The translations under genes and the position numbers were made by a program. Under the pieces are notes generated by a model. It was not told where the DNA came from, did not search any database, and was given only the letters and a program-made list of their open reading frames with translations. A stretch of DNA of 64,000 nt from Actinomadura graeca (GTDB lineage Bacteria; Actinomycetota; Actinomycetes; Streptosporangiales; Streptosporangiaceae). Within the stretch, counting starts at the first letter, position 1, and every line of letters starts with the position of its first letter. Where the stretch lies: NCBI RefSeq assembly GCF_019175365.1, contig NZ_CP059572.1, positions 8,494,001 through 8,558,000 of the forward strand, given 5' to 3'. Shown here piece by piece: positions 1 to 64,000 of the stretch.

Positions 1-224
1 GGCTGGAAGGCCAGCACCGCCAGCCCTTCGGCGAGCGGGCCCAGCACGCCCGGCCTGCTGCGGGCGGCGAACATCAGCCGGTCCGCTCGCTCGGCGATGA
101 TCTGTGACGCCGCGGCAGCGCGGGCCCGCCGCTGTTCGAAGGACACCTCCTGCAGCTCGGCGATGGCCTGGGGGATCAGCGCCTGCAGCGCTGTGCGGAT
201 GTTGTCGCGCACGTGGTCGGTCAT
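1..224 (-). CDS. Hypothetical protein, N-terminal part only
   Basis: An ATG at 224 (minus) opens a frame that runs off the left edge of the window. The 74 visible residues begin MTDHVRDNIRTALQALIPQ and are rich in Ala, Arg and Glu, predicting long amphipathic helices. I do not recognise the family. It is the most distal visible gene of the minus-strand accessory genes of element A. Confidence 0.55.
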   Translation of the reverse strand, partial: MTDHVRDNIRTALQALIPQAIAELQEVSFEQRRARAAAASQIIAERADRLMFAARSRPGVLGPLAEGLAVLAFQ

Positions 225-379
225 CTGTGCACCCCATTCCGGGTTGGAGGCTTGGCAGGGATCCGGCCGCCGGGTGACCCACGTGAGGTGTGGCAGGCCA
301 CTTTTGCGGCGGCACCGGGAGCCGTGGCCGCGCAGAAGAGGGCCATCGGCCGGGGCCGGGGTGGTCGGGGTTGGGCTGT

Positions 380-637
380 TCAGGCCGGCGGGGCGGGTGG
401 ACGTGGCGCGTCACCGGCCGCACGCCGGGCGGGATCGCCAGGTGCGGTGTCCTCGCGCCGGGCGGGTTCTGCAGGGGTGTAGTGCTGTGCCGCCAGGCGG
501 GTGAGTGCGGAGCCGGGCGCGTTTGTGCGGTGGCCTGCCGGTGGCGCTGGGGCTGCGGTGCCGCCTCGGCTCTGACCGGTGGCGATGGCGGGGGATCGCC
601 GGTGATCTCGGGCAGCGGCCCGGGTAATTTCATCCAT
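380..637 (-). CDS. Small hypothetical protein
   Basis: An 85-residue frame from ATG 637. It is Ala/Pro/Arg-rich, with a plausible helical stretch (LTRLAAQHYTPAEPARRED) and a proline-rich tail. No family is recognised and no strong Shine-Dalgarno sequence precedes it. In this GC-rich DNA a spurious frame of this size is possible, so support is weak. Confidence 0.3.
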   Translation of the reverse strand: MDEITRAAARDHRRSPAIATGQSRGGTAAPAPPAGHRTNAPGSALTRLAAQHYTPAEPARREDTAPGDPARRAAGDAPRPPAPPA

Positions 638-1102
638 CGCCGCGCGGGCATTCGGGCCGGTTCAGTGGGGCCGGCAGACAGTCGCGCTGGTCGGCCAGCG
701 CAGCTGAGCGAGGGCGCCGCGCCTGTGCCAGGTGGACGGCACCAGGCCCCGCAGATATCGCACCAGGGGGCGCACGACCGCACGCCCCCGTCGCAGGTGA
801 GAACCGGGACGCGAGCCGCTGAGCCGCTGTGCGAGGGGCTGTGCGCCACCCGAGGTGGCGCTGGAGGATGAAGGGAAGCGCCCCGTCGCCCCCGGTCACG
901 GCTCTGTGAACGGTCGGGTGCTGCGCTGGCAGGGGATGCACCGCTGGCGAAGCACAGCGTGCTGGCACCTTCGCCCGAGCCGGAGACAGCACCGGCGAGG
1001 CTGCCAGCGTGGGGCGTGGGTTGCGGGCCGCCTTTCCGGCACCGCTTTTGGGCCCGCGCAGGTCCCCAGGGAAGATCGGGCCACGGCGCCGGGACCAAAT
1101 GA
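638..1102. other. 465-bp gap without a convincing gene
   Basis: Frames on both strands are open but have atypical composition and no recognisable domain. I see no repeat or RNA structure that I can support. Confidence 0.4.
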
Positions 1103-1597
1103 TCACCGCTTCGCCGGGTCCTGCTGTCCCAGCGTGTCGGGCGGCCACGGGCTGGCCGGGCTGGGGCCGGTGAAGGGGTCGCCCTCAGAAGGGTAGTGCG
1201 GGCGGCAGCCGAACCCGCCGGGGGCGCCGCAGTCCTCGCAGGGCGGATCACCGAAGTGGCCGTAGCGGGGCGTCCGGTGCTCCTGGCCGGTCATGCTGGT
1301 GTCCTTCCGGTCTCGGTGGTACGGCGACGGCGTCGCCGAGCCGTCGGGCTGGTCATCGGGAAGGGCGTCGACGGCGGCCCAGAGTCGGCGGAGAAGACGC
1401 CGCAGGTCGGCCTTGGTGCCGGTGAGGACGGCCACCTCCTCGTCGTGCATCAGCACGGCATGGACATCGAGCGGTTCAGGATCGCAGAGGTGGTCGAACC
1501 GGTCTCCGGCCATGACGAGCTGTACCTGCAGCCGGGACCCGTTGTAGAACTCCCAGCGTGCGACCACATCCGCTCCTTCATAGGTGAGACCGGTCAC
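1103..1597 (-). CDS. Hypothetical protein with C-terminal Cys cluster
   Basis: 164 residues from a GTG at 1597. The N-terminal part (VTGLTYEGADVVARWEFYNG...) reads as an alpha/beta domain with many aromatic and acidic residues; the C-terminal part has CEDCGAPGGFGC and a proline-rich end. The frame is open further upstream, but that translation looks non-coding, so I chose the start where coding character begins. Its Shine-Dalgarno sequence is weak. No family is recognised. An internal ATG (MTGQEHRTPRYG) could make a shorter product. Confidence 0.55.
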   Translation of the reverse strand: MTGLTYEGADVVARWEFYNGSRLQVQLVMAGDRFDHLCDPEPLDVHAVLMHDEEVAVLTGTKADLRRLLRRLWAAVDALPDDQPDGSATPSPYHRDRKDTSMTGQEHRTPRYGHFGDPPCEDCGAPGGFGCRPHYPSEGDPFTGPSPASPWPPDTLGQQDPAKR

Positions 1598-1790
1598 GGC
1601 TGGCGGCGGCCCTGTAGCCGACCGGCTGGAGGGCCAGGGGCCGGGAAGGAAGGAACCACGGAGCGGTCCCTGCGGGGACCCGCGCTGCGCTGGTCGCCTC
1701 CGCCGGGCCCGGCCTGCTTGAGGCACGTCCTTGCCGGAGCAGGCGCCTGGCACGAGACGAGCCAGGCGCCGGCCCGGCGGCGCCGTGCGG

Positions 1791-2207
1791 TCAGTCCTGT
1801 GGCGCCTGTTTGCCGCGTGCGGCCTGGTCTTCTGTGTGCAGTTCGGCGGCGAGCAACGGCTCGAACTCATCACACACCGACTCGTGCTTGGCCAGGGCGC
1901 GCAGGGCGGCCTGGCGGGCGCGCACACGCGCCTTGCGATCGGTTCCGGGTTCTGCGAGCCACGCCTGGGCATGCAGCGACGCGAACAGCTGGGGGTGGTG
2001 ACGGGCGAGGGTGGTCATGGCGCGCTGGCGGGCGCGTCCGCGGCCGGTCCTGCGCTGGTAGTCGGCGACCGCAGCGTTGTGGGCCAGCCGACACTGCTCG
2101 CAGGGGCGCTCATGGTTGCGGCGGTGCCGTTCGTAGGCCGCCGGGGTGCCGTGCTCCTTCAGCTCGCGTGGCACGGCGCTTGCACTCCCCCGGCGGGACC
2201 GGCGCAC
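1791..2207 (-). CDS. Hypothetical basic protein with CxxC motif
   Basis: About 138 residues. The core HGTPAAYERHRRNHERPCEQ followed by CRLAHNAAVADYQRR resembles small zinc-binding proteins seen on actinomycete plasmids: one CxxC, many Arg/His, then a long helix (TTLARHHPQLFASLHAQAWL). The start is uncertain: GTG at 2207 or GTG at 2174, the latter preceded by GGGGGAG. Nucleic-acid binding is inference from the basic composition and CxxC. Confidence 0.6.
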   Translation of the reverse strand: MRRSRRGSASAVPRELKEHGTPAAYERHRRNHERPCEQCRLAHNAAVADYQRRTGRGRARQRAMTTLARHHPQLFASLHAQAWLAEPGTDRKARVRARQAALRALAKHESVCDEFEPLLAAELHTEDQAARGKQAPQD

Positions 2208-2810
2208 CGACTCGGGTGCTCGACTCTGCCCAGCCGGGCCGGGGGTGTCGCGAGAGCGCTCTTCTTGTGGTGCCGGGCGGCTGGCCGGGCGTGGGCCAGC
2301 GTGCTGTGCCGCCTGCAAGCCGCGTCCGCGCAGTGGCGGGGTGGCCGGTTGTATCCGGCCGCATTATCGGGACTGCAAGGGCGCTGGTGAGCGGTGAGGT
2401 CACCGGGTGGGACGGCGGTCATGGCTGCCTCCGCAGGGTGCGGTTCGTCGGGAGCCCGCGGCCCATGCGGTGGGGCTGGTGGTGTCAATCAGCGCGTTCT
2501 CGATTGACACCACCAGCCCCGCCGCGTTGCGATGTGCGCCCGACGAGGACGCCCCCTCCGGACGGTGTCGGTCCGGGCGTCGGACGGGCGTCGGCCTGGG
2601 TGTCCGCCCGGTGGCCCCACGCGCCGACGGGGGCCGGGTCCGGGTGTTCGGACGGCGGCCTAGCGGCGTGTTGGATGCCTGCGGCTGCTTGCGTACGGAC
2701 AGGCCCGGCGGCGATGTCGCCGTAGTGACAGTTGACGATCCGTGGTTGAGGGGCGGGAGGGAGTGCCGTTGCTGAGGCCGACGAGGTCCGCCTGCTGACC
2801 GCCGGCCGCC
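2208..2810. other. 603-bp gap holding one strong hairpin
   Basis: No frame here has convincing coding character. The one clear structure is the perfect inverted repeat at 2472-2520. Confidence 0.4.
2472..2520. repeat. Perfect 19-bp inverted repeat with 11-nt loop
   Basis: Arms 2472-2490 (GGGGCTGGTGGTGTCAATC) and 2502-2520 are exact reverse complements, separated by 11 nt. There is no T-run on either side. It lies downstream of the gene at 2811-3374 and may act as an actinomycete-type terminator or a protein-binding or nicking site. Confidence 0.7.
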
Positions 2811-3374
2811 TCACTCGTCCAAGGCAGAGGGCCAGGGCGGGGGGAGACGCCGCCAGTCCTGCCGGAGTCTCGCGCGGATCAGGGTTTCGTCCTCGTCCAT
2901 CCGCGTCCCGTACATGCGCTCGTAGTCGTCGATTTCGAGGGGGAGGTTCTCGAAGATCTGGCGTGCCCATGCAGGGAACCGGCGCTGCAAGATACGGAAG
3001 TACAGGCCGACGGCATGACCGCGGATCGGGGTCCTCAGGCTCACGTCATGCAAAACGGCCAGGATCTCGACGTCGGTGCCCGGACGAGTGTCTTGCCGGG
3101 CGGCAACCCGGTGGAGGATCTCCTGGCAGTGCACGCGGTAGAGCGTTTCGTTCTGGTGGATCAGAGCATGCTGCGGGGGCAGAAGCCGAAATGAGCGCCA
3201 CAGCGGGCCGGGGGTTCCGATGACCTTGCCGGATGGGTCGCGGACGGGCAGGGGCTCGCTGTGCCGGATCTGCGTTGCGCGTATCTCCTCTTCCGCCACT
3301 TCGAGAAGATGCAGCGTGGCGGTGATGGAGCCGATTTCGGGGAGAAGCTCTGCAAGGGCCTCGGTGAAAGACAG
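2811..3374 (-). CDS. Hypothetical protein
   Basis: 187 residues with good coding character (LLPEIGSITATLHLLEVAEE..., then PLWRSFRLLPPQHALIHQNE), predicted mixed alpha/beta. No known family is recognised. The best ribosome-binding site, AAGGAG at 3382-3387, lies 7 nt before an in-frame CTG at 3374, so a CTG start is the best supported. The frame is open to an ATG at 3485, but the extra 37 residues look non-coding. Confidence 0.6.
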   Translation of the reverse strand: MSFTEALAELLPEIGSITATLHLLEVAEEEIRATQIRHSEPLPVRDPSGKVIGTPGPLWRSFRLLPPQHALIHQNETLYRVHCQEILHRVAARQDTRPGTDVEILAVLHDVSLRTPIRGHAVGLYFRILQRRFPAWARQIFENLPLEIDDYERMYGTRMDEDETLIRARLRQDWRRLPPPWPSALDE

Positions 3375-3647
3375 AAGGCATCTCCTTGTGGGCAGGCCGA
3401 TCTGGCGTGCATGGGGAGGGACGGCTGCCTGGCGGTCCGTTCGGCCATCGGCGGTGTGCCGGGTAAGGGCAGGCCGTGCGGGCACAGGGATGGGAAAGCG
3501 GCGACATGGCCTGGTCGTTGTGACCGCGTCCTGCTGATCGCGCCGTGATACCGGGCTATCGAGACAGGGTGGTCCGGCGGTTCACTCCGGCCCACAATCC
3601 TCGATCGGCTCGATGTCGACCAGATCAAAAGACCACGTAGGTCGACC

Positions 3648-3830
3648 TCAGGTTGAGGCTGCCGAGAAGTTGCTGTTCCTGGCCAGTCCCCCGAAGAAGC
3701 GGAGCATGAGCTCGCCGCGTAGCCCCGCCAGCCAGGTGGCCAGCTCGAACGTCACGATGGCCAGGGCCACATCGTCGATCCCGCGGCATCGCTGCCGCAG
3801 GTGGCCGGCGAGCAGCCGGCCGAATACGCT
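3648..3830 (-). pseudogene. Gene remnant (C-terminal fragment)
   Basis: An open stretch of about 60 codons with clear coding flavour (AGHLRQRCRGIDDVALAIVT, then FELATWLAGLRGELMLRFFG), bounded upstream by an in-frame TAA at 3831-3833 and lacking a start codon with a Shine-Dalgarno sequence. It looks like the 3' remainder of a degraded gene. The family is not recognised. Confidence 0.3.
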
Positions 3831-4239
3831 TTATTGCCGGTCGGTGTCGCGATGCTGGTGCGATAGCGACACCATGCGGGCCGGTTTCTGCTCCGGTAGC
3901 GCGGTCACCTGGGATTCTTTTCCGGCGGACGCGGCATCGCTGGCCCTGAGACGGGCCGGTTCGCAGGAGGGGCGATATCTCTTGCGTTGTCAGCGTTCCT
4001 GCATTCTTCTTCGCTGTCCTTGCCCTCGTCTCGTGGATTCGTTCCTTCGGGGACGCTGTGCCACCTGGATGAGGTCGGCGAAACGGCCTGGCCGCCGGAA
4101 CAAAAGGTCATCTCCTTGGGCATGGCAAACGTCCATGGTTGATGGAGGCGAGGTACTCGGGTTGAGGGAGCGTGAGGGACGCTGAAGGTCGCCGGAGTCA
4201 CGCCTGGGTGGGGTCGTGCAGGGGGTGATGGCTGGCGGG
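3831..4239. other. 409-bp gap, probably decayed DNA
   Basis: Base composition is less GC-rich than the neighbours, and short frames on the minus strand show partial coding character (for example GDDLLFRRPGRFADLIQVAQ near 4080). No intact gene is supported; I read it as debris of former genes. Confidence 0.3.
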
Positions 4240-5427
4240 TCAGCCGTGCCGGTCGGCCCAGCAGCCGCCGCATTCACCGGTGTCGCTGCGGCGCCCCATC
4301 CCCGGGTGGCGTGGGCAGGCCACAGGCGCGGCCGGCTCAGCGACGCGGGCAGGCGGGTCGTTGTCGGCCAGGCCGGCGAGTCTGCTGATCACCACACCGG
4401 CCGGGTTCCGGGCACCCTGCAGGCCGCCGGTGACCTCACCGACCAGGTCGCTGCGGCTCCAGCCGCGCTCCAGCGCCTGCTGGACAAGCCGGTTCAGGCG
4501 GGGCATCACGGCGCGGCTGGGACGCCAGCCCGCCGGCAGGTGGCGCAGCAACTCGGCGGCGTCGGCATCCTGATCCCCACCACCGCCACCTGGTTCAGGC
4601 CCGTTCCCGTGATCTCGCCCTGCCTCCTCGCCGCTGCCAGCGCCGGGGTCTGGCCGGTGCGGGTGGGGGACGGCACCGGATGTTCGGCCAGCGCCGGGCG
4701 GGTGGTGGTTGGTGGTGCTCTGGTTCTTCTTTATGTGGTCACGGTGCGCTGCGGCGCACTGCGGGAGTGCGTCTGCGCGCACTACCGGGGTGCGCTGCGG
4801 CGCCCTACGGTAGCGCGGCCACGCGCACCAGGGTGCGCCGCAACCGGAGCGGTGCGCGCCGTCGCCATCGTGGCCGGCAGCGGGTTCGTCAGCGAAGATG
4901 TCCAGGTCGGCCAGGGAACGCGGACCGCGGTAGCCCGGCGGCGGCTCCAGATGCAAGACATAGAGGTTGCGGGCTCGCAGGCCACCAGCGGATCGGCGGG
5001 TGTGCTTGTCGATGGCGCCGATCCGCACCAGCTGCCCCAAATGCGCATCGACCGAGCGTGCATGGGCGAAACCCAGCCGGGCGGCCAGCTGGGCGCGGGA
5101 GGGGAACACCGTCCGGTCCCCGCGGGCACGGTTGAGGTGCATTGACAGCTGCCAGTACAGCGCCTGGGCGACGGGTTTGATGCCGCTGAGCGCCACCCAG
5201 TCGGGCAGCTGGGTGAAAGGAATGAGGGCTCGCCCTTCCCGCAGTTCATCGTGCTGGTCGAGGGCTTCACCATCCTGGCGGGCCGGGAAGCGGTCCTGGG
5301 GCTGGGCCACGGCGGCTCCTGAGCTGGACGCGGCGATATGGGCCGCCCGCACGGCCAGGGGACGGCCGTGCGGGCAGCAGAGACCGTGCGCGCGGTGACA
5401 ATCGGCGCCCAGGCCAGACTCCGGCAT
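4240..5427 (-). CDS. Replication-type helix-turn-helix protein
   Basis: 395 residues from ATG 5427. The central region (LPDWVALSGIKPVAQALYWQ, then VFPSRAQLAARLGFAHARSV and LVRIGAIDKHTRR) is a winged-helix/HTH layout typical of primosome-like or Rep proteins on actinomycete plasmids: one helix block choosing species-specific DNA, then a KNLYVLH-type strand. The C-terminal half is a low-complexity linker followed by a helical tail (PRLNRLVQQALERGWSRSDL). The open frame extends upstream to 5601, but that part looks non-coding. The role as replication initiator of element A is inferred from the domain and from iteron-like repeats inside the gene. Confidence 0.6.
   Translation of the reverse strand: MPESGLGADCHRAHGLCCPHGRPLAVRAAHIAASSSGAAVAQPQDRFPARQDGEALDQHDELREGRALIPFTQLPDWVALSGIKPVAQALYWQLSMHLNRARGDRTVFPSRAQLAARLGFAHARSVDAHLGQLVRIGAIDKHTRRSAGGLRARNLYVLHLEPPPGYRGPRSLADLDIFADEPAAGHDGDGAHRSGCGAPWCAWPRYRRAPQRTPVVRADALPQCAAAHRDHIKKNQSTTNHHPPGAGRTSGAVPHPHRPDPGAGSGEEAGRDHGNGPEPGGGGGDQDADAAELLRHLPAGWRPSRAVMPRLNRLVQQALERGWSRSDLVGEVTGGLQGARNPAGVVISRLAGLADNDPPARVAEPAAPVACPRHPGMGRRSDTGECGGCWADRHG
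4743..4860. repeat. Iteron-like GGTGCGC repeats inside the Rep-type gene
   Basis: A 15-bp unit (GGTGCGCTGCGGCGC) occurs at 4743-4757 and 4789-4803, with shorter copies beginning GGTGCGC at 4832 and 4851. Reiterated sites inside a rep gene are known from Streptomyces plasmid origins; that these are an origin is inference. Confidence 0.4.
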
Positions 5428-5473
5428 CGCCCCGCTACCGCGCAGGGCCGGGGCGCCGGGGTCCAGGTGTGTG

Positions 5474-5803
5474 TCAGCCGTCGGCCGACGCCTGATTGCC
5501 GATGACGGCGACGGCGATGTTGTCCGAGCCGCCCTGCAGGGCCGCCTGAACGAGCGCGTCGGCGGTTGCCTGTACGTCGAGGTGGGTGGTGAGCAGGTCA
5601 CGCAGGTCGGGATCGCTGAGGTGCCTGGTCAGTCCGTCACTGCACAGCAGCAGACGCCGCCAACCCGGATCCGGGGCAGCGGCCTCGGGTTCGCCGCGCC
5701 CGATGTGCCGTGTCAGGGTGTTGCCGGAGCGGCGAGGAGAACTCCTTGCCGGAGCGGCGAGGAGAACTCCGAACCCGCTGCTGCTGGCGGCCCGCCCGCT
5801 CAC
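5474..5803 (-). pseudogene. Truncated PP2C-family protein phosphatase
   Basis: The last ~85 residues match the C-terminal third of PstP-like PP2C phosphatases: NTLTRHIGRGEPE, then RRLLLCSDGLTRHL and ALQGGSDNIAVAVIG, which includes the metal-binding Asp of the SDGLT motif and the GGSDN motif. The N-terminal two thirds are missing, so it should be inactive. The residual frame overlaps the stop of the upstream kinase gene, and the breakpoint coincides with a 25-bp tandem duplication. It presumably once formed a kinase/phosphatase pair with the neighbour. Confidence 0.65.
5721..5770. repeat. 25-bp perfect tandem duplication
   Basis: Positions 5721-5745 and 5746-5770 are identical (unit begins TTGCCGGAGCGGCG). 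It lies at the point where homology to PP2C phosphatases stops, suggesting a deletion or replication-slippage scar. Confidence 0.8.
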
Positions 5804-7344
5804 GATCCTGAGTGCATTGTCGGCAGATCACCCGTTTGCCCGGGGTACCGGATGCCGCGCCAGAGCGGGCCGGAGTACTCGCTGAGGGCTTCGAGGACCG
5901 CATCGTCTGGTGCGCCGAACCCGCCCACGGGACAGACGATGATCCAGCCGGTGGCCCTTTCGGCGAGCGGGTAGTGCTTCTTGCCAAGCGAGGGGAGTCG
6001 GAGCTTGGCCCCGCGTGAGGCTGGTGGAAACTTCGGCCTGGGAAGCACCGACACGTAGTAGTTGTTTCCTCGGTCCGTGGCTGCAACCTTGATCGCGTCG
6101 GACCAGTCGTATCTGCAGACCCGCCCGTCGTGCCGCGCCTCTACGCCTGCATGGCTGATCCGTAACTGCTGCGGCCTTTTTCTGATTTTGGCGGCACCGA
6201 TGGCGCAGAGAACTCCGACGGTAAGATACGGGAAAGTCATGAGTAGGCCGAAAGGCACATCCTCGGGGGACTTGCCTATCTTGCCTAGAGTCGCCAGCAG
6301 GTATAAACTGCCAATGCCTAAAAATAGGGCGCCGCCGAAGAAGGTCAATCGTAGATCATTGTCTCGCCTTTTCTGGAAAGTGATGCCTTCGTCTTCCTCG
6401 GGAAAGTTTTCCCAGGGCGGCAGGAACGCGGAGTCGTCGAATCGTTCGTCAGTTTCCTCCTCGGCGAGCTCGTCCGCTGGGATGTGCTGCTCGTCCGCGC
6501 CGCCGCCTGCGGAAGGCCAGACCCGATCGAAGTCAGCGTGGTCCAACTGGGCGAGGATGTCGGAGATGGAGGGCCGGTCCGCGGGGTTCTTCGCCAGGCA
6601 CGCGTCGATTAAGTCGCGCAGGCCATGTTCGGAAGGCAGATCCCGCAGGTCGGGATGCTCGCTGGTGATGTGATGGACGATCGCTTGCATGCTGTCGCCG
6701 GCGAAAGGGCTGCGGCCAGTGAGCGCGAACGCCAGTACGCATCCGAGAGAGAACACGTCGCTGACACGTTCGGCCTTCTGCCCGCGGAGCTGCTCTGGGG
6801 CCATATAGGAAAGAGTGCCCACCATCGCTCCGGTCTGGGTCATGGTGCCGACATCCAAGGGCCGAGCGATGCCGAAGTCAAGAATGCGGGGACCGTCCGC
6901 AGCCAATATCACGTTGGCGGGTTTGAGGTCACGATGCACCAGGTGGCATGAGTGGATGGCGCCCAGTCCCTCGGCCAGCCCCGCACCCAGAACGCTCACC
7001 ATGTCGGCATCCAGAGGCCCCCGGGCGGAGACGGCCTGCTGGAGCGAAGGCCCGGGGATGTAGGCGGTAACCAGCCACGGCCGGTCCGCGTCGGGATCGG
7101 CGTCCACGACTTGGGCGGTGTAGAAGCCCCCGACTCGGCGTGCTGCCTGCACCTCCCGACGAAATCGGGCGCGATAGTCCGGTTCGCCGACATAATCGGG
7201 ACGGATGAGTTTCACCGCCACAGGACGGCCGCCGGGAGAACGACCGAGGAACACCTGGCCCATTCCTCCCTCGCCCAGTCGGCCCAGCAACCTGTACTTG
7301 CCGACCGAGTGCGGATCACCGGGCTGGAGAGGGGACACTGGCAC
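5800..7344 (-). CDS. Membrane-anchored Ser/Thr protein kinase (PknB-like)
   Basis: 514 residues from a start at 7344. The kinase domain covers about residues 17-275: glycine loop GEGGMG, catalytic Lys45 in AVKL, HRDLKPAN with Asp139, DFG at 156-158, and an APE motif. Then comes an acidic linker (about 285-325) and two hydrophobic segments (about 333-352 and 368-388), followed by a ~120-residue C-terminal domain with no PASTA repeats. This region (6050-6450) is markedly less GC-rich than the neighbours. The adjacent phosphatase gene is truncated, so the kinase may lack its natural antagonist. Its target is unknown. Confidence 0.9.
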   Translation of the reverse strand: MPVSPLQPGDPHSVGKYRLLGRLGEGGMGQVFLGRSPGGRPVAVKLIRPDYVGEPDYRARFRREVQAARRVGGFYTAQVVDADPDADRPWLVTAYIPGPSLQQAVSARGPLDADMVSVLGAGLAEGLGAIHSCHLVHRDLKPANVILAADGPRILDFGIARPLDVGTMTQTGAMVGTLSYMAPEQLRGQKAERVSDVFSLGCVLAFALTGRSPFAGDSMQAIVHHITSEHPDLRDLPSEHGLRDLIDACLAKNPADRPSISDILAQLDHADFDRVWPSAGGGADEQHIPADELAEEETDERFDDSAFLPPWENFPEEDEGITFQKRRDNDLRLTFFGGALFLGIGSLYLLATLGKIGKSPEDVPFGLLMTFPYLTVGVLCAIGAAKIRKRPQQLRISHAGVEARHDGRVCRYDWSDAIKVAATDRGNNYYVSVLPRPKFPPASRGAKLRLPSLGKKHYPLAERATGWIIVCPVGGFGAPDDAVLEALSEYSGPLWRGIRYPGQTGDLPTMHSGS

Positions 7345-7386
7345 GCCTCCATCACCGAGGTGGGGATTACGGAGGCCTCGATTCTG

Positions 7387-7584
7387 TCAGGGTCTCACGA
7401 CTGGTTCATCCCTGTGGGCGACGATGGCACGCACTGGTCGCCGGTGTTCGTGCACCACCGCCTCGTTGACGTAGATCCGAGGGTAGGAGACGTCGGTATC
7501 GCCGTGGTCGGCGTGTTCCTCGGTGATCACGGCGATCACCACCGTGACGTTGCCCGCGGCTTCGAACGTGTGCTGGTTGGGCAT
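7387..7584 (-). CDS. Small hypothetical protein
   Basis: 65 residues, MPNQHTFEAAGNVTVVIAVI followed by an acidic/His-rich stretch and YPRIYVNEAVVHEH. ATG at 7584 is preceded by GGGGGAG at a good distance. It reads as a small beta-rich cytosolic protein. It is encoded immediately upstream of the kinase in the same direction. No family is recognised. Confidence 0.6.
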   Translation of the reverse strand: MPNQHTFEAAGNVTVVIAVITEEHADHGDTDVSYPRIYVNEAVVHEHRRPVRAIVAHRDEPVVRP

Positions 7585-7877
7585 GTGCTCCCCCGAGCTC
7601 AGCCCGGTGTGCTGCCACGCTAGCCCGGAGCGTGCGGGACCACCACGGCCCGGCATGCTCGCCCGCCGAAGCGGTGACGCCGTGGAGGGAGCAGGATCGG
7701 GGGTCACGGTGTCGTCGCGGGATACCAGGAGCCGCTGGTCGCCGGACTGATTATCGCGGCTTCGATCACACCCTCAAAATGGTGGTCGCCATGGCGGGGG
7801 GTCGCGTGATACAGGAGCACTTCGGGGACGCGTCACCTTGGCGCGGGAAGGGGTTCTCCTCCCCAGGCCAGGGGATG

Positions 7878-8036
7878 TCAGGCTGGCCGGATCGTGAGCG
7901 GGACGTCGGCTTCCTTGGCAGTACGCTCACGCCGCTTCAGATCGGCTTTGTCGTATGCGGTGGCCGACCCGAAGAGAACCAGTGATGATCCATTCCGCTT
8001 TGCGCGGGTGTCTCTTTCTGATTTCTCTTTGGGCAT
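7878..8036 (-). CDS. Small basic hypothetical protein
   Basis: 52 residues from ATG 8036, strongly charged (MPKEKSERDTRAKRNG, then ADLKRRERTAKEADV), probably helical. The frame is open further upstream, but that part looks non-coding. No family is recognised. Confidence 0.45.
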   Translation of the reverse strand: MPKEKSERDTRAKRNGSSLVLFGSATAYDKADLKRRERTAKEADVPLTIRPA

Positions 8037-8363
8037 CGTGTCGCTTGGTTGTCGCGGGCCTGGCCTGCCGGGGCCGGGGTGCGGCCCGCAAGTGCCGGTG
8101 CCAGGGCTGCTATTTCTGTTCAGCTCCACCGGATCTGGCTCGTGCCCGGTGGAGCGGCCACGGAGTCGTGCTTCGCGGACGATTCGAGGGCCGGATCGCA
8201 GTCGGGTCACACACTGCGCGTGAACGCGGCCGTATCGTCGGGACCTTGCTGATCACGGAACTGGTCCCCGCGAACGGCTGTGGAACTCATCGCGTTCGGT
8301 TCCTCTCTTCTGCGAGCCGCGCGGCGATCGGAGAAGGAGAGGACGCCGCCGTGCCTGTGACCG
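8037..8363. other. 327-bp gap
   Basis: One 27-codon minus-strand frame (8207-8290) has AGAGGA upstream but nothing else to support it. No repeat or RNA structure is evident. Confidence 0.35.
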
Positions 8364-9638
8364 TCACGGCTCCGGCCGGTCCTGCAGGGCGGCCTTCGTG
8401 TGTGGCCTGGGGGGCTGCCTATCGGCGTCATCGCCTTGTGACATCCGTATCGGCATCAGCAGATGCAGGTGGCCGGTGTCGGCTGGGGCTTGCGCCTGAC
8501 TGTCGGCATCGTCGGCTGAACCGTCGTCGGCGATCTCGGTGAGCAGGCACGGGCTGGTGGGCGCGCGGAGGCCGAACCGCACCGTGGTGTGAAAGTTCCG
8601 CAGCGCCGTCAGCAGGAACCTCGGGTTGAAGGCGATGGTGAAGGTGCCGGTGTTGCCCAGCGCCGCTGGCACCTTCATGTGTACTTCACCATCGTCGCTG
8701 AAGGCCCGCAGGTGCAGCTGGGCGGGTTCGAACACCAGCTGGACGGGGGCGTGATTGTCGTCGACCGCGGCGATGACCAGTTGCAATGCCTGGGTGAGTT
8801 CGGTGACCGGCACGTCGGCGCATGCGGCGGGCTCGAGGGTGAAGTGGGCGTCCAGGTCAGGGAAGGTCTCGTCCATAAGCCGCGTGGTCAGCGACCGGGA
8901 CGCGCCGGTGAGGGTGCACCTGCTCACGTTCTGTCCGGTGCCGCCCGGTGCGGGGACGGCTTCGATGCCGATGGTGATCCGGCCGGCTCGCTTGAACGTT
9001 GTGGCGGCTGCCTTGAGGGGCTTCATCGGCACCAGCACCACCGGGGGGATAGGGGCGGTATCGGCGAGCTGGATCGCGGTGCCGACGCTGGCGGCGCGGT
9101 ACCGGTCGGTGGTCACCGCGCGCAGGGTCGAGCCATGGATGCTGACCAGCGCGCCGGTGAGCACCGGCAGGGTGGCGTCGGTGCCTGCCGCCGCCGCCAG
9201 CCGGGTGACCGCCTCCGCGAAATCGGCGGCCGAGATCGAGCCCGTCGGCGGGGACACTGCGGGCAATGGCGCCGGGTAGTCCTCGGGCGGCATGGTTTTG
9301 ACCGTCATGGAGACAGCGCTGTCGAGTGTCCGCACGGTGAACGTCTCACCCTCGGCGATGACCTGCAGCCGGTCGGTTCCCCGGGGCATCTTGGCCAGCA
9401 GCCTTGCCAGAGGTTTGGCCGGGACGACGGCCCGCCCAGCGGTGTCGGCCTGTGCTACCGGCAGGTGTGCCTGCGCCGTCGTCTCGAGGTCGGACACCGT
9501 CAGGGTCGCGATGGCGGTGCTGTCGGCGACCTCGATGAGTATCCCGGCCAGGATCGGGAGGGCTGGCTGGGCGGGGAGCTGCGCGCTGACCCAGCGGGCC
9601 TGGTCGGCGAGCTCGTCACGGGAGGCGATGAACCGCAC
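8364..9638 (-). CDS. dnaN: DNA polymerase III beta subunit (sliding clamp) paralogue
   Basis: 424 residues. It has three repeated clamp domains with typical stretches: PILAGILIEVADSTAIATLT, PLARLLAKMPRGTDRL, LPVLTGALVSIHGSTLRAVT followed by DRYRAA, and the C-terminal HLLMPIRM. GTG 9638 is chosen because AAGGAG lies 6 nt upstream; the longer open frame to 9707 has no such site. The C-terminal end is extended by ~20 residues past the canonical MPIRM. It is encoded away from any dnaA/recF context and sits among plasmid-type genes, so it is an extra, mobile clamp rather than the chromosomal dnaN. It probably supports replication or repair of the element. Confidence 0.9.
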   Translation of the reverse strand: MRFIASRDELADQARWVSAQLPAQPALPILAGILIEVADSTAIATLTVSDLETTAQAHLPVAQADTAGRAVVPAKPLARLLAKMPRGTDRLQVIAEGETFTVRTLDSAVSMTVKTMPPEDYPAPLPAVSPPTGSISAADFAEAVTRLAAAAGTDATLPVLTGALVSIHGSTLRAVTTDRYRAASVGTAIQLADTAPIPPVVLVPMKPLKAAATTFKRAGRITIGIEAVPAPGGTGQNVSRCTLTGASRSLTTRLMDETFPDLDAHFTLEPAACADVPVTELTQALQLVIAAVDDNHAPVQLVFEPAQLHLRAFSDDGEVHMKVPAALGNTGTFTIAFNPRFLLTALRNFHTTVRFGLRAPTSPCLLTEIADDGSADDADSQAQAPADTGHLHLLMPIRMSQGDDADRQPPRPHTKAALQDRPEP

Positions 9639-9948
9639 GGTGGGCTCCTTCGCGTGGTTGTTGTCGGTGCCTTCGGCTACCCGGTGGCCGGTCACCGGCC
9701 CGGGCACGGCCGATGCCGCAGGCAGAGCGCACCTGGGCCGTGGTGGTGTGGGGGCACGGCCGCAGGACTGGCCGCCGCACCCGCCGACTGCGGGCGGCCG
9801 CCGCGGCTGGGTCCGGCTGCTGCACCGCCCAGCCGCGGCCAGGCCGTCCTGCCAGATCGGTGTCCCTCCGGCTACCTGCCCGCCAGGACCGGCGCCGGTT
9901 GCAGGACCTCAGGTCGTCTGATCCTTTCAGCCGACGCCATCCTGGTCG
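9639..9948. other. 310-bp gap upstream of the clamp gene
   Basis: It contains the AAGGAG ribosome-binding site of the clamp gene near its lower end. I see no convincing gene or repeat in the rest. Confidence 0.4.
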
Positions 9949-10488
9949 TCAGCCGTCGCACTCGACGTCGTCCTCGATGTCTTCCCGCGTGCCTGCCTCA
10001 GGGGCGTCTTCTGTGCTGGTGTCGTTCGTACCGATGAGCAGAGCGACGGCGTCGCCTGGTTCCTGGGGGCGGTGGCCGGTGCCGGGGTCTTTGAGCCAGC
10101 CGTACTGGCCGTGGTCGAAGCGGTGAATGAATTCGGCCACCGGCGGTGGCAGCGGCAGCGTGTCGATCTTCATGCCGTTGCGCTCGCCTTCCTTGATCTG
10201 TACTTCTGCCGGGTCGGTGTCGACGCAGATCACCGATCCGGGTGGTGCGCCGTCGGCGAAGTAGCGGCTCAGCGGGCAGTCGCGTGCGCTGCCCCGGGTG
10301 CCGGTGATGTTGTGGTGGTGCAGATGGTCGGCGATTGCGTCGGCGGTGCCGGGCAGCTGTGTGATGCGCTGTTTCACCTGGTTGATGGCCTGTTCCAGGT
10401 CCGGCGGGGCGGCGGGCCGGCGGCGGCGCGGCGGGCGGGGTTTGCCAGGCCGGACACGGTGCGGGCCGGATGGCGGGGGAGAGGTCAT
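9949..10488 (-). CDS. Hypothetical protein of actinomycete mobile elements
   Basis: 179 residues from ATG 10488. Layout: basic Pro/Arg-rich N-terminus, helix (LEQAINQVKQRITQLPG), then ADAIADHLHHHNITGTRG and ARDCPLSRYFADG, a beta segment (VICVDTDPAEVQIKEGER), a final helix FIHRFDHGQYGWL and an acidic tail. The (A)xx(C)PxxRY core recurs in small proteins of actinomycete integrative elements; its function is unknown. A decayed paralogue lies at 23263-23758. Confidence 0.7.
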   Translation of the reverse strand: MTSPPPSGPHRVRPGKPRPPRRRRPAAPPDLEQAINQVKQRITQLPGTADAIADHLHHHNITGTRGSARDCPLSRYFADGAPPGSVICVDTDPAEVQIKEGERNGMKIDTLPLPPPVAEFIHRFDHGQYGWLKDPGTGHRPQEPGDAVALLIGTNDTSTEDAPEAGTREDIEDDVECDG

Positions 10489-10696
10489 CAGTGCCGTCCT
10501 CGGTGGCGTGATGTGGATGGGCAAGACCGGGGGCGTGGGGCGGAGGGTGAGGGGCCGTGCGGCCGGCCGGTGGTCGACGACCGGCGGGCGTGGAGGATGG
10601 TGGCTGGGCCCAGGCGCGGCCCTGGGCGTGCGCGGCTGGTGCCGGGCGGCAGGCCCGCAGCAGGACCCACCGCCGCGGGTGAGGTGAGGGGCGGGC

Positions 10697-11839
10697 TCAG
10701 GAGGTGCCCGTGGTGGCGTGGTCGCCGTCGCGGATGGTTTGCAGGAATCCGGTGAGTTGCTGGATGGACGCCGATCCGGGGTGGATGCCGTCGTTGCCGG
10801 CGGCGAAGGCCGCTTGCAGGCGGGTGAGGTCGTCGCCGGGCCATGCGCGGCAGATCTGTTCCCACAGCTGGGCGGCCTGCTGGTCGAGCATCTGTATCCG
10901 GTGCTCGGCAGCGGCGGAGAGCTGGTCGAGTTTGGGGTGGTCTGTGGCGGTGGCGTGCGCCATCAGCAGCCGGGCCGCCTCGGGTGTCGAGGCGTCCTGG
11001 ATCGCCTGCAGCAGGCCGGTGCCCGCCGCGGGTCCTGCGGTGTCCGCATCGCCGGGCGTTGCAGAACGTGCGCGGGGCCGATCAACAGTCCCCGGCTGCT
11101 GAGGGGCCGTGGTCGGCGCGCGAGAAGGCGGCGGCGCGGCCGCCGCGGACGGTTCCGCGGCAAAGGAGGCGGGGGCGGAGGAGGCGGGTGCGGAGGGGGC
11201 CGCGGTGGTGAGGATCGCCGGTGTGACACCGCGGATCTCCAGCGCGGGGACCATCCAGTGGCGGGTCTGGCCGCGGACGGTCTTGGACCGCCGTCTCAGG
11301 TACAGCGTCGCCTCGAAGTAGGCGCGCAGCCGCGCCATCGCCTCCACGCTGGGGGGCAGTTCGGCGGCCGCGTCCCAGCCACGGGTCCACAGCCGCCAGG
11401 TGCCCAGTCCCTCGATCTCGGTCAGCAGCACCGACAGGCGGGTGTTGGGGGTGCAGGTGCGGTCGCGGTCGCGGCGGCACGGGCACGGCCGTCCCGACAG
11501 CTGCTCGGTCACCCCGTCGCAGCGGCGCTGCAGGCCGCCCCGCGACCAGGTCTCCATGTACTGGCTGAGCGCCCGCGGCGGGACTATGACCGGCACCCGG
11601 TCCACCCGAGAGACGACCTGCCAGGCGGGCGGGCCGCCGCCCTGGGGCTGCCACCGCACGACCTGGCCGCCGTACCGGTCGGCGACCTGAACCAGCAGCG
11701 GGCGGGCGGCCGAGGTGAACCGGAACCGGTCCAGTTTCTCCGGGTGCGGCCTGGTCCCTTTACCCGCTACGAACACCCCGAGCCGGATCTGGCCGACCGG
11801 CGTGAACCGCTGCTGGCTGAGGAACGGCTGGATGGGCAT
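10697..11839 (-). CDS. RDF-like (phiC31 gp3-type) or metal-binding protein
   Basis: 380 residues. The N-terminal ~215 residues show the layout of proteins annotated as recombination directionality factors or 'hydrolase or metal-binding': VGQIRLGVFVAGK, KLDRFRFTSAARPL, YGGQVVRW, SQYMETWSRGGLQRRCDGVT, PCPC, CTPNTRLSVLL and GLGTWRLWTRGWDAA. The four-Cys set (CDG, CPC, C-T-P) could bind zinc. A Pro/Ala linker and a helical C-terminal domain follow. Its ATG overlaps the stop of the nuclease gene upstream (TGATG), so the two are translationally coupled. RDF function is inferred from resemblance only; the element's own integrase is a tyrosine type. Confidence 0.55.
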   Translation of the reverse strand: MPIQPFLSQQRFTPVGQIRLGVFVAGKGTRPHPEKLDRFRFTSAARPLLVQVADRYGGQVVRWQPQGGGPPAWQVVSRVDRVPVIVPPRALSQYMETWSRGGLQRRCDGVTEQLSGRPCPCRRDRDRTCTPNTRLSVLLTEIEGLGTWRLWTRGWDAAAELPPSVEAMARLRAYFEATLYLRRRSKTVRGQTRHWMVPALEIRGVTPAILTTAAPSAPASSAPASFAAEPSAAAAPPPSRAPTTAPQQPGTVDRPRARSATPGDADTAGPAAGTGLLQAIQDASTPEAARLLMAHATATDHPKLDQLSAAAEHRIQMLDQQAAQLWEQICRAWPGDDLTRLQAAFAAGNDGIHPGSASIQQLTGFLQTIRDGDHATTGTS

Positions 11840-12837
11840 CACACGGCTCCCTTGGCATCCGGATCGGCGTGGCCGGTCCCCGCCGTGTCCGGCGTGCCGG
11901 GCACGGCTCCGCTGTCGGCGCGGTGGTCGGCCCCGCTGTCGGCGCGTGGACCGGTGTGGTGGCCGGGGCGGCGGGCGGCGGCGGTGGCCGCGACGGGCCT
12001 GCAGGGGGTGAGGGTGAGCCGGTGGGCGTACCGCGCGACCGGCACCAGGGAGGTGAACGCCGCGAACGCCTGCGGCCCGGCCGGCAGCGGGATGAACCCG
12101 TACCGGTCCCGGCGCAGGTTCAGCACCGCGGTGCCGGCGAACTCGGGCACCTCGATCTCGGTGTCGTCGGGCAGCCGCATCGCGTGCCCGTACCGGATCG
12201 CGGCCAGCTGCAGGACGTTGTCGCGGTACCGGGCGCTGGCGGGCTTGGTGAGGGAGGTCTTCAGGTCCAGCAGCCACAACCCGCTGGGAGTGTGGATCTT
12301 GTCCGGGGTGCGGCCCCGGAACCGGGGGTCGGGGTCGGACCAGTCGCTGGTGAACTCCAGGTGCACCATCAGGTCGGCGGTTGCGCCATAGCGCACCGGG
12401 CCGCGGCCGAACACGGTGATCTCGGTGGCGAACACATCCTGGGGCACCACCACCCCGAAGTCGCGCATCCACCGGCGGTAGCTGGCCAGGAACGGCAGGA
12501 CCTGCGGCGGCGGGGTGCCGGGGCGGCCCAGCACCATGCCCTCGGCGGCATGGTGGACCGCGCTGCCCAGCTGCATCCGCTCGTCCCACACCCGCCGGAA
12601 CTCCCGCGTGGCGCCGGAGATGAACTGCGCCAGCGTCGCCGGGGTGCGCGCCGCGCGGATGGCCTGCGGCAGGTGGTCCATCACATAGCGCGCGGTGACC
12701 TTGGCCGCCGCCGGGGCCAGCGCGGGCTTGGCCCATTCGGCGAGCACGTTGGTGCATGAGGGCACCAGCACCCCATCCAGCGGATCCTGGTAGTAGCGGC
12801 CGTTGCGGGTGGCGCGCGCGTACCTCGGCTCGGTCAT
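11839..12837 (-). CDS. PD-(D/E)XK nuclease-like protein (RecB/Cas4 type)
   Basis: 332 residues from ATG 12837. Motifs in order: PSCTNVLAEWAKPAL near the N-terminus, GSAVHHAAEGMVLG (His/Glu of the nuclease core), FATEITVF, YGATADLMVHLE (acidic motif), LWLLDLKTSLTK (D-x-K of the catalytic core) and NVLQLAAIRYG (QxxxY-type motif). This order matches RecB/Cas4-family exonucleases. The C-terminus is a degenerate AD(S)GA-rich tail. It is coupled to the RDF-like gene downstream and lies 97 bp after parB, suggesting one transcription unit for DNA processing or maintenance of the element. Confidence 0.75.
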   Translation of the reverse strand: MTEPRYARATRNGRYYQDPLDGVLVPSCTNVLAEWAKPALAPAAAKVTARYVMDHLPQAIRAARTPATLAQFISGATREFRRVWDERMQLGSAVHHAAEGMVLGRPGTPPPQVLPFLASYRRWMRDFGVVVPQDVFATEITVFGRGPVRYGATADLMVHLEFTSDWSDPDPRFRGRTPDKIHTPSGLWLLDLKTSLTKPASARYRDNVLQLAAIRYGHAMRLPDDTEIEVPEFAGTAVLNLRRDRYGFIPLPAGPQAFAAFTSLVPVARYAHRLTLTPCRPVAATAAARRPGHHTGPRADSGADHRADSGAVPGTPDTAGTGHADPDAKGAV

Positions 12838-12934
12838 CGGCGCCGCCAGTCTCGCGCGCGGCAGGCCCCGGCCGGCTGGCGGGCCGCCGGGGGTGTGCCG
12901 GGCGGTGCTGTGCCGGGCGTTGCTGTGCAGCAGC

Positions 12935-14869
12935 TCACGACGCCTCAGCGTCCGGTGCCGCGCCGCGCCCGCTCTCAGAGATGTGGGGCGGGTCAGCGGA
13001 GGCCTCTGCCTGGCCGGTCTGCCCGCCGTCACCGGCGATGCCGTCGCCGTCGTCTTGGCCGAGCGTGTCGCTGGGGTCGGCTCCGGTGTAGGCGACTCCG
13101 GCGATGATCGCCTTCTCGATCGGGCTGGGCTGGTATCCCAGCGCGACCAGGAACGACAGGTACTGCGCGGCGGTAGAGCGGGGGCAGTGCGGATTGCCGC
13201 GGTCGGTGCGCCAGGTGTTGCGGCGTTCACCGGTGTCCTGGACGATCTGGTGTTCGAACGCCGCGGCGATCTCGGCCAGCTGCATCAGCGCCAGCCGGTC
13301 GGTCGGCAGCTTGGCCAGCCCCTCCAGCACCCGGGGACGTGGCTTGCGCGTCAGGTCGGCGAACAGCGGTTCGGTCTTGGCCGACCCCAGGCACTCGGCG
13401 ACCGGTTCCGGGCGGCTCATCATCATCTGCGTGATGAACACCGTCACCTGCTTGGGGGCCTTCTTGCGGCCCAGCAGCTGCTCGGCGAGCCACCGGCGGC
13501 GGACCTTGCCCGCAGCGATCCACTCGCGGTTGTAGCGGGCGACCGTGCCCGCCGAGGGCCCTTCGGGGGGCCGTCGTGCCGGGGCTTGGGGCACCTGCAG
13601 CTGGGCGTGCCCGTGGTCATCGGGGGCCGTGCAGTAGTGGACGCCCTCGCTGGCGCCATAGGGTGACAGGACCGCGATGTCGCCGGGGCAGGACCGGTGC
13701 GTCTGCGGGGTCAGCCTCTCACCGTCGTGTTCGAGCGCCGACAGGCGGCAGGAGCCGGGCGGGAGCTCGGTGTACGACAGGGTCACGGTGATGCCGTCGG
13801 CGATCAGCTCGGCGCGCCGCCGCAGCAGCGCGGCCACCCCCGGCCGGGCGAAGTCGTGCCCGAACGCCACCGGGTCCAGGCACAGATAGCCGGGCTCGGT
13901 GCTGTAGGGGCCGCAGAAGGCCCGGTGCCCGGCGCAGTCGGCGTGCGCCTGCGGCGTGAGCTCGGTGCCCTCACCGTCCCGCAGCTCCGCCAGGTCCACC
14001 GCCCCGTCCGGGATTTCCTCGATCACCTGGACCCCGGCCTCGTGCAGGCCGGCGATGGCCTGGGCGCGCAGGACGCGGTCACGGCGTTCTTGCAGCAAGA
14101 TCTCCGCGGCATGCTCCAGGTCACTGCCCCGGGCCATCGTCGCCAGCAGCCTCTGGGTGGCCCGCCGGTCGTTATCGTCATCGCCGGTGAACTGGGCGAG
14201 CAGCTCGATCCCGCGCAGCCCGCAGTCCTGCGGGGCGGCCTTGGCCTGCGCCACGGTGTCGGCGCTCAGCCGGCCGGCCGCCAGCGCACGATCGACGTCG
14301 TCGCCGCTCAGCCCGGTCCGCTTGCCGATCTCGCGGCGGGACAGGCTGCTGGCGGCGGCGCCCTGGATGGCGGCGACCTGCTCCCACAGCCGGTGGTTCT
14401 TGCGCAGGTCCGGGTGGTTGAGGCGGTACATGGTCAGGAACTTCTGGCCTGCCTTGCTGGCCTGGTCTGCAGGCTGCAGGCTGTAGGGCGCCTCGGCCAG
14501 TCCGGCCTGCAGCGCCGCGTAGTACCGCCGGTGCCCCTCGACGATGATCACCGCGGTGGGGTCGGCGGGATCAAGGCGCACCGTCAGCGGCACCTCGATC
14601 CCGAACGCCGCGATGTCCTCGACGAACGTGGTGTTGAGGTCCAGGCCGTCGCGGACGTTGTCGGGGTCGGGCTTGAACCGCGACAACGGCAGCATCGGCT
14701 GCTCCAGCAGCACCTCGCCGGACGCCTCGGCGGCCTCCCGCCGGCTCAAGCCGGTGCCAGTAGCGGTGCCGGTGTCGTCGGCGCCGGGGCTGGTGTCATG
14801 GTCGGCAGCAGCGGTCACCTGTGCGGTCACCTCGCTTGCGCCGCCCTGCAGAGTCGCTGGACTCGCCAT
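12935..14869 (-). CDS. parB: ParB/RepB/Spo0J-family partition protein, large form
   Basis: 644 residues, about twice the usual ParB length. The N-terminal nuclease-like core (LSRFKPDPDNVRDGLD, VPLTVRLDP, IIVEGHRRYYAAL) is followed by an HTH (LSRREIGKRTGLSGDDVDRA). A middle part has two copies of a Cys/His motif (LTPQAHADCAGHRAFCGPY with YLCLDPVAFGHDF, then LTPQTHRSCPGD with HYCTAPDDHGH), which probably binds metal. A helical C-terminal domain follows. AAAGGCGG precedes ATG 14869. There is no ParA in the window, so partition by itself is doubtful; a regulatory or replication role for the element is possible. Confidence 0.85.
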   Translation of the reverse strand: MASPATLQGGASEVTAQVTAAADHDTSPGADDTGTATGTGLSRREAAEASGEVLLEQPMLPLSRFKPDPDNVRDGLDLNTTFVEDIAAFGIEVPLTVRLDPADPTAVIIVEGHRRYYAALQAGLAEAPYSLQPADQASKAGQKFLTMYRLNHPDLRKNHRLWEQVAAIQGAAASSLSRREIGKRTGLSGDDVDRALAAGRLSADTVAQAKAAPQDCGLRGIELLAQFTGDDDNDRRATQRLLATMARGSDLEHAAEILLQERRDRVLRAQAIAGLHEAGVQVIEEIPDGAVDLAELRDGEGTELTPQAHADCAGHRAFCGPYSTEPGYLCLDPVAFGHDFARPGVAALLRRRAELIADGITVTLSYTELPPGSCRLSALEHDGERLTPQTHRSCPGDIAVLSPYGASEGVHYCTAPDDHGHAQLQVPQAPARRPPEGPSAGTVARYNREWIAAGKVRRRWLAEQLLGRKKAPKQVTVFITQMMMSRPEPVAECLGSAKTEPLFADLTRKPRPRVLEGLAKLPTDRLALMQLAEIAAAFEHQIVQDTGERRNTWRTDRGNPHCPRSTAAQYLSFLVALGYQPSPIEKAIIAGVAYTGADPSDTLGQDDGDGIAGDGGQTGQAEASADPPHISESGRGAAPDAEAS

Positions 14870-15237
14870 GTGCTGTCCGCCTTTCTGGAGTGATCGTCTT
14901 TGAGTCGAATGGGTGTGTCGTCTTTCCGGGCGGGCAGCAGGGCAGCCTTACCGCAAGCGGGCGCGTCCACCGGTGAGCGCAGCGAGCCCGCGTGGACGCG
15001 GCCGCGCGGTGAGGCAGGCTGCCGCACGCTGGAAAGACGACGACGAAGAAGAGCAGTGCCGGGGGCTTTCACGTGCGGGCCGGTGGCCCGCCGCCGCGCC
15101 AGGCGTCGGTTCACGCAGATGACGCCGTCGCCGCACCCGCCCCGCGGTCACCGCCGGACAGAAGCGGGCACCGGCCCCCGGTCCCGGCGGCGGCTGCTCA
15201 CGGCGCGGAACCGGCGGCGTGGAGGCCGGTGCGGCAG
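14870..15237. other. 368-bp intergenic region upstream of parB
   Basis: It should hold the parB promoter. An 11-bp inverted pair GTCGTCTTTCC (about 14917) / GGAAAGACGAC (about 15031) brackets the middle part; TCGTCTTT also recurs near 14886. These could be ParB- or regulator-binding sites. No gene is seen. Confidence 0.35.
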
Positions 15238-16587
15238 TTAGGGTGGTGAGGTGACGGCGCGGGCGGGGCGGCCGCGTCCGGGGGAGCGCCGGTGGGTTTC
15301 GAGGGCGGCGGCGAGGCGGTCGTAGGCCTCGCGGGTCCGCACGGCGCTGGCGATCGCCGTCCACACCAGGCCGCCGGCCGGGTCGGCGGGTGTGCCGGGC
15401 TCACCGCGGATGCCCATCACCGTCGGCACGGTGGTACCGGATGGTGGCCGGTTGCGGTGGGCCAGGATGACCGTGGGGGTGCCGTGCCCGGGAATGTAGG
15501 CGCCGGAGGTGTCGATCACCCAGTACAGATCGAGGCAGGCCAGGAACTCCTCGACGTAGCGGCGGCCGAACTCGCGTTTCATGAAGGCGTTGCTGGTGAG
15601 CTGGGCACACCAGCCGCCAGGCGACAGCAGCCCGTTCATCAGCACATGGAAGGGCAGCGCCAGGCTGAACCGGCCGGTGCACACCTGCCGGTACCGCGCC
15701 CGGACCGCCTCGCGGGTCCGGGGATCGTTGCAGCTGATGTAGGGCGGGTTGGCGATCACCACGTCGTAGCGGCCGCGGGCCAGCAGCGGCTCGTCCTGGT
15801 CCAGCAGCGCGTCGGCGGCCGCGACGTGCAGCGGCAGCGCCGCCAGCTCGGCCGCGGCCGGCTCATGCCCCCAGCTGCGCAAGATGGCACGCGCCAGGAC
15901 CAGCAGCCGGTAGGCGGCAACTGCCGCGGCGTAGCCGTCCAGGTCGACACCGTGCACGGTGTCCAGCGCGGCATGCACCCGCTCCAGCGCCGGGGTGGAC
16001 GCCGGCAGCTTCGGGCCGGTGTCGCGGCTGCTGCGGTACGGCCCCAGATGCTGGCGGGTATGCGCACGTATCAGCGTCGCGATGAGGATGTGGCCGGTGC
16101 CGCAGGCCGGGTCGATCATCTGGATGCGGGGGCCGCGCGCGGTGTACGCCCGGTCAAAGGCGATGTCCAGCAGCAGCTCGCTGACGAACCGGGGTGTCTG
16201 GCACAGCGCCCGCTCACGGCGTGCCTGCACGCTGAGCTGCTGGTACAGCTCTCCCAGCAGGTAGCCGCCCTGCTGGGGGCGGTCGCCGGCGGTGACCGGG
16301 TGCCGCGCCCACAATCCGGTGACCTCGGCGGGTGCGGCGGTGCCGTAGGAGAGGTTGACCGCCGGGTCGGTCAACGGCGCCAGCGCCGGATGCGCCCCGG
16401 CGAGCCGGTCCAGATCACCACGCAGATCACCGGAGAGGCTGAGCAGGCCTGCGGCGGCGGCGTGCTGGATCAACGCGGCCGAGTGCACCAGGTGCGCGGC
16501 GGCCTGCGCGGTCATCGCCCCGGTCAGCTGTTGGGTGACGGCCCGCACGTCGGCGGGCAGCGGCCCGTTGCTCACCGGGTGCCTCAC
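15238..16587 (-). CDS. N6-adenine DNA methyltransferase
   Basis: 449 residues. SAM-binding motif I IDPACGTGHILIATL and catalytic motif IV VVIANPPYISC (NPPY) are both present, in the alpha/gamma order of type I/IIG-like adenine methyltransferases, preceded by a ~150-residue helical region. There is no restriction or specificity subunit nearby and no target-recognition domain of usual size after the NPPY (about 130 residues). The GTG at 16587 is supported because it overlaps the stop of the preceding gene (GTGA). Confidence 0.8.
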   Translation of the reverse strand: MRHPVSNGPLPADVRAVTQQLTGAMTAQAAAHLVHSAALIQHAAAAGLLSLSGDLRGDLDRLAGAHPALAPLTDPAVNLSYGTAAPAEVTGLWARHPVTAGDRPQQGGYLLGELYQQLSVQARRERALCQTPRFVSELLLDIAFDRAYTARGPRIQMIDPACGTGHILIATLIRAHTRQHLGPYRSSRDTGPKLPASTPALERVHAALDTVHGVDLDGYAAAVAAYRLLVLARAILRSWGHEPAAAELAALPLHVAAADALLDQDEPLLARGRYDVVIANPPYISCNDPRTREAVRARYRQVCTGRFSLALPFHVLMNGLLSPGGWCAQLTSNAFMKREFGRRYVEEFLACLDLYWVIDTSGAYIPGHGTPTVILAHRNRPPSGTTVPTVMGIRGEPGTPADPAGGLVWTAIASAVRTREAYDRLAAALETHRRSPGRGRPARAVTSPP

Positions 16588-16907
16588 GACCGTCCCCGCA
16601 CGGGCAAGCCGTGCGGTCCTGCGCTGTGCCGTCCCGCGCTGTGCCGGTGCTCGCGGCGGCGGTGCGCAGCCGCGGTGATGCAGGCCGGTGGCCGGTGGAG
16701 CAGTTCGCACTCGCGGGACTGCGGGGCCGCCCAGGCGCCACCGGCGCCCGGGCGCCGCCAGGTGATGAACGACACCGGTGGCGTGAACAGATCGGGCACC
16801 GGGTGGCGTGCGTGGGTGACGCGGACGGCGTCGTGGCCGGGCGCGGGGCGGATGACGTCACCCGGACGGACGTTCAGGATCCGGAACGGGGGGACCGGTG
16901 AGGGCAT
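16584..16907 (-). CDS. Small hypothetical protein coupled to methyltransferase
   Basis: 107 residues from ATG 16907, which has AAGGAG just upstream. It has a beta-rich N-terminal half (FRILNVRPGDVIRPAPGHDA, VPDLFTPPVSFITWRR) and a basic, Cys/His-containing C-terminus. Its stop overlaps the GTG start of the adenine methyltransferase by 4 nt, implying coordinated translation. No family is recognised. Confidence 0.55.
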   Translation of the reverse strand: MPSPVPPFRILNVRPGDVIRPAPGHDAVRVTHARHPVPDLFTPPVSFITWRRPGAGGAWAAPQSRECELLHRPPACITAAAHRRREHRHSAGRHSAGPHGLPVRGRS

Positions 16908-17098
16908 GGGACTCCTTGTCTTGTGGCTGTGCAGGGGCCGTCCGGCACGCCGCAGGTGCCGCCTGGGCTGCTGGCTCACCCGGCGTGGATCGCGGGGCAT
17001 GGTGTGCGGATTTGCCGCCGAGCGGTCGGCGGGAGAGGCGGCAGCGGGTCCGTGCCCGTGCGGGGGTGAAGGGGCGTCGGGCAGGTGCAGGGGCCTGG

Positions 17099-18283
17099 TC
17101 AGGCGGCCAGGGCGTGGCCGATCCGCTCGGCCAGCCAGTGCGCGACGTTCACCGAGACCGCGTTGCCGGTCAGCAGCCCGCCGATGTCGCGGATCCTGGT
17201 GTCGGCGCTGGTGCGGGTGAGCACCCACCGGTGCGCGGGCGTGAACCGCTGGGCGTAGGCCTTCTCGGCGGTCCCCAGCATCCGCACTCCGCAGCCGTCC
17301 ACGGTGCCGTCGGCTCCCGGGACGACCAGCATGTGATGGTTGCCCTGCCCGGTGACCGCAGGGATCGGCCCGTCCAGCCCGACCACGCCGCCGTGCTTGC
17401 GGGTGATGGCCAGGAACGGCGCGCCCTGCAGGGTGCCGAGCCCGGCCTGGATACCGGCCCGGGTGCGGTCGGCATACGGGGTGCGGGTCTTGCGGTGGGG
17501 GCGTCCGTCACCGACCAGGGTCAGCGGCCGCGACCAGTCGATTCCCGGCCTGATCGGGCGGGTCACCGGCTCGCACGCCAGCCCGCACCCAATCTTCGGG
17601 CACACGTAGTAGTAGGCGCCGCGGGCACGTCCGTAGGCGCCGACCAGGTGACCGGCGTAGCGCCGGGCGGACCGCTTCCACAGCCGCCGCCCCTGGACCG
17701 GCCCGCAGGCCGGGCACAGCACATCGGGGCGCACCTCCAGATCGATGTCGATCCCTCGGCGGGTCAGCACGAACAGCAGCCGGTCACGCAGCTGCGGGGC
17801 GGCCGGATTGCCGGGGCCGGACAGATGGGCGGCGTTCACCGAGACGATCTGGGCGGTGTAGCCCATGAGCTCGAACACATGCAGCCACCCGGCGAACAGC
17901 TCCCAGCGGGTGGCGAAGTCCAGGACGTTCTCGCCGCACACCACCTCGGGACGGTGTACCTCGGCGTACCGCACCAGGCACCACGCGGTCATCCTGGTCT
18001 TGGTCCAGGGGTCGGTGCGCTGGCTGGCGGTGCTGCGGCGGCCCGACGGCGACCCCTCGGTGCAGATCGGCGAGGCGACCAGGACCGGGGAGCGGGGCAT
18101 GGCGTGCATGTCGAGCCGGGCGACGTCCTCCACCAGCCCCCGCACCCACGGCCAGTTCGCCCGTACGGTGTCGATGCAGGCCCGCATGTGGTTCACCGCG
18201 ATGACCGGGCGGGTGCCGGCTTCGACAAAGCCCGCCATGTCCCCGCCGCCGCCGGCCAGCAGATGGGTCGACTCGATTCCCAT
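17099..18283 (-). CDS. C5-cytosine DNA methyltransferase, variant motif IV
   Basis: 394 residues from ATG 18283. Motif I is LLAGGGGDMAGFVEAGT, and motif IV reads LVASPICTEGSPSG, with the catalytic Cys in an SPxCT context instead of PCQ, as in some phage and actinomycete enzymes. The ENV motif VI is VVCGENVLDF, motif VIII-like QLRDRLLFVL follows, and motif X is GLLTGNAVSVNVAHWL. There are Cys pairs (CPACGP, CPKIGC) in the target-recognition region. The start at 18283 puts motif I at the N-terminus; the frame stays open to 18418. It is solitary, with no restriction enzyme. Confidence 0.85.
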   Translation of the reverse strand: MGIESTHLLAGGGGDMAGFVEAGTRPVIAVNHMRACIDTVRANWPWVRGLVEDVARLDMHAMPRSPVLVASPICTEGSPSGRRSTASQRTDPWTKTRMTAWCLVRYAEVHRPEVVCGENVLDFATRWELFAGWLHVFELMGYTAQIVSVNAAHLSGPGNPAAPQLRDRLLFVLTRRGIDIDLEVRPDVLCPACGPVQGRRLWKRSARRYAGHLVGAYGRARGAYYYVCPKIGCGLACEPVTRPIRPGIDWSRPLTLVGDGRPHRKTRTPYADRTRAGIQAGLGTLQGAPFLAITRKHGGVVGLDGPIPAVTGQGNHHMLVVPGADGTVDGCGVRMLGTAEKAYAQRFTPAHRWVLTRTSADTRIRDIGGLLTGNAVSVNVAHWLAERIGHALAA

Positions 18284-18414
18284 GATCTCCTCGTCGATGA
18301 CGTCGCCGGCATGGGCCTTCCGCCTGAGGCCCCGGCCCGTGCTGGCAGGTCGCTGTGCGGGCACGGTCACGGCATCTCCAGGCGCCAGCCGCGCGCGCTC
18401 AAGGGGCGCGGGCC

Positions 18415-19248
18415 TCACGCTCGGCCCGTCGGCGCCCGCTGCACCCGGCTCGGGCGGTGGTGTGCCGGTGACCCCGGCCGGGAAAGGTGTCCCGGGCCGG
18501 CGCGTTCGGTGAAGTCAGCGATCACCACCTCGGTCGGGGGCGGGGTGCTGTGCCACTGCCTGTCGTAGCCGGAGGTGTCGATCCCGATGCTGGGCTCCAG
18601 CCGAATCCCGGTTTCGGTGGTGAACCGCCGATAGTGCGGCCCGGGTTCGTCCAGGTAGCGCTGCTTGCCGCTGTAGCTGAAGGGCGCCGAGTCCTGCGGG
18701 ACCAGGAACACGCCTTGGCGGGCGAGGTCGGCGGCGATGTCGATGACGTGCAGTTCCAGCCGGCTGCCCCGATACCGGGGTCCTCTGCGGCCCGAACGGG
18801 GCAGCCGCCCGAACGGCGGATTGGCGATCGCGCAGTCGAACCGGCCCAGACCCAGGGCGGGCACCTCGAAGATGTCGGCGACGATCCACCGGGCCTGCGG
18901 CAGGATCTTGCGGCCGACGGCGGCATAGGCGGGGTTGCGTTCAATGCACACCAACTGGCGTGCGGAATCGCCGTTGGAGTTTGGGGTCACGTCCCGGCAC
19001 TGCCAGCACAGCCGTCCGATGCCGGCGCCGAGATCGATGATCCGCTCCCCGTGCACGTGCAGCGACAGATCCCGTGCCAGGCCCAGCGGTGTGAAGAAGG
19101 CGCCGTCCACGGGGCTGGCCGCCGTGGCCGATTCCTGCCAGCGCTCCAGGACGAACCACTTCTCCTCATCGGTCAGGTCTCGTTCCAGCGCGACCAGTTC
19201 GCACGCCTGCAGATGCCGTGTCGCCTGGCGTCTGGTCAATGCGGCCAC
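18415..19248 (-). CDS. Class I SAM-dependent DNA methyltransferase (adenine type)
   Basis: 277 residues. Motif I is IIDLGAGIGRLCWQ and motif IV is CAIANPPFGRLPRS (NPPF), typical of N6-adenine or N4-cytosine methyltransferases; a FFTPLGLARDLS segment precedes motif I. GTG 19248 is chosen because GGGAG lies 7 nt upstream; an ATG 14 codons earlier lacks a site. It is the first of three methyltransferase genes in a row on this strand. Confidence 0.75.
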   Translation of the reverse strand: MAALTRRQATRHLQACELVALERDLTDEEKWFVLERWQESATAASPVDGAFFTPLGLARDLSLHVHGERIIDLGAGIGRLCWQCRDVTPNSNGDSARQLVCIERNPAYAAVGRKILPQARWIVADIFEVPALGLGRFDCAIANPPFGRLPRSGRRGPRYRGSRLELHVIDIAADLARQGVFLVPQDSAPFSYSGKQRYLDEPGPHYRRFTTETGIRLEPSIGIDTSGYDRQWHSTPPPTEVVIADFTERAGPGHLSRPGSPAHHRPSRVQRAPTGRA

Positions 19249-19377
19249 AGGGGTCTCCCGCGGTGCTGTCAGTGGCGAGAACGCACGCACGAGTGCGCCT
19301 GGGTGAAGGTGCGGATCCGCTCGCGCCCGCGGCGCGGTCTGTGGGCCGGGCAGCGGGGTGTGCCGCTGTTGCGGCGG

Positions 19378-19888
19378 TCAAACCCTGCGCAGCGGTCGCC
19401 GCAGGCGCTGCCAGGCCCTGGCGGCGGCCCCGGCTGGCTGGCGCAGGTTCTGGTGGTCGGCGAGCAGGTGCCGGGCGGTGGTGAGCACTTCGGTCAGGGC
19501 GTGCGAGATGACCTCCCGGCCGCCGGGCGCAGCGCCGTTGGCCGGGGCGATGAAGGTGGTGATGTCGATGGGTTCGGAGGCCAGTCGCGTCCACGGCGCC
19601 TGTGCGAGGGTGACGGTGATGAGCACCTCGTCGTAGTCGGGATCGGCCAGCGGCCACACATTCACGCCGGTGATCAGATGCCCGGCGTCCCCTCGCCCAG
19701 GGACGTGCTGTTCAGCGACCTGGTCGGCGGCGTTCACGACGACCACTTCCAGGTCGGTGCCGGTCGCCACGGCGCAGTAGGCGCCGCCCTGGGCCGGGGG
19801 GGCGCAGGGAGCGGTAGTACTGGTCGGTCCAGTCGATCACCTGGGTGTCGGTCGGCTGGAAGATCGGGGCGGCGGATCTGGTGAACAT
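19378..19888 (-). pseudogene. Hypothetical protein gene with frameshift in a G7 run
   Basis: An N-terminal piece from ATG 19888 (MFTRSAAPIFQPTDTQVIDW, TDQYYRSLRPP) and a C-terminal piece (AVATGTDLEVVVVNAADQVA... to the stop at 19378) lie in adjacent frames. The switch is at the homopolymer 19796-19802 (seven G on the plus strand). Removing one base gives a continuous reading of about 170 residues. Either the gene is broken or the run is a sequencing error. The product family is unknown. Confidence 0.6.
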
Positions 19889-20163
19889 CTGTATCGGCCT
19901 CGCGTGGTGCACGCGGCAGGCTGTGCCCGGCGTGCCAGGGTGGAAGGCGGTGAGGGCCGAAGGGCATTGCGCCCCTGCCGGGGAGAGGGTTGTGCGGGTG
20001 CCTGGCGGGCGCTTCGGCCAGGCGGGACCAGAGCAGGTTCCCGTGCCCGGCATGCGCATGCCGGTGCGGGTAGCGGAGGGTGGCGGCGCGCCTTGGCCGC
20101 GGCCGGGATGACCGGCCACCTCCGGTGGCCGCCGGCGCGAAGGCGGAACGGGGGCCGGGCCGG

Positions 20164-21219
20164 TCAGGTGGCGTGGGCCAGGGCGTTGTCGAGGATCTGG
20201 TTGAGCACCTGGACGGTCTTGGAATCCAGCTTGTCCACGCCGCCGGTGATGGCGCGTTCGGCGTTGCGGTCGGCGCGGCTGGAGCCCCGGACGGTTTTTA
20301 GATGGTGGGTGTAGGTGTTGATCGCCGCGACCACGCCGTAGGCGGTGCCGGCCCAGGGCGCGACCCGCTCGTCGTGCCTCCACAGGCCCTCCAGGTCGGC
20401 GCGCTTGCGGTCGGCCCGGGCGCGGCTGTGCTTGGTGTCGCGGCCGGGGGCGGCTTCGACGGCCAGGAACCGGTCCCACTGGCGGTCGCTGACCGGGATC
20501 TGGCACAGGGCGGTGATCTGGCGGGCGAAGTCCTGCTCGACCTGGTGGACGATGTCAAGCGCCTGCCGGACCTGGGTGATGCTGCCGAGCGAGTTCCGCG
20601 AATGCCTGATCTTGATGCGGCCGGTGCCGGGCTCGGTCAGTGCCGCCGACAGGGTGTTGTCGCACACCACCAGCTGGGCGCCGCGGACGTAGGTCGTCGA
20701 CAGCGTCCCGTCCAGGCTGGTGGCGCCGGACAGGAACGGCCGGAACCTCACGCCCTCGGGGGTGTCGCAGCTGCCGGGCATCTCCACCTGGACCCAGGCG
20801 CGTGCGCCGCCGTCCAGCAGTCCCGCCGAGCCGATCCGCAGGTCGCTGTCCAGCAGTAGCCCGAAGTTCTTCAGCAGCCACTGGCGGTACTGGTGGATCT
20901 GGTATCCGTGCTTGAAGTACTCGAAGATGCTGTCGGTGCCGGGGCTGGTGCTGTCGGCGCGGATGATGGCCTTGCGGTCGTGGTCGACCTTGGTCCGCAG
21001 CATGCCGCCGGGGGTGCGGTAGGTGACCGCGATCTTGATGCTCTCGACGGCCTCCCAGCCGAACAGGCGCCGTTGCACGTCTTCGATCGGGATCGGGCCT
21101 GGGTAGTGGTTGGGCTCGGTGCCCTGGTCGTCGGCGCGGTAGTGCCAGGCGGTTCCGCGTTCGTCGGTGAAGCCGATCAGTGTGTTGGTGTTGAGCCAGG
21201 CGGACGTCTCACGGGACAT
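20164..21219 (-). CDS. DUF932 family protein
   Basis: 351 residues; the central part (FEYFKHGYQIHQYRQWLLKN, LDSDLRIGSAGLLDGGARAW, LVVCDNTLSAALTE, IKIRHSRNS) is diagnostic of the DUF932 plasmid/phage-like family. AGGAGAACCC directly precedes ATG 21219. Members are common on plasmids and phages next to recombination or methylation genes, and their biochemical role is unknown. It lies between the methyltransferases and the ComM-like gene on the same strand. Confidence 0.85.
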   Translation of the reverse strand: MSRETSAWLNTNTLIGFTDERGTAWHYRADDQGTEPNHYPGPIPIEDVQRRLFGWEAVESIKIAVTYRTPGGMLRTKVDHDRKAIIRADSTSPGTDSIFEYFKHGYQIHQYRQWLLKNFGLLLDSDLRIGSAGLLDGGARAWVQVEMPGSCDTPEGVRFRPFLSGATSLDGTLSTTYVRGAQLVVCDNTLSAALTEPGTGRIKIRHSRNSLGSITQVRQALDIVHQVEQDFARQITALCQIPVSDRQWDRFLAVEAAPGRDTKHSRARADRKRADLEGLWRHDERVAPWAGTAYGVVAAINTYTHHLKTVRGSSRADRNAERAITGGVDKLDSKTVQVLNQILDNALAHAT

Positions 21220-21471
21220 GGGTTCTCCTGTCGATCGGCCGGATTCGGCACGGACATGGGTTGCCTGGTGCAGCGGATGGTGAATGCCGGGAAGGCCGGC
21301 CCATGGCGGTCCGGGCGGCGGCCGGGCGGCCGCGTGCCGGGACCGCCGAGCGAAGCTCGCCCCGTCCCCTGGGGTGGGATCGGGGTGCGGGGCGTGGCGG
21401 ATGCGGTGACCGGTTTTTCCGCGGGCCGGTCGTGCCCGCTCACGCTGTTTCGGCGCGCTGCCGCTGGCGGG

Positions 21472-23181
21472 TCACAAGGCAGGATGTGCCGATGCCGCAC
21501 TGGCGCCGCGCGGTGATCGTGCGGCGGCCCAGGCGGCGATGTCGAAGGGCCGGCGGTATTGCAGTGCCCGCAGGATGTGATCGGCGCCGGGGCGTGCCTG
21601 GTGGTCCAGGTCCGCCAAGGTCCATGCCAGCCGCAGCACCTGGGCGGCGCCGGTGCTGCTGAGCTCACCGCGCTCCTGCGCGCGCCGCAGGCAGCGGGCG
21701 CCGTACTCGCTGGGGCGAAAGTCGGCGTGCAGCGCACGCCGCGAGACCTGGGCATTGCACGACCATCCGGTCTCGTCCAGCCGTTTACGGGCGCGGTCGC
21801 GGGCTTCACCAACCTGGTCGGCCAGCGCCGCGGTGGCCGGTGCCGTGCTGGCCGGTGCCGTACTGGTGGCGCCCGCTCCGGGGTGTGCCGTGCTGGCCGG
21901 GGTGGGGTTCTGGTCGCCTGCCGACGGTGGTGAGAGGGTGTCCGCAGACCTGGCGGCAGGCAGGGCGGAAAGGTGCACGTGCAGGTCCAGGCGTGCAAGC
22001 AGGCGGCCGGGGATGCGCGCGTGATGGCCGCGCAGCTGCCCGGGGGTGCAGCGGCAGTGCGCGGGCCGATCGGCTCGGCAGGGACACGGGGTGAGGGTTG
22101 CCGCCAGCACGAACCGGGCGGGGAACCGGCAGTGCCCATGCGGGCCCAGCGTGTCGACCGCGCCCTGAACCAGGACGCCGGGCAAGGCCGCCAGTACCGC
22201 GGCCGGCAGCCGCTGCAGATCGTCGGCGCGCAGCACCCCGTGGTGGGCCAGCGACACCACCCCCGGCCGGTGCAGATCATCGGGGCCGGGCTGGTGCCCA
22301 CGCAGCCCCGCCGGCCCCGTGCCGGGGGTCAGGTAGGCGACCGGAGGCCGAATGGCAGCGGTTCGGCCGGGGCCGCGCAGGCCGGCCACCGAGCGGATCA
22401 CCGCCACCTCCAGCTCGGCCTGGGGATCCAGTGGCGGCAGCACATCGGCGAGCCGGTCGGCCAGGATGCGGGCGCCGCTGCCGGGGGCGCCGTACACCAT
22501 CAGGTGGTGGCCGCCGGCGGCGCTGGCGGCCAGCGCCAGCACGGCGGAGTCGGGGAGTTGGGTGTCGGCGAGGTCGGCCTGGCGGGCACCGGTCAGCCCG
22601 CCGGGGCCGCCGGGCGGCGGCAGGACCGGCGGGGCGGGCGGGGCGTCGGGTCCGCCACCGGGAGGGTCACCGCGCAGCAGCGCGACCAGCCCGCGCAACG
22701 TCCGCGCGGTCACCACCCGCACACCGGCCACCAGCCGGGCCTCGGCGGCGTTGGCCGCCGGCACCACGATCGTGCCGATCCCGGTGGCGGCAGCGTGCCG
22801 GGCCGCGGCCACCGCCCCGGGTACCGCGCAGATCGCGCCACCTGCGCCGAGTTCACCGAACAGCAGCATGTCCGCGCATGCCTGCCTGGGCAGGACGCCG
22901 TTGGCGGTCAGGACCGCGACCGCGACCGGCAGGTCCAGCCCGGTACCCGGCTTGGCCACGGCGGCCGGCAGCAACGACACCGTGACGTGCCGCTGCGGCC
23001 AGTCCAGCCCGCTACTGGCGATGGCATCGCGGACCCGTTCCTCGACACCGGCCGCGGCGTCGGCGGGCAGGCCGTGCACCTGCAGTCCTGGCACGCCGGG
23101 GGTCAGGCATGCCTGGACCTGCACGGTGAAGGTGTCGACGCCGATGAGGGATACAGCCTGCAGGCAGGCGGAGCCGGCCAT
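21472..23181 (-). CDS. ComM/YifB-like Mg-chelatase family protein with degraded ATPase motifs
   Basis: 569 residues. The N-terminal ~170 residues match the ComM/YifB ChlI-like domain (VQVQACLTPGVPGLQVHGLP, VTVSLLPAAVAKPGTGLDLP, GELGAGGAICAVPG). The AAA core follows, but the Walker A stretch reads YGAPGSGARIL (about residues 229-239): the usual Lys-Thr/Ser is replaced by Ala-Arg. The Walker B region reads SLAHHGVLRADDLQRL in place of LAHNGVLFLDELPEF. The C-terminal Mg-chelatase domain (CNAQVSRRALHADFRPSEYG) is present. ComM is a branch-migration helicase in natural transformation; this copy is unlikely to hydrolyse ATP and may act as a partner or regulator. Confidence 0.8.
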   Translation of the reverse strand: MAGSACLQAVSLIGVDTFTVQVQACLTPGVPGLQVHGLPADAAAGVEERVRDAIASSGLDWPQRHVTVSLLPAAVAKPGTGLDLPVAVAVLTANGVLPRQACADMLLFGELGAGGAICAVPGAVAAARHAAATGIGTIVVPAANAAEARLVAGVRVVTARTLRGLVALLRGDPPGGGPDAPPAPPVLPPPGGPGGLTGARQADLADTQLPDSAVLALAASAAGGHHLMVYGAPGSGARILADRLADVLPPLDPQAELEVAVIRSVAGLRGPGRTAAIRPPVAYLTPGTGPAGLRGHQPGPDDLHRPGVVSLAHHGVLRADDLQRLPAAVLAALPGVLVQGAVDTLGPHGHCRFPARFVLAATLTPCPCRADRPAHCRCTPGQLRGHHARIPGRLLARLDLHVHLSALPAARSADTLSPPSAGDQNPTPASTAHPGAGATSTAPASTAPATAALADQVGEARDRARKRLDETGWSCNAQVSRRALHADFRPSEYGARCLRRAQERGELSSTGAAQVLRLAWTLADLDHQARPGADHILRALQYRRPFDIAAWAAARSPRGASAASAHPAL

Positions 23182-23262
23182 GCTTGTCCTCCAGAAGGTG
23201 TAGAGAGCCCTTGAGACCCGGGTGCAGCTGTGCGACCTTGCTTGCCGCCGGAGTCGGGCCGG

Positions 23263-23758
23263 TTAGCTGCACAGGCCCATCAGGCTGGAATACCGGCCCT
23301 CGTCGAAGCTGCGGATGAAGGTGATGACGGCGGGCGGCAGTGGCTCGGCCTACGGCAGCGGCCCGGCCAGGCCGCCGCGGTGCACGCTGACGCGCTTGTC
23401 CTCTCCGTTGACGCGGACAAACACGCCAGCCACCAGGCCGTCGCTGAGATAGCGGGCCAGCTGGCACCGCTCAGCGCTGTTCAACCGGCCGGTGCAAGCT
23501 GTGTTCTCGCAGGCGGCGGGCGATTTGATCGGCATCGTCGGGCAACTGTGCCAGCCGTTCCCTGATCGCGGCCGCGATTCGAAGGCCCAGGCGATTGTGC
23601 GCGACGAACTTGTACAGGGGGTTCGTCGCCCGGACCGGCAAAGGGGGCGGCGGGTCCGGCTGGGCCGGTGGGCGCCCACGTGCGTAGGCCGCCGGACGAG
23701 AGAAGCCAACCGGTCCAGCGCAGTCAACTCGCAAGGCCACTCCGCCACGCGCAAACAC
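23263..23758 (-). pseudogene. Decayed paralogue of the 9949-10488 gene
   Basis: Segments in two frames align with the intact protein: ADQIARRLREH (compare ADAIADHLHHH), then after a one-base shift near 23492 TGRLNSAERCQLARYLSDGL (compare TGTRGSARDCPLSRYFADG). After an in-frame TAG at 23350-23352 comes EPLPPAVITFIRSFDEGRYS (compare PLPPPVAEFIHRFDHGQYG), ending at TAA 23263. With at least one frameshift and one nonsense codon it is a clear pseudogene. Confidence 0.7.
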
Positions 23759-24160
23759 CTAGTGTCGGCCAGGAAGGCCAGCCACTGCGCCCGGCTTACG
23801 TCCCGAGCGCTGTTGCGGCGGCACCGGTGTTCCTGGTCCGTAAGGGCACCCTGCACGAGTACATCTACCTAGAGCACGGCGGCGCCCTGATCATCGCAGC
23901 GTTTGTGTCGTCGCTGGTGCTCAACCGAGGCGACGGTCCGGATGCGGCGACCACCGTCAAAGGGTTCCGCCACGAGAGCCTAGCGCCAGGCCACCACAAC
24001 CGAATTATTGGCGAATGGGAATCCGGTCGGTTGGCGTGCGCCTGAGAACTGGGGTGTTTGCGTCGTAGTGGACTTCGGTGCCTAACGGGTCGCAGCCATG
24101 GAACGGATAGCCTCCTGATATGTCGGCGTCGGATACGGCATGCGATCTTGGAGGCGTACT
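23759..24160. other. 402-bp gap upstream of terD
   Basis: Less GC-rich than the flanks. A plus-strand frame ending at 24045 has a hydrophobic stretch but no supported start. The ribosome-binding site GGAGG of terD is at its right end. I see no repeat or RNA gene. Confidence 0.35.
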
Positions 24161-24793
24161 GTGGGTGTCAGTCTCAGCAAGGGCGGCAATGTCTCGCTCA
24201 CCAAGCAGGCACCGGGGCTGACCGCGGTCACCGTCGGGCTTGGCTGGGACGTGCGGACCACGACGGGGACGGACTTCGACCTGGACGCCTCCGCGCTGGT
24301 GCTGGACGCCTCCGGGAAGATCCTCACCGACCAGCATTTCGTGTTCTTCAACAATCTGCGCACGCCGGACGGCGGGGTCGAGCACACCGGCGACAACACC
24401 ACCGGCGCGGGCGAGGGCGACGACGAGTCGATCAACGTGGACCTCACCGGCGTCCCGGCCGAGTGCGAGCGGATCGTGTTCCCGGTGTCGATCTATGACG
24501 CCGACAACCGGCACCAGAACTTCGGCCAGGTCCGCAACGCGTTCATCCGCATCGTCAACCGCGCCGACGGCAACGAGCTCGCCCGCTTCGACCTCACCGA
24601 GGACGCCTCCACCGAGACGGCCATGGTGTTCGGCGAGCTCTACCGCCACAGTGGCGAATGGAAGTTCAGGGCCGTCGGCCAGAGAGACGCCTCCGGACTG
24701 GCCGGTATTGCCCTGGACTTGGGTCCAAAGTCTTCCACGATGAGGGAAGGGGCCTTGATGGGCGGAGACCGCCACCGCTCCGGCTGCCCCTGA
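24161..24793 (+). CDS. terD: TerD family protein (tellurite resistance/stress)
   Basis: 210 residues. It begins [20 protein letters not shown] from GTG 24161, with GGAGG 6 nt upstream. The Ca2+-binding TerD hallmarks are present: [55 protein letters not shown] and [17 protein letters not shown]. Canonical TerD ends soon after GIALDFG; here it reads [18 protein letters not shown] with about 18 atypical residues more, so the 3' end has probably been altered. It stands alone, without terZABC. Confidence 0.9.
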
Positions 24794-24802
24794 GAACAAG
24801 GC

Positions 24803-24834
24803 GGCGGCTCTCCTGCGGGAACAGGAGAGCCGCC
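24803..24834 (+). terminator. Hairpin terminator after terD
   Basis: Perfect 13-bp arms 24803-24815 (GGCGGCTCTCCTG) and 24822-24834 with a 6-nt loop (CGGGAA), starting 9 nt after the terD stop. There is no U-tract, as is common in actinomycetes. Confidence 0.75.
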
Positions 24835-24885
24835 AGTAGGAGTCCGAGTCCCAACCAGCCATGGATGAGAACAGGAGCACCTGCA

Positions 24886-25089
24886 ATGAGGCTACGCCGT
24901 CGCTTGCCAAGCGCTAAACCCCGTCAGGAGAGATCACCAAACTCTGAGCCGCTACTTACGTTACGAGCACTGCTGCTTACGGCCGTCGCAGTTACCGCTG
25001 GAGGAGTCGCAGCCATACATCCTGTTTTGGCCCCTCCGATCCTCGTCGGGGTGGGCGTTCTCACCCTTCTCCACAAGATCACAAGCTGA
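24886..25089 (+). CDS. Small membrane protein
   Basis: 67 residues from ATG 24886, with AGGAG 8-9 nt upstream. The basic N-terminus (MRLRRRLPSAKPRQER) is followed by two hydrophobic segments (LRALLLTAVAVTAGGVAAIH and PPILVGVGVLTLLH). Probably a two-pass inner-membrane peptide. No family is recognised. It follows terD on the plus strand beyond the terminator. Confidence 0.55.
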   Translation: MRLRRRLPSAKPRQERSPNSEPLLTLRALLLTAVAVTAGGVAAIHPVLAPPILVGVGVLTLLHKITS

Positions 25090-25276
25090 TTCTGTGCACC
25101 TCTTGCAGGTTCGGCTACCACAGCGTCCTCACAGACCGGGGCTCGCTCTCCCAGTCGTCGCTGCGCCCTGTCTGATCCACAGCTCGCTGCGGCGCTCTTC
25201 GGCGTCATTAGGTGTCCTGGAGTGCTGTGACTGCCAGGGTGACCGGACGTCCCTGCGCTGCGCTGTTCCTGTGTTG

Positions 25277-26365
25277 TCAGGTTCGGTTGGTGCGGTCGAC
25301 TGCGGCGCGGCGGGTGGCGGCGGGGCGGCGGTCGTAGGCGGCGGTGGTGGTGGCCGAGGCGTGTCCCACCAGCTGCTGCACGGTCGCCAGGTCGACACCG
25401 AGGTCCAGCAGGCGGCTGATGAAGGTGCGGCGGAAGTCGTGGGCGCTGAGGTCGGGCACACCGGCCTGCACCGCGCGGCGGGTGACGATCCGGCCGATTC
25501 CGTTGGAGGTCATCGGCTGCGCGGTGATGTTGCCCCAGCGGTCGAAGGCCGGGAACAGCGGCCCAGCGGGGCGGGCCGCCGTCAGCCAGGCGCCGAGCTG
25601 CGCGGCGGCGGTCTGGGTGAGGTAGACCTCGCGTTGCTTGTCGCCCTTGCCGGTGACCAGGAGGGTGCGGGTGCCGGGGGAGTAGTCGTCGCGGACGGCG
25701 AGAGCGAGTTCCTGGCGGCGGCAGCCGGTGGCATCCAGGGTCTCCAACAGCGCGGCGTCACGCAGGCCCAGCAGCGTCCCCTCGCCCAGGGCGGTGTCGA
25801 CGAGCCGCTGCTGTTCGTGGGCGGCGAGGAGCCGGCCGGTGGTGACGCGGACGCCCTTGACGGCTTTGACCTCGCGGGCGCGCAGGTAGTCCTCGGCGGT
25901 CATCTGGCCGAGCAGGAACGCCTGCTTGAGCGTCATCCGCAGGGCGGTGAGGTGCTTGTTGCGGTAGGACGGCGCCCAAGGCGCCCCGCCAGGTCTGGTC
26001 TGGGTGTGGAGCAGGGTGCGGATGACGGCGGTGTGCTGGTAGCGCAGGGCGCTCCAGGCGAAGTGCTGTCCGGCGGGGGCGGGTGGTTCGAGGTCGAGGC
26101 GGACGGCCCACAGCCCGGCGATGCGGTCCAGGCATCCGGCCATGGCGCGGCGGCTCTCGCCGCCGGCGACGGTGGCCAGGTACACCAGGTACGGGTTGTG
26201 CGCGGGCGGGGGAGCGGCCGCGGCGGTGAGGATCAGTTCGGCGCCGTCATGATCGTGTTCTGGGAATTGCCATTCCCGTGCGTCCACGGCAAGCGATGGG
26301 GCGCGGGGCGGCGGGGGTGCCGCCGCGGTGTCGGCCGTGCGGCCGACTGGGTTGGAGGCGTCCAC
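25277..26365 (-). CDS. Tyrosine recombinase (XerC/D- or integrase-type)
   Basis: 362 residues from GTG 26365. The C-terminal catalytic domain has the Arg of CRRQELALA, Lys of VTGKGDKQREV, LSAHDFRRTFISRLLD (HxxR), VGHASATTTAAYDRR (His and nucleophile Tyr). The N-terminal part is a SAM-like helical core-binding domain (YRNKHLTALRMTLKQAFLLG). It lies mid-element, away from the att site, so it may resolve multimers or be the integrase of a formerly separate element. The start is uncertain, since the frame remains open to 26530. Confidence 0.85.
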   Translation of the reverse strand: MDASNPVGRTADTAAAPPPPRAPSLAVDAREWQFPEHDHDGAELILTAAAAPPPAHNPYLVYLATVAGGESRRAMAGCLDRIAGLWAVRLDLEPPAPAGQHFAWSALRYQHTAVIRTLLHTQTRPGGAPWAPSYRNKHLTALRMTLKQAFLLGQMTAEDYLRAREVKAVKGVRVTTGRLLAAHEQQRLVDTALGEGTLLGLRDAALLETLDATGCRRQELALAVRDDYSPGTRTLLVTGKGDKQREVYLTQTAAAQLGAWLTAARPAGPLFPAFDRWGNITAQPMTSNGIGRIVTRRAVQAGVPDLSAHDFRRTFISRLLDLGVDLATVQQLVGHASATTTAAYDRRPAATRRAAVDRTNRT

Positions 26366-26369
26366 GCCC

Positions 26370-26675
26370 TCAGTCCGCCCGCACTCGTCTGGCGGCGCCG
26401 TGCGCGACCTCGCACGCGAGCCGTTCCTCGGTGATCTGGGGGTAGTCGGGCCAGATACCTCCGTGGGAGGAGTGGTTGCCGATCTCGACGGTGCCGATCT
26501 GCCGCCCCCTGAGGACGACGGCGTACTCATCGACGTATCCGTCGTGGTGGTCGGTCAGGAACGCCTGACCGACCACCTGAGGGCTTCGTACGCGCCGACC
26601 CCGTTCCATGATCTTGATCTGAGGGGGGATGCCCTCGTCGTTCCATGCCACCACCTGCGCGGACAATGCGCTCAC
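26370..26675 (-). CDS. Hypothetical protein upstream of recombinase
   Basis: 101 residues from GTG 26675 with GGGAG 5 nt before it. Beta-rich (EGIPPQIKIMERGRRVRSPQ, YVDEYAVVLRGRQIGTVEIG). It ends 4 nt before the recombinase start, so the two are probably co-transcribed. No family is recognised. Confidence 0.6.
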   Translation of the reverse strand: MSALSAQVVAWNDEGIPPQIKIMERGRRVRSPQVVGQAFLTDHHDGYVDEYAVVLRGRQIGTVEIGNHSSHGGIWPDYPQITEERLACEVAHGAARRVRAD

Positions 26676-26801
26676 ATCGACTCCCTGCGGCAGGATGCTG
26701 ATCGGGTGAAGGCTCCGGTTGATGAAGCATGTGAGAGTTCTGCATGGTCGACGCCAGCGGGCTATCAGGGCAGGACACGAGATGGCGCGCAGGCGGCGTG
26801 T

Positions 26802-27308
26802 TCACCTGCGGCGGCGGTTGCGGGAAGTGCCGCGGCGGACGGAGTTGCGCCGGGTGCGTCGACGGCGCCTGGACCGGCTCTGGCGGGGCAGGCCGAGGTC
26901 CTCGCTGGTCAGCAGGTAGACCACAACCTTGATCAGGATTGCCGCGAGGAGGGCGAGGGCGGCGACGAGAGTGAAGCTGAGCTGCAGCACCAGCCCGATG
27001 GCCAGGATCCCGCTGGCACCGGCGCCGACCCATGCGGTACCGGCCCTCCTCCACTGGGCACTGTTCGGGCGATGCCGGTGGCGTGTGCCGTGAGGGTGTG
27101 CAGCCGAGCCACCGCCGGTACCCCTGCGGTCGTGAGAGCGGACGTGGACGGTTCCGTGTCTGGTGTGACGGTCGTGGGCCTTGACCGACCCCGCGCCCGC
27201 CAGCCTCCGCTTGGCCGCCGGAGCATTCCTGCCAGGCGTCACCTTGTTCTTGGGGGTGGCCCTGGGAGCGGGATCGGGCTTGTTCTGCACGGGCTTATGC
27301 GGCGGCAC
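26802..27308 (-). CDS. Small basic membrane protein
   Basis: 168 residues from GTG 27308 with GGAAAGGA upstream. A long, Lys/Arg/His-rich N-terminus (~95 residues) is followed by two adjoining hydrophobic stretches (TAWVGAGASGILAIGLVLQL and AALALLAAILIKVVVYLL) and a very basic Arg-rich tail. It lies directly downstream of the transfer ATPase, which suggests a role in the transfer apparatus; this is inference. Confidence 0.6.
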   Translation of the reverse strand: MPPHKPVQNKPDPAPRATPKNKVTPGRNAPAAKRRLAGAGSVKAHDRHTRHGTVHVRSHDRRGTGGGSAAHPHGTRHRHRPNSAQWRRAGTAWVGAGASGILAIGLVLQLSFTLVAALALLAAILIKVVVYLLTSEDLGLPRQSRSRRRRRTRRNSVRRGTSRNRRRR

Positions 27309-27331
27309 GGGGTGATCCTTTCCGATAACTG

Positions 27332-27370
27332 CAGTTAGCTGGTGGCAGCTAACTGAGTTAATTCATTAAC
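27332..27370. promoter_or_regulatory. AT-rich operator-like inverted repeats
   Basis: CAGTTAGCT (27332-27340) pairs perfectly with AGCTAACTG (27347-27355), and GTTAAT (27357-27362) pairs with ATTAAC (27365-27370). Further TTAG/CTAAC half-sites follow at about 27388, 27412 and 27429. Lying just upstream of the GTG at 27308 in otherwise very GC-rich DNA, these look like binding sites of an element-encoded repressor. Confidence 0.5.
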
Positions 27371-27416
27371 TTGCGCCATAGGCGCTGCTAACCGGCCGCT
27401 GACCTGCGGAAGTTAG

Positions 27417-27510
27417 GTGAGTGAGTGAGTTAGGCCAGTGGGGCGCAGACCCCGTTCAGGGCCCTGCCAGGCCCGATTCGAGGGAGATGGGGCCTCACTC
27501 ACTCACTCAC
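27417..27510. repeat. Inverted GTGA-type tandem repeats
   Basis: 14 nt of GTGAGTGAGTGAGT at 27417-27430 are exactly complementary to ACTCACTCACTCAC at 27497-27510, 66 nt apart. The right arm contains the stop codon of the transfer ATPase. In the transcript they could form a hairpin closing the end of that mRNA. Confidence 0.7.
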
Positions 27511-29651
27511 TGGTCGTGGCCGGGTGCGGGGATGTCGCGCTTGGCGAGGGCGTGACGGACTTCGGCCGGGTCCAGCCGAAGGACGTTGCCGGTGTTGGTG
27601 ACCCGGACCCCCAGCTGGGTCAGCCAGTCACGCAACTGCACGCCGGTCAGGGTGAGGTAGGGGCCGTACGCGGGCGCCAGCTCGCGCAGCAGCACGGTGA
27701 CGTCGGCGAGCCGGATGCGTTCGGCGCCCAGGACTCGGTCGAGATCGGCCAGCAGGTCCTGGGCGTGCCGGCCGGGCCGGAACCGGTCGGTGCCCGGCAC
27801 CGCGCGGCCACCGCGCTCGATCTCGGCCAGGGACCGCTCGATGATGGGGGTGACCTGGTCGTTGCTCTTGTCGGCGCTGAGGAAGTACACCTGCACGATC
27901 TGCGAACGCTGCCCGGTGAAGCCTTTGACGACCGCGGTACCGCGGTCGATGCCGGGGATCAGCTCGGTAGCGCGGTGCCCGCTGGCGTAGGCGCCCTGCC
28001 CGAGCAGCGCGTCGTTGGCGTAGTGGTCGCCGACTGCGAACGCGATGCCGACCGAGCAGTTGCGGGTGATGGCGCGCGGCATCGAGTCCTTGGTGGGGGC
28101 CTGGGTGGAGGTGATCATATGAATGCCGCGCTTGCGGCCGAGCTTGACGATGTCGATGTACAGCCCCGAGATCTCCTCGCCGTAGCGGGGATGCTGGAAA
28201 GCGACGTGCGCCTCCTCCAGCAGGCACACCAGCGGATGTAGCCCGATACCGGCGTCGGCCAGCGCCCGGGTGACCGCGGTGACCTCGTACTGCACCAGCA
28301 GGTCACCGCGCCGCTGCACGTCTTCGCTGAGTTCGAGCAAATCATCGCGGATCTGGGCGATGTGGGCGGCGTCGTCACCTCGCACGAAGCGTGAGCAGCG
28401 GGGTTGGAAGGCATCGAAGTCGTAGTTGGTATCGGGCACCCAGATGCGTAGTTCGGCGGCCGGGTCCAGCGCGACGCCGGCCATGATCGCGCGAGTGGCG
28501 CTGGACTTGCCCTGACCGGGCATGCCTCCGGTGATGGTGTTGCTGTCCATGATGGGCGCCGTGATCGGGTCACCGCGCAGGGTCCGGCCGAACGGGACGC
28601 CCTTGAACAGGTCGGTGGCCCCCTCCTCCAGCGGGGGATAGGGGCCGGCGCCCTCGGTCAGCACGCCTTTGTCGGCGATCCACAGATCCACGATCCCGGC
28701 CTCGCTGCCGGTGGTCGGCCACACCTCCTTGGCCAGCCGGTGCAGGCCGGTGGCCAGGTCGGCACGACGCCGCGCGATGCGCTCGGCGGTCACGCCGGGC
28801 GGCAGCCGCACGATCGCGTGAGTGCCGCGGCCGTCCCGCCGTGCCGGAGTGAGGTACTGCAACGGCAGGCCCTGCTTGAAGTGGGCGGTGATCTGCGGTA
28901 TCCGCAACGCCTCCAGCGCCCGTGCGATTGTGGTCTCATCGATCGTCAGATCCACATCGGCGTCGGCGGCGCTGACCAGCCAACCAGGCGTGTGAGCCCG
29001 CGTGCGGCCCAGCGACCACAGCGCCGCCGCCATGGCGCACGGTGTGGCCAGCAGGACCGGCACCCAGATCGCACCGGCGACCACGATGAGGAACTGGACC
29101 AGGTGGGCCAGGCCCTGCACCGGAGCGGTGATCTGGCGAGGATCGTCGTTGGCGACCGCCACCAAGATCCCCGGCCCGATCAGCAGCACGGCCGCACCGG
29201 CCGCCAGCTTCGGCAGCGCTGAGACGATCTGCAGCGGTACATTCAGCAGATCCATCCGCCGATCATGACGATCCCGGCGAAACGCCGCGGCGCGTGCCTC
29301 CCATTCCAGCGTGGCCTGTTGGTCACCGCCCGCCTCGGCGGCGCGCAGCATCCGCTCATACCGGGCGGTGGTGCGGCTGTCCCACACCCGCCTGATCAAC
29401 ACCAGAACGCCGCCCGCCACATAGAGGACCTGGCGGACGGCAGTCTGGGTGTAGCGGTGCCCGGCGGCCTCGGCGAGCATCCCACGGACCGCGGCCACCG
29501 GCCCGAGGGGCGCATCGACCACCCGGCCCTCCAGCACGTCGAGGTCTTCAGGCTCAGCGATCTGGATTTCATCGTCGCTGCATCGCAGCAACTCGGTCGC
29601 GTGCTTAACCAGATCTACAGCGGGCGGCTCACGCTCTTCAGACGACTCCAT
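27507..29651 (-). CDS. FtsK/SpoIIIE-type DNA translocase (TraB-like transfer ATPase)
   Basis: 714 residues from ATG 29651, preceded by GGGAGG. The N-terminal region has hydrophobic segments (AAGAAVLLIGPGILVAVA, VQFLIVVAGAIWVPVLLA), then the motor domain: Walker A NTITGGMPGQGKSSATRAIM (about residue 375), Walker B-like PLVCLLEEAHVAF, and ITSTQAPTKDSMPRAITRNC. The C-terminal ~90 residues form a winged-helix (AYGPYLTLTGVQLRDWLTQL), comparable to the DNA-recognising gamma domain. This is the double-stranded DNA pump expected for actinomycete conjugation. It lies 95 bp after the Spd-like gene on the same strand. Confidence 0.85.
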   Translation of the reverse strand: MESSEEREPPAVDLVKHATELLRCSDDEIQIAEPEDLDVLEGRVVDAPLGPVAAVRGMLAEAAGHRYTQTAVRQVLYVAGGVLVLIRRVWDSRTTARYERMLRAAEAGGDQQATLEWEARAAAFRRDRHDRRMDLLNVPLQIVSALPKLAAGAAVLLIGPGILVAVANDDPRQITAPVQGLAHLVQFLIVVAGAIWVPVLLATPCAMAAALWSLGRTRAHTPGWLVSAADADVDLTIDETTIARALEALRIPQITAHFKQGLPLQYLTPARRDGRGTHAIVRLPPGVTAERIARRRADLATGLHRLAKEVWPTTGSEAGIVDLWIADKGVLTEGAGPYPPLEEGATDLFKGVPFGRTLRGDPITAPIMDSNTITGGMPGQGKSSATRAIMAGVALDPAAELRIWVPDTNYDFDAFQPRCSRFVRGDDAAHIAQIRDDLLELSEDVQRRGDLLVQYEVTAVTRALADAGIGLHPLVCLLEEAHVAFQHPRYGEEISGLYIDIVKLGRKRGIHMITSTQAPTKDSMPRAITRNCSVGIAFAVGDHYANDALLGQGAYASGHRATELIPGIDRGTAVVKGFTGQRSQIVQVYFLSADKSNDQVTPIIERSLAEIERGGRAVPGTDRFRPGRHAQDLLADLDRVLGAERIRLADVTVLLRELAPAYGPYLTLTGVQLRDWLTQLGVRVTNTGNVLRLDPAEVRHALAKRDIPAPGHDQ

Positions 29652-29746
29652 CGGTGCCCTCCCTGCGGCGCCGTGGCCGCTGCGGGGCATCGGCTGGTCG
29701 CTTCGCATCACGGCATGCTGTTGACGCCGGCACCGGCGGCCTGGGG

Positions 29747-31342
29747 TTAGCGCGTCAGCTCGGCGGTGGCGCGGATCCTGGCGCGGATGGTCTTGGCGGT
29801 GGACGCCGACACCTCGCCCAGACCGGCGGCGGCGATCGCGCCCGCGAACTCAGCGCCCGTCGGCTGGCGCCGCAGACGCGCCATCTCGGCCTCAAACACC
29901 GGACCCGCCAGTTCGACCCACTCTTCGATCGGCCGGCGTGGCCTTGTTCTCCCTGCCGGACTACCGGCCCGGGGCCTGTGGCGACGCTGAGGTGAGCCGG
30001 TGTCGGCGCTGGCACGGCGGTGCTGGCGGTGGCGGCCTTGGCCGCCAGGATCGCTGCCGTTGTCGGCGCCGGAGCTGGCGGCGGCCACGGTATTGCCGCC
30101 AGCCGGCGGGTTCTGCCGACCGTTGCTGGCAGCATCACCGGCGGTGCTGGCGGCGGTGGCCGCCGGGCTGGTGGCGGTCACACCGCCGGTATTGCTGGCG
30201 CCAGAAGCCGAGCCCGTTGTGGCGCCGGGCCGCGGCCGGTGGTGTCGCCGACGAACCTCACCGGCTGGGCGGGGTGTGCTGGCGGAAGACCGGCCGCCGT
30301 GTCCGAGCACGAGCGCGCGGTGGTAGCGCACGGCCGTGACGCCGTCGGCGCCCGGGGGAGAGCGGAGCGGTGCTGCAGGCACTGCCCGCACCCTCGCAGG
30401 CGGGCGCGGTGTGCACACCTTGGTGTGCGCGCCAGTGCCCGCCCGGCCCGCGGGTGCGGGCACAGGGTCCGGCGACCACGGCGCGCTGATCGCCAGCTCG
30501 GCCAGGCCCGCGGCGTGGTACACCGCGCCGAGCTCGGCCATCAGCTGCCGCAGCATCCGGGGGTCATGCGCCAGCGGGGTGCGTTCGGTCGCGCGGGCCA
30601 CGGCCTTCTCCAGCCGGGTCCGGGCCCGCCGGGCCCTCCACCCCCACGCGCCGGTCTGCTGGAGGTTGCGCAGCCGCAACCCCGCACGCACCACTCGGGT
30701 CCGGTGCCGGTGCGCCTCATCCTGCCCGGCGGCGCTGCCGGCGCCTGAGGCCAGCCCCAGCCCGACGGCGATTCGTTCGGCCGTGACCCGCCAGTGAATC
30801 CGCCGGCCAGACCGGCGCCGCCGCTGCAAGCGCATGTTGCGTTCCCAGCCCCAGGCGGCCACCGGCGGAGCCGTCAACCGCACCAAGATGACGGCGGTGT
30901 TGGGGTGGGCGGAGGTGACTTCGTGCGAGACCGACAACACCGCCGACACAGCGGTCAGCACCCACATCGCGACCCCGTCCCCACCGGGGCCGAACCCGGC
31001 GTGCATCGACTGGCGGGCACGGCGCACACACTGGATCGTCATCAGCTCGATGAACGCGAACGTGCCCGCCCGCAGCCAAACCGGCATCGCCAGCGCAGAG
31101 AACGTCTCCCACATCCCCTCCGCGCTGACCGCGGTCGCGATCGCCGCCGCGGCCAGATCACCCCCGCTGGTACCTCCCGCCCGCACCGGTGGTTTCGGCT
31201 CCGGCGGTACCCCCTGGCGCAGCGCCCGACGACGCACGCGCCGACCGCTGGCCCAGAACGCGACGGCCAGCACCGCCACCACCCCGGCACCCGCCGCACC
31301 GCACAGCACCAGGATCCAAGACCCGCCGTCCGGCTCCGCCAT
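29747..31342 (-). CDS. Spd-like transfer-associated membrane protein (copy 1)
   Basis: 531 residues from ATG 31342 with AAGGAG upstream. There are four hydrophobic segments in the first ~160 residues (ILVLCGAAGAGVVAVLAVAF and others), a basic cytosolic helical region, a long low-complexity Ala/Thr/Ser/Gly linker (about 330-450), and a conserved ~60-residue C-terminal domain (WVELAGPVFEAEMARLRRQP, TGAEFAGAIAAAGLGEVSAS, TAKTIRARI). A full-length paralogue is at 39445-41169. The pairing with the FtsK-like gene suggests plasmid spreading; the C-terminal domain could bind DNA. Confidence 0.7.
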   Translation of the reverse strand: MAEPDGGSWILVLCGAAGAGVVAVLAVAFWASGRRVRRRALRQGVPPEPKPPVRAGGTSGGDLAAAAIATAVSAEGMWETFSALAMPVWLRAGTFAFIELMTIQCVRRARQSMHAGFGPGGDGVAMWVLTAVSAVLSVSHEVTSAHPNTAVILVRLTAPPVAAWGWERNMRLQRRRRSGRRIHWRVTAERIAVGLGLASGAGSAAGQDEAHRHRTRVVRAGLRLRNLQQTGAWGWRARRARTRLEKAVARATERTPLAHDPRMLRQLMAELGAVYHAAGLAELAISAPWSPDPVPAPAGRAGTGAHTKVCTPRPPARVRAVPAAPLRSPPGADGVTAVRYHRALVLGHGGRSSASTPRPAGEVRRRHHRPRPGATTGSASGASNTGGVTATSPAATAASTAGDAASNGRQNPPAGGNTVAAASSGADNGSDPGGQGRHRQHRRASADTGSPQRRHRPRAGSPAGRTRPRRPIEEWVELAGPVFEAEMARLRRQPTGAEFAGAIAAAGLGEVSASTAKTIRARIRATAELTR

Positions 31343-31650
31343 CGCCGTCTCCTTCCCGTGGGATCAGCGCATCTGTGATGCGAGCGCAGTCGCGGGCGGG
31401 GCCCGTCGGCGGCTACTCCTGGTGCGTCCGCAGTACCCCGGTCAGCAGGGGCGGGCGCTCATGTGCCGCCGGGGCGCTGCGGATGCGTCTCGGAGGTGCT
31501 CCGATGAGCCCGGGGCACCTCGCTGTGGAAAGCCCGCCCGAGGCCGACAGCAGCCAGCTCCAAGTGGCTCTGTCTCACTCCACGGGATCGGTCACGAAGA
31601 GTGAGCGATAGTGGGGCGGGCGGGTGTCCGGATGCGGGCGGGTATGACCG
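31343..31650. other. 308-bp divergent intergenic region with IS-like inverted repeat
   Basis: It separates the Spd-like gene (minus) from the STAND gene (plus). Positions 31565-31588 resemble the outer right end of the IS at 36251-36272, and 31578-31605 is an inverted copy of 34375-34403. No gene is seen. Confidence 0.5.
31578..31605. repeat. Inverted repeat left of STAND gene
   Basis: Its reverse complement (CTCACTCTTCGTGACC, then GATCCCGTGGAG) matches 34375-34403 (CTCACTCTTCGTAATC, then ACATCCCGTGAAG), with blocks of 12 and 8 identical bases. Confidence 0.65.
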
Positions 31651-34329
31651 ATGGCCTGCGGCGGCGGGGCGGACGGGTCGATGATGGCGGCCATGCCGGG
31701 CAGTGAGGAACCGCCACCGCCACCGCCACCTTCGGCGGCGGGGCGGCGGGCGATCGGCGCGGGGCGGATCTCGGGGATCGCCTCGACCGGTGACAACGCC
31801 AAGATCACGCAGACGGTATTGCCGCCCGATTCGCTGGGCCCGGCGGCACGTGTCCAGGCACCGCCTGGTCTGGTGAACGTGCCCGCGCAGCACCTGTTCG
31901 TCGGCCGCCGCGACGAGCTGGACGAGCTGGAGGCGGCGTTGCTGGCTCCCGGCGGGGTGGTGGTGGCCGCGGTGCACGGCCTGGGCGGGATCGGAAAATC
32001 CACCCTGGCCGCTCGCTACGCCGCCGGCCGCGGGGGCCGGTGGAACCCGGTGTGGTGGATCACCGCCGACGCCCCCCAGGCGGTACAGGCGGGTCTGGCC
32101 GCCCTGGCCACCGCGCTGCAGCCGGCGCTGGGCACTGTGCTGGCGCTGGAGGAGATGGCCGGGTGGGCGCTGGAGTGGCTGGGCTGCCACAGCGGATGGC
32201 TGCTGGTGCTGGACAACGTCACCGACCCCGCCGACATCGCCGCGGTGATGGACCGTGCCGCGGGCGGCCGGGTCCTGGTCACCAGCCGCCTGGGCCAGGG
32301 TTGGCACCGTTTCGGCGCCCAGGTGGTGCGGCTGGAGGTGCTGACCGAGGACCAGGCGGTGGACCTGCTCACCCGCATCGCCACAGGCGTGGACACCGGC
32401 GTGAGGGCGGGGCTGGAGGGTGCCAGGGAGCTGGTGGGGGAGTTGGGGTGCCTGCCGCTGGCCGTCGAGCAGGCGGCGGCGTTCCTGCACCAGAACCAGA
32501 TGTCGGCGCGCGCGTATCTGGACCTGCTCGCCACCTCACCCGCCCGGGTGTACGACCAGGCCGCGGCGGGCGGGCAGAGCGGGCGGACGATCGCGCGGAT
32601 CTGGCAGATCACCCTGGGCGCCCTCGCCCGGGACGCCCCGCTGGCGGGACCGATCTTGCGGATACTGGCCTGGTACGCACCCCAGGACGTCCCTCGCACC
32701 CTGCTGGAGGCCATCCCCGCCGCCACCGCCCCGCCGGCAGCACCCAGGCAAAGGCCTGTGTGGAGGCCTGGGTGGCGAGGGCGAGGGCTGCGGTGGCCGC
32801 GACGACGGTCACGGCGGTTACCGGCCGTGCCCCTGGCCGATCCTGCGGACCTGCAGCGGGCGCTGGGCGCTCTGGCCGCCTTTAACATGATCACCCTGGA
32901 TGGTGAGACGATCACCGTGCACCGGCTGGTGCAGGCCCTGGCCCGCACCCCCGACCCGGCCGACCCGCACCGGCAGGCCGCCGACATCGACCACGCCCGC
33001 GCCACCGCCACCGCCCTGCTCGACCAGGCCCGCCCCGCCGACGCCCTGGATCCGGCGGGATGGCCGGCCTGGCGGCTGCTGCTGCCGCACATCGACGCCC
33101 TGGCCGAGCACGCACCCCCCGGCACCGACACCGCCACCACCAGCCTCCTGCTGAACCGCACCGCCGCCTTCCTGCACAACCAGGGGTCCGAGGCCCGCGC
33201 CATCTACTACTTTCACCGCGCCCTCGTGGGCCGGCAGCGGGTGCTGGGCGAGCAGCACCCCTACACTCTGACCTCTCGTAATAACCTTGCCGGCGCCTAT
33301 GAGTCGGTGGGTGATCTGGGCCGGGCGATCCCGCTGTTCGAGCAGACCCTCACCGACACCGAGCGGGTGCTGGGCGAGCAGCACCCCTACACTCTGACCT
33401 CTCGTAATAACCTCGCCTACGCCTATGAGTCGGTGGGTGATCTGGGCCGGGCGATCCCGCTGTTCGAGCAGACCCTCACCGACACCGAGCGGGTGCTGGG
33501 CGAGCAGCACCCCGACACCCTGACCTCCCGCAACAACCTCGCCTACGCCTACCGGGCGGCGGGTGATCTGGGCCGGGCGATCCCGCTGTACGAGCAGACC
33601 CTCACCGACCGGCAGCGGGTGCTGGGCGAGCAGCACCCCGACACCCTGCGATCCCGCAACAACCTTGCCTACGCCTATGTGTCGGCGGGTGATCTGGGCC
33701 GGGCGATCCCGCTGTTCGAGCAGACCCTCACCGACACCGAGCGGGTGCTGGGCGAGCAGCACCCCGACACCCTGACCTCCCGCAACAACCTCGCCTACGC
33801 CTATGAGTCGGCGGGTGATCTGGGCCGGGCGATCCCGCTGTACGAGCAGACCCTCACCGACCGGCAGCGGGTGCTGGGCGAGCAGCACCCCGACACCCTG
33901 CGATCCCGCAACAACCTCGCTGGCGCCTATGAGTCGGTGGGTGATCTGGGCCGGGCGATCGCGCTGTTCGAGCAGACCCTTACCGACACCGAGCGGGTGC
34001 TGGGCGAGCAGCACCCCGACACCCTGCGATCCCGCAACAACCTTGCCTACGCCTATGAGTCGGTGGGTGATCTGGGCCGGGCGATCCCGCTGTACGAGCA
34101 GACCCTCACCGACCGGCAGCGGGTGCTGGGCGAGCAGCACCCCGACACCCTGCGATCCCGCAACAACCTTGCCTACGCCTATGAGTCGGTGGGTGATCTG
34201 GGCCGGGCGATCCCGCTGTACGAGCAGACCCTCACCGACACCGAGCGGGTACTGGGCGCCGAGCACCCAACGACCCGAGTGGTGCGCGGGAACCTGGAGG
34301 CGGCCAGGCGGGAGAACAGCAGCCAATGA
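31651..34329 (+). CDS. STAND (NB-ARC) NTPase with C-terminal TPR array
   Basis: About 892 residues. A Pro/Ala-rich N-terminus is followed by an NB-ARC ATPase domain (FVGRRDELDELEA, Walker A AAVHGLGGIGKSTLAARYAA, Walker B WLLVLDNVTDP, GGRVLVTSRL, LGCLPLAVEQAA). After it comes a helical region with a basic, odd insertion of ~30 residues (RPVWRPGWRGRGLRWPRRRS) and a winged-helix-like segment (LVQALAR). The C-terminus has eight 42-residue TPR units (RVLGEQHPDTL, SRNNLAYAYES, GDLGRAIPLYEQTLTD). STAND-TPR proteins are switch-like sensors, and several families are anti-phage; that role here is inference. There is no separate effector domain at the N-terminus. The start codon is uncertain (ATGs at 31651, 31681 and 31684). 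Confidence 0.85.
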   Translation: MACGGGADGSMMAAMPGSEEPPPPPPPSAAGRRAIGAGRISGIASTGDNAKITQTVLPPDSLGPAARVQAPPGLVNVPAQHLFVGRRDELDELEAALLAPGGVVVAAVHGLGGIGKSTLAARYAAGRGGRWNPVWWITADAPQAVQAGLAALATALQPALGTVLALEEMAGWALEWLGCHSGWLLVLDNVTDPADIAAVMDRAAGGRVLVTSRLGQGWHRFGAQVVRLEVLTEDQAVDLLTRIATGVDTGVRAGLEGARELVGELGCLPLAVEQAAAFLHQNQMSARAYLDLLATSPARVYDQAAAGGQSGRTIARIWQITLGALARDAPLAGPILRILAWYAPQDVPRTLLEAIPAATAPPAAPRQRPVWRPGWRGRGLRWPRRRSRRLPAVPLADPADLQRALGALAAFNMITLDGETITVHRLVQALARTPDPADPHRQAADIDHARATATALLDQARPADALDPAGWPAWRLLLPHIDALAEHAPPGTDTATTSLLLNRTAAFLHNQGSEARAIYYFHRALVGRQRVLGEQHPYTLTSRNNLAGAYESVGDLGRAIPLFEQTLTDTERVLGEQHPYTLTSRNNLAYAYESVGDLGRAIPLFEQTLTDTERVLGEQHPDTLTSRNNLAYAYRAAGDLGRAIPLYEQTLTDRQRVLGEQHPDTLRSRNNLAYAYVSAGDLGRAIPLFEQTLTDTERVLGEQHPDTLTSRNNLAYAYESAGDLGRAIPLYEQTLTDRQRVLGEQHPDTLRSRNNLAGAYESVGDLGRAIALFEQTLTDTERVLGEQHPDTLRSRNNLAYAYESVGDLGRAIPLYEQTLTDRQRVLGEQHPDTLRSRNNLAYAYESVGDLGRAIPLYEQTLTDTERVLGAEHPTTRVVRGNLEAARRENSSQ
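33235..34242 (+). repeat. Eight tandem 126-bp TPR-coding repeats
   Basis: The phrase GTGCTGGGCGAGCAGCACCC recurs at exact 126-bp spacing from 33241; a ninth, diverged unit starts near 34243. Units differ by only a few codons and alternate between two subtypes (TDTERVLG/LFEQ and TDRQRVLG/LYEQ), pointing to recent duplication of single or paired units and likely length instability. Confidence 0.95.
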
Positions 34330-34374
34330 CCCGTTCGAACACCGCTTCCGACCAGAGCTCCAATAGAACCGCCA

Positions 34375-34403
34375 CTCACTCTTCGTAATCACATCCCGTG
34401 AAG
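34375..34403. repeat. Inverted repeat right of STAND gene
   Basis: Partner of 31578-31605. Its right edge abuts the IS core repeat that begins at 34403, as if an IS inserted into, or fused to, this end. Confidence 0.65.
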
Positions 34404-36253
34404 GATGCTGTTGGTGATCTTCGGGTTGTGGCGATCTCGCGGTAGTGGTGTTTCTCTGGTGGGGTATGCCGCGCTTCCGGTCCGCGCCGTGAGTGAGGTG
34501 GCAGGGTGTCGATGGGGCGTGCCGCCGGGCGGGTGATCCCGGCGGATACAGTGCGGGCGGCGTGGGCGAGTAATCCGGGTGGGACACCCGCGATGTGGAT
34601 CCGGGATCGGCTGGCGGGTCTGTGCACCGATGACGACTTCGCCGGCTGGTATCCGGCTGATGGGCGGCGGGGGTTGTCGCCGGCGGTGCGGTGCCGGATC
34701 GACTGGAAGTACGCGTTGGGGCTGGAGCTGACCGATCCGGGGTTCGATCATTCGGTGCTGTGTGAGTTCCGGGACCGGATGGCCTGGGGGGACCGGGCTG
34801 ATGGGCTGCTGGCGGTGATGGTGGATCGGCTGGTGGCAGCCGGACTGGTCAAGCGGCGCGGCGGGTGCGGACCGATTCCACGCATGTGCTGGCGGCGGTG
34901 CGGCGGCTGAACCGGGCCGAGCTGGTCGGTGAGACGCTGCGCGCCGCGCTTGAGGAACTGGCCGCCGTCGGCGGGGAATGGCTGGCCGGACTGGTCACGG
35001 CGGAATGGGCGCGGCGCTACCACCGCCCGATCCGCTTTGAACGGCTGCCCCGCGGCAAGGACGAACTGGCCGCATGGGTGCTGCGGGTCGGTGCCGACGG
35101 GATGCAGATCCTGGAGGCGGTGTATGCCGCCGGCGCTCCGCGGCGGCTGCGTGAGCTGCCCAAAGTGCAGGTACTGCGCCAGATGTGGGTACAGCAGTAC
35201 TGGAGGGAAGAAGACGGCTCCCTGGCCTGGCGCGGGCCCAAGACCACCCGGGACCGGCAAAGCCGTCGCGATACCCCACGCCGCCGCTCTGCGGCTGCAG
35301 CGGTACGCGGACGGCCGGACCCGGACTCGGCCCGGGTTCCGTGGGCCGGGCTGGAGGTCCTCACCCCGCACGATCCCCAGGCCCGCTACTGCCGGAAGGG
35401 CGCAGCGACGGCCACATCTGCGGGCAAGGCCGAGTGGATCGGCTACCGCGACCATCAGAGCGAGACCTGCGACGGTGAGGGCCCGAATGTCATCGTGCAC
35501 GTGGTGACCCGGCTGGCACCCGAGCAGGACATCGATGCCCTGGAGGCCATCCATCAGGGACTGGCCGCCCGCGACCTGGCGCCTTGCGAGCACCTGGTCG
35601 ACGGCGGCTATGTCACTCCCGACGCCATGCACCACGCCGCCACGCGATGGGGCATCACGCTGCTCGGCCCCGTCCGGGCCGACCCGCGAGGCGCACAGCG
35701 GCCGGGCTTCACCAAGGCCGACTTCCACATCGACTGGCAGGCGCACACCCTGACCTGCCCACGCGGAGTGACCAGCCCGCCCTGGAAACCGGCCACCGGC
35801 GACGGTCGCGCATACCTGTCGGTGCTGTTCCCCCGCAAGGCCTGCCGGGTCTGCGAGGACCGCCTGGCCTGCACCGGCAACGCCGACGGCAAGGGACGCC
35901 ACATCACCCTGCTGCCCGAGCCCCTGCAGAAGATCCAAACCCGCGCAAGAGCCGAGCAGCAGACGCTCCAATGGCAGGCCCGCTACGCACAGCGCGCCGG
36001 CTGTGAGGCCACCGTGTCAGAGACCGTCCATGCCCATGGCCTGCGCCGCTGCCGCTACCGCGGCCTGGCCAAGACCCACGTCCAGCACGTTCTCACCGCC
36101 GCCGGCACCAACATCATCCGGCTCGCCGAGTGCTACCCGCCCGGCACCATCCCCGACCGGCTCTCACGTCCGACCAGTCCATTCCAGCAGCTCTGCCAAC
36201 GATTCCACACGCCACCGGCCGACTAACAACGCCCAACATCACCAACAGCATCC
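34403..36253 (+). mobile_element. IS1182-family insertion sequence
   Basis: Core terminal inverted repeats are exact over 16 bp: GGATGCTGTTGGTGAT at 34403-34418 and its complement at 36238-36253, with imperfect extension inward. One transposase gene (frameshifted) fills the space. The family assignment rests on the protein. Confidence 0.7.
34506..36226 (+). pseudogene. IS1182-family transposase, frameshifted
   Basis: Frame 1 (34506-34910) has the DUF772-type N-terminus: RDRLAGLCTDDDFAGWYPAD, CRIDWKYALGLELTDPGFDH, SVLCEFRDRM. Frame 2 continues with RTDSTHVLAAVRRLNRAELV near 34868 and runs to 36226 with the DDE-type catalytic part (PYD-like LTPHDPQARYCRK, EWIGYRDHQSETCD, LVDGGYVTP) and a Cys-rich tail (CRVCEDRLACTGN). 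The shift lies at GGCGCGGCGGG near 34855-34865. I read it as an inactivating indel, though a programmed shift cannot be excluded. Confidence 0.75.
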
Positions 36254-36435
36254 ATGAAGTGAGACAGAACCAATCGGGGAGTGGCCGCAAGCACGAGGTG
36301 CGAGGGGCTGCAGCACGGGCTGGACCGGTGGCACCCGGGGGCCTCGCGGGCCGGGTAGGGCATCGGTGTGCCAGTGCTGCCCAGCGGTGCGCCCGGCCGG
36401 TGGCCGGTGTGGGCGCGCCAGCGTGGCCAGGGTCG

Positions 36436-36894
36436 CTATCGGCGCGGGATGACGGTGATGACCAGCCGGTCCAGGCCGGGGTAGGCGTCCGGCTCTGGGT
36501 CAATCCAGTGCCACCAGCCGTCGCCATCGACCCATCCGCTGTCATCCCCGCAGCAGAACGCGCCTCCCGATTCCAGCCGCGCCACGGTCCGCGCCAGGCG
36601 CCACAGGATCGGCCTCGGGATGCTCCAGCGGCCCGTGCCCGGACGGCGTGGCTGCTGGGACCTGCTCCAGATGCAGCGTCCGCCATCGCCGTTACCAGGC
36701 GCCCAGACGCTGGAGACCGTGACCGCCTCGCGGCGGAACCGGCGCCGGCGGAAATGGACACACAGCACCAGTCCCTCCGCACAGCCGGGGAACAGCCGCT
36801 GGACGGCGGTGATCAGCTCGGCCTTCAGAGCTGGCGGGCGTCGGTGCGTCAGGGCGGCTGCGCCCGTCGGCTGCGATGGCCGCCCGGTTCTCAT
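36436..36894 (-). CDS. Hypothetical protein
   Basis: 152 residues from ATG 36894. The core has PPALKAELITAVQRLFPGCA, LVLCVHFRRRRFRREAVTVS and a Gly/Trp-rich acidic segment (FCCGDDSGWVDGDGWWHWID). The end LDRLVITVIPRR is beta-rich. Its start overlaps the stop of the upstream gene (ATGA), so it is translationally coupled to 36891-37832. The family is unknown. Confidence 0.6.
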   Translation of the reverse strand: MRTGRPSQPTGAAALTHRRPPALKAELITAVQRLFPGCAEGLVLCVHFRRRRFRREAVTVSSVWAPGNGDGGRCIWSRSQQPRRPGTGRWSIPRPILWRLARTVARLESGGAFCCGDDSGWVDGDGWWHWIDPEPDAYPGLDRLVITVIPRR

Positions 36895-37832
36895 TCCTGG
36901 TCTGTTCGGCTTGGGGCGGCGGGGCGGTTGAGGGCGTGGCACAGCAGGGCCAGCGGGCCGTCGGGGCCGAGTTCGGCTTCGGCCCGGTCGATCAGCTCCG
37001 CCAGCCGGTCGCCGAGTCCGGTGATGGTGTCGCGTTCGGGCCGCAGGTTCAGGTCGGTGAACGGTGCGTTGAGCATGTGGGCGATGACCGCCTCGCGCAG
37101 CAGGGTGAACCCGCTGGTGTGCGGGTCGCCGGGCCGGCGCCGCTGCGCTTGGGTGATCAGCTCGCCGATCGCCCATGCCGCCTCCTGCTGGAATCCCGGA
37201 GCGGCATGCGCGCGCAGGCCCGGCAGCAAGATGGCGGCCATGTCCTCGCGTGCCTGGTCGGCGACCGCGGCGATCACCTTGCCGATGATGACGCCGGCGG
37301 TGGCGTGGTTGCGCGGCCCCGCCAGCACGGCGGCGTAGCTGAGCAGATCGCCGATCGCCGCAGCGATGTCGGTCACCAGATCAGAATGAATGCCGATGCC
37401 GCGTGTGTGAGGGGGCAGCACGGCCAGCATCCGCTGCGCCCTGGCGTCGGCGGGGCTGATCGCTGCCATGGTCGGAGACCCGGGGCCGGGGGATTCGGCC
37501 AGCACGCGGGCCCGGTCGGTGACCGATGAGGGGACGGTGACCGGCCCGCGGGCATCAGCGGCGGTGAGCACCGCCAGCCCGGTCACCGGCTGATCGGTAC
37601 CGGTGTAGAAGGTGATCAGCTGCTCGGCGACGCAGTTGCGGTGGCGGTTGGGTGCAGTGCCGTGCCGCACCACCACCTCGATCCCGTGGACGGGGTCGTG
37701 CGTCAGCGGGAGAGTTGCCTCCAGCCGGTTTGCGCGCGTGAACAGCCACGTCGTGTCTTCGGGTATGGGCGCGGTGGTGATGCGCCCATACACCGGGATC
37801 ACTGTCATGCTTGTCAGGTCGCTGCTGGACAT
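36891..37832 (-). CDS. Hypothetical helical protein
   Basis: 313 residues from ATG 37832, with AAAGGA 7-8 nt upstream. The beta-rich N-terminal third (VIPVYGRITTAPIPEDTTWL) is followed by an Ala-rich helical C-terminal part (LVTDIAAAIGDLLSYAAVLA, AGVIIGKVIAAVADQAREDM). The longer frame to 37898 is rejected because the ribosome-binding site favours 37832. No family is recognised; its stop overlaps the next start. Confidence 0.6.
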   Translation of the reverse strand: MSSSDLTSMTVIPVYGRITTAPIPEDTTWLFTRANRLEATLPLTHDPVHGIEVVVRHGTAPNRHRNCVAEQLITFYTGTDQPVTGLAVLTAADARGPVTVPSSVTDRARVLAESPGPGSPTMAAISPADARAQRMLAVLPPHTRGIGIHSDLVTDIAAAIGDLLSYAAVLAGPRNHATAGVIIGKVIAAVADQAREDMAAILLPGLRAHAAPGFQQEAAWAIGELITQAQRRRPGDPHTSGFTLLREAVIAHMLNAPFTDLNLRPERDTITGLGDRLAELIDRAEAELGPDGPLALLCHALNRPAAPSRTDQE

Positions 37833-37995
37833 CGATGTTCCTTTCCGGGGCGCCCCGGATTTGGGCCAAGTCCAGGGACTGCCGGGCTGCCGGGCCACAG
37901 AAGTCGCCTGGGAATCCGAGCCCTCGGTGAGGGCGCGGCCGCCAGGAAGGCGGCATCAAAGGATCTGGTGATCGCGGCAGCCGCAGATGCGGGTG

Positions 37996-38304
37996 TCAAT
38001 GCGGCGTGTCCGGCCAGGGAGCTGCGGCCGAAGCGGCCTCGGACCCTGCCACGGCCACCTGGATGTGCACGAGGACGTCATTGAGTTCCAGTGCCAGGCC
38101 GTGGGCATCCTCGCCAGGGGTGGACGCTGAACTCAGCGTGTCGTAGATCCGGTCCTGGCAGACCTCGTCACGATGCAGCCCGTGGCCCTCCAACTCCTCC
38201 AGCAGCCTGTCGATGATCGCGTTGGCGCAGGCGTTCAACGCCTCCTCCACCAGGGCGGGCAGTTCGCGGGTGATCGCAGCTGGCAGCGGCGAGATCGAGG
38301 TCAT
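37996..38304 (-). CDS. Small acidic helical protein
   Basis: 102 residues from ATG 38304 with AGGAG upstream. Helical: ITRELPALVEEALNACANAI, IDRLLEELEGHGLH, LALELNDVLVHIQVAVAG. It reads as a coiled or bundle-forming protein. The family is unknown. It is 163 bp upstream of the 37832 start on the same strand. Confidence 0.6.
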   Translation of the reverse strand: MTSISPLPAAITRELPALVEEALNACANAIIDRLLEELEGHGLHRDEVCQDRIYDTLSSASTPGEDAHGLALELNDVLVHIQVAVAGSEAASAAAPWPDTPH

Positions 38305-38394
38305 TAAACTCTCCTGCTGGAAGGGTCAGGGCCGCCGTTGCGGCGGCCCGGAGCGCAGGATGCTCGGTTCCGGTGTCGGGGTTTTGAGTCGTCC

Positions 38395-38437
38395 TGTGCC
38401 TAGGGGCAACCCAGCGAAGCGGTTGCCCCTAGGCACA
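38395..38437. repeat. Perfect 16-bp inverted repeat with 11-nt loop
   Basis: Arms 38395-38410 (TGTGCCTAGGGGCAAC) and 38422-38437 are exact complements, separated by 11 nt; pairing extends outward imperfectly (GAGTCGTC / GACGGCTC). It lies about 90 bp upstream of the 38304 start codon on the minus strand. Its loop length equals that of the hairpin at 2472-2520. Confidence 0.75.
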
Positions 38438-38788
38438 GACGGCTCATCCTGACAGGCCGGAACCGGGCACCCTGCGGATCGGTCAGCTGTGGATGACGCT
38501 CGGGTGCGGTGTCCGCGCCCGAAGATCACCACGACGTGCCGGGGTACAGGCCGCGGACTTGTGCCGAGGGCACAGCGCATATGGAAAGACTGGGGCGGTG
38601 CCCCCGGAAGCAGAGCTCCCTGTCCCGGGCCAGGGCGGTGGAGTGTGCGGTGGGTGGAGTCGGCCTGGCGTGCGCGGTCATCACCCGGTCTCACAGCCTG
38701 TGATCTCCGGCGTGACTTCTGCGTGACTGGGCGCGTGTCCTCGGCATGCGTCGGTCCGCGGTGTGGCGGCGCTGGATGCCGATAGGGC
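38438..38788. other. 351-bp gap
   Basis: No frame has convincing coding character. The hairpin at 38395-38437 lies at the left border. Confidence 0.4.
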
Positions 38789-39046
38789 TCATCGCCGCTT
38801 GCGCCAGGCCCACACGACCACCACCGCAGCGGCGGCCAGTAGCGCCAGTTGCTCCTGGCGGCAGTGGTCATCACGGTGATCTGGTGGGATCTTCGCGAGC
38901 GGCTCGACCGGCGACAGGTGACCGGTGCACCCTGGCACCTGGCACGCCCAGCTCCACCGGCGCTCCCGGGCCACCTGGACGGCGAGCGGGTGCATGGCGT
39001 GGCAGTGGCCGCGCTCACACATGTGCAGGACCAGGCGAGGTCTCAC
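38789..39046 (-). CDS. Zinc-finger-like protein with C-terminal membrane anchor
   Basis: 85 residues from GTG 39046. Cys/His pattern MCERGHCHAMHPLAVQV, then WACQVPGCTGHLSP, a probable zinc ribbon; then a charged linker and one hydrophobic helix (LALLAAAAVVVVWAWRKRR) at the very C-terminus with a basic stop. This tail-anchored layout would leave the zinc domain in the cytosol. No known family is recognised. Confidence 0.65.
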   Translation of the reverse strand: MRPRLVLHMCERGHCHAMHPLAVQVARERRWSWACQVPGCTGHLSPVEPLAKIPPDHRDDHCRQEQLALLAAAAVVVVWAWRKRR

Positions 39047-39276
39047 GTGAGACGCTCCGTTCTCCTGCGCTGGCCTGCGCCGGCCAGGCTGGGCCCCCGC
39101 GCTCGTCGGTTATCGGCTAGCCGCGGTGAGCCCGCCTGCCGGTCGTCCAGAAGGTGAATGAGTCTGCGGATGGTGCTCGATGTGTTCACCGCGAATACCT
39201 CCAGGGTGAGGGGCGCCGTCGTGCGTCTCACCCGGCACGATCGGCGGTGGCCGGCCAGGGTGGCCCGCAGGGCCAT
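39043..39276 (-). CDS. Small hypothetical protein (weak)
   Basis: 77 residues from ATG 39276, basic, with a plausible helix (VFAVNTSSTIRRLIHLLDDR). It is supported mainly by the GTGA overlap of its stop with the start of the zinc-finger gene. The start is not certain; the frame is open to 39426. Confidence 0.35.
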   Translation of the reverse strand: MALRATLAGHRRSCRVRRTTAPLTLEVFAVNTSSTIRRLIHLLDDRQAGSPRLADNRRARGPSLAGAGQRRRTERLT

Positions 39277-39444
39277 CGCTTGCGACGCCGAAGGCGCCCT
39301 GGTCGGCCTCGCCGATCGTGCTGAGCTGAGCGCGACGACGGCGCCCCTTGCCCTGGAGTTCGTGCCCAGGTCCGTGCGCCCCGAAGCCGGGTGCTGCCGG
39401 TCCGCGCATCGCGGGGTGATCAGCATCGAGACGACCTTCGCAAG

Positions 39445-41169
39445 CTACGCCGGCCCATCACTCCCGCTCACGGGACTCTTCCTTGCGATAGCGGTCAGGC
39501 CTGCGCGTCCGCCAGTGGTGTCGATGGGCGTTGCCTCGTCAGAGGCTTGCTGGATCGCTGTCGCCGAGAATGCCGGTACCTGCGTTGAGCTGCTCAAGTG
39601 TGGTGATGCCGTCGGCACGTCATGCGCAGGAGGGCTGTGGGGCGATGAGGCCTTGCGGATGGCGGCGCGGATGTTCTTGGCGGTGGAGATCGAAACCGCG
39701 CCGAGCCCGGCGTCGGCGATGGCGGCTGCGAACTCGGCTCCGGTGGGCTGGCGCCCGCGCTCGTGCAGCCCCCGGTGGAAGATCGGCCCCGCCAGCTGGA
39801 CCCAGCGCGGCATCGGCCGACGCGTCCTGGCGGCCGCACGCGGATTACCGGTGTCGTGGCGGTCAGAGGCGGAGGGAGCCGGCGGCAGGCCGCCCCCTGG
39901 ATCGGTGTCGGCGTTGGCCTGGCCGCTGGCGGCCGGGCTGGCGCCCCCGCGGGGAGCAGCGGCACGCAGGGGCTGCAGGGGGGCGGGTGGTGGACCGGCG
40001 GCCTTGTTCCTGGCCACCTGGATCGCTGCCTCCCTATCGGGCACCGGTGCCATCCTTGCGCCGAAACGCAGACCCGGGGCGGGAAGTCCGGTGTCTGCGG
40101 GATGGGTGGCGCCAGGACTTGTCTGCGTCCGGTGGGGCGCACGGCGCTGGGACCAGCGCACGCAAGGGCTGGTCGTCGACCAAGCCAGGGCGCCGTGCCC
40201 GGGGACGGCCATCAAGAACGGCGCGTCCCGGTCTGCGCTGCCGGGCTCGGTGCGCGGTGAAGTCGACCGGCCGCCGCCGGGTCCGGGGAGCCAGGGGCCA
40301 GGCACTGCCAGATCGGCGAGGTCCCCGGCGTGGTACATCGTGGCGAGCATGGTCGTCAGCACGTTCTTCGACGCCGGATCGTTGATGAGTCCGGTGTATT
40401 CGATCGCCCGGTCGAGGGCCTTGTTCAGGTGGCGCTGCGCGCGGTGCTGGCGCCATCGGGCGGCGTCGGCGTGCCGCAGGATGCGGAGCCGGCGGGCGGC
40501 GCGGGCCAGATGTGCCAGGCGGCGGTGCGCGTCGACCTGCCCGGCGGTCCGATCGGCGGGCTCAGCCACCCGCAGCCGCACGAGGACCCGCTCTGGCGTG
40601 ATGCGCCAATTGATCGTCCTCAGCCAGGCCAGACGTTGTGATGCGTGGTGTCGTCGCTGGACGTGCAGGCCGCGCTCCCACAGCCACGCCGCCGTCAGCG
40701 GCGCGATCAAGCGCACGACGCCCTCGATCCAGCTCTGTGAATCGCAGGCCGCCGCGAACGCCGATGCGCCGGTCAGTGCCCACACCGCGACGCCGTCCTG
40801 CCCCGCCGTGCCGATCCGCGGATCCTGCACGTTGCTGCGCGCCCGGACCGCACAGGTCACCACGGCGATCTCCAGGAACGCCGAGGTCAGCACGCGCAGC
40901 TCGAGGGGCATGTGCAGACGGTGCTCGAACACGCGCCACATGCCCTGGGCCTGCACGGCCGTTGCCAGAGCCGCAGCCGCGAACGTCAACCAGTTCTCTG
41001 CCCTGCGACGGCTGCCTGCGGCGGGCGCCCGGGCAAGGCCGCGGCGGCGTTCGCTGTGCCGCCCAGCCCGGTAGAGCACGAGGCCACCGGCGAGCGCGAG
41101 AACCAATTCCAGCAGGAGGGCGGCGGCAACGAGCATCCAGGGAGCTGGGGCGTTCGCGAGATCGATCAT
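39445..41169 (-). CDS. Spd-like transfer-associated membrane protein (copy 2)
   Basis: 574 residues from ATG 41169 with AAGGG upstream. Same layout as 29747-31342: hydrophobic N-terminal segments (WMLVAAALLLELVLALAGGL and others), GMWRVFE, ...WALTGASAFAAACDSQSW, a basic helical block, a low-complexity Pro/Ala linker, then the conserved terminal domain (WVQLAGPIFHRGLHERGRQP, TGAEFAAAIADAGLGAVSIS, TAKNIRAAI) plus a ~60-residue extra tail. It is a diverged duplicate; why one element needs two is unclear. Confidence 0.65.
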   Translation of the reverse strand: MIDLANAPAPWMLVAAALLLELVLALAGGLVLYRAGRHSERRRGLARAPAAGSRRRAENWLTFAAAALATAVQAQGMWRVFEHRLHMPLELRVLTSAFLEIAVVTCAVRARSNVQDPRIGTAGQDGVAVWALTGASAFAAACDSQSWIEGVVRLIAPLTAAWLWERGLHVQRRHHASQRLAWLRTINWRITPERVLVRLRVAEPADRTAGQVDAHRRLAHLARAARRLRILRHADAARWRQHRAQRHLNKALDRAIEYTGLINDPASKNVLTTMLATMYHAGDLADLAVPGPWLPGPGGGRSTSPRTEPGSADRDAPFLMAVPGHGALAWSTTSPCVRWSQRRAPHRTQTSPGATHPADTGLPAPGLRFGARMAPVPDREAAIQVARNKAAGPPPAPLQPLRAAAPRGGASPAASGQANADTDPGGGLPPAPSASDRHDTGNPRAAARTRRPMPRWVQLAGPIFHRGLHERGRQPTGAEFAAAIADAGLGAVSISTAKNIRAAIRKASSPHSPPAHDVPTASPHLSSSTQVPAFSATAIQQASDEATPIDTTGGRAGLTAIARKSPVSGSDGPA

Positions 41170-41284
41170 GCTGACACCCTTTTCGTCGGCTCTGCGGCAG
41201 CAAACCAGGGTTGCTATTGGGTATAGCTACACCGTAACTTTGAGGACGATCCAGCTCAACCCCCGCGATAGAGGGGAGCCCGCG

Positions 41285-41716
41285 TTGAACCATGTTCGCG
41301 CGCCTGCGAAAATTCCGCGTGTGCCCAGTCAGCCCAGCTCCGGACGCCGCCCACGAGCAGTGAACTTCTGGGACGACGACTTCGAACCGGCCAGGCACCT
41401 GGCCGAGCAGATGGGCGACAACCGCAACAACATCATCGAAAGGCTCCTCGCCCACTGGCTGCGGCGGCCCGGCGCCGAACTCCCCGAGCGGCCGCCGCAA
41501 GAGGTCATCGACGCCGCCGATGCGGCATGGCAAGCCCGCAAGAAGGACATCCACACCATCGCCCGGACCCTCCCATGCCCGGACTGCGGCGTCGATCAAG
41601 GGCCATGCCTGATGGGCAAGGGACGGGGCAAGCGCCCCGGCACGGGCCTGCATCACCGACGGCTCATGGCCGCGACGCGGCGCTACGAAGAGACGCACAG
41701 CGACCGGAACGGCTGA
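41285..41716 (+). CDS. Putative DNA-binding protein: RHH-like plus zinc motif
   Basis: 143 residues. TTG 41285 is chosen because GAGGGGAG lies 6 nt upstream. The N-terminal part (RAVNFWDDDFEPARHLAEQM, GDNRNNIIERLLAHWLRRPG) resembles a ribbon-helix-helix or a similar short helical DNA-binding unit; the C-terminal part has LPCPDCGVDQGPCLMGKG ... TGLHHRRL, the C2C-H pattern of small actinomycete zinc fingers. It is divergent from the second Spd-like gene, so it may regulate the intervening promoter region. Confidence 0.6.
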   Translation: MNHVRAPAKIPRVPSQPSSGRRPRAVNFWDDDFEPARHLAEQMGDNRNNIIERLLAHWLRRPGAELPERPPQEVIDAADAAWQARKKDIHTIARTLPCPDCGVDQGPCLMGKGRGKRPGTGLHHRRLMAATRRYEETHSDRNG

Positions 41717-41853
41717 CACTGCAGCGGCCACTCGGGCGGCCGTGCCGAGTAGGGGCGAACATCCTGCGACTTCGATTCTTGCGGGCATCTCGCCGTCACA
41801 CCGGACACCGGCAGCGGGCTCGCAGAAGCAGGGCCGGGCGTCGGCACATGGTT

Positions 41854-42168
41854 CTATCGCGCTGGCTTCCGTCGCGGAGCCCGAGCGGTCAAAGGTGTGA
41901 TACCTGACGCCGGGGCCGTCGGCCGCCGGACCTGCCGAGGCAATACAGGCGTGGCGGGCCGGCGCTCGAACAACACGACGATCTCTTGAAGATGCCCGTC
42001 GGAGAACATGTACTTCCCCGAGATCATGCAGTGCGGAATCTTCCGCAGGCGCGCCTTCTCTCGAAGCCAGCTCTCGGTTATCCCCTCGGACAGGAGGGAG
42101 GCTGCCTCAGAGACCGAATGCAAATGAAACGGAGCCCGATCAGAGCAGGGCACTCGATGCTGGACCAT
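41854..42168 (-). CDS. Excisionase-like HTH protein
   Basis: 104 residues from ATG 42168. FHLHSVSEAASLLSEGITES followed by WLREKARLRKIPHCMISGKY and MFSDGHLQEIV has the order of MerR/Xis-type HTH domains (helix, tryptophan turn, IPH..., F-S-...-L wing). It lies next to the integrase gene but divergent from it. Role: directionality factor for element A, inferred. Confidence 0.7.
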   Translation of the reverse strand: MVQHRVPCSDRAPFHLHSVSEAASLLSEGITESWLREKARLRKIPHCMISGKYMFSDGHLQEIVVLFERRPATPVLPRQVRRPTAPASGITPLTARAPRRKPAR

Positions 42169-42680
42169 ATCAACCCGCCCAGCCCTGGCTGCCTGCCGAC
42201 AGCAAATGAAGCCATATCCAACAGTCCGCCTTAACACCACCAGCAAAGCGGCACGTCGGTTCAGGGTGTGGGGCCCGAACTTGGATACCGGCCACCGCCC
42301 CAGCCGCATCGCTCCGACTCCCGGGCGCAAGCCGCGACGACGTGACCGTGTCGGCCCGCCTTGATGGCAGCCCTGCCGTGACACAGAGCGCCCCGCTCGG
42401 CAGCCCATTTCGGTGAAGCATCGAACCCCCTAGCATATTCACGCACAGTATCGGCGGCCAGTGCGCGCAGTAACCACTGCCATGCGCGGCGAGGCCGGCG
42501 GCCCCCCTGCGAGACAGGTTATCCCCACGTATGTCAGCGGGATGGTCAGCTGAATGTGCGATATGCGGAAACGAAGCGTCCGGTGCCGGGTGCATGGAAT
42601 CATGGGCCGCTGCAGCGCCAGCGCAAAAATGAAACTTCAACAAGCGACCAAGTCAACCACCGCCTACAGGAAGGAAAGGG
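42169..42680. other. 512-bp divergent region between xis-like and int genes
   Basis: Somewhat less GC-rich than its surroundings; it should hold promoters for both genes. No repeat or gene is clear. GGAAGGAAAGGG at its right end is the ribosome-binding site of int. Confidence 0.4.
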
Positions 42681-44337
42681 ATGGCCTACTCGGAGAAACG
42701 CGGTAGAGGAGCCAACGCCTACTACATCGCTCGCTTCAGCGACGGCTGCGGCAACTGGCCCACAGTGAAGAACGCCGACGGGGAGACCCTGCGGTTCAAG
42801 AAGAAGCTGGATGCGCAGAAGGCCGGCGAGGACGCCGAGGCCGAGGTGCGCAAGGGCCGGTGGTACGACCCCAGCGCAGCGCAGGAGACCTTCGGTGCGT
42901 TCACCAGCCGCCGGTACGCCGAGCTGGACCTGGCCCTGTCCACGATGCAGAACTACCGGCGCCACCTGGAGAACCACCTGCTCCCCTCCTTCGAGCACCT
43001 CACCTTGCACCAGCTCTACCGGGAGCCCGAGCGCATCGAGGAGTGGCAGCGGTCCAAGAACGCCGCCGGGTACAAGCCCAACAGCGTCAGCAGCTGGCGC
43101 CGCACCCTGCACGTCTTCCTCGGCGACGCCGTCGAGGAAGGCCTGATCCCGGGCAACCCGGCGACCCGGCGACCCGGCCGGGGCAAACGCGCGGGCCGCA
43201 AGGCCGGCCGCGGCCCCGAAAAGGTGATCACCGATGATCTGCGCGCCCTGCTGATCGCCGAGCGGGCGAGCCTGCTGACCGGCCGCGACGACGAGCTGGT
43301 GATGGTCCTGCTGGGCTCCTACACCGGGCTGCGCTGGGCCGAACTGGTCGGCCTGGAGGTGCGATACGCCCGGCCCGGCAGCCTGCGGGTCGAGCGGCAG
43401 CTGTGGGAGGACGACGACGGTGTCTTCCACGCCATCCCGCCCAAAGACGACTCCTACCGCGATGTCGACCTGCCCCCGTGGCTGTCGGCGCTGCTGTCAG
43501 CACACATCCACCGCACCGCACCCGAGCCCTGCCCCTGCCACGGCAAACGGTACGTCTTCCGCGGGGCGGACTCTGCGCGGCGGCGCAGCGGGCCGGTGAA
43601 CACCGCCGAGGTGGCCAGGCGGGCGCAGGTCAGCGTCGGCACGGTCTCCAACGTCCTCAACCACCCCGACCGCGTCGCGCCCGCCACCCGGGACAGGGTG
43701 CAGGCGGCGATCGGCGCGCTGGGCCTTGACCGCCCCGCTCCGGCGACCGCGCCCGAGGGCTGGGCGGGGGCGCCGCACTGGCGCCGGTCAGGGTTCGCGA
43801 CGTGGGTGTTCGGCCCGGCGGCGTCGGGCTGGTATCCCCGCAAGGCGCCGCAGCCGCCGCGGCCGGTGCCGCTGCTGGCCGACCCGTGGCCGGGCAGGCC
43901 GCTGCGGGGCCGCAACGCACACGGGCGGGCGGAGGCGTGCTGGACGCCGCTGTCGGCCGGGCTGACGCCGCACGGCCTGCGGCACTCACATCGGACGATG
44001 CTGGAGGAGGACGGGATTCCGCCGGTGCTGATCGACGAGCGGATGGGGCACGAGGACGGTTCGGTGCAGCGCCGCTACACCCATGTCACCGCGCCGATGC
44101 GCCGGCGTCTGGTGGGAGAGTTGACCGTGCGGTGGGAGGCGGCGCTGGCCGCGCGGCTGGCGCTGTGCCCGGCGTCGCCGGTGCCGGTGCTCGATGAGCT
44201 ACTGCGTGCCTGGTCACAGGCACGGGAAAGGGGACGATCCCAAGATCGTCCCACAGATCTCCCACAGAGGGGTGTTCCTGCCTTCAGGGCCAGACCCCGA
44301 AAGCGGTCCTGGCCTGCGTCGGGACGGCGGGATTTGA
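42681..44337 (+). CDS. int: Tyrosine integrase of element A with inserted LacI-type HTH
   Basis: N-terminal AP2-like/arm-binding domain (GRGANAYYIARFSDGCGNWP), SAM-like core-binding domain (about 75-165), then the catalytic domain: Arg218 in GLRWAE, LTPHGLRHSHRTMLEEDGIP (HxxR about 430), GHEDGSVQRRYTHV (Tyr about 466). Between Arg218 and HxxR lies an extra ~90 residues holding a LacI-family HTH (NTAEVARRAQVSVGTVSNVL, about residues 306-348). Near the end the frame shifts: at 44224-44233 (GGGAAAGGGG) the reading leaves the expected tail KIVPQISHRGVFLPSG, which is in the +1 frame and stops at 44335-44337 inside the att copy. In the unshifted frame the protein would read through att to 45230. 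Activity is therefore uncertain. Confidence 0.8.
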
Positions 44338-44360
44338 ACCCACGACCCCTTGACCCCCAG
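44318..44360. repeat. att core copy (attL of B, right att of A)
   Basis: 43 bp identical to 54286-54328, covering the tRNA-Pro segment from the anticodon loop to the 3' end. It is shared by both elements: the integrase gene of A ends in it and B begins in it. Confidence 0.95.
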
Positions 44361-44455
44361 GACTGCGGGGGAACGGGTCTTCCCAGGTCACCGCGCATCC
44401 GGGCGCTATCAGCGCGTGCGGCGGAACGGGCTCTGTGCAGGGGCGTGCATGGCGT

Positions 44456-44475
44456 GTGGTCCCCAAGTGGTCCCC
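44456..44475. repeat. Arm-type site, left copy
   Basis: Two GTGGTCCCC units separated by AA, starting 96 bp inside the att core. An identical copy lies at 54168-54187. Probably an integrase arm-binding site. Confidence 0.65.
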
Positions 44476-44594
44476 AGAGCGGCCCGTGTCGAGGGCGCCG
44501 TCCCGCGCTCTGCGGGAACCCGTGTCGTGCCGCGTGGCTCTGGGCCGCGCACCCTCGTCCTGTCTCGTGCGCGCTTGCGCGCACGCCCTTCCTG

Positions 44595-44745
44595 CCTGCT
44601 CATCCCGTCTGCCGTCGTCCCGCGCTCCGCGCTACCGGGCCAGGGCCAGGCGTCAAGGTGGAGCGCCCTGCCGGACGAACGACCTTGACGCCTGGTTCTG
44701 GTCTGGTGATCTCCGATCGGGACGGCGGCAGGCGGGATGAGCAGG
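44595..44745. repeat. 151-bp nested near-palindrome, origin candidate
   Basis: The outer arms 44595-44622 and 44718-44745 match at 26 of 28 positions; the inner arms 44640-44659 and 44682-44701 match at 18 of 20. The gaps between outer and inner arms are 17 and 16 nt, and the central loop is 22 nt, so the structure is symmetric. Such cruciforms are typical of nicking or single-strand origins, but no function is proven. Confidence 0.7.
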
Positions 44746-45113
44746 CTTCTATCTCAGCCTTCAACCACCCGCGGTCTCCCGACCTGCCCCGGCTCATCCC
44801 AGAGTCAGAGTGCCCCCGCCGGAGGCTGCTTGTGCCGGTGGGGAGACTGTGCGCCTGCTTGCCGCTTCGCGCTTGGGTGCGTCGGTCGGCGGCTTGCCCG
44901 CTGGCTGGTGTGTTGCTGGCGCCGGTAGGCGCGGGGCGGTGCTGCGGCAGGCGGGACCGGCCCGAAGAGGCCGCAGCCCGCCGGACGCGGGCACCGGCCC
45001 CCGGACCATCCCGCCTGCCGCGAACCGTCCGAGCATCCGCGCTGCAACTCCGCCAGCTCGCTGCCGCCCCCCGACGCGCAACGCGCGTCGGCTTGATGAC
45101 GTACAGAAACTTG

Positions 45114-45413
45114 TCACAGGGGGCCGCTTGCACAGGTGGGGCAAGGGACCTGGATGAGGGTTCGCGCGGGTCTGGCCTTGCCGAGGTGGACCACTCTTCC
45201 CCTCCCCAGACAGGTAGGGCAGCCGGGTAGGTCGCTAGCTCCGACCTGATCCCACACAGCGGTCGGCCTGTCCGATCCGGGATGCTCCTCGGCGGGCTCG
45301 TTGTCGTCGCCTACATAGCCGACGCCTAGACAGAACTCGCATTGGAGGGTGATTCCTCCTAGCTGGTGCTCTCCTGCGCCGTTGCATTCGGGGCAGCTTA
45401 GGCGATCAGTCAT
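45114..45413 (-). CDS. Zinc-ribbon-like protein (CxxCxGxG type)
   Basis: 99 residues from ATG 45413. Two DnaJ-like Cys motifs in the N-terminal half (CPECNGAG, CEFCLGVGYVG) and two more in the C-terminal half (CPTCLGRGRV, CPTCASG). ATG overlaps the stop of the upstream microprotein gene (ATGA). Probably a metal-binding adaptor; function unknown. Confidence 0.7.
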   Translation of the reverse strand: MTDRLSCPECNGAGEHQLGGITLQCEFCLGVGYVGDDNEPAEEHPGSDRPTAVWDQVGASDLPGCPTCLGRGRVVHLGKARPARTLIQVPCPTCASGPL

Positions 45414-45556
45414 GCTGTCTTCCCTGTCCCGTTACAGCGTGAGCATGCTCGTTCTTTCTGCTCGCTGGAGCCGTTCTTGCTGACCAGGGTTTTCCCTGTC
45501 CCGTTGCACATGGCGCACGATACGGGCCTGCGGTGCTTACCTTTCTCGTCAGCCAT
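45410..45556 (-). CDS. Zinc-ribbon-like microprotein
   Basis: 48 residues: MADEKGKHRRPVSCAMCNGT..., then CSRCNGTGKTA, with two CxxCNGTGKT motifs. Stop and next start overlap (ATGA). Pairs of CxxCxGxG motifs suggest one bound zinc ion. Part of the Cys-rich set of element B. Confidence 0.7.
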   Translation of the reverse strand: MADEKGKHRRPVSCAMCNGTGKTLVSKNGSSEQKERACSRCNGTGKTA

Positions 45557-45672
45557 GATCCCGTTCCTCTCTGGTCAGCAAGGGTAGGCCATGCTCCTAG
45601 TCTGCTCCTCCGGCGGCGGGCTGGCCGGGCGACCCTGGCCGACTGAGGTCGTGAACGATCACGCGTTGCTGT

Positions 45673-46410
45673 CTAGTCGAAACTGTACTCTGCGGATAGC
45701 TCGCGTCCGGATCCCAGGAAGTCGATGGCGTACTCCGTTGGCTCGCCCTCTTGATCCCAATAGTGATTGGTCATGGTCAGAGCTGGCGTACCGACCTCTG
45801 TCTCCAGGATCGATGCTATGTCCTCGGGTACAGCCTTGATTGTGACGATGTCACGTCGGCGAACCACCCGGCGCCCGGTTCGCTCTTCGATCAAGCCAAA
45901 GGTCATTTGTGGGAGCGGTTCGGTGCTTAGGAGCTCCGGCGCTGCTTCGGCGAGTTCTCCCGAGAGCCAGGAAGTCGAGACTGTTACGACTCCGTGGCCA
46001 TCTCGGTAGACCCGGCGTCGCCGTATGACTTGGCCGTTCTCCTCGATCCTCAGAGCGGCCGCTACCTCGCTCGAAGCTGTGGTCAGCTCCGCTTCTAGGA
46101 TCTCTGCGTGCTCGCCTGGGCGATAGCCGTTGCCGGTGGCGCGGAGCATCTGAAGCCGGTCCGGGCCGGTTGTCTGGCGATGGGTGATGGAAACATACGT
46201 TCCCTGCGATGAGGCTTGCACGAAGCCCTCATTGCGAAGCTGAGTAAGTGCTTTGGCTGCTGTAGCGGTGGCGACGGACCATCCCTGAGAGATCTCGGCG
46301 ATGGACGGAAGCCGGTCGCCTTCTGTGAGTCGACCGTCTTTGATCTCCCGCCTGAAGTGATCAGCGATCTGTACGTACGGCGGCGGTGTGCGCTCTACCT
46401 GGGGTGACAC
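45673..46410 (-). CDS. GntR/HutC-family repressor (KorSA-like)
   Basis: 245 residues. N-terminal winged-helix (YVQIADHFRREIKDGRLTEG, DRLPSIAEISQGWSVATATA, QLRNEGFVQASSQGTYV) and C-terminal UTRA ligand-binding domain (VIRRRRVYRDGHGVVTVSTS, YWDQEGEPTEYAIDFLGSGR). In pSAM2 a protein of this type (KorSA) represses transfer and replication genes. It is divergent from 46578 on, with ACTAGT-centred sites between. Confidence 0.9.
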   Translation of the reverse strand: MSPQVERTPPPYVQIADHFRREIKDGRLTEGDRLPSIAEISQGWSVATATAAKALTQLRNEGFVQASSQGTYVSITHRQTTGPDRLQMLRATGNGYRPGEHAEILEAELTTASSEVAAALRIEENGQVIRRRRVYRDGHGVVTVSTSWLSGELAEAAPELLSTEPLPQMTFGLIEERTGRRVVRRRDIVTIKAVPEDIASILETEVGTPALTMTNHYWDQEGEPTEYAIDFLGSGRELSAEYSFD

Positions 46411-46426
46411 TTCTTCTCCTCTCTCT

Positions 46427-46505
46427 GCTTACTAGTAAGCATCACATGCCTACTAGTGCGCAGACAAGTCTCCTCTCCAGAGGGCTTGCCTTCGCGTACT
46501 AGTAC
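46427..46505. promoter_or_regulatory. ACTAGT-centred operator cluster
   Basis: GCTTACTAGTAAGC (46427-46440) and GTACTAGTAC (46496-46505) are perfect palindromes; CTACTAGTGCG at 46450-46460 and GCTAGTAC at about 46523 are partial copies. They fill the divergent promoter region of the GntR repressor and are its likely binding sites. Confidence 0.75.
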
Positions 46506-46577
46506 ACGTAGACTCAGCGCAAGCTAGTACGCGGACAGGCCGGACTCGACGGCGAACCAAGAGGAGGAGTCAGACAC

Positions 46578-46907
46578 GTGAAGAGGATCCCGGTGGATGT
46601 GGCGGGGCTGGAGTTCCGGGCGGTGGAGGACATCGCGCCGAAGCTGAAGAACCGCGAGACGGGCGAGATGAAGGTGAACGCGGCCGGTGTGCCGGTGTAC
46701 GAGGTGCTGATGACGGTCAAGGGCGAGGGGCGGCGTACCGAGTTGATGGCGGTGTCGCTGCCGACGAACGCCCCGCCGGACGTGCGGGCGGGTCAGGTCG
46801 TGGCCTTGGAGGGGCTGACGGGCTTCTTCTGGGAGACCTCGGGCCGTGCGGGCGTGTCGTTCTCGGTGACCGCGATCGCGCCGGTTCTCGACGAGGCGGG
46901 GGTGTAG
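46578..46907 (+). CDS. SCO3933-family regulatory-type protein
   Basis: 109 residues from GTG 46578, preceded by AGGAGGAG. VKRIPVDVAGLEFRAVEDIA, then PVYEVLMTVKGEGRRTELMA and SVTAIAPVLDEAGV; this small beta-rich family accompanies actinomycete ICE transfer operons (SCO3933-like). The biochemical role is unknown. First gene of the rightward operon controlled by the ACTAGT sites. Confidence 0.75.
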   Translation: MKRIPVDVAGLEFRAVEDIAPKLKNRETGEMKVNAAGVPVYEVLMTVKGEGRRTELMAVSLPTNAPPDVRAGQVVALEGLTGFFWETSGRAGVSFSVTAIAPVLDEAGV

Positions 46908-46911
46908 CGCC

Positions 46912-47190
46912 ATGAAGCACGGCTACGTGACGTCGTCGATTGCCCTGGGTGAGGGGGCGCGGTTCGTCTGTGAGACCTATCCCGACAACCCGGAGTCGGG
47001 GCCGATTCTGACGATCGACCTTCCCGGGGGCTGGCTGATGCTGTCCGGCCGGGCCGGGGGAGTGGAGGCGGGCGACGTGGAGAACGCCCGGCAGCTGTTG
47101 AAGGTCGTCACCCAGTTCGCGGCTGAAGTGGAGCGGCTGTACGCGCTCGCCGCCGAATCGGCCGGTGACTCGGGTGACGCGGCGGCCTGA
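46912..47190 (+). CDS. Hypothetical protein of ICE transfer operon
   Basis: 92 residues, starting 4 nt after the previous stop. MKHGYVTSSIALGEGARFVC, TIDLPGGWLMLSGRAGG, then a helix (ARQLLKVVTQFAAEVERLYA). It is probably co-transcribed with the SCO3933-like gene. No further family recognition. Confidence 0.65.
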   Translation: MKHGYVTSSIALGEGARFVCETYPDNPESGPILTIDLPGGWLMLSGRAGGVEAGDVENARQLLKVVTQFAAEVERLYALAAESAGDSGDAAA

Positions 47191-47204
47191 TAGCACGAGG
47201 AGTC

Positions 47205-47259
47205 CCCGGGGCGGGCCGTAGATATGCCTGCCAGCATCACCCGCCCCGGGTCACTCACC
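47205..47259 (+). ncRNA. Conserved-loop hairpin, copy 1 (upstream of traB-like gene)
   Basis: 11-bp perfect stem 47205-47215 / 47240-47250; loop contains ATGCCTGCCAGCA; followed by CACTCACC at 47252-47259, 46 nt before the ATG of the translocase gene. Shares loop and trailing motif with copies at 50749 and 51259 while the stems differ. Probably a cis-acting RNA element; type is my inference. Confidence 0.6.
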
Positions 47260-47305
47260 TGCAGAAAGGTTCCTGCAAGCAACCTCACGAGGAGGTGTCT
47301 TTAGT

Positions 47306-48742
47306 ATGCCGGATTTCGCTCCGGTGGAGTATGTCATCGCGGCTACACCGTTCGCGGCGGCGGCCGGTGGGGTGGCGTGGCAGCGGTACGCGCCGCATTC
47401 GTTCTGGTACGGCGTCGGCTACCCGCTGAAAGCCGCCCAGGTGTACGGCACGTGGCACCACGTGGCGTCCGGCTGCGGCCTGACCCGGCGGCGGCGTGCG
47501 CTGCGGTGGAGCGCTGAGGCGTTCCCCGGCATGGCGCCGGTCTTCCGTCATCGTCGAAGGCTGGGCCGTGTTCAGATCGACAAGGCTCCTCGACTGGGGG
47601 TGATCCGGCCGACCGCGCGCGGGCTCCGGGTGCCGATGCGGCTGCATGACGGTCAGACTCCCGATGATGTGCGGGCGGCGCTGGATCGGCTCGCGCACGC
47701 CTGGCGAGTCCATGCGGTGCGGCTGCATTCATGGAAGCCGGGTCGGGTCACGTTGCTGGTCACGGGCGCTGACCCGCTGGTGGATGTGGACTTGGCCGAT
47801 CTATCGGCGGGCCTGCTGACGGTCGTTCCGGCGGTTCTGGAAACCGGCGAGCCGTTCGTGATGGACTTCCGCGCGGTTCCGCATTGGCTGATCACGGGCG
47901 CGACCAATTCGGGCAAGTCAACCCTGATCAACGCTCTGATCATGGGGTTGACGACACAGCTGGCGTCCGGGGAGGCGCTGACCGGTGAACCTGCCGAATA
48001 CGAGGGTCAGGGCGTCGCGCTCGTGGGCTTTGACCTTAAGGGCGGGGTGGAGTTCACCCCCTATGAGGCGCGCATGTCGGCACTGGCGACGGAGCGGGCC
48101 GACTGCCTGGCGCTCCTGGATCAGTTGATTGACATCGTCCGTGCCCGGATGGCGTTGTGCCGTCGGCATCGTGCCCGCAACATCTGGCATCCGCGTATCT
48201 CGGCCGACGTGCGTCCGACTCCGATCGTGGTGCTGATCGATGAGATAGCCGAACTGTTCCTGATGGCCGACAAGTCACAGAAGGAAGAGGTCACCCGCGC
48301 GGCTACCGCGCTGCTGCGGCTCGCGCAGATCTCCCGCGCTTTCGGTGTCTACCTGGTGGTGTGCGGCCAGCGTGTCGGCTCCGACCTCGGCTCGGGAGTG
48401 ACCGCGTTGCGTTCGCAGCTATCGGGACGGATCTGTCATCGCGTCAATGATGAAGCCACTGCTGAGATGACCCTTGGCGACATGGACAGGGCCGCGTTGG
48501 CTGCTGCCCGGCAGATCCCGGCGAACATGCCGGGCGTGGCGGTGGTGATCGGTTCCGATGGCCTATGGCACCGTGCCCGGTCGGCCTACCGCACCGAGGA
48601 ACAGGCGGAGGATGCCGCCGCCTTCTACGCGCCGTTGGCGCCGGAGTGGAAGACCTTGCTCGCCGAAATCGACACGGCGGGCGAGCTGCCCGAGTTAGAC
48701 GCGTTCGAATCCGAGTTCTCCGACGCCACGACGCCGATCTGA
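47306..48742 (+). CDS. FtsK/SpoIIIE-type conjugative translocase (TraB/TraSA)
   Basis: 478 residues. Short hydrophobic N-terminus, then the motor: Walker A WLITGATNSGKSTLINALIM (about 198-206), Walker B PIVVLIDEIAELFLMADKSQ, arginine-finger region LRSQLSGRICHRVNDEATAE. GAGGAGG precedes ATG 47306. It pumps double-stranded element DNA from donor to recipient hyphae in pSAM2-type transfer. Its coding region follows conserved-loop hairpin copy 1. Confidence 0.9.
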   Translation: MPDFAPVEYVIAATPFAAAAGGVAWQRYAPHSFWYGVGYPLKAAQVYGTWHHVASGCGLTRRRRALRWSAEAFPGMAPVFRHRRRLGRVQIDKAPRLGVIRPTARGLRVPMRLHDGQTPDDVRAALDRLAHAWRVHAVRLHSWKPGRVTLLVTGADPLVDVDLADLSAGLLTVVPAVLETGEPFVMDFRAVPHWLITGATNSGKSTLINALIMGLTTQLASGEALTGEPAEYEGQGVALVGFDLKGGVEFTPYEARMSALATERADCLALLDQLIDIVRARMALCRRHRARNIWHPRISADVRPTPIVVLIDEIAELFLMADKSQKEEVTRAATALLRLAQISRAFGVYLVVCGQRVGSDLGSGVTALRSQLSGRICHRVNDEATAEMTLGDMDRAALAAARQIPANMPGVAVVIGSDGLWHRARSAYRTEEQAEDAAAFYAPLAPEWKTLLAEIDTAGELPELDAFESEFSDATTPI

Positions 48743-48757
48743 AAAGGGAGGTGCTCC

Positions 48758-49543
48758 ATGTCTCGGGTGCGTCGCCTGCCCGGCCTGCTCATCGATTCCA
48801 GCCCGGTGCTGGTGTTGGCCGTTATCGCGGCGGCTGGCTCGTTCACCCATATCCGCGACACCGCGAATGAACACGGCCAGCACGGATGGATGGCCTGGGC
48901 CGTGGCGGTGTGCATCGACCTGACTTGCGTCATGGCGGCTCGGGAACGTCAGCGAGACAAGCGCGTCGGCCGGATCACGCCCCGGCTGTCGTGGCCGACG
49001 TGCGTACTGATCGGCGGGGTTCTGTTGTCGCTTGCAGCGAACCTGGCGCAAGCCGAACCGGTCGTGTGGGGCTGGGTAATGGCTGCGACTCCCGCTGCGG
49101 CGTTCCTGGTCGCGGTCTCCATGCTGGAGCGCCGTGCCGCTCACGGATCGTCTGTCCTAGTGGAACCGCAGGAACGGCACACTGCCGATGGCCTGGGGGC
49201 CGAGCCCTCGTCCGCCGTCGCCGAACACCTCTCGGCGGGGGATCAGCCTGCTGCCTCCCCGGCCCCGGTCGGTCCTGCCTCCGACTTGCAGCGACCTGAA
49301 ATCCCTGCTCACACGCCTACTGGTGCGTCCTCGGCTCCGGCCGCTGCCGGTTCCGGTACATCCGGTAGCGGCGGTACGCCGGGTCCGTCTCCGGCGCTGG
49401 TGAACTACGCGCGCCAGATCGCCGAAGCTCACCGCGCCCAGCATGGCAAACCGATCACTCGCGACCAGCTTCGTACCCGGCTCAAAATCGGCACCGACCT
49501 GGCTTCCACCCTGCTGCGAGAGGTCCGCACCGAACCTGCTTAA
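48758..49543 (+). CDS. DUF2637/Spd-type membrane protein
   Basis: 261 residues from ATG 48758 with GGGAGG upstream. Four hydrophobic segments in the first ~125 residues (SSPVLVLAVIAAAGSFTHIR, HGWMAWAVAVCIDLTCVMAA, PTCVLIGGVLLSLAANLAQA, WGWVMAATPAAAFLVAVSML). Then a Pro/Ser/Ala linker and a C-terminal HTH-like domain (HGKPITRDQLRTRLKIGTDL, ASTLLREV). Spd proteins aid spread of elements within recipient mycelium. Confidence 0.85.
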   Translation: MSRVRRLPGLLIDSSPVLVLAVIAAAGSFTHIRDTANEHGQHGWMAWAVAVCIDLTCVMAARERQRDKRVGRITPRLSWPTCVLIGGVLLSLAANLAQAEPVVWGWVMAATPAAAFLVAVSMLERRAAHGSSVLVEPQERHTADGLGAEPSSAVAEHLSAGDQPAASPAPVGPASDLQRPEIPAHTPTGASSAPAAAGSGTSGSGGTPGPSPALVNYARQIAEAHRAQHGKPITRDQLRTRLKIGTDLASTLLREVRTEPA

Positions 49544-49588
49544 TCAATCCTGATCGCTCACTCCCTCTGTTGAAAGGAACTCGCTGTC

Positions 49589-49708
49589 ATGACCACTCAC
49601 GACCTGACCTGCCCGACCTGCGGCGCCCGGAAGCGGCCGGGTGATGGGGTGCTGTGCGGCTCCTGCCGGGTCCAGACCCGGCGCCGGACGCTGTCCCGGC
49701 GGCACTGA
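49589..49708 (+). CDS. Zinc-ribbon microprotein
   Basis: 39 residues: MTTHDLTCPTCGARKRPGDG, VLCGSCRVQTRRRTLSRRH. Two CxxC knuckles 13 residues apart form a minimal zinc ribbon with a basic tail, probably nucleic-acid binding. AAAGGA lies upstream. Confidence 0.7.
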   Translation: MTTHDLTCPTCGARKRPGDGVLCGSCRVQTRRRTLSRRH

Positions 49709-49715
49709 CGACGCC

Positions 49716-50168
49716 ATGTTCCACGCTGACGCAACCGCATTCGCTGCGGCCTTCGCCGTGCTGTATGCCGTGCATGAGGTCGGTGACCATTGGATCCAGA
49801 CTGACTATCAGGCGATCACCAAGGGGCGGCCGGACTGGGCTGGACGGTTGGCCTGTGCTGGGCACGTCGTCGTGCTCGCTTTGGTCAAGGCGAGCATGGT
49901 GGGTTTGGTCGCCGTGGTGCTGGCCCTGCCCCTCAAGCCCTGCGCCGTAATCATGTCCTTGGCCGTGGACGCTGTCTCGCACTACTGGGCCGACCGGCGT
50001 CGCACGCTCGCCGCGTTGGCGGAACGCCTCGGCAAAGGCAACTTTGCCCGGCTCGGTGACGGCCTAGTCGCGCCCGCGGGGACCGGCGCCTACGCACTGG
50101 ATCAGTCCTGGCACGTCGGCTGGCTCCTGGTAGCAGCGCTGGGCTGCTGTGTGGGGGCCGCACCGTGA
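49716..50168 (+). CDS. DUF3307-like membrane protein
   Basis: 150 residues from ATG 49716. AFAVLYAVHEVGDHWIQTDY with His/Asp pairs inside hydrophobic helices (VHEVGDHW, LACAGHVVVLALVKAS, LAVDAVSHYWADRR) is characteristic of DUF3307-type proteins found on phages and ICEs. Four probable membrane helices. Its stop overlaps the next gene (GTGA). Function unknown. Confidence 0.7.
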   Translation: MFHADATAFAAAFAVLYAVHEVGDHWIQTDYQAITKGRPDWAGRLACAGHVVVLALVKASMVGLVAVVLALPLKPCAVIMSLAVDAVSHYWADRRRTLAALAERLGKGNFARLGDGLVAPAGTGAYALDQSWHVGWLLVAALGCCVGAAP

Positions 50169-50263
50169 CCGTGAACCGTCCCCGGCCCGGCCGTTGCCCG
50201 TTGTGCGCGGGCTGCCGCCGCCCGCCCGTCCCCTGCACCTGCAACGGCGTCGAAGGGAGGTAA
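50165..50263 (+). CDS. Cys-rich microprotein
   Basis: 32 residues, MTVNRPRPGRCPLCAGCRRP followed by PVPCTCNGVEGR, five Cys. GTG overlaps the previous stop by GTGA; its 3' end carries the GGGAGG ribosome-binding site of the next gene, so the three are tightly coupled. Confidence 0.6.
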   Translation: MTVNRPRPGRCPLCAGCRRPPVPCTCNGVEGR

Positions 50264-50268
50264 CCGCC

Positions 50269-50412
50269 ATGGGCCGCAAGCGCACTCCGGTTCCGTGCCT
50301 CGCCTGCGATGGAACCGGCCAGATCACCACGACCCGAACCAACCGGCGAACCGGCGAGGCCGTCAAGCAGGAAGCGTTGTGCATGACCTGCTCCGGCGAC
50401 GCCAACGCCTGA
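50269..50412 (+). CDS. Zinc-ribbon-like microprotein
   Basis: 47 residues: MGRKRTPVPCLACDGTGQIT, then EAVKQEALCMTCSGDANA. CxxCxGTG plus CxxC, 27 residues apart. GGGAGG precedes ATG 50269. It resembles the 45410-45556 product on the other strand. Confidence 0.7.
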   Translation: MGRKRTPVPCLACDGTGQITTTRTNRRTGEAVKQEALCMTCSGDANA

Positions 50413-50469
50413 CCCAAGGCACGGAAAGGACCCGCCACCACGCATCTGACCAGAGAGGAACACCAAATC

Positions 50470-50577
50470 ATGGAATGCGGCAACTGTGGCGCACCATGTC
50501 GCGCCTACCAGGGGTTCTGCTCGACCGAATGCCAGCACGCCGCCGAATGTGACGGGACTTGCTGCGGCAACGGCTAA
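50470..50577 (+). CDS. Cys-rich microprotein
   Basis: 35 residues with eight Cys: MECGNCGAPCRAYQGFCSTE, CQHAAECDGTCCGNG. Density suggests two metal ions or a compact metal cluster. GAGAGGA upstream. Confidence 0.65.
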   Translation: MECGNCGAPCRAYQGFCSTECQHAAECDGTCCGNG

Positions 50578-50605
50578 GTCTCAGCACAGAAAGGATTCAT
50601 CACCG

Positions 50606-50740
50606 GTGACCTTCAACGCCCCCGGATCTCACCTGTCCGGCGCGTGCTTCGACTGCGGCGCCGGCGGATTGGACGCCGCTGGCCTGATCTGCCGGACCTG
50701 CAACGGCCTCGGACTGATCCACCCCTACCCCGACCACTGA
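50606..50740 (+). CDS. Zinc-ribbon-like microprotein
   Basis: 44 residues: GACFDCGAGGLDAAGLICRT then CNGLGLIHPYPDH; two CxxC(x)G motifs. GTG 50606 has AAAGGA upstream. Followed 8 nt later by conserved-loop hairpin copy 2. Confidence 0.65.
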   Translation: MTFNAPGSHLSGACFDCGAGGLDAAGLICRTCNGLGLIHPYPDH

Positions 50741-50748
50741 TCCACCAC

Positions 50749-50794
50749 GGGGGCCGACATGCCTGCCAGCACTCGCCCCCAACTTCACTCACCC
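50749..50794 (+). ncRNA. Conserved-loop hairpin, copy 2
   Basis: Stem GGGGGC 50749-50754 / GCCCCC 50775-50780; loop CGACATGCCTGCCAGCACTC; CACTCACCC at 50786-50794, 22 nt before the ATG at 50817. Confidence 0.6.
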
Positions 50795-50816
50795 GAACAG
50801 GAAGGAACACCAGTCC

Positions 50817-50918
50817 ATGAGCAAGCAACCCTGTGTGCAGTGCTGGGGAATCGGTCGCATGAGCTGTGGGGGCACCACTGCGACGTGCACCGTCTGCGAC
50901 GGCGTGGGGGAGGTCTGA
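50817..50918 (+). CDS. Zinc-ribbon-like microprotein
   Basis: 33 residues: MSKQPCVQCWGIGRMSCGGT, TATCTVCDGVGEV. CxxCWGIG and CTVCDGVG motifs. First gene after hairpin copy 2. Confidence 0.65.
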   Translation: MSKQPCVQCWGIGRMSCGGTTATCTVCDGVGEV

Positions 50919-50919
50919 C

Positions 50920-51024
50920 ATGGCCGACCGTCCCTGCTCCGACTGCGACGGCTTCGGTCAGGCCTGCACCCGTACCGGCACCGTTCAGTGCCCGGTCTGT
51001 AACGGCACCGGCCAGACCGGCTGA
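50920..51024 (+). CDS. Zinc-ribbon-like microprotein
   Basis: 34 residues: MADRPCSDCDGFGQACTRTG, TVQCPVCNGTGQTG. CxxCDGFG and CPVCNGTG motifs, the same plan as the preceding gene, starting 1 nt after its stop; probably a tandem duplicate. Confidence 0.7.
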   Translation: MADRPCSDCDGFGQACTRTGTVQCPVCNGTGQTG

Positions 51025-51026
51025 CC

Positions 51027-51131
51027 ATGGCCACCCACGACGACGCCGAAGCGGCCGAGTTCATCCGCCGCTGGAACGAGGCGGTCTATGCCCGCCGCGA
51101 CGCCAAGAACAAGTCCGCTCGCAAGCGGTGA
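51027..51131 (+). CDS. Small charged microprotein
   Basis: 34 residues, MATHDDAEAAEFIRRWNEAV followed by YARRDAKNKSARKR: a single amphipathic helix with a basic tail and no Cys. Packed 2 nt after the preceding gene and 3 nt before the next. Confidence 0.6.
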   Translation: MATHDDAEAAEFIRRWNEAVYARRDAKNKSARKR

Positions 51132-51134
51132 CCG

Positions 51135-51239
51135 ATGGGGAAGGTGATCACCATCTGTTACGGCTGCGCCGGAGCGCGCGTCGATAGCGGCCGTGCCTGC
51201 CTCCGCTGCGGCGGGACCGGCATCGACCCCAATCCCTGA
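51135..51239 (+). CDS. Zinc-ribbon-like microprotein
   Basis: 34 residues: MGKVITICYGCAGARVDSGR, ACLRCGGTGIDPNP. CYGCAG and CLRCGGTG motifs. Last of the train, followed by hairpin copy 3. Confidence 0.7.
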   Translation: MGKVITICYGCAGARVDSGRACLRCGGTGIDPNP

Positions 51240-51258
51240 CCACGACCGACGACCCTCC

Positions 51259-51319
51259 GGGCGGGACGGCCCGACGCCTGCCAGCACTGGCCGTCCCGCC
51301 CGCTCTCCTGCACTCACCC
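51259..51319 (+). ncRNA. Conserved-loop hairpin, copy 3 (upstream of rep)
   Basis: 13-bp perfect stem 51259-51271 / 51289-51301; loop CGACGCCTGCCAGCACT; CACTCACCC at 51311-51319, 25 nt before the ATG of rep. Confidence 0.65.
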
Positions 51320-51344
51320 GCAACCGCTGGGAGGTCCCATACCT

Positions 51345-52742
51345 ATGTCCACCCCACCTATCCCGTTGTCCGACATCATCGGGCCGGTACTGCGAGACCT
51401 GACGCGCCGGTCCGGGACCGATCTGCAACGTTGGATCGATCAGGTCAACGCACTTCGCGGCTGCGCCGAACCCGTTCGCCTGTCTGGTGAGTCGATGACC
51501 CTGAACGCGACCACGGGCGAAGTGCTCTCGTCCTACACCACGCAAGGTGAACCACACGGACAACTCATGGTGCGCTGCAAGAACCGGCGCGCGTCCCGCT
51601 GCCCATCGTGCGCGGAGGAGTACCGCGCCGACACCTATCACCTGATCAAAGCCGGGTTGTGCGGCGGGGACAAAGGGGTTCCCGTCTCAGTGGGATCACA
51701 TCCCCGTGTGCTCGCGACCCTGACCGCGCCAACCTTCGGGGCCGTGCATCGCGGCCCGGACAAGGCCGGGAGGGTCCGGGTCTGTCACCCACGCCGCAAC
51801 GGTCCCGCATGCTGGCGACGTCACGGCTCCGACGACGAGCTGATCGGACAGCCTCTCCAACCCGACGCCTACGACTACGCGGGCCACGTGGTATGGAACG
51901 CGCATGCCGGGGAGCTGTGGCGACGCTTCACTACCTACCTGCGGCGGCACTTGGCTGCTGCGGCTGGCATGACACAGCGGGCCTTCAATCAGTCAGTCAA
52001 GGTCTCCTTCGCCAAAGTCGCCGAATATCAGGCGCGCGGCCTTGTCCATTTCCACGCTGTCATCCGGTTGGACGGGCGCGCCGATGGCCCGGACGCCTGG
52101 CCCGCTCCGCCGTGCTGGGCGACGCCCGGCCTCCTCGATGCGGCCATCGGCTCGGCTGCGGCTGCTGTACGCCTGGACGTCGAGGTACCGAGCCTGGGCC
52201 GTGCCTTCCGGCTCGGCTTCGGTGAACAGGTCGATGTCCAGTCCATCGCGGCGTTCGGGGACGGCTGTGAGATCAGTGATCAGGCCGTTGCCGGGTACGT
52301 CGCCAAGTACGCCACCAAAGCTGCCGAGAGCACGGGCACACTGGACCGGCGCGTCAACGGAGACGACCTTGCCGGGCTCGCTGAACGTGGCGTTACGCGG
52401 CACGCGGCCCGGCTCATTCGTACGTGCTGGCATCTGGGCGACATTGCCGCCCATCCCGAACTTGCCGATGCCAAGCTCCGCAAGTGGGCGCACATGCTGG
52501 GCTTTCGCGGTCATTTCACCACCAAGTCGCGCGGCTACTCCACCACGCTCGGCACGCTTCGCGGCGTCCGCGCGGAGTACACCCGTCGTCGTCTGGGCCG
52601 CCCTGATCCGACCGACGAAACGATCCTCGTAGTGGCGCACTGGCGCTACCTCGGGCAGGGATATACCGCTGCTGAACGGCAGCTCGTCGAGACGGTGACA
52701 GGGCCATCGCCCGGCCAGGGCGAGCGGAGACCTTCGCCATGA
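51345..52742 (+). CDS. Rolling-circle replication initiator (RepSA-like)
   Basis: 465 residues. Cys pairs near residue 85 (CKNRRASRCPSCAEEYRADT) begin the actinomycete Rep family; the metal-binding HUH motif is GLVHFHAVIRLDG (about 231-243), and the nicking Tyr lies in AVAGYVAKYATKAAE (about 315). RepSA of pSAM2 nicks the double-strand origin after excision. It is coupled to xis downstream by an ATGA overlap. Confidence 0.85.
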   Translation: MSTPPIPLSDIIGPVLRDLTRRSGTDLQRWIDQVNALRGCAEPVRLSGESMTLNATTGEVLSSYTTQGEPHGQLMVRCKNRRASRCPSCAEEYRADTYHLIKAGLCGGDKGVPVSVGSHPRVLATLTAPTFGAVHRGPDKAGRVRVCHPRRNGPACWRRHGSDDELIGQPLQPDAYDYAGHVVWNAHAGELWRRFTTYLRRHLAAAAGMTQRAFNQSVKVSFAKVAEYQARGLVHFHAVIRLDGRADGPDAWPAPPCWATPGLLDAAIGSAAAAVRLDVEVPSLGRAFRLGFGEQVDVQSIAAFGDGCEISDQAVAGYVAKYATKAAESTGTLDRRVNGDDLAGLAERGVTRHAARLIRTCWHLGDIAAHPELADAKLRKWAHMLGFRGHFTTKSRGYSTTLGTLRGVRAEYTRRRLGRPDPTDETILVVAHWRYLGQGYTAAERQLVETVTGPSPGQGERRPSP

Positions 52743-52999
52743 ACGCTCACCCCAATCTCCTGCCATCAGACGAGGTGCTCGATGGCGGGCCGGTGTTGTC
52801 GGAGGTCTGGTACACCACGGAGCAGCTCGCGGTGCTCTTGGCCGTGGATCCCTCGACTCTGCGCCGGTGGCGGACTGGGCGACCGTTGCAGGGGCCTCCG
52901 TTCGTCCGGCTGAGCGGGGCCGTCACGCGCTACAACGCGGCCGACGTCCGCCGCTGGATGCTGCGCCATCGGATCGACCCGGACGAGGGCGCCCTGTGA
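52739..52999 (+). CDS. xis: Excisionase (Xis), MerR-type HTH
   Basis: 86 residues; VWYTTEQLAVLLAVDPSTLR, RWRTGRPLQGPPFVRLSGAV, TRYNAADVRRWM is the standard excisionase winged helix. Start overlaps rep stop (ATGA) and its stop overlaps the int start (GTGA), giving a rep-xis-int operon as in pSAM2. Confidence 0.85.
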   Translation: MNAHPNLLPSDEVLDGGPVLSEVWYTTEQLAVLLAVDPSTLRRWRTGRPLQGPPFVRLSGAVTRYNAADVRRWMLRHRIDPDEGAL

Positions 53000-54165
53000 C
53001 ACCTGAGCGTCTTCCGGTGGGCCTGTCGTTGTCGGCTGATGTCGAGTACCGCAACGATCGTCTCAAGCCCTACCGGGCACGGGTCCGCTGGGTTGATCCG
53101 GTGGACAAGCGGCGCCGCTCGATCTCCGAAGCTGCCCCTGATGAGGACGCGGCGCAGAAGTGGATCGATGAGGTGATGGCGGCTGCGGCGGCGGGCGTGG
53201 ATCCGGCGACCTTCACGATGTCGCTCGCCGAGTACGGCGGGTGCGTGATGCCGCTGGCCATGCGGGGACTGGAGGCCAAGACCCTGGATCCCTACCTTGC
53301 CGGATGGCGGCTGCGGGTGGTCCCCTCGCTGGGTCATCTGCCTGTGCGGCGGATCACCAACGGTGTCGTGGATCGGACCGTGTTCGGCTGGATTGATGAG
53401 GGGCACGGCCGGTCAACGGTGAAGAACAGTCTGGCTGCGCTGGTGCGGGTGATGGAACAGGCCGTCCGTGATGGGCTGATCGGCCGTAACCCGGCCCGGA
53501 TCACTGGCTGGCAGCGTCAGTACCGGCAGGCGTTCGATGAGCTGGACGATCCGCGCGCGCTGGCGTTGCCGGACTGGGCAGCGCTGGTCAAGCTCGCCGA
53601 TGCGCTCGTGGCTCGTTCCGCCGGCCGATTTGCGGGCTGGGGTGAGGCGGTCGTCTTCGCCGCGTGCACGGCCGCGCGGATCGGTGAGGTGTCGGGTGTG
53701 CGGGTCCGCGACATCGACCCGGGCGCCTGGGTGTGGACGGTCTGCCGTCAGACCACGCCGAGTCCCGGCGGCCTGGTGGACAAGGCCACCAAGGGGCGGT
53801 GCGCTCGTCGGGTGCCGCTGATCGAAGAGGTGCGTCCGCTGGTGGCCCGGCGGCTGGACAAGCTTCAAGGCCGACCTGATGCCCGGCTGTTCACGGGGCC
53901 GCGCGGCGGTCGTCTGACCACTGCGGTTCTGCGGGATGCCACGCATTGGGATGAGGTGGTGACCACACTCGGCTTTGAGAGCCTGCGGCGCCATGACCTG
54001 CGGCACACCGGTCTGACCTGGATGGCAGACGCGGGCGTCCCGGTGCATGTGCTGCGGCTGATCGCGGGGCACGGCTCGCTGACGACGACGCAGCGGTACC
54101 TGCACCCGGACTTGGATGCGATTGTCGGGGCCGGTGCGGCGCTGAGCGTGCATCTCGCTAAATGA
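52996..54165 (+). CDS. int: Tyrosine integrase of element B
   Basis: 389 residues from GTG 52996. Arm-binding N-terminus (YRARVRWVDPVDKRRRSISE), core-binding domain, and catalytic residues in CTAARIGEVSGV, LRRHDLRHTGLTWMADAGVP (HxxR about 331) and GHGSLTTTQRYLHP (Tyr about 366). It ends 120 bp from the tRNA-Pro core. Catalyses site-specific recombination between attP and the tRNA 3' end. Confidence 0.9.
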   Translation: MTPERLPVGLSLSADVEYRNDRLKPYRARVRWVDPVDKRRRSISEAAPDEDAAQKWIDEVMAAAAAGVDPATFTMSLAEYGGCVMPLAMRGLEAKTLDPYLAGWRLRVVPSLGHLPVRRITNGVVDRTVFGWIDEGHGRSTVKNSLAALVRVMEQAVRDGLIGRNPARITGWQRQYRQAFDELDDPRALALPDWAALVKLADALVARSAGRFAGWGEAVVFAACTAARIGEVSGVRVRDIDPGAWVWTVCRQTTPSPGGLVDKATKGRCARRVPLIEEVRPLVARRLDKLQGRPDARLFTGPRGGRLTTAVLRDATHWDEVVTTLGFESLRRHDLRHTGLTWMADAGVPVHVLRLIAGHGSLTTTQRYLHPDLDAIVGAGAALSVHLAK

Positions 54166-54167
54166 TC

Positions 54168-54187
54168 GTGGTCCCCAAGTGGTCCCC
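54168..54187. repeat. Arm-type site, right copy
   Basis: Identical to 44456-44475 and in the same orientation, 98 bp inside the other att core. In the circular form the two sites would flank attP nearly symmetrically. Confidence 0.65.
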
Positions 54188-54235
54188 GGCAAAGATCCGC
54201 ACCGCCCGGTCAGGCGAAAGGTGCGTGTCAATGCG

Positions 54236-54278
54236 AAAGCCCTGCGACCTCGGCAAACGCCGTGATCGGCAGGGCTTT
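54236..54278. terminator. Hairpin terminator between int and tRNA-Pro
   Basis: AAAGCCCTGC (54236-54245) pairs with GCAGGGCTTT (54269-54278), followed by T and C on the plus strand and flanked by A on the other side; it could end both int (plus) and the tRNA transcript (minus). Confidence 0.7.
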
Positions 54279-54285
54279 TCGTGCT

Positions 54286-54328
54286 GTCGGGACGGCGGGA
54301 TTTGAACCCACGACCCCTTGACCCCCAG
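54286..54328. repeat. att core within tRNA-Pro (attR of B)
   Basis: 43 bp identical to 44318-44360. It restores the 3' half of the tRNA gene. Confidence 0.95.
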
Positions 54329-54360
54329 TCAAGTGCGCTGCCAAACTGCGCTACGTCCCG
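54287..54360 (-). tRNA. tRNA-Pro (anticodon GGG)
   Basis: 74 nt on the minus strand: acceptor CGGGACG/CGTCCCG, D-stem GCGC/GCGC, anticodon stem CTTGA/TCAAG around loop CTGGGGG (anticodon GGG), T-arm GTGGG-TTCAAAT-CCCGC, discriminator A, CCA not encoded. It is the integration target of elements A and B. Confidence 0.97.
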
Positions 54361-54446
54361 GTGCCCGCCGGAGCAGGCGTGATTACTGTAGCGCAGTCTG
54401 CGTGCGAGTGCGTACCGGGTTGAGGGCGGTCTGGTAGGCATGCCTC

Positions 54447-55340
54447 GTGGTGACTTTGGTGGCGCGGGCCGGGGCGGCTCTGGTGCTCGGGGCTCTGGTG
54501 TGCGGGTGCGGGGCGGACGAGCCGTCCGGGGCCAGTAGTCCGGTGGCGACGCCTTCCGCTGCCGGTGGGAGTCCGCGGGTGACGAGCCGGGCGCCGGTGC
54601 CTCGGGTGCGGGTGCCCGTGGGGGTGCGTGCCGCCTACATGGTGTACGACCGGAAGGCGGGGCGGGTCGTCCTGCAGCGTGGGGCGCGGTGGACGTTCCG
54701 GTCGGCTTCGGTGGTGAAGGTCCTGCTGGCGCTGGATTACATGCGGGAGCATGAGGTGTCGGCGGCCGATCGGGTCCTGCTGGGGTCGATGCTGCGGTCC
54801 AGTGATGACAAGGCGGCGACCGAGTTCTGGCGGCGGGGAGGGCAGGCGGAGGTCATCGGGCGGATGGCGCCGCGGCTGGGGCTGACGGAGACGGCGCCGC
54901 CGCCGCGGGACAAGCCCGGGTTCTGGGGGTACACCGCGCTCAGCGCGGAGGACGTCGTGCGGACGTACCGGTATCTGCTGGAGAAGGCGCCCAAGGAGCA
55001 CCGGGAGTTCGTGGTCGCGCAGCTGCGGAGGTCCACGCCGTGCGGGAAGGACGGGTTCGACCAGACGTTCGGGATCCCGAGGGCGGTGGAGCGGCCGTGG
55101 GCCGTGAAGCAGGGGTGGTCGGGGTTCGGGGACGTCCCGGCGGTGCCGTGCAACGGGAACATGCGGCCCGCATCGGCGCCGGGGCTGGGGATCGGGAGGC
55201 CGGTGCTGCACACGACCGGGATCGTGGGGGACAGGATCGTGGTCGTGCTGACGCTGCAGCCGGCGGGTTCGTCGTTCCAGGCGGCGTCGGCGCGGGTGAC
55301 GTCGCTGACGCGGCAGGTCTACCGGGCTTCGGTGCGGTAG
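54447..55340 (+). CDS. Serine hydrolase (class A beta-lactamase-like) lipoprotein
   Basis: 297 residues. Signal sequence with lipobox-like region (AALVLGALVCGCGADE), Pro/Ser linker, then the SxxK active-site motif SASVVKVLLALDYM and a class A-like fold (LRSSDDKAATEFWRRGG, AVKQGWSGF, LHTTGIVGDRIVVVLTLQ). It lacks a convincing KTG triad and Glu166-type loop, so hydrolysis of beta-lactams is doubtful; a cell-wall-related role is likely. Its end overlaps the convergent GNAT gene. Confidence 0.75.
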   Translation: MVTLVARAGAALVLGALVCGCGADEPSGASSPVATPSAAGGSPRVTSRAPVPRVRVPVGVRAAYMVYDRKAGRVVLQRGARWTFRSASVVKVLLALDYMREHEVSAADRVLLGSMLRSSDDKAATEFWRRGGQAEVIGRMAPRLGLTETAPPPRDKPGFWGYTALSAEDVVRTYRYLLEKAPKEHREFVVAQLRRSTPCGKDGFDQTFGIPRAVERPWAVKQGWSGFGDVPAVPCNGNMRPASAPGLGIGRPVLHTTGIVGDRIVVVLTLQPAGSSFQAASARVTSLTRQVYRASVR

Positions 55341-55795
55341 GGGCGCAGGCCGCGCTTCTGGTAGTTCGGCAGGGCGTGGGGGTGGTCGAGGGTCGAGGTG
55401 TGCAGCCAGACCCTGCGGGCGCCGGGGGTCAGGGTCCACGCCTTGCGGATCGTGAGGGTGAGGGCGTGGCCGCCGATCCCGCGGCCGATCCATTCGGGGA
55501 GCAGGCCGAACGAGGTGATCTCGACGTCGTCGCCCTCGACCGCGTAGCGGGCCAGGCCGGCGGGCTCGGTGGTGGTGAGGGCCCAGGAGTGGTGGGGGCG
55601 GGAGAGGTGCTCGGCCCACTGCTCGTCGGTCCAGGTGCTGCTGGGCCACTGGTGCGGGGTGCCGACGCGGAGGCTGAGGTCGCGGACGAGGGACGGTCCC
55701 GCCGGTTCCATGGTGACGGGCGCGGGGCGCGCGGGGACCAGGTCGTCCGGGCTGGTCATCTCCAGGTACGTGATCGTTTCGCGCATGGGGCTCAC
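55319..55795 (-). CDS. GNAT-family N-acetyltransferase
   Basis: 158 residues. VEITSFGLLPEWIGRGIGGH contains the acetyl-CoA loop (R-G-x-G-x-H), followed by ALTLTIRKAWTLTPGARRVW and PNYQKRGLRPYR, typical of the C-terminal GNAT strand-helix. GTG 55795 overlaps the decarboxylase stop by 4 nt, so the two are coupled; the substrate is unknown, possibly an amine from the decarboxylase. Confidence 0.85.
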   Translation of the reverse strand: MSPMRETITYLEMTSPDDLVPARPAPVTMEPAGPSLVRDLSLRVGTPHQWPSSTWTDEQWAEHLSRPHHSWALTTTEPAGLARYAVEGDDVEITSFGLLPEWIGRGIGGHALTLTIRKAWTLTPGARRVWLHTSTLDHPHALPNYQKRGLRPYRTEAR

Positions 55796-57120
55796 TGTAG
55801 GAGCGCGCGGTGGGCGCGTTCCACATCGTCGTCCGACGTGCGCCAGTTGCTGAACGCGGCGCGGAGGCCGGGGGAGCCCCAGAGGGTGGTGGGGGTGACG
55901 AACACCTCGGGGGAGGCCCTCCTGATGATCTCGTCGGGGGAGCGGGTCTCGTGGGCGAAGCAGACCACGTTGAGGCGGACGGGGGCCAGCAGGCGCCAGC
56001 CGGGAGTGGTCTCCAGAAGGGCGCCGAGGCGGTGCGCCTGGGCGATGTTGCGTTCGACGACGGCGCGGTGGCCGTCGCGTCCGTAGGCGCGGAGGGTGAA
56101 CCAGGCGGGGAGGGCGCGGAAACGGCGGGAGTTCTCGGGTGTCAGGTCGGCGGGGACGTCACCCGGCGCGCCGAGGTAGGGCGCGTCGTTCCGGAAGACG
56201 CGGAGCTGGAGGTCGCGGCGGCGGGTGAACTGGACGGCGGAGTCGTAGGGGACGTTCAGCCATTTGTGGAGGTCCACGCAGACGGAGTCGGCCTGGTCGA
56301 GGGCGGCGACGAGGCCGGCGTGGGCGGGGGAGAGGGCGGCGAACGCGCCGAACGCGGCGTCCACGTGGAGCCAGAAGGGGTGGCGGTCGCGCAGGGCCGA
56401 GATCGCGCCGAGGTCGTCGAAGTCGACGGTGTTCACGGTTCCGGCGTTGGCGACGACGATGGCGGGACGGCCGTCCAGCGCGGTGAGGGCCTCGTCGAGG
56501 GCGGTGACGTCGGCGGCCTCGCGTCCCGGCAGGGCCGGGACGGTCCTGAGCCTCTTCCGGCCGATGCCCAGGAGGGAGAGGGCCTTGTGGACGCTGGCGT
56601 GCGGCGCCGCGGAGAACACGGTGATCTCGCCGAGGGCGCCGACGCCGTCGTCCGCCACGGAGATCCCCGCGCGTTCGCCCAGCCATTCGCGGGCGATGGC
56701 GAGCCCGGTGGCGTTCGACATGGTCGCGCCGGAGACGAGCATGCCGGTGTGGGACGGCAGGCCGAGGATCTCGGCGAGCCAGCCAGTGGTCTCGTCTTCG
56801 AGGGCGGGGGCCGAGGAGTCGAGCCGGGACGTCGGGTTCTGGTCGAGGACGCCGGTCAGCCAGTCCCCGGCGAGGGCCGCGGGGGTGACGCCGCCGGTGA
56901 CGAAACCGAGGTAGCGGGGGCCGGCGCTGCCGGAGAGGCCCGGTTCCCAGCGTTCGGTGAACTCCGCGAGCGCGCCGTCCAGGCCGGTCGGGGCGGGGAG
57001 CGGTCTGCGCGGGGGCGGCGGGCGGTCCACGACGGCGGCTGGACGGTCCTCCAGGCCGGCCAGGAGGGCGGCGGCGTGGTGCGAGAGCAGGCCGGGCAGC
57101 CGGTCCAGGTCGTCGTGCAT
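55792..57120 (-). CDS. PLP-dependent (group II) amino-acid decarboxylase
   Basis: 442 residues. PLP-binding Lys in DSVCVDLHKWLNVPYDS, His stacking motif in FSAAPHASVHKALSLLG, WLHVDAAFGAFAAL (Asp), NPTSRLDSSAPALEDETTGW and LVSGATMSNATGLAIAREWL. The family includes aromatic-amino-acid and diaminobutyrate/tyrosine decarboxylases; substrate cannot be read off. Chromosomal, outside the ICEs. Confidence 0.9.
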   Translation of the reverse strand: MHDDLDRLPGLLSHHAAALLAGLEDRPAAVVDRPPPPRRPLPAPTGLDGALAEFTERWEPGLSGSAGPRYLGFVTGGVTPAALAGDWLTGVLDQNPTSRLDSSAPALEDETTGWLAEILGLPSHTGMLVSGATMSNATGLAIAREWLGERAGISVADDGVGALGEITVFSAAPHASVHKALSLLGIGRKRLRTVPALPGREAADVTALDEALTALDGRPAIVVANAGTVNTVDFDDLGAISALRDRHPFWLHVDAAFGAFAALSPAHAGLVAALDQADSVCVDLHKWLNVPYDSAVQFTRRRDLQLRVFRNDAPYLGAPGDVPADLTPENSRRFRALPAWFTLRAYGRDGHRAVVERNIAQAHRLGALLETTPGWRLLAPVRLNVVCFAHETRSPDEIIRRASPEVFVTPTTLWGSPGLRAAFSNWRTSDDDVERAHRALLQ

Positions 57121-57371
57121 GGGCCCACGCTAGGCACCGGTTCCGGGCCGTGTCGCGATCCAATCCAGGGAAGTGGTCCGGTGGTGTGACGCAGATCACT
57201 CCGTGGGGCTGGGATGTTTCGGGGAATGGTCACCTGAACCGGTCGTCTTCGGGCTGAAAGGAAAACCAGGGTAAAGATAGGGCCTGCTTACGTGAGGGGT
57301 GCGAATACCCCTTCCTCCGCGTATGTAGCTTTTCACTCCCGGGGCCATGTCATGCCGAATGGGGGGACTGG

Positions 57372-59309
57372 GTGGCGGAAGCCGAGGGCACGCCGGTTGC
57401 TCCGGCGGCGGGAACGCCCGCGCCGGCGGGTGCGCACGCCGCCGTGCCGGACCTGGAGGACCTGCGGGGGGCCGCGCACGACCGCGCCGTCCTGTCCGAG
57501 GCCCGGGTCGTGCTGGCGCGGCGGCTGGGCGTCCCGCCGGGGGAGGCCCTGCAGCACCTCATCTGGCTGGCGCGCGATCTCGACCTCGAGCTGGCCGAGG
57601 CGGCGGGGCTCGTGGTCGGCGTCCGCGACGAGGACGCCGGGGCCGGGCCGATCGGGGCGATCATGGCGGGCCGGGGGGCGCCCCGCGCCGAGGACGCCGG
57701 GGCGCGGCAGGCCGTGGTGTCGAAGGCCGAGGACGTGCTGCGCCGCGTCCGGGCCGAGGACACCGCGGGGGACGCGGAGATCATCGCGGGCCTGCCCGAG
57801 GACCCGGTGGCCAGGGCCGTGCTGGACGGGACGCTGGACGGCGCGGCGCACCTGGTCCCGGTCCGCGGCCGGGACGGGGAGGTCGTGGACTTCCTGTACG
57901 CCGAGCTCAACGAGGTCGCGCGCGACCTGTTCGGCCGGGGCGCGGAGGAGCTGGCGGGGCTGCGGCTGGTGCAGACCGACCCCGGGACGGTCCTGAGCGG
58001 CCTGTTCGACGCCTATGTGGAGGTGCTGGAGACCGGGGCGCGGCTGGAGCGCGGGTCGATGACGCACTCCACCGCCCAGGGAGGGCTCTCGCGGACGTCC
58101 CGGATGAGCGTGCGCTGCGTGGCGGTGCCCACCGGCGTGTGCGTGACCTGGCGCTACCACCGGGAGGAGGACCGGCAGGCGCGGCGGCTGGAGCGGGTCG
58201 AGCGGCTCGCCCTGCTCGGCTTCGGCGAGTGGGACCTCGCGACCGGCGAGGCGGACTGGACGCCGCAGATGCTCGCCAACTACGGGCTGCTCCCCGACGA
58301 GGTGCCGCCGATGCCGCACGACCTGCCGAAGGTCGTGGCGGACGACGACCTGCCGCTGGTGGAGGAGGCGGTCCAGACGCTGTTCTCGCGCCGGGAGCCG
58401 GTGGAGGCCGAGCACCGCGTCACCGGCCAGGACGGCACGGCCCGGCACCTGTGGGTGTTCGCCGAGCCGGTGCTGGACGCCTCCGGGCTGCCGGTGTCGA
58501 TCAACATCGTCTCGCAGGACATCACCCGGCGGCGTGGGGTGGAGCGGGCGCTGGCCGAGACCCGCCGTCAGATGCTGGAGCAGCGGGCGAAGACGGCGCA
58601 GGAGCGGCGGGTGGCGGTGACGCTGCGGCGTGCCATCCTGCCGGACGAGCACGAGCTGGAGGACCTGCCGGGCCTGCGGGTCGCCCTGCGCAGCCTGGCC
58701 GCCGAGAGCACCGCCCGCATCGGCGGGGACTGGTTCGCGACCCGCGCGATGCTGGACGGGCGGGCGCTGTTCGCGATCGGGGACGCCGCCGGGCACGGGC
58801 TGCCGGCGGCCGCGGCGATGGCCCGCACCCGCAACGGCCTGCTCGGGCTCGCCTCCACCGGGCAGCCGCCCGGGAAGCTGGTGGGCTGGCTGAACGAGCT
58901 GGTCGGCCATATCCAGCCGCCCGCGACGGGAACCGCGGTCGTCGCCCGCTTCGAGCCCCGGCGCCGCGTCCTGGAGTGGACGTGCGCGGGCCATCCGCCG
59001 CCGATCCTGGTGCGGGACGGGCGGGCGGCGCCGATGGAGGTGGCGCCGGACCCGATGCTCGGCGCGGTCCCGGGATGGGAGTACGCCACGGTCAAGACCC
59101 GGCTGAAGTCGGGCGACCTGGTCTTCCTCTACACCGACGGCCTGGTGGAGCGCAGGGACGCCGACCTGGACGAGCGGATCGGGCGGCTCACGAAGATCCT
59201 GCAGGAGTGCTCCTCGGGCCCCGACCTGGTCCTGAACGAGGTGCTCGCGCGGATGGAACACGACCGGGCGGCCGACGACACGACGCTCTTCGCGATCAGC
59301 GTGGAGTGA
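57372..59309 (+). CDS. ANTAR-PAS-SpoIIE-type protein phosphatase
   Basis: 645 residues from GTG 57372. An ANTAR-like RNA-binding helix set lies at about 30-75 (AVLSEARVVLARRLGVPPGE, ALQHLIWLARDLDLELAEAA), a PAS-like domain at about 155-250, a second PAS at about 270-385 (LLGFGEWDLATGEADWTPQM, VFAEPVLDASGLPVSINIVS), and a PP2C/SpoIIE domain at about 405-640 (GGDWFATRAMLDGRALFAIG, DAAGHGLPAAAAMARTR, GDLVFLYTDGLVERRDADLD, DDTTLFAI). Such RsbU-like phosphatases relieve anti-sigma systems; the partner is unknown. Confidence 0.85.
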   Translation: MAEAEGTPVAPAAGTPAPAGAHAAVPDLEDLRGAAHDRAVLSEARVVLARRLGVPPGEALQHLIWLARDLDLELAEAAGLVVGVRDEDAGAGPIGAIMAGRGAPRAEDAGARQAVVSKAEDVLRRVRAEDTAGDAEIIAGLPEDPVARAVLDGTLDGAAHLVPVRGRDGEVVDFLYAELNEVARDLFGRGAEELAGLRLVQTDPGTVLSGLFDAYVEVLETGARLERGSMTHSTAQGGLSRTSRMSVRCVAVPTGVCVTWRYHREEDRQARRLERVERLALLGFGEWDLATGEADWTPQMLANYGLLPDEVPPMPHDLPKVVADDDLPLVEEAVQTLFSRREPVEAEHRVTGQDGTARHLWVFAEPVLDASGLPVSINIVSQDITRRRGVERALAETRRQMLEQRAKTAQERRVAVTLRRAILPDEHELEDLPGLRVALRSLAAESTARIGGDWFATRAMLDGRALFAIGDAAGHGLPAAAAMARTRNGLLGLASTGQPPGKLVGWLNELVGHIQPPATGTAVVARFEPRRRVLEWTCAGHPPPILVRDGRAAPMEVAPDPMLGAVPGWEYATVKTRLKSGDLVFLYTDGLVERRDADLDERIGRLTKILQECSSGPDLVLNEVLARMEHDRAADDTTLFAISVE

Positions 59310-59799
59310 GGCAGGTCACAGCCCTGCCCGGCCGGTGACCCCGCGTGATGCAGGACACGCCGACGCACGGGCGGCCGGCCGATGCCGGGAGCCCGCCACG
59401 CGCCGGACTTTCTTTACCCGGCCGTTGCGCAGCCTCGTCAAGGTAAAATCCGAGACCCGCGCTGTGCGGGGAAAACCCGGTGCCATAAGGGCTTTCGCCT
59501 GGTCGGACGTCCCTTCCGCGCCGACCTGCGGAAAGATCGGGAAGACCCTGCCGGGTGGCGGCGTTGGGAGTCTCTTGGAAGGCTCTTGAGCAGGCAAGAC
59601 AGTGCTTTGTGCCTGGTTTGCTTTTCTTGGGATGGTTGGTACCTTCTACCCAATCACCAACGCGTTCCATGCGTTGTGTCCGGTCGCGCCGAGCGCGGCC
59701 GCAGGTCGCGGAGCGATGACGCACGCGACGCGCGCCAGGACGATGCGCGCCAGTCAAGATCAGTCGCAGAGATACATCCGACAACGGCATCGCACGGCG
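59310..59799. other. 490-bp gap before the riboswitch
   Basis: It should hold the promoter of the riboswitch transcript. The middle part is less GC-rich (near 59600-59660). I recognise no gene or further RNA. Confidence 0.4.
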
Positions 59800-59946
59800 C
59801 GATGCCAGGCCGAGTCCGTGCCGGTCGTCACGACCGGACGGAGCCGGGGACCCAGGTTCCAGGGGTGAATCGGGGCGCTCTCAGAGCGCGCCGTAGGGCT
59901 GCTTCCATGCCCGAATCCGTCAGCTAACCCGGTAGGCGCCATGGAA
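59800..59946 (+). promoter_or_regulatory. Cyclic di-AMP riboswitch (ydaO/yuaA type)
   Basis: Conserved blocks in order: GCCGAGTCCGT, GACGGAGCCGGGGACCCAGG, AGGGGTGAATCGG, CCGTAGGG, CCCGAATCCGTCAGCTAACC and GGTAGGCG. These match the c-di-AMP riboswitch upstream of rpf and NlpC/CHAP hydrolases in actinomycetes. It lies directly upstream of the CHAP gene; high c-di-AMP should shut off expression (from family knowledge). Confidence 0.93.
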
Positions 59947-59964
59947 GACAAGGAGATTCCCCGC

Positions 59965-60708
59965 ATGACCGGTCGTTTCAATCGACTGTCCCTGACCAGC
60001 CTCAGCCCCGAGGACCGGGCCGTCGGCGTCGCCGTCGGCGCCGTGCTCGCCGGCGCCGTCGGGCTGGCGGTGTTCAACCCCCTCTCCGGTGACCGCGCGA
60101 CCGCCGAGACCCCGGCCCGCGCCGCGGCCGCCGCGCACGTTTCGGGCAAGTCCGCGAAGGCCGCCGGCCTCTCGGCCGCCGAGGCCCGCCGGGAGGGCTT
60201 CAAGGTGGCCCCCCACCGCGTCAAGCCGTCCGAAGTGATCAAGATGGCGGAGTCGCAGGTCGGCATCCGCGAGGGCAAGAACGGTCGGACCAAGTACCAC
60301 AAGTGGTACATGTCGACCCCGCACGCGGCCGAGACCGCCCGGCGCGACGGCGGCGCCGTCGCCGACTACGACGGCGCCCAGTGGTGCAACATGTTCGTCT
60401 CCTGGGTCGGCGCGCAGGTCGGCGCCAAGGACATGGGCTGGGACGCCTACACCGTCCAGCACGCCACCTGGTTCAAGAAGGAGGACCGCTGGGGCACCAA
60501 GGCCCGGCCCGGCGCGGTCGTGTTCTTCGACTGGAAGGACGGCCGTTCCGGCGGGATCGGCGGCATCCAGCACGTCGGCCTCGTCGTCAAGGACAACGGC
60601 GACGGCACGATCGACACCGTCGAGGGCAACACCGGCAACGCCGTCAAGCGGAAGGTCCGCAAGACCTCCCAGGTCGTCGGCTACGGCTACCCCGACTACC
60701 GGGGCTGA
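59965..60708 (+). CDS. CHAP-domain cell-wall hydrolase
   Basis: 247 residues. ATG 59965 is chosen because AAGGAG lies 9 nt upstream; an in-frame ATG at 59941 overlaps the riboswitch end. One N-terminal hydrophobic segment (AVGVAVGAVLAGAVGLAVFN) as signal or anchor, then a CHAP domain (VIKMAESQVGIREGKNGRTK, AQWCNMFVSWVGAQ with catalytic Cys, GGIQHVGLVVKD with His, DTVEGNTGNAV). Probably cuts peptidoglycan during growth or resuscitation, under c-di-AMP control. Confidence 0.9.
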   Translation: MTGRFNRLSLTSLSPEDRAVGVAVGAVLAGAVGLAVFNPLSGDRATAETPARAAAAAHVSGKSAKAAGLSAAEARREGFKVAPHRVKPSEVIKMAESQVGIREGKNGRTKYHKWYMSTPHAAETARRDGGAVADYDGAQWCNMFVSWVGAQVGAKDMGWDAYTVQHATWFKKEDRWGTKARPGAVVFFDWKDGRSGGIGGIQHVGLVVKDNGDGTIDTVEGNTGNAVKRKVRKTSQVVGYGYPDYRG

Positions 60709-60758
60709 CCCGCTCCCGCCGCAGGGCGCCCCTCCCCCGAGGCGCCCGCGTCCCCCAC

Positions 60759-60791
60759 GGAAGGCGCCCGGTCCCCCGCCGGGCGCCTTCC
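60759..60791. terminator. Terminator hairpin after CHAP gene
   Basis: 12-bp perfect arms 60759-60770 (GGAAGGCGCCCG) and 60780-60791, loop of 9 nt; no U-tract. Confidence 0.75.
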
Positions 60792-60946
60792 GGCTGTCCG
60801 CCCCGAGCCTCCAGGTGTTTCCTCCATGTCGGGTAATGCCAATCAATGAGGCCCTTTGACTGATCTTGGACGTCTGCGCGGCGTTCCGGGAAACACACTC
60901 TCTGACGTATCCGCCCGGTTACGGGGGAGTCGGGGAGGGGAGGGCC

Positions 60947-63865
60947 ATGCGGGCGCGCCCGGAGGCCAGCGTGGTGGTGATCGCCTACAACGACGAGCGG
61001 CGGCTGCCCCGCGCGGTCGCCTCGGTGCTGGCGCAGTCGCTGGGCGGCGTCGAGACGGTGATCGTCGACGACGCGAGCACCGACGGGACCGCGCGGGCGG
61101 CCGACCGGCTGGCCGCCGCGCACCCGGGACGGGTCCGCGCCGTCCACCTGCCGTCCAACTCGGGGGGCTGCGGCCGTCCCCGCAACACCGGGATCGAGCG
61201 GTCGAGCGGCCGCTACGTGATGTTCCTCGACAGCGACGACCTGCTGGACCGGCACGCCTGCCTCAACCTCGTCTCGGCCGCGGAGGAGACCGGCGCCGAC
61301 CTGGTCTCGGGCCTGTGCGAGCGGATCTTCCTGGACGTGCCCGAGGGGCGGAAGGACCGCGTCCGCCCCTGGTATCCGTGGCTCTACAGGCATAGCGCGG
61401 TGCACCGGTCGCTGAGCGAGCGGCCCAACCTCCTCTACGACACGCTGTCGACCAACAAGGCGTACCGCCGGGCCTTCCTGGAGGACAACGGGCTGCGGTT
61501 CGCCGAGCGGCTCCACTACGAGGACCTGCTGTTCACGGCGGAGGCGTACCTCGCGGCGGGGCGGACGGCGCTGATCCCCCACCGGGTCTACCACTGGCTG
61601 GTCAAGGAGCGGGAGGTCCCGCCGTCGATCTCCAGCCGGCGGGCCGAGGTCGCCAATTTCGCCGACCGGCTGGAGGTCCACCGGCGCATCGACATGCTGT
61701 TCGCGCTGCGCGGCGCCCACGATCTGAGACGGGCGAAGGACGTCAAGTTCGTCAACCACGACCTGGTCCTCTGCCTGCGCGAGCTGCGCGGCCGCGACCC
61801 CGGCCACCGGGCCCGGCTCCTGGACTCGGCCGCCCGCTACCTCGCGGAGCTGGATCCGAGGGCCTTCGAGACGGCCCACCCGATGGCGGCCATCGCCGCG
61901 TACCTGACCCGCGAGGGCGACCACGCCGGGGCGCTGGCGGCGGCCGAGTACGGCCGGGCCGCACGTCCTGAGCTGCGCGTCCATCTGGAGGAGCAGCGGG
62001 ACGGGCGGGTCCTCTGGGGCGGCGCCCCGTCCCCGGACGGCGCCGCGCCCTCGCACGGGGTGGCCGCCTGGACGGCAAGGGCGGCGGGCCGCCGGATCCT
62101 GGACGTGACCGACTTCGGCTTCCACGAGCGGCCCCTCCGGGAACTGCGCCCGGCGAACACGGTCACGGGACTGGAGATGCGCGGCGACAAGGCGCACATG
62201 TCCGGCTACGTGCTCAACCCGTTGGAGCGGATACGTCCGGACTCCCGCCTCGCGGCCACGCTGGAGTTCCGCGACCGGCGCCGTCCGTCGCGCCGTCGGC
62301 GGACCCGGGCCCGGATCGAGCACCGCGGAGGGCGGCTGGACTGGCGGGCCGACTTCGACCCGCGCCGCGTCCACCCGGTCGGCTTCGTCGATCCCGTCTG
62401 GGACGTCCTGCTCCGAGTGCGGGTGGACGGCGAGGAGCTGGTCACCCGGCCCGGCGACGGCGCGGGATCACCTCCGCTCGACGGGGTCGCCCTTCCGGTA
62501 CGGCCCCGGCTGACGCGGCTCGCGGCCGGCCGTCTCCGCTCGTACGTCACCGGGGGCGGCCACCTGGCCTTCACCCTCGACCCGGGCGGCGCTCCGGCCC
62601 GGCTTGCCGGGGCGGCCGTGCACCGGGCCGCGACGACGCGCGCCGCGCGGCGGGCCTGGCGCGAGGTCCGGCGGCTGAAGTCGTCGGCACGCGGGCTGCT
62701 GACGTCCCGCGCGACCAAGACGGCCGTGTTCAACCGGGTGCTGAGCCGGTTGCCCGTCCGCGCCGGGCTCGTGGTCTTCGAGAGCCACCTCGGCGCCCGG
62801 TACGCCGGCAACCCCAAGTACATCTACCGGGAGCTGCGCCGCTCGGGCCGGCCCGTCCGGGCGGTGTGGTCGTACGCGGCGTCCGCGAAGGGGTTCCCGC
62901 AGGACGCGACCCTGGTCAGGCGGGGATCCTGGGCCTACCACCTGGCGCTCGCGCGGGCCCGGTTCTGGGTCGACGACCAGGGATATCCGGACGGCCTCCG
63001 CAAACGGCCGGAGACCACCTACATCCAGACCTGGCACGGCTCGGCGTACAAGCCGATGGGGACGGACAAGCCGAGCGTGAAGAGCGGCCCGAGGTCCGAG
63101 CGGGCCCGGCTGCGGCGCATGGCAGAGCGGTTCGACTGCTTCCTCGTGCGGTCCGGGCACGACGCCGGCACCCTGGCCAGGGGCCTCGGCGTCCGCGCCG
63201 AGCTGCTCGCGTCCGGCTACCCGCGCAACGACCCGCTCGTCACCGGCGTGGACGGCGATCCGGAGCTGGCCGCCGAGATCGCCGCGCTCCGCGGCTCGCT
63301 CGGCCTCGGCGACGGCCGCCGCGCCGTGCTGTACGCGCCGACGTTCCGCACCGGCCCCGGCGGGCGCCCGGTCCGCCGGCTGGATCCCCCCGTCGACCCC
63401 GCGGTGTTCGCCCGCGAGCTGGGCGGCGAGCTGGTACTGCTCGTCCGGCCCCACTATCTGTGCGAGGCCGCGCTCCCGCCCTCCGCGCACGACGTGATGC
63501 GCGACGCCGGCGCCGTCCCCGACGTGACACCGCTGCTGCTGCTCGCGGACGCGCTGGTCACCGACCACTCCTCGATCATGTTCGACTTCGCGCTGCTCGA
63601 CCGGCCGATCATCCTGCACCTCCCGGACGAGGACGGCCTCGACACCGGCTACTTCGACCTGCGGCGGCACGCCCCCGGCCCGATCACGCGCACCGAGGAC
63701 GAGCTCGTCGCCGCGCTCGCCGGCCTGCGCTCACCGGGCGACGCCCACGCGGCCCGCCGCCGGGCGTTCGCGCTGCGGTTCGGCGAGCACGACCGCGGGA
63801 CCGCCGCCCGCACGGTCGTGGAACGCTACTTCGGCGAAGGGAGCGGCCGTGGCCGGACCTCGTGA
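60947..63865 (+). CDS. Bifunctional GT2 glycosyltransferase / CDP-glycerol glycerophosphotransferase
   Basis: 972 residues. ATG 60947 follows GGGGAGGGGAGG; an upstream frame extension to 60866 lacks such a site. N-terminal GT-A domain: ASVVVIAYNDERRLPRAVAS, VIVDDASTDGT, VMFLDSDDLLDRHA (about 95). C-terminal TagF-like domain (about 610-950): YAGNPKYIYRELRRSGRPVR, TYIQTWHGSAYKPMGTD, LLASGYPRNDPLV, AVLYAPTFRTGP, LLVRPHYL, DALVTDHSSIMFDFALLDRP. Predicted to build teichoic-acid-like polyol-phosphate polymers at the membrane; overlaps the next gene by 17 nt. Confidence 0.9.
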   Translation: MRARPEASVVVIAYNDERRLPRAVASVLAQSLGGVETVIVDDASTDGTARAADRLAAAHPGRVRAVHLPSNSGGCGRPRNTGIERSSGRYVMFLDSDDLLDRHACLNLVSAAEETGADLVSGLCERIFLDVPEGRKDRVRPWYPWLYRHSAVHRSLSERPNLLYDTLSTNKAYRRAFLEDNGLRFAERLHYEDLLFTAEAYLAAGRTALIPHRVYHWLVKEREVPPSISSRRAEVANFADRLEVHRRIDMLFALRGAHDLRRAKDVKFVNHDLVLCLRELRGRDPGHRARLLDSAARYLAELDPRAFETAHPMAAIAAYLTREGDHAGALAAAEYGRAARPELRVHLEEQRDGRVLWGGAPSPDGAAPSHGVAAWTARAAGRRILDVTDFGFHERPLRELRPANTVTGLEMRGDKAHMSGYVLNPLERIRPDSRLAATLEFRDRRRPSRRRRTRARIEHRGGRLDWRADFDPRRVHPVGFVDPVWDVLLRVRVDGEELVTRPGDGAGSPPLDGVALPVRPRLTRLAAGRLRSYVTGGGHLAFTLDPGGAPARLAGAAVHRAATTRAARRAWREVRRLKSSARGLLTSRATKTAVFNRVLSRLPVRAGLVVFESHLGARYAGNPKYIYRELRRSGRPVRAVWSYAASAKGFPQDATLVRRGSWAYHLALARARFWVDDQGYPDGLRKRPETTYIQTWHGSAYKPMGTDKPSVKSGPRSERARLRRMAERFDCFLVRSGHDAGTLARGLGVRAELLASGYPRNDPLVTGVDGDPELAAEIAALRGSLGLGDGRRAVLYAPTFRTGPGGRPVRRLDPPVDPAVFARELGGELVLLVRPHYLCEAALPPSAHDVMRDAGAVPDVTPLLLLADALVTDHSSIMFDFALLDRPIILHLPDEDGLDTGYFDLRRHAPGPITRTEDELVAALAGLRSPGDAHAARRRAFALRFGEHDRGTAARTVVERYFGEGSGRGRTS

Positions 63866-64000
63866 CGTCTTCATCGTCTGCAACAACGCCGACGACATGG
63901 GCGGCCTCCAGCGGTGGGCGCACCACATGGCCCGGCTACTGGCCGGGCGGGGCGACCGCGTCACCCTCGTCGGCATCACCCGCGGGGAGACGCCCTACCA
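63849..64000 (+). CDS. Glycosyltransferase (GT4-like), N-terminal part only
   Basis: GTG 63849 with GAAGGGAG upstream; begins VAGPRDVFIVCNNADDMGGL, QRWAHHMARLLAGRGDRVTL, VGITRGETPY, the N-terminal Rossmann start of GT4 enzymes (MGGLQRW...). Runs off the right edge. Overlaps the TagF-like gene, so it is part of a wall-polymer operon. Confidence 0.75.
   Translation, partial: MAGPRDVFIVCNNADDMGGLQRWAHHMARLLAGRGDRVTLVGITRGETPY

Follow-up and report, generated by a model that had tools for sequence, protein, structure and literature searches.

The window analysed here, a stretch of 64,000 nucleotides of the Actinomadura graeca genome (NZ_CP059572.1, positions 8,494,001 to 8,558,000), contains an AICE of about 10 kb bounded by att repeats at 44318 and 54286. 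Over its 43 bp the distal repeat (44318..44360) exactly matches the 3' end portion of the tRNA-Pro gene, while the other (54286..54328) lies inside tRNA-Pro(GGG) itself (gene 54286-54360, minus strand). A GntR/UTRA regulator (45673..46410, minus strand), whose position and family make it KorSA-like, is divergent from a pra homologue of the SCO3933 family, which is a candidate regulator (46578..46907, plus strand; NF051478, 85.2 bits against a cut-off of 80); SCO3933 is itself termed homologous to pSAM2 Pra in one account of that element (PMC8584621). The remaining genes are on the plus strand and code for: 1) a 478-aa traB-like FtsK/SpoIIIE transfer ATPase (47306..48742; PF01580), which scores under the NCBIfam plasmid_TraB cut-off; 2) a SpdB-like DUF2637 protein (48758..49543); 3) a cluster of small cysteine-rich ORFs (49589, 50269, 50470, 50606, 50817, 50920 and 51135, spanning 49589..51239), which also holds a DUF3307-like ORF at 49716, under the Pfam cut-off, and a 34-aa ORF at 51027; 4) a 465-aa RepSA-family rolling-circle replication initiator (51345..52742; PF20199, 525 bits), which scores under the NCBIfam RepSA equivalog cut-off; 5) a xis-like HTH protein (52739-52999); 6) a tyrosine integrase of uncertain start, ending at 54165. 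The ORF at 50817..50918 encodes a 33-aa CxxC..CxxC microprotein; several such proteins are encoded between traB and rep, and this one has only weak Pfam matches.

Between these genes the same hairpin architecture occurs three times, always on the sense strand, as an earlier note on this DNA had reported at coordinates that hold. The loop GCCTGCCAGC(A) and the tail CACTCACC are common to all three. Copy 1 (47204..47259, plus strand) lies between a 92-aa ORF and traB and has the stem CCCGGGGCGGG/CCCGCCCCGGG (arms 47205-47215/47240-47250), the loop motif at 47226-47236, the tail at 47252-47259 and the traB ATG at 47306. Copy 2 (50749..50793, plus strand) is a weak 6-bp hairpin 5' of the CxxC microprotein gene (arms 50749-50754/50775-50780; motif 50761-50771; tail 50786-50793; ATG 50817), and copy 3 (51258..51318, plus strand) is a 14-bp hairpin 5' of repSA (arms 51258-51271/51289-51302; motif 51276-51286; tail 51311-51318; rep ATG 51345). 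The hairpins precede the starts of traB, the microprotein gene and repSA by 55, 36 and 42 nt, and the distance from the end of the tail to the start codon is 46, 23 and 26 nt, much as first described. They are intercistronic, beginning 14, 8 and 18 nt past the preceding stop codon, and are not evidently mRNA 5' ends.

Model R1 scores copy 1, which is part of its seed, at 58.5 bits, and recovers copies 2 and 3 from outside the seed at 25.9 bits (E 0.0039 for the window) and 34.8 bits (E 7.6e-5 for the window). Folded singly, copies 1 and 3 exceed their shuffles in stability (z -2.59 and -3.57); copy 2 does not (z -0.39, with 75 of 200 shuffles equally stable). The exact 11-nt motif occurs three times in the window, each time at a hairpin, and the motif followed by CACTCACC within 3-33 nt has three forward and no reverse matches in the whole 9-Mb genome, over which the reversed-pattern control gave none. 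Looser patterns are not rare in the window: the motif with one mismatch gave 6 matches, equalled in 13 of 100 shuffles, and CACTCACC gave 5, equalled in 12 of 100.

The earlier note had treated the three hairpins as one element; further copies were sought and found, with the loop (type A) in a stem at 19 loci. There, 38 of 46 sense occurrences of the loop lie in strong stems, against 1 of 13 antisense occurrences and 2.1% of random positions, although 38/46 is not a blind rate, the loci having been picked for carrying the element. The 8 sense loops without a strong stem, including weak or broken ones (e.g. L179 7445, L180 8781 and L188 13572), were kept among the 46. A trans-acting antisense RNA was also considered and appears unlikely: on the antisense strand the loop words are scarce and hardly ever lie in stems. 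Type A loops read CC-UGC-CAG, CC-UGG-CAG or CU-UGG-CGG, and at one locus (L178) a gene similar to the 50817 microprotein gene also has the hairpin. In a later set from new genomes, for which 17 loci were listed and one with a partial Rep (G578) was left out, 10 of 13 loci have, within a stem ahead of traB or rep, the loop GCYTGSCRGC; two more have a one-base insertion in the loop, giving 12 of 13 with this variant.

The stem changes had been read as covariation within the window, but three paralogous copies cannot show it; covariation is present across 30 aligned copies from relatives. In this alignment, which was fitted to the model, 98.3% of stem cells are paired (41.9-56.3% in slid controls), both sides have changed at 8 of 14 stem pairs, and 43 double-change cells compare with 10.9 in shuffles, a count reached in 0 of 500. 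G.U outnumbers A.C on the sense strand among distinct stems, if weakly (17:6, p 0.03; 14:7, p 0.19; 3:1, p 0.6), and the p-values of this and the placement and Shine-Dalgarno tests are too good because the copies are related. Together these comparisons support a stem selected for pairing rather than for its letters, with a conserved loop used on the sense strand only, some 25-60 nt ahead of the traB, microprotein and rep starts.

Several choices delimit these counts. One match without the loop motif (L162 417, 24.3 bits) was dropped, as were reverse-strand CM matches, taken to be shadows of palindromic stems. Another (L190 1921, loop TTGCCG, without a start) stays in the wider motif, placement/G.U and four-T counts and is excluded from the tail-Shine-Dalgarno and per-locus copy counts. 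One further set of type A rows, with chance hits among them, was left out of the counts. Exact patterns proved too strict for finding relatives: a scan of genome contigs returned at least 119 stretches, nearly all chance-like by stem score, and separate pattern scans had matches in 5 of 200 family genomes including the host's own (of the four others, only L126 has a strong stem) and in 1 of 394 class genomes, again its own. Among the exact-pattern matches listed, a Kribbella locus (L021) has a 12-bp stem. The R1 scan of 40 relatives had window copy 1 as its sole match among 145 candidates scored, out of hundreds to thousands per genome, and is not evidence of absence. All three loop types described here are missing from 7 of the 17 loci in family f18 and from 14 of the 42 other loci in family f1, some of which are fragments without rep.

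In other ICEs a different loop takes the corresponding position, again on unrelated stems: CCGCCAAG (type B) and CTGCKTCCAC (type C). Hairpin B is found in 28 of 42 sister ICEs. A scan for hairpins without a loop seed placed loop A on unrelated stems at 11 loci, B at 3 and C at 1, along with many chance 8-mer recurrences. The host genome, with three AICEs, has both type A and type B; therefore the loop follows the ICE and not the host. Stable stems between cistrons could also act passively, in the stability or processing of a polycistronic mRNA, with no trans-acting reader. Passive stability accounts neither for a loop that stays conserved while its stems change nor for ICEs of a single host having different loops, and we judge this reading improbable. 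Far less credible still is a leader peptide (MPAS...) that begins in the loop and is coupled to traB: the copy 1 loop has an ATG opening a frame whose end lies immediately upstream of the traB ATG, but copy 3 reads ACG in its place, CACTCACC is not in the same frame in copy 1 as in copy 2, and loops B and C are different words.

The loop type broadly tracks the Rep clade, and many ICEs have a copy near rep. These two features would suit hairpins of single-stranded DNA that serve the HUH-type Rep as double-strand origin, nick sites or termination sites, or that a different replication protein recognises, as would the CTTG in some loops, which we take to resemble pC194/phiX174-type nick sites. 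The window loops, however, lack CTTG, and one ICE (L240) has loop A together with a Rep roughly equidistant from the two clades, while type C loops accompany Reps nearer clade A. Moreover, 16 of the 19 type A loci have 2-4 direct copies, also before traB, and direct copies are expected to cause deletions in rolling-circle replication. With the spacing to start codons also against it, a DNA-level role appears to have only a small chance of being correct. Pra is type-specific on average, but the window Pra is no nearer to two other type A Pras (33 and 34%) than to three of type B (34-41%) or two of type C (37 and 38%).

The placement of the hairpins upstream of ICE genes, which the earlier note had proposed to check, is consistent: a start codon with a Shine-Dalgarno lies 20-60 nt downstream of 36 of 41 type A copies, 43 of 44 type B copies (counts omitting stems that score <23, type A loci and L285) and 3 of 5 type C copies, against 317 of 2000 random positions. 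Pairing between tail and Shine-Dalgarno is somewhat above that seen with shuffled tails (type A, 0.45 against 0.30, n 36; type B, 0.49 against 0.28, n 43), a modest signal from copies that are not independent. In the predicted fold a small helix, ACCTC/GAGGT (47282..47296, plus strand), would cover the traB Shine-Dalgarno and is a candidate translation-inhibition structure; it is also among three terminator-like scan matches, where 3.7 are expected by chance. That scan takes loops of 3-8 nt only, and the hairpin loops are longer, so it is no evidence either way on the hairpins.

A run of four Ts within 12 nt of the stem is found in 0 of 41 type A and 0 of 44 type B copies. An intrinsic terminator, in which a U-tract follows the GC stem, was rejected for this reason. 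Strong GC stems between head-to-tail genes might instead be attenuators or pause sites, at which an ICE factor such as Pra would bind the nascent loop and allow RNA polymerase to pass, so that rep and tra are transcribed more; a positive action of pSAM2 Pra on the repSA-xis-int operon is reported (PMC8584621, PMC3218068). The missing T runs and the tight start-codon spacing, which control of transcription does not need, make this unlikely, if less so than the DNA-level and passive readings.

Given the compensatory stem changes and the sense-strand placement before genes, a cis-regulatory RNA element is well supported. Of the earlier proposal of a cis-acting or protein-binding RNA coordinating translation, this part stands on copies, covariation and placement; the translational and protein parts are what we infer. 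At the gathering cut-off Rfam has nothing at the hairpins in the window and six loci, and at an E-value threshold it gave only sub-threshold matches away from the hairpins in the window and relatives' loci, in keeping with the earlier failure to name a described family. That relatives preserve loop and pairing while the stem letters change points to an undescribed RNA switch, and the hairpins would add a structured RNA family with interchangeable loops unmatched by the Rfam version used.

We propose, with a probability of roughly 0.57, that the hairpins represent a single cis-acting RNA operator, present in several copies on AICE mRNA, and that an ICE-encoded protein binds it and so controls how ribosomes gain access. 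The reader is probably encoded by the element itself; candidates, in order of likelihood, are the CxxC microproteins beside the hairpins, Pra and Rep. Such an RNA-binding protein would read the loop and thereby set, most likely raise, the access of ribosomes to a Shine-Dalgarno that the tail partly masks; shared hairpins could make transfer and replication genes respond together, and lineage-specific loops would give each ICE its own switch. AICE replication and transfer are described as being under the protein regulators KorSA and Pra, with no RNA element named in those descriptions (PMC8584621, PMC3218068). If true, a loop-coded operator common to traB, rep and microprotein genes would offer a testable handle on AICE activation, on the role of AICE CxxC microproteins and on how co-resident ICEs avoid cross-talk. 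More tentatively, each AICE lineage may have a private multi-copy RNA operator regulon, its own loop, placed ahead of transfer, replication and small zinc-protein genes, being read by its own Com-like translational-activator microprotein. Elements in one host, of which this genome has three, would then switch on independently, with an RNA step in turning on AICE replication and transfer.

Among known systems, the KorSA-Pra circuit of pSAM2 (PMC8584621) resembles the window in that a GntR/UTRA gene lies beside a Pra homologue, with hairpins before rep and traB; it differs in that no RNA element is named in what is described of it. The RepSA double-strand origin of pSAM2 (PMC3218068) belongs to the same kind of element, whereas the hairpins are several per type A ICE in most cases, also before traB, sense-strand and leader-linked. 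The sps/SpdA system of Streptomyces plasmids (PMC4170104) likewise has a short palindrome that recurs on conjugative replicons of actinomycetes, linked to a small protein with a zinc-finger-like match. However, sps is described as a conserved DNA site of 12 bp to which SpdA2 binds, while the arms of the AICE hairpin vary with compensation, keeping pairing and loop; identity with sps was rejected on that description. The nearest analogue appears to be Com/mom translational activation of phage Mu. The Com family (PF10122) was found in 0 of 18 genomes and is listed for 0 of 10 microproteins (three being cut pieces), R1 has no match on the Mu com-mom stretch, and the best predicted structure for 60 nt of that stretch is not the Com hairpin. 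The Com loop motif CC(N)2-3GAG with its GA is absent from type A loops: the GA reported as crucial for Com (PMC6483171) reads CA in the AICE loop (GAAUGCCUGCGAGCAUC in the Mu target against AUAUGCCUGCCAGCAUC in copy 1; CUGCGA against CUGCCA). Further, the AICE hairpin is a long covarying GC stem in several copies before several genes. In Mu, the proposed target of Com is a hairpin loop adjoining a translation-inhibition structure, although that paper also refers to a study in which Com bound duplex RNA rather than the hairpin (PMC6483171). The likeness lies in the two target sequences, in a hairpin with a six-residue loop, which in the AICE may likewise adjoin a structure masking the start site (PMC6483171), and in both elements encoding small cysteine-rich (CxxC) proteins.

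The window contains an actinomycete integrative and conjugative element (ICE) of about 10 kb, flanked by a 43-bp repeat (44318-44360 and 54286-54328), the second copy of which lies within a tRNA-Pro(GGG) gene. It encodes a GntR/UTRA regulator, an SCO3933-family (Pra) protein, a TraB-like FtsK protein, a DUF2637 SpdB-like protein, several CxxC microproteins, RepSA, an HTH protein and an integrase. Three hairpins precede traB (copy 1, 47204..47259), a CxxC microprotein gene (copy 2, 50749..50793) and repSA (copy 3, 51258..51318); all are intergenic, as the earlier note described, and on the coding (+) strand, with CACTCACC and, farther on, a start codon downstream of each. Across the whole genome the loop motif combined with CACTCACC has three matches, all within this ICE, with none on the reverse strand and none for a reversed control. 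A covariance model of the hairpin (R1), built from six seed sequences that included only the best-scoring window copy, scores copy 1 at 58.5, copy 3 at 34.8 and copy 2 at 25.9 bits. The window also holds a c-di-AMP (ydaO/yuaA) riboswitch outside the ICE (59798-59953, + strand; 72.3 bits).

Further copies, which the earlier note had proposed seeking in related elements, are present in relatives' loci. TraB is found in 92 of 200 genomes of family f1, taken here as Streptosporangiaceae. Upstream of the best TraB matches, 30 regions were inspected, the window's own included: ten carry the hairpin (L127, L128, L129-L133, L135, L154 and L156), two have hairpins farther upstream added by R1 (L143 and L153), and none was seen there in the remaining 18. 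In wider loci, R1 and a loop-anchored scan recovered copies with the window's loop (type A) ahead of traB, with more of them about 2-10 kb downstream in the vicinity of rep and CxxC genes. In several relatives (L179-L181, L183, L187-L190) the traB hairpin is followed by a first ORF of just 72-77 aa that resembles the N-terminal part of TraB, and among the TraB matches some contain an in-frame TGA or begin farther downstream; in these relatives TraB may be encoded in two parts by separate genes. CRISPR-DR12 direct repeats lie near one relative's ICE locus (L184, 1552-1645).

Statistical examination of these copies bears on both strand and structure. On the sense strand, the 19 type A loci (from 18 genomes) contain 46 occurrences of the three loop variants; 38 of these lie in stems with a score of at least 21, versus 1 of 13 antisense occurrences in the same loci, and 2.1% of random positions reach this score. 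These loci were selected for carrying the element, but such selection alone does not account for the contrast between strands, because the R1 search covered both strands. Over 30 R1 matches 98.3% of cells are paired, compared with 41.9-56.3% for slid structures. The covariation claimed from the three window stems is borne out on this set: 8 of 14 stem pairs have changed on both sides, and 43 cells show a change on both sides against 10.9 in shuffles. All these figures lean towards the structure, because the alignment is model-fitted and the sequences are related. Among distinct type A stems, sense-strand G.U pairs outnumber A.C (17:6, p 0.03), an excess that is weaker in stems with two other loops, CCGCCAAG (type B, 14:7) and CTGCKTCCAC (type C, 3:1). 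Judged from sequence, this would suit folding as RNA, and could also suit single-stranded DNA of the same strand.

Rep-leader hairpins with the type B loop are present in 28 of the 42 other f1 loci; in 24 of these 28, a G is kept in the 5' arm opposite a T in the 3' arm, i.e. a sense-strand G.U pair, which is unusual for a duplex-DNA palindrome. The same loop also occurs in 10 of 17 loci of f18 (taken as Streptomyces), twice in six of them, before an SCO3933-family gene, a 185-aa gene, a CxxC microprotein gene or rep; L240, also of f18, carries loop A ahead of rep, where its stem is unrelated to that of the window. The type C loop was seen in three loci of two genera. A Rep search of 341 f1 genomes yielded 17 loci from genomes new to the search, of which 16 were examined: 10 of 13 loci outside genus g46 have the loop GCYTGSCRGC, in a strong stem, ahead of traB or rep, and all three g46 loci have loop C. 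The hairpin of L319 and L322 has a one-base insertion in the loop, and L321 has no TraB in its stretch and a sole, chance-like match; a narrower look, restricted to 1.5 kb upstream of rep, finds a copy in 6 of 12 non-g46 loci. No strong stem with loop A or loop B was found in 20 stretches that precede more distant Reps. In a Kribbella stretch (L021, 1970-2011) a 12-bp stem encloses the loop GCCTGCCAGCA, with GCACTCACC following it.

The host genome itself has two more ICEs, and in both the type B loop precedes rep; it also has a TraB fragment that lacks this loop. Therefore, loop identity follows the ICE rather than the host. Two host loci (L288 and L289) have a different hairpin, CTAGACAGT...ACTGTCTAG, directly before pra, which resembles an operator in duplex DNA that the GntR regulator may use.

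A start codon with a Shine-Dalgarno sequence lies 20-60 nt downstream of 36 of 41 type A copies, versus 317 of 2000 random positions. The main stem is predicted to be intact (mean 0.87 in type A, 0.95 in type B), its pairing with the Shine-Dalgarno exceeding 0.3 in 3 of 36 type A and 0 of 43 type B copies. Predicted pairing of the Shine-Dalgarno with the tail, the sequence 3' of the stem, modestly exceeds that of shuffled tails. CTCAC is present in 23 of 41 type A tails (30 nt each) versus 4 of 44 type B tails; the best word in shuffles reaches at most 11. The predicted layout would be that of a hairpin adjoining a weak translation-inhibition structure.

The stretch from traB to rep contains CxxC..CxxC micro-ORFs in all 17 type A loci that have both genes, in all 3 type C loci, in 28 of 38 type B loci and in 10 of 16 loci for which no loop was recognised, counts that include some surely spurious ORFs. 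Their products are candidate binders, non-exclusive to hairpin types. Near rep in L180, L181, L187 and L189, type A hairpins are followed by microproteins of the form TWVCRCGGIN...CGRCG, which we take to resemble RanBP2-type zinc fingers, a class that includes RNA-binding members; the piece tested had no Pfam match. By mean similarity Pra has the highest type-specificity among four proteins, but the window's Pra does not cluster with those of other type A loci; for Rep the grouping is better in the window's case, but not in types B and C.

Taken as comparative sequence evidence, these observations indicate that the hairpins are a genuine RNA-like element, conserved and present in several copies, whose loops are specific to the ICE, and a regulatory function is probable. 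Searches of the open-licence literature brought up no paper evidently describing it, which does not establish absence from print, as key pSAM2 papers fall outside that scope; none of the terms hairpin, palindrom and inverted repeat occurs in PMC3218068.

According to PMC6483171, the proposal for phage Mu Com is that it binds a hairpin of this kind in mom mRNA, exposing the start site, and its target loop differs by one base from that of copy 1; a study cited in the same paper observed binding to the duplex and not to the hairpin. On folding the Mu stretch the Com hairpin is not the best structure, R1 has no match in it, and Com homologues were found in 0 of 18 type A genomes. Together, these points suggest that the window hairpins resemble the Mu Com/mom system by analogy, in their likely working rather than by membership.
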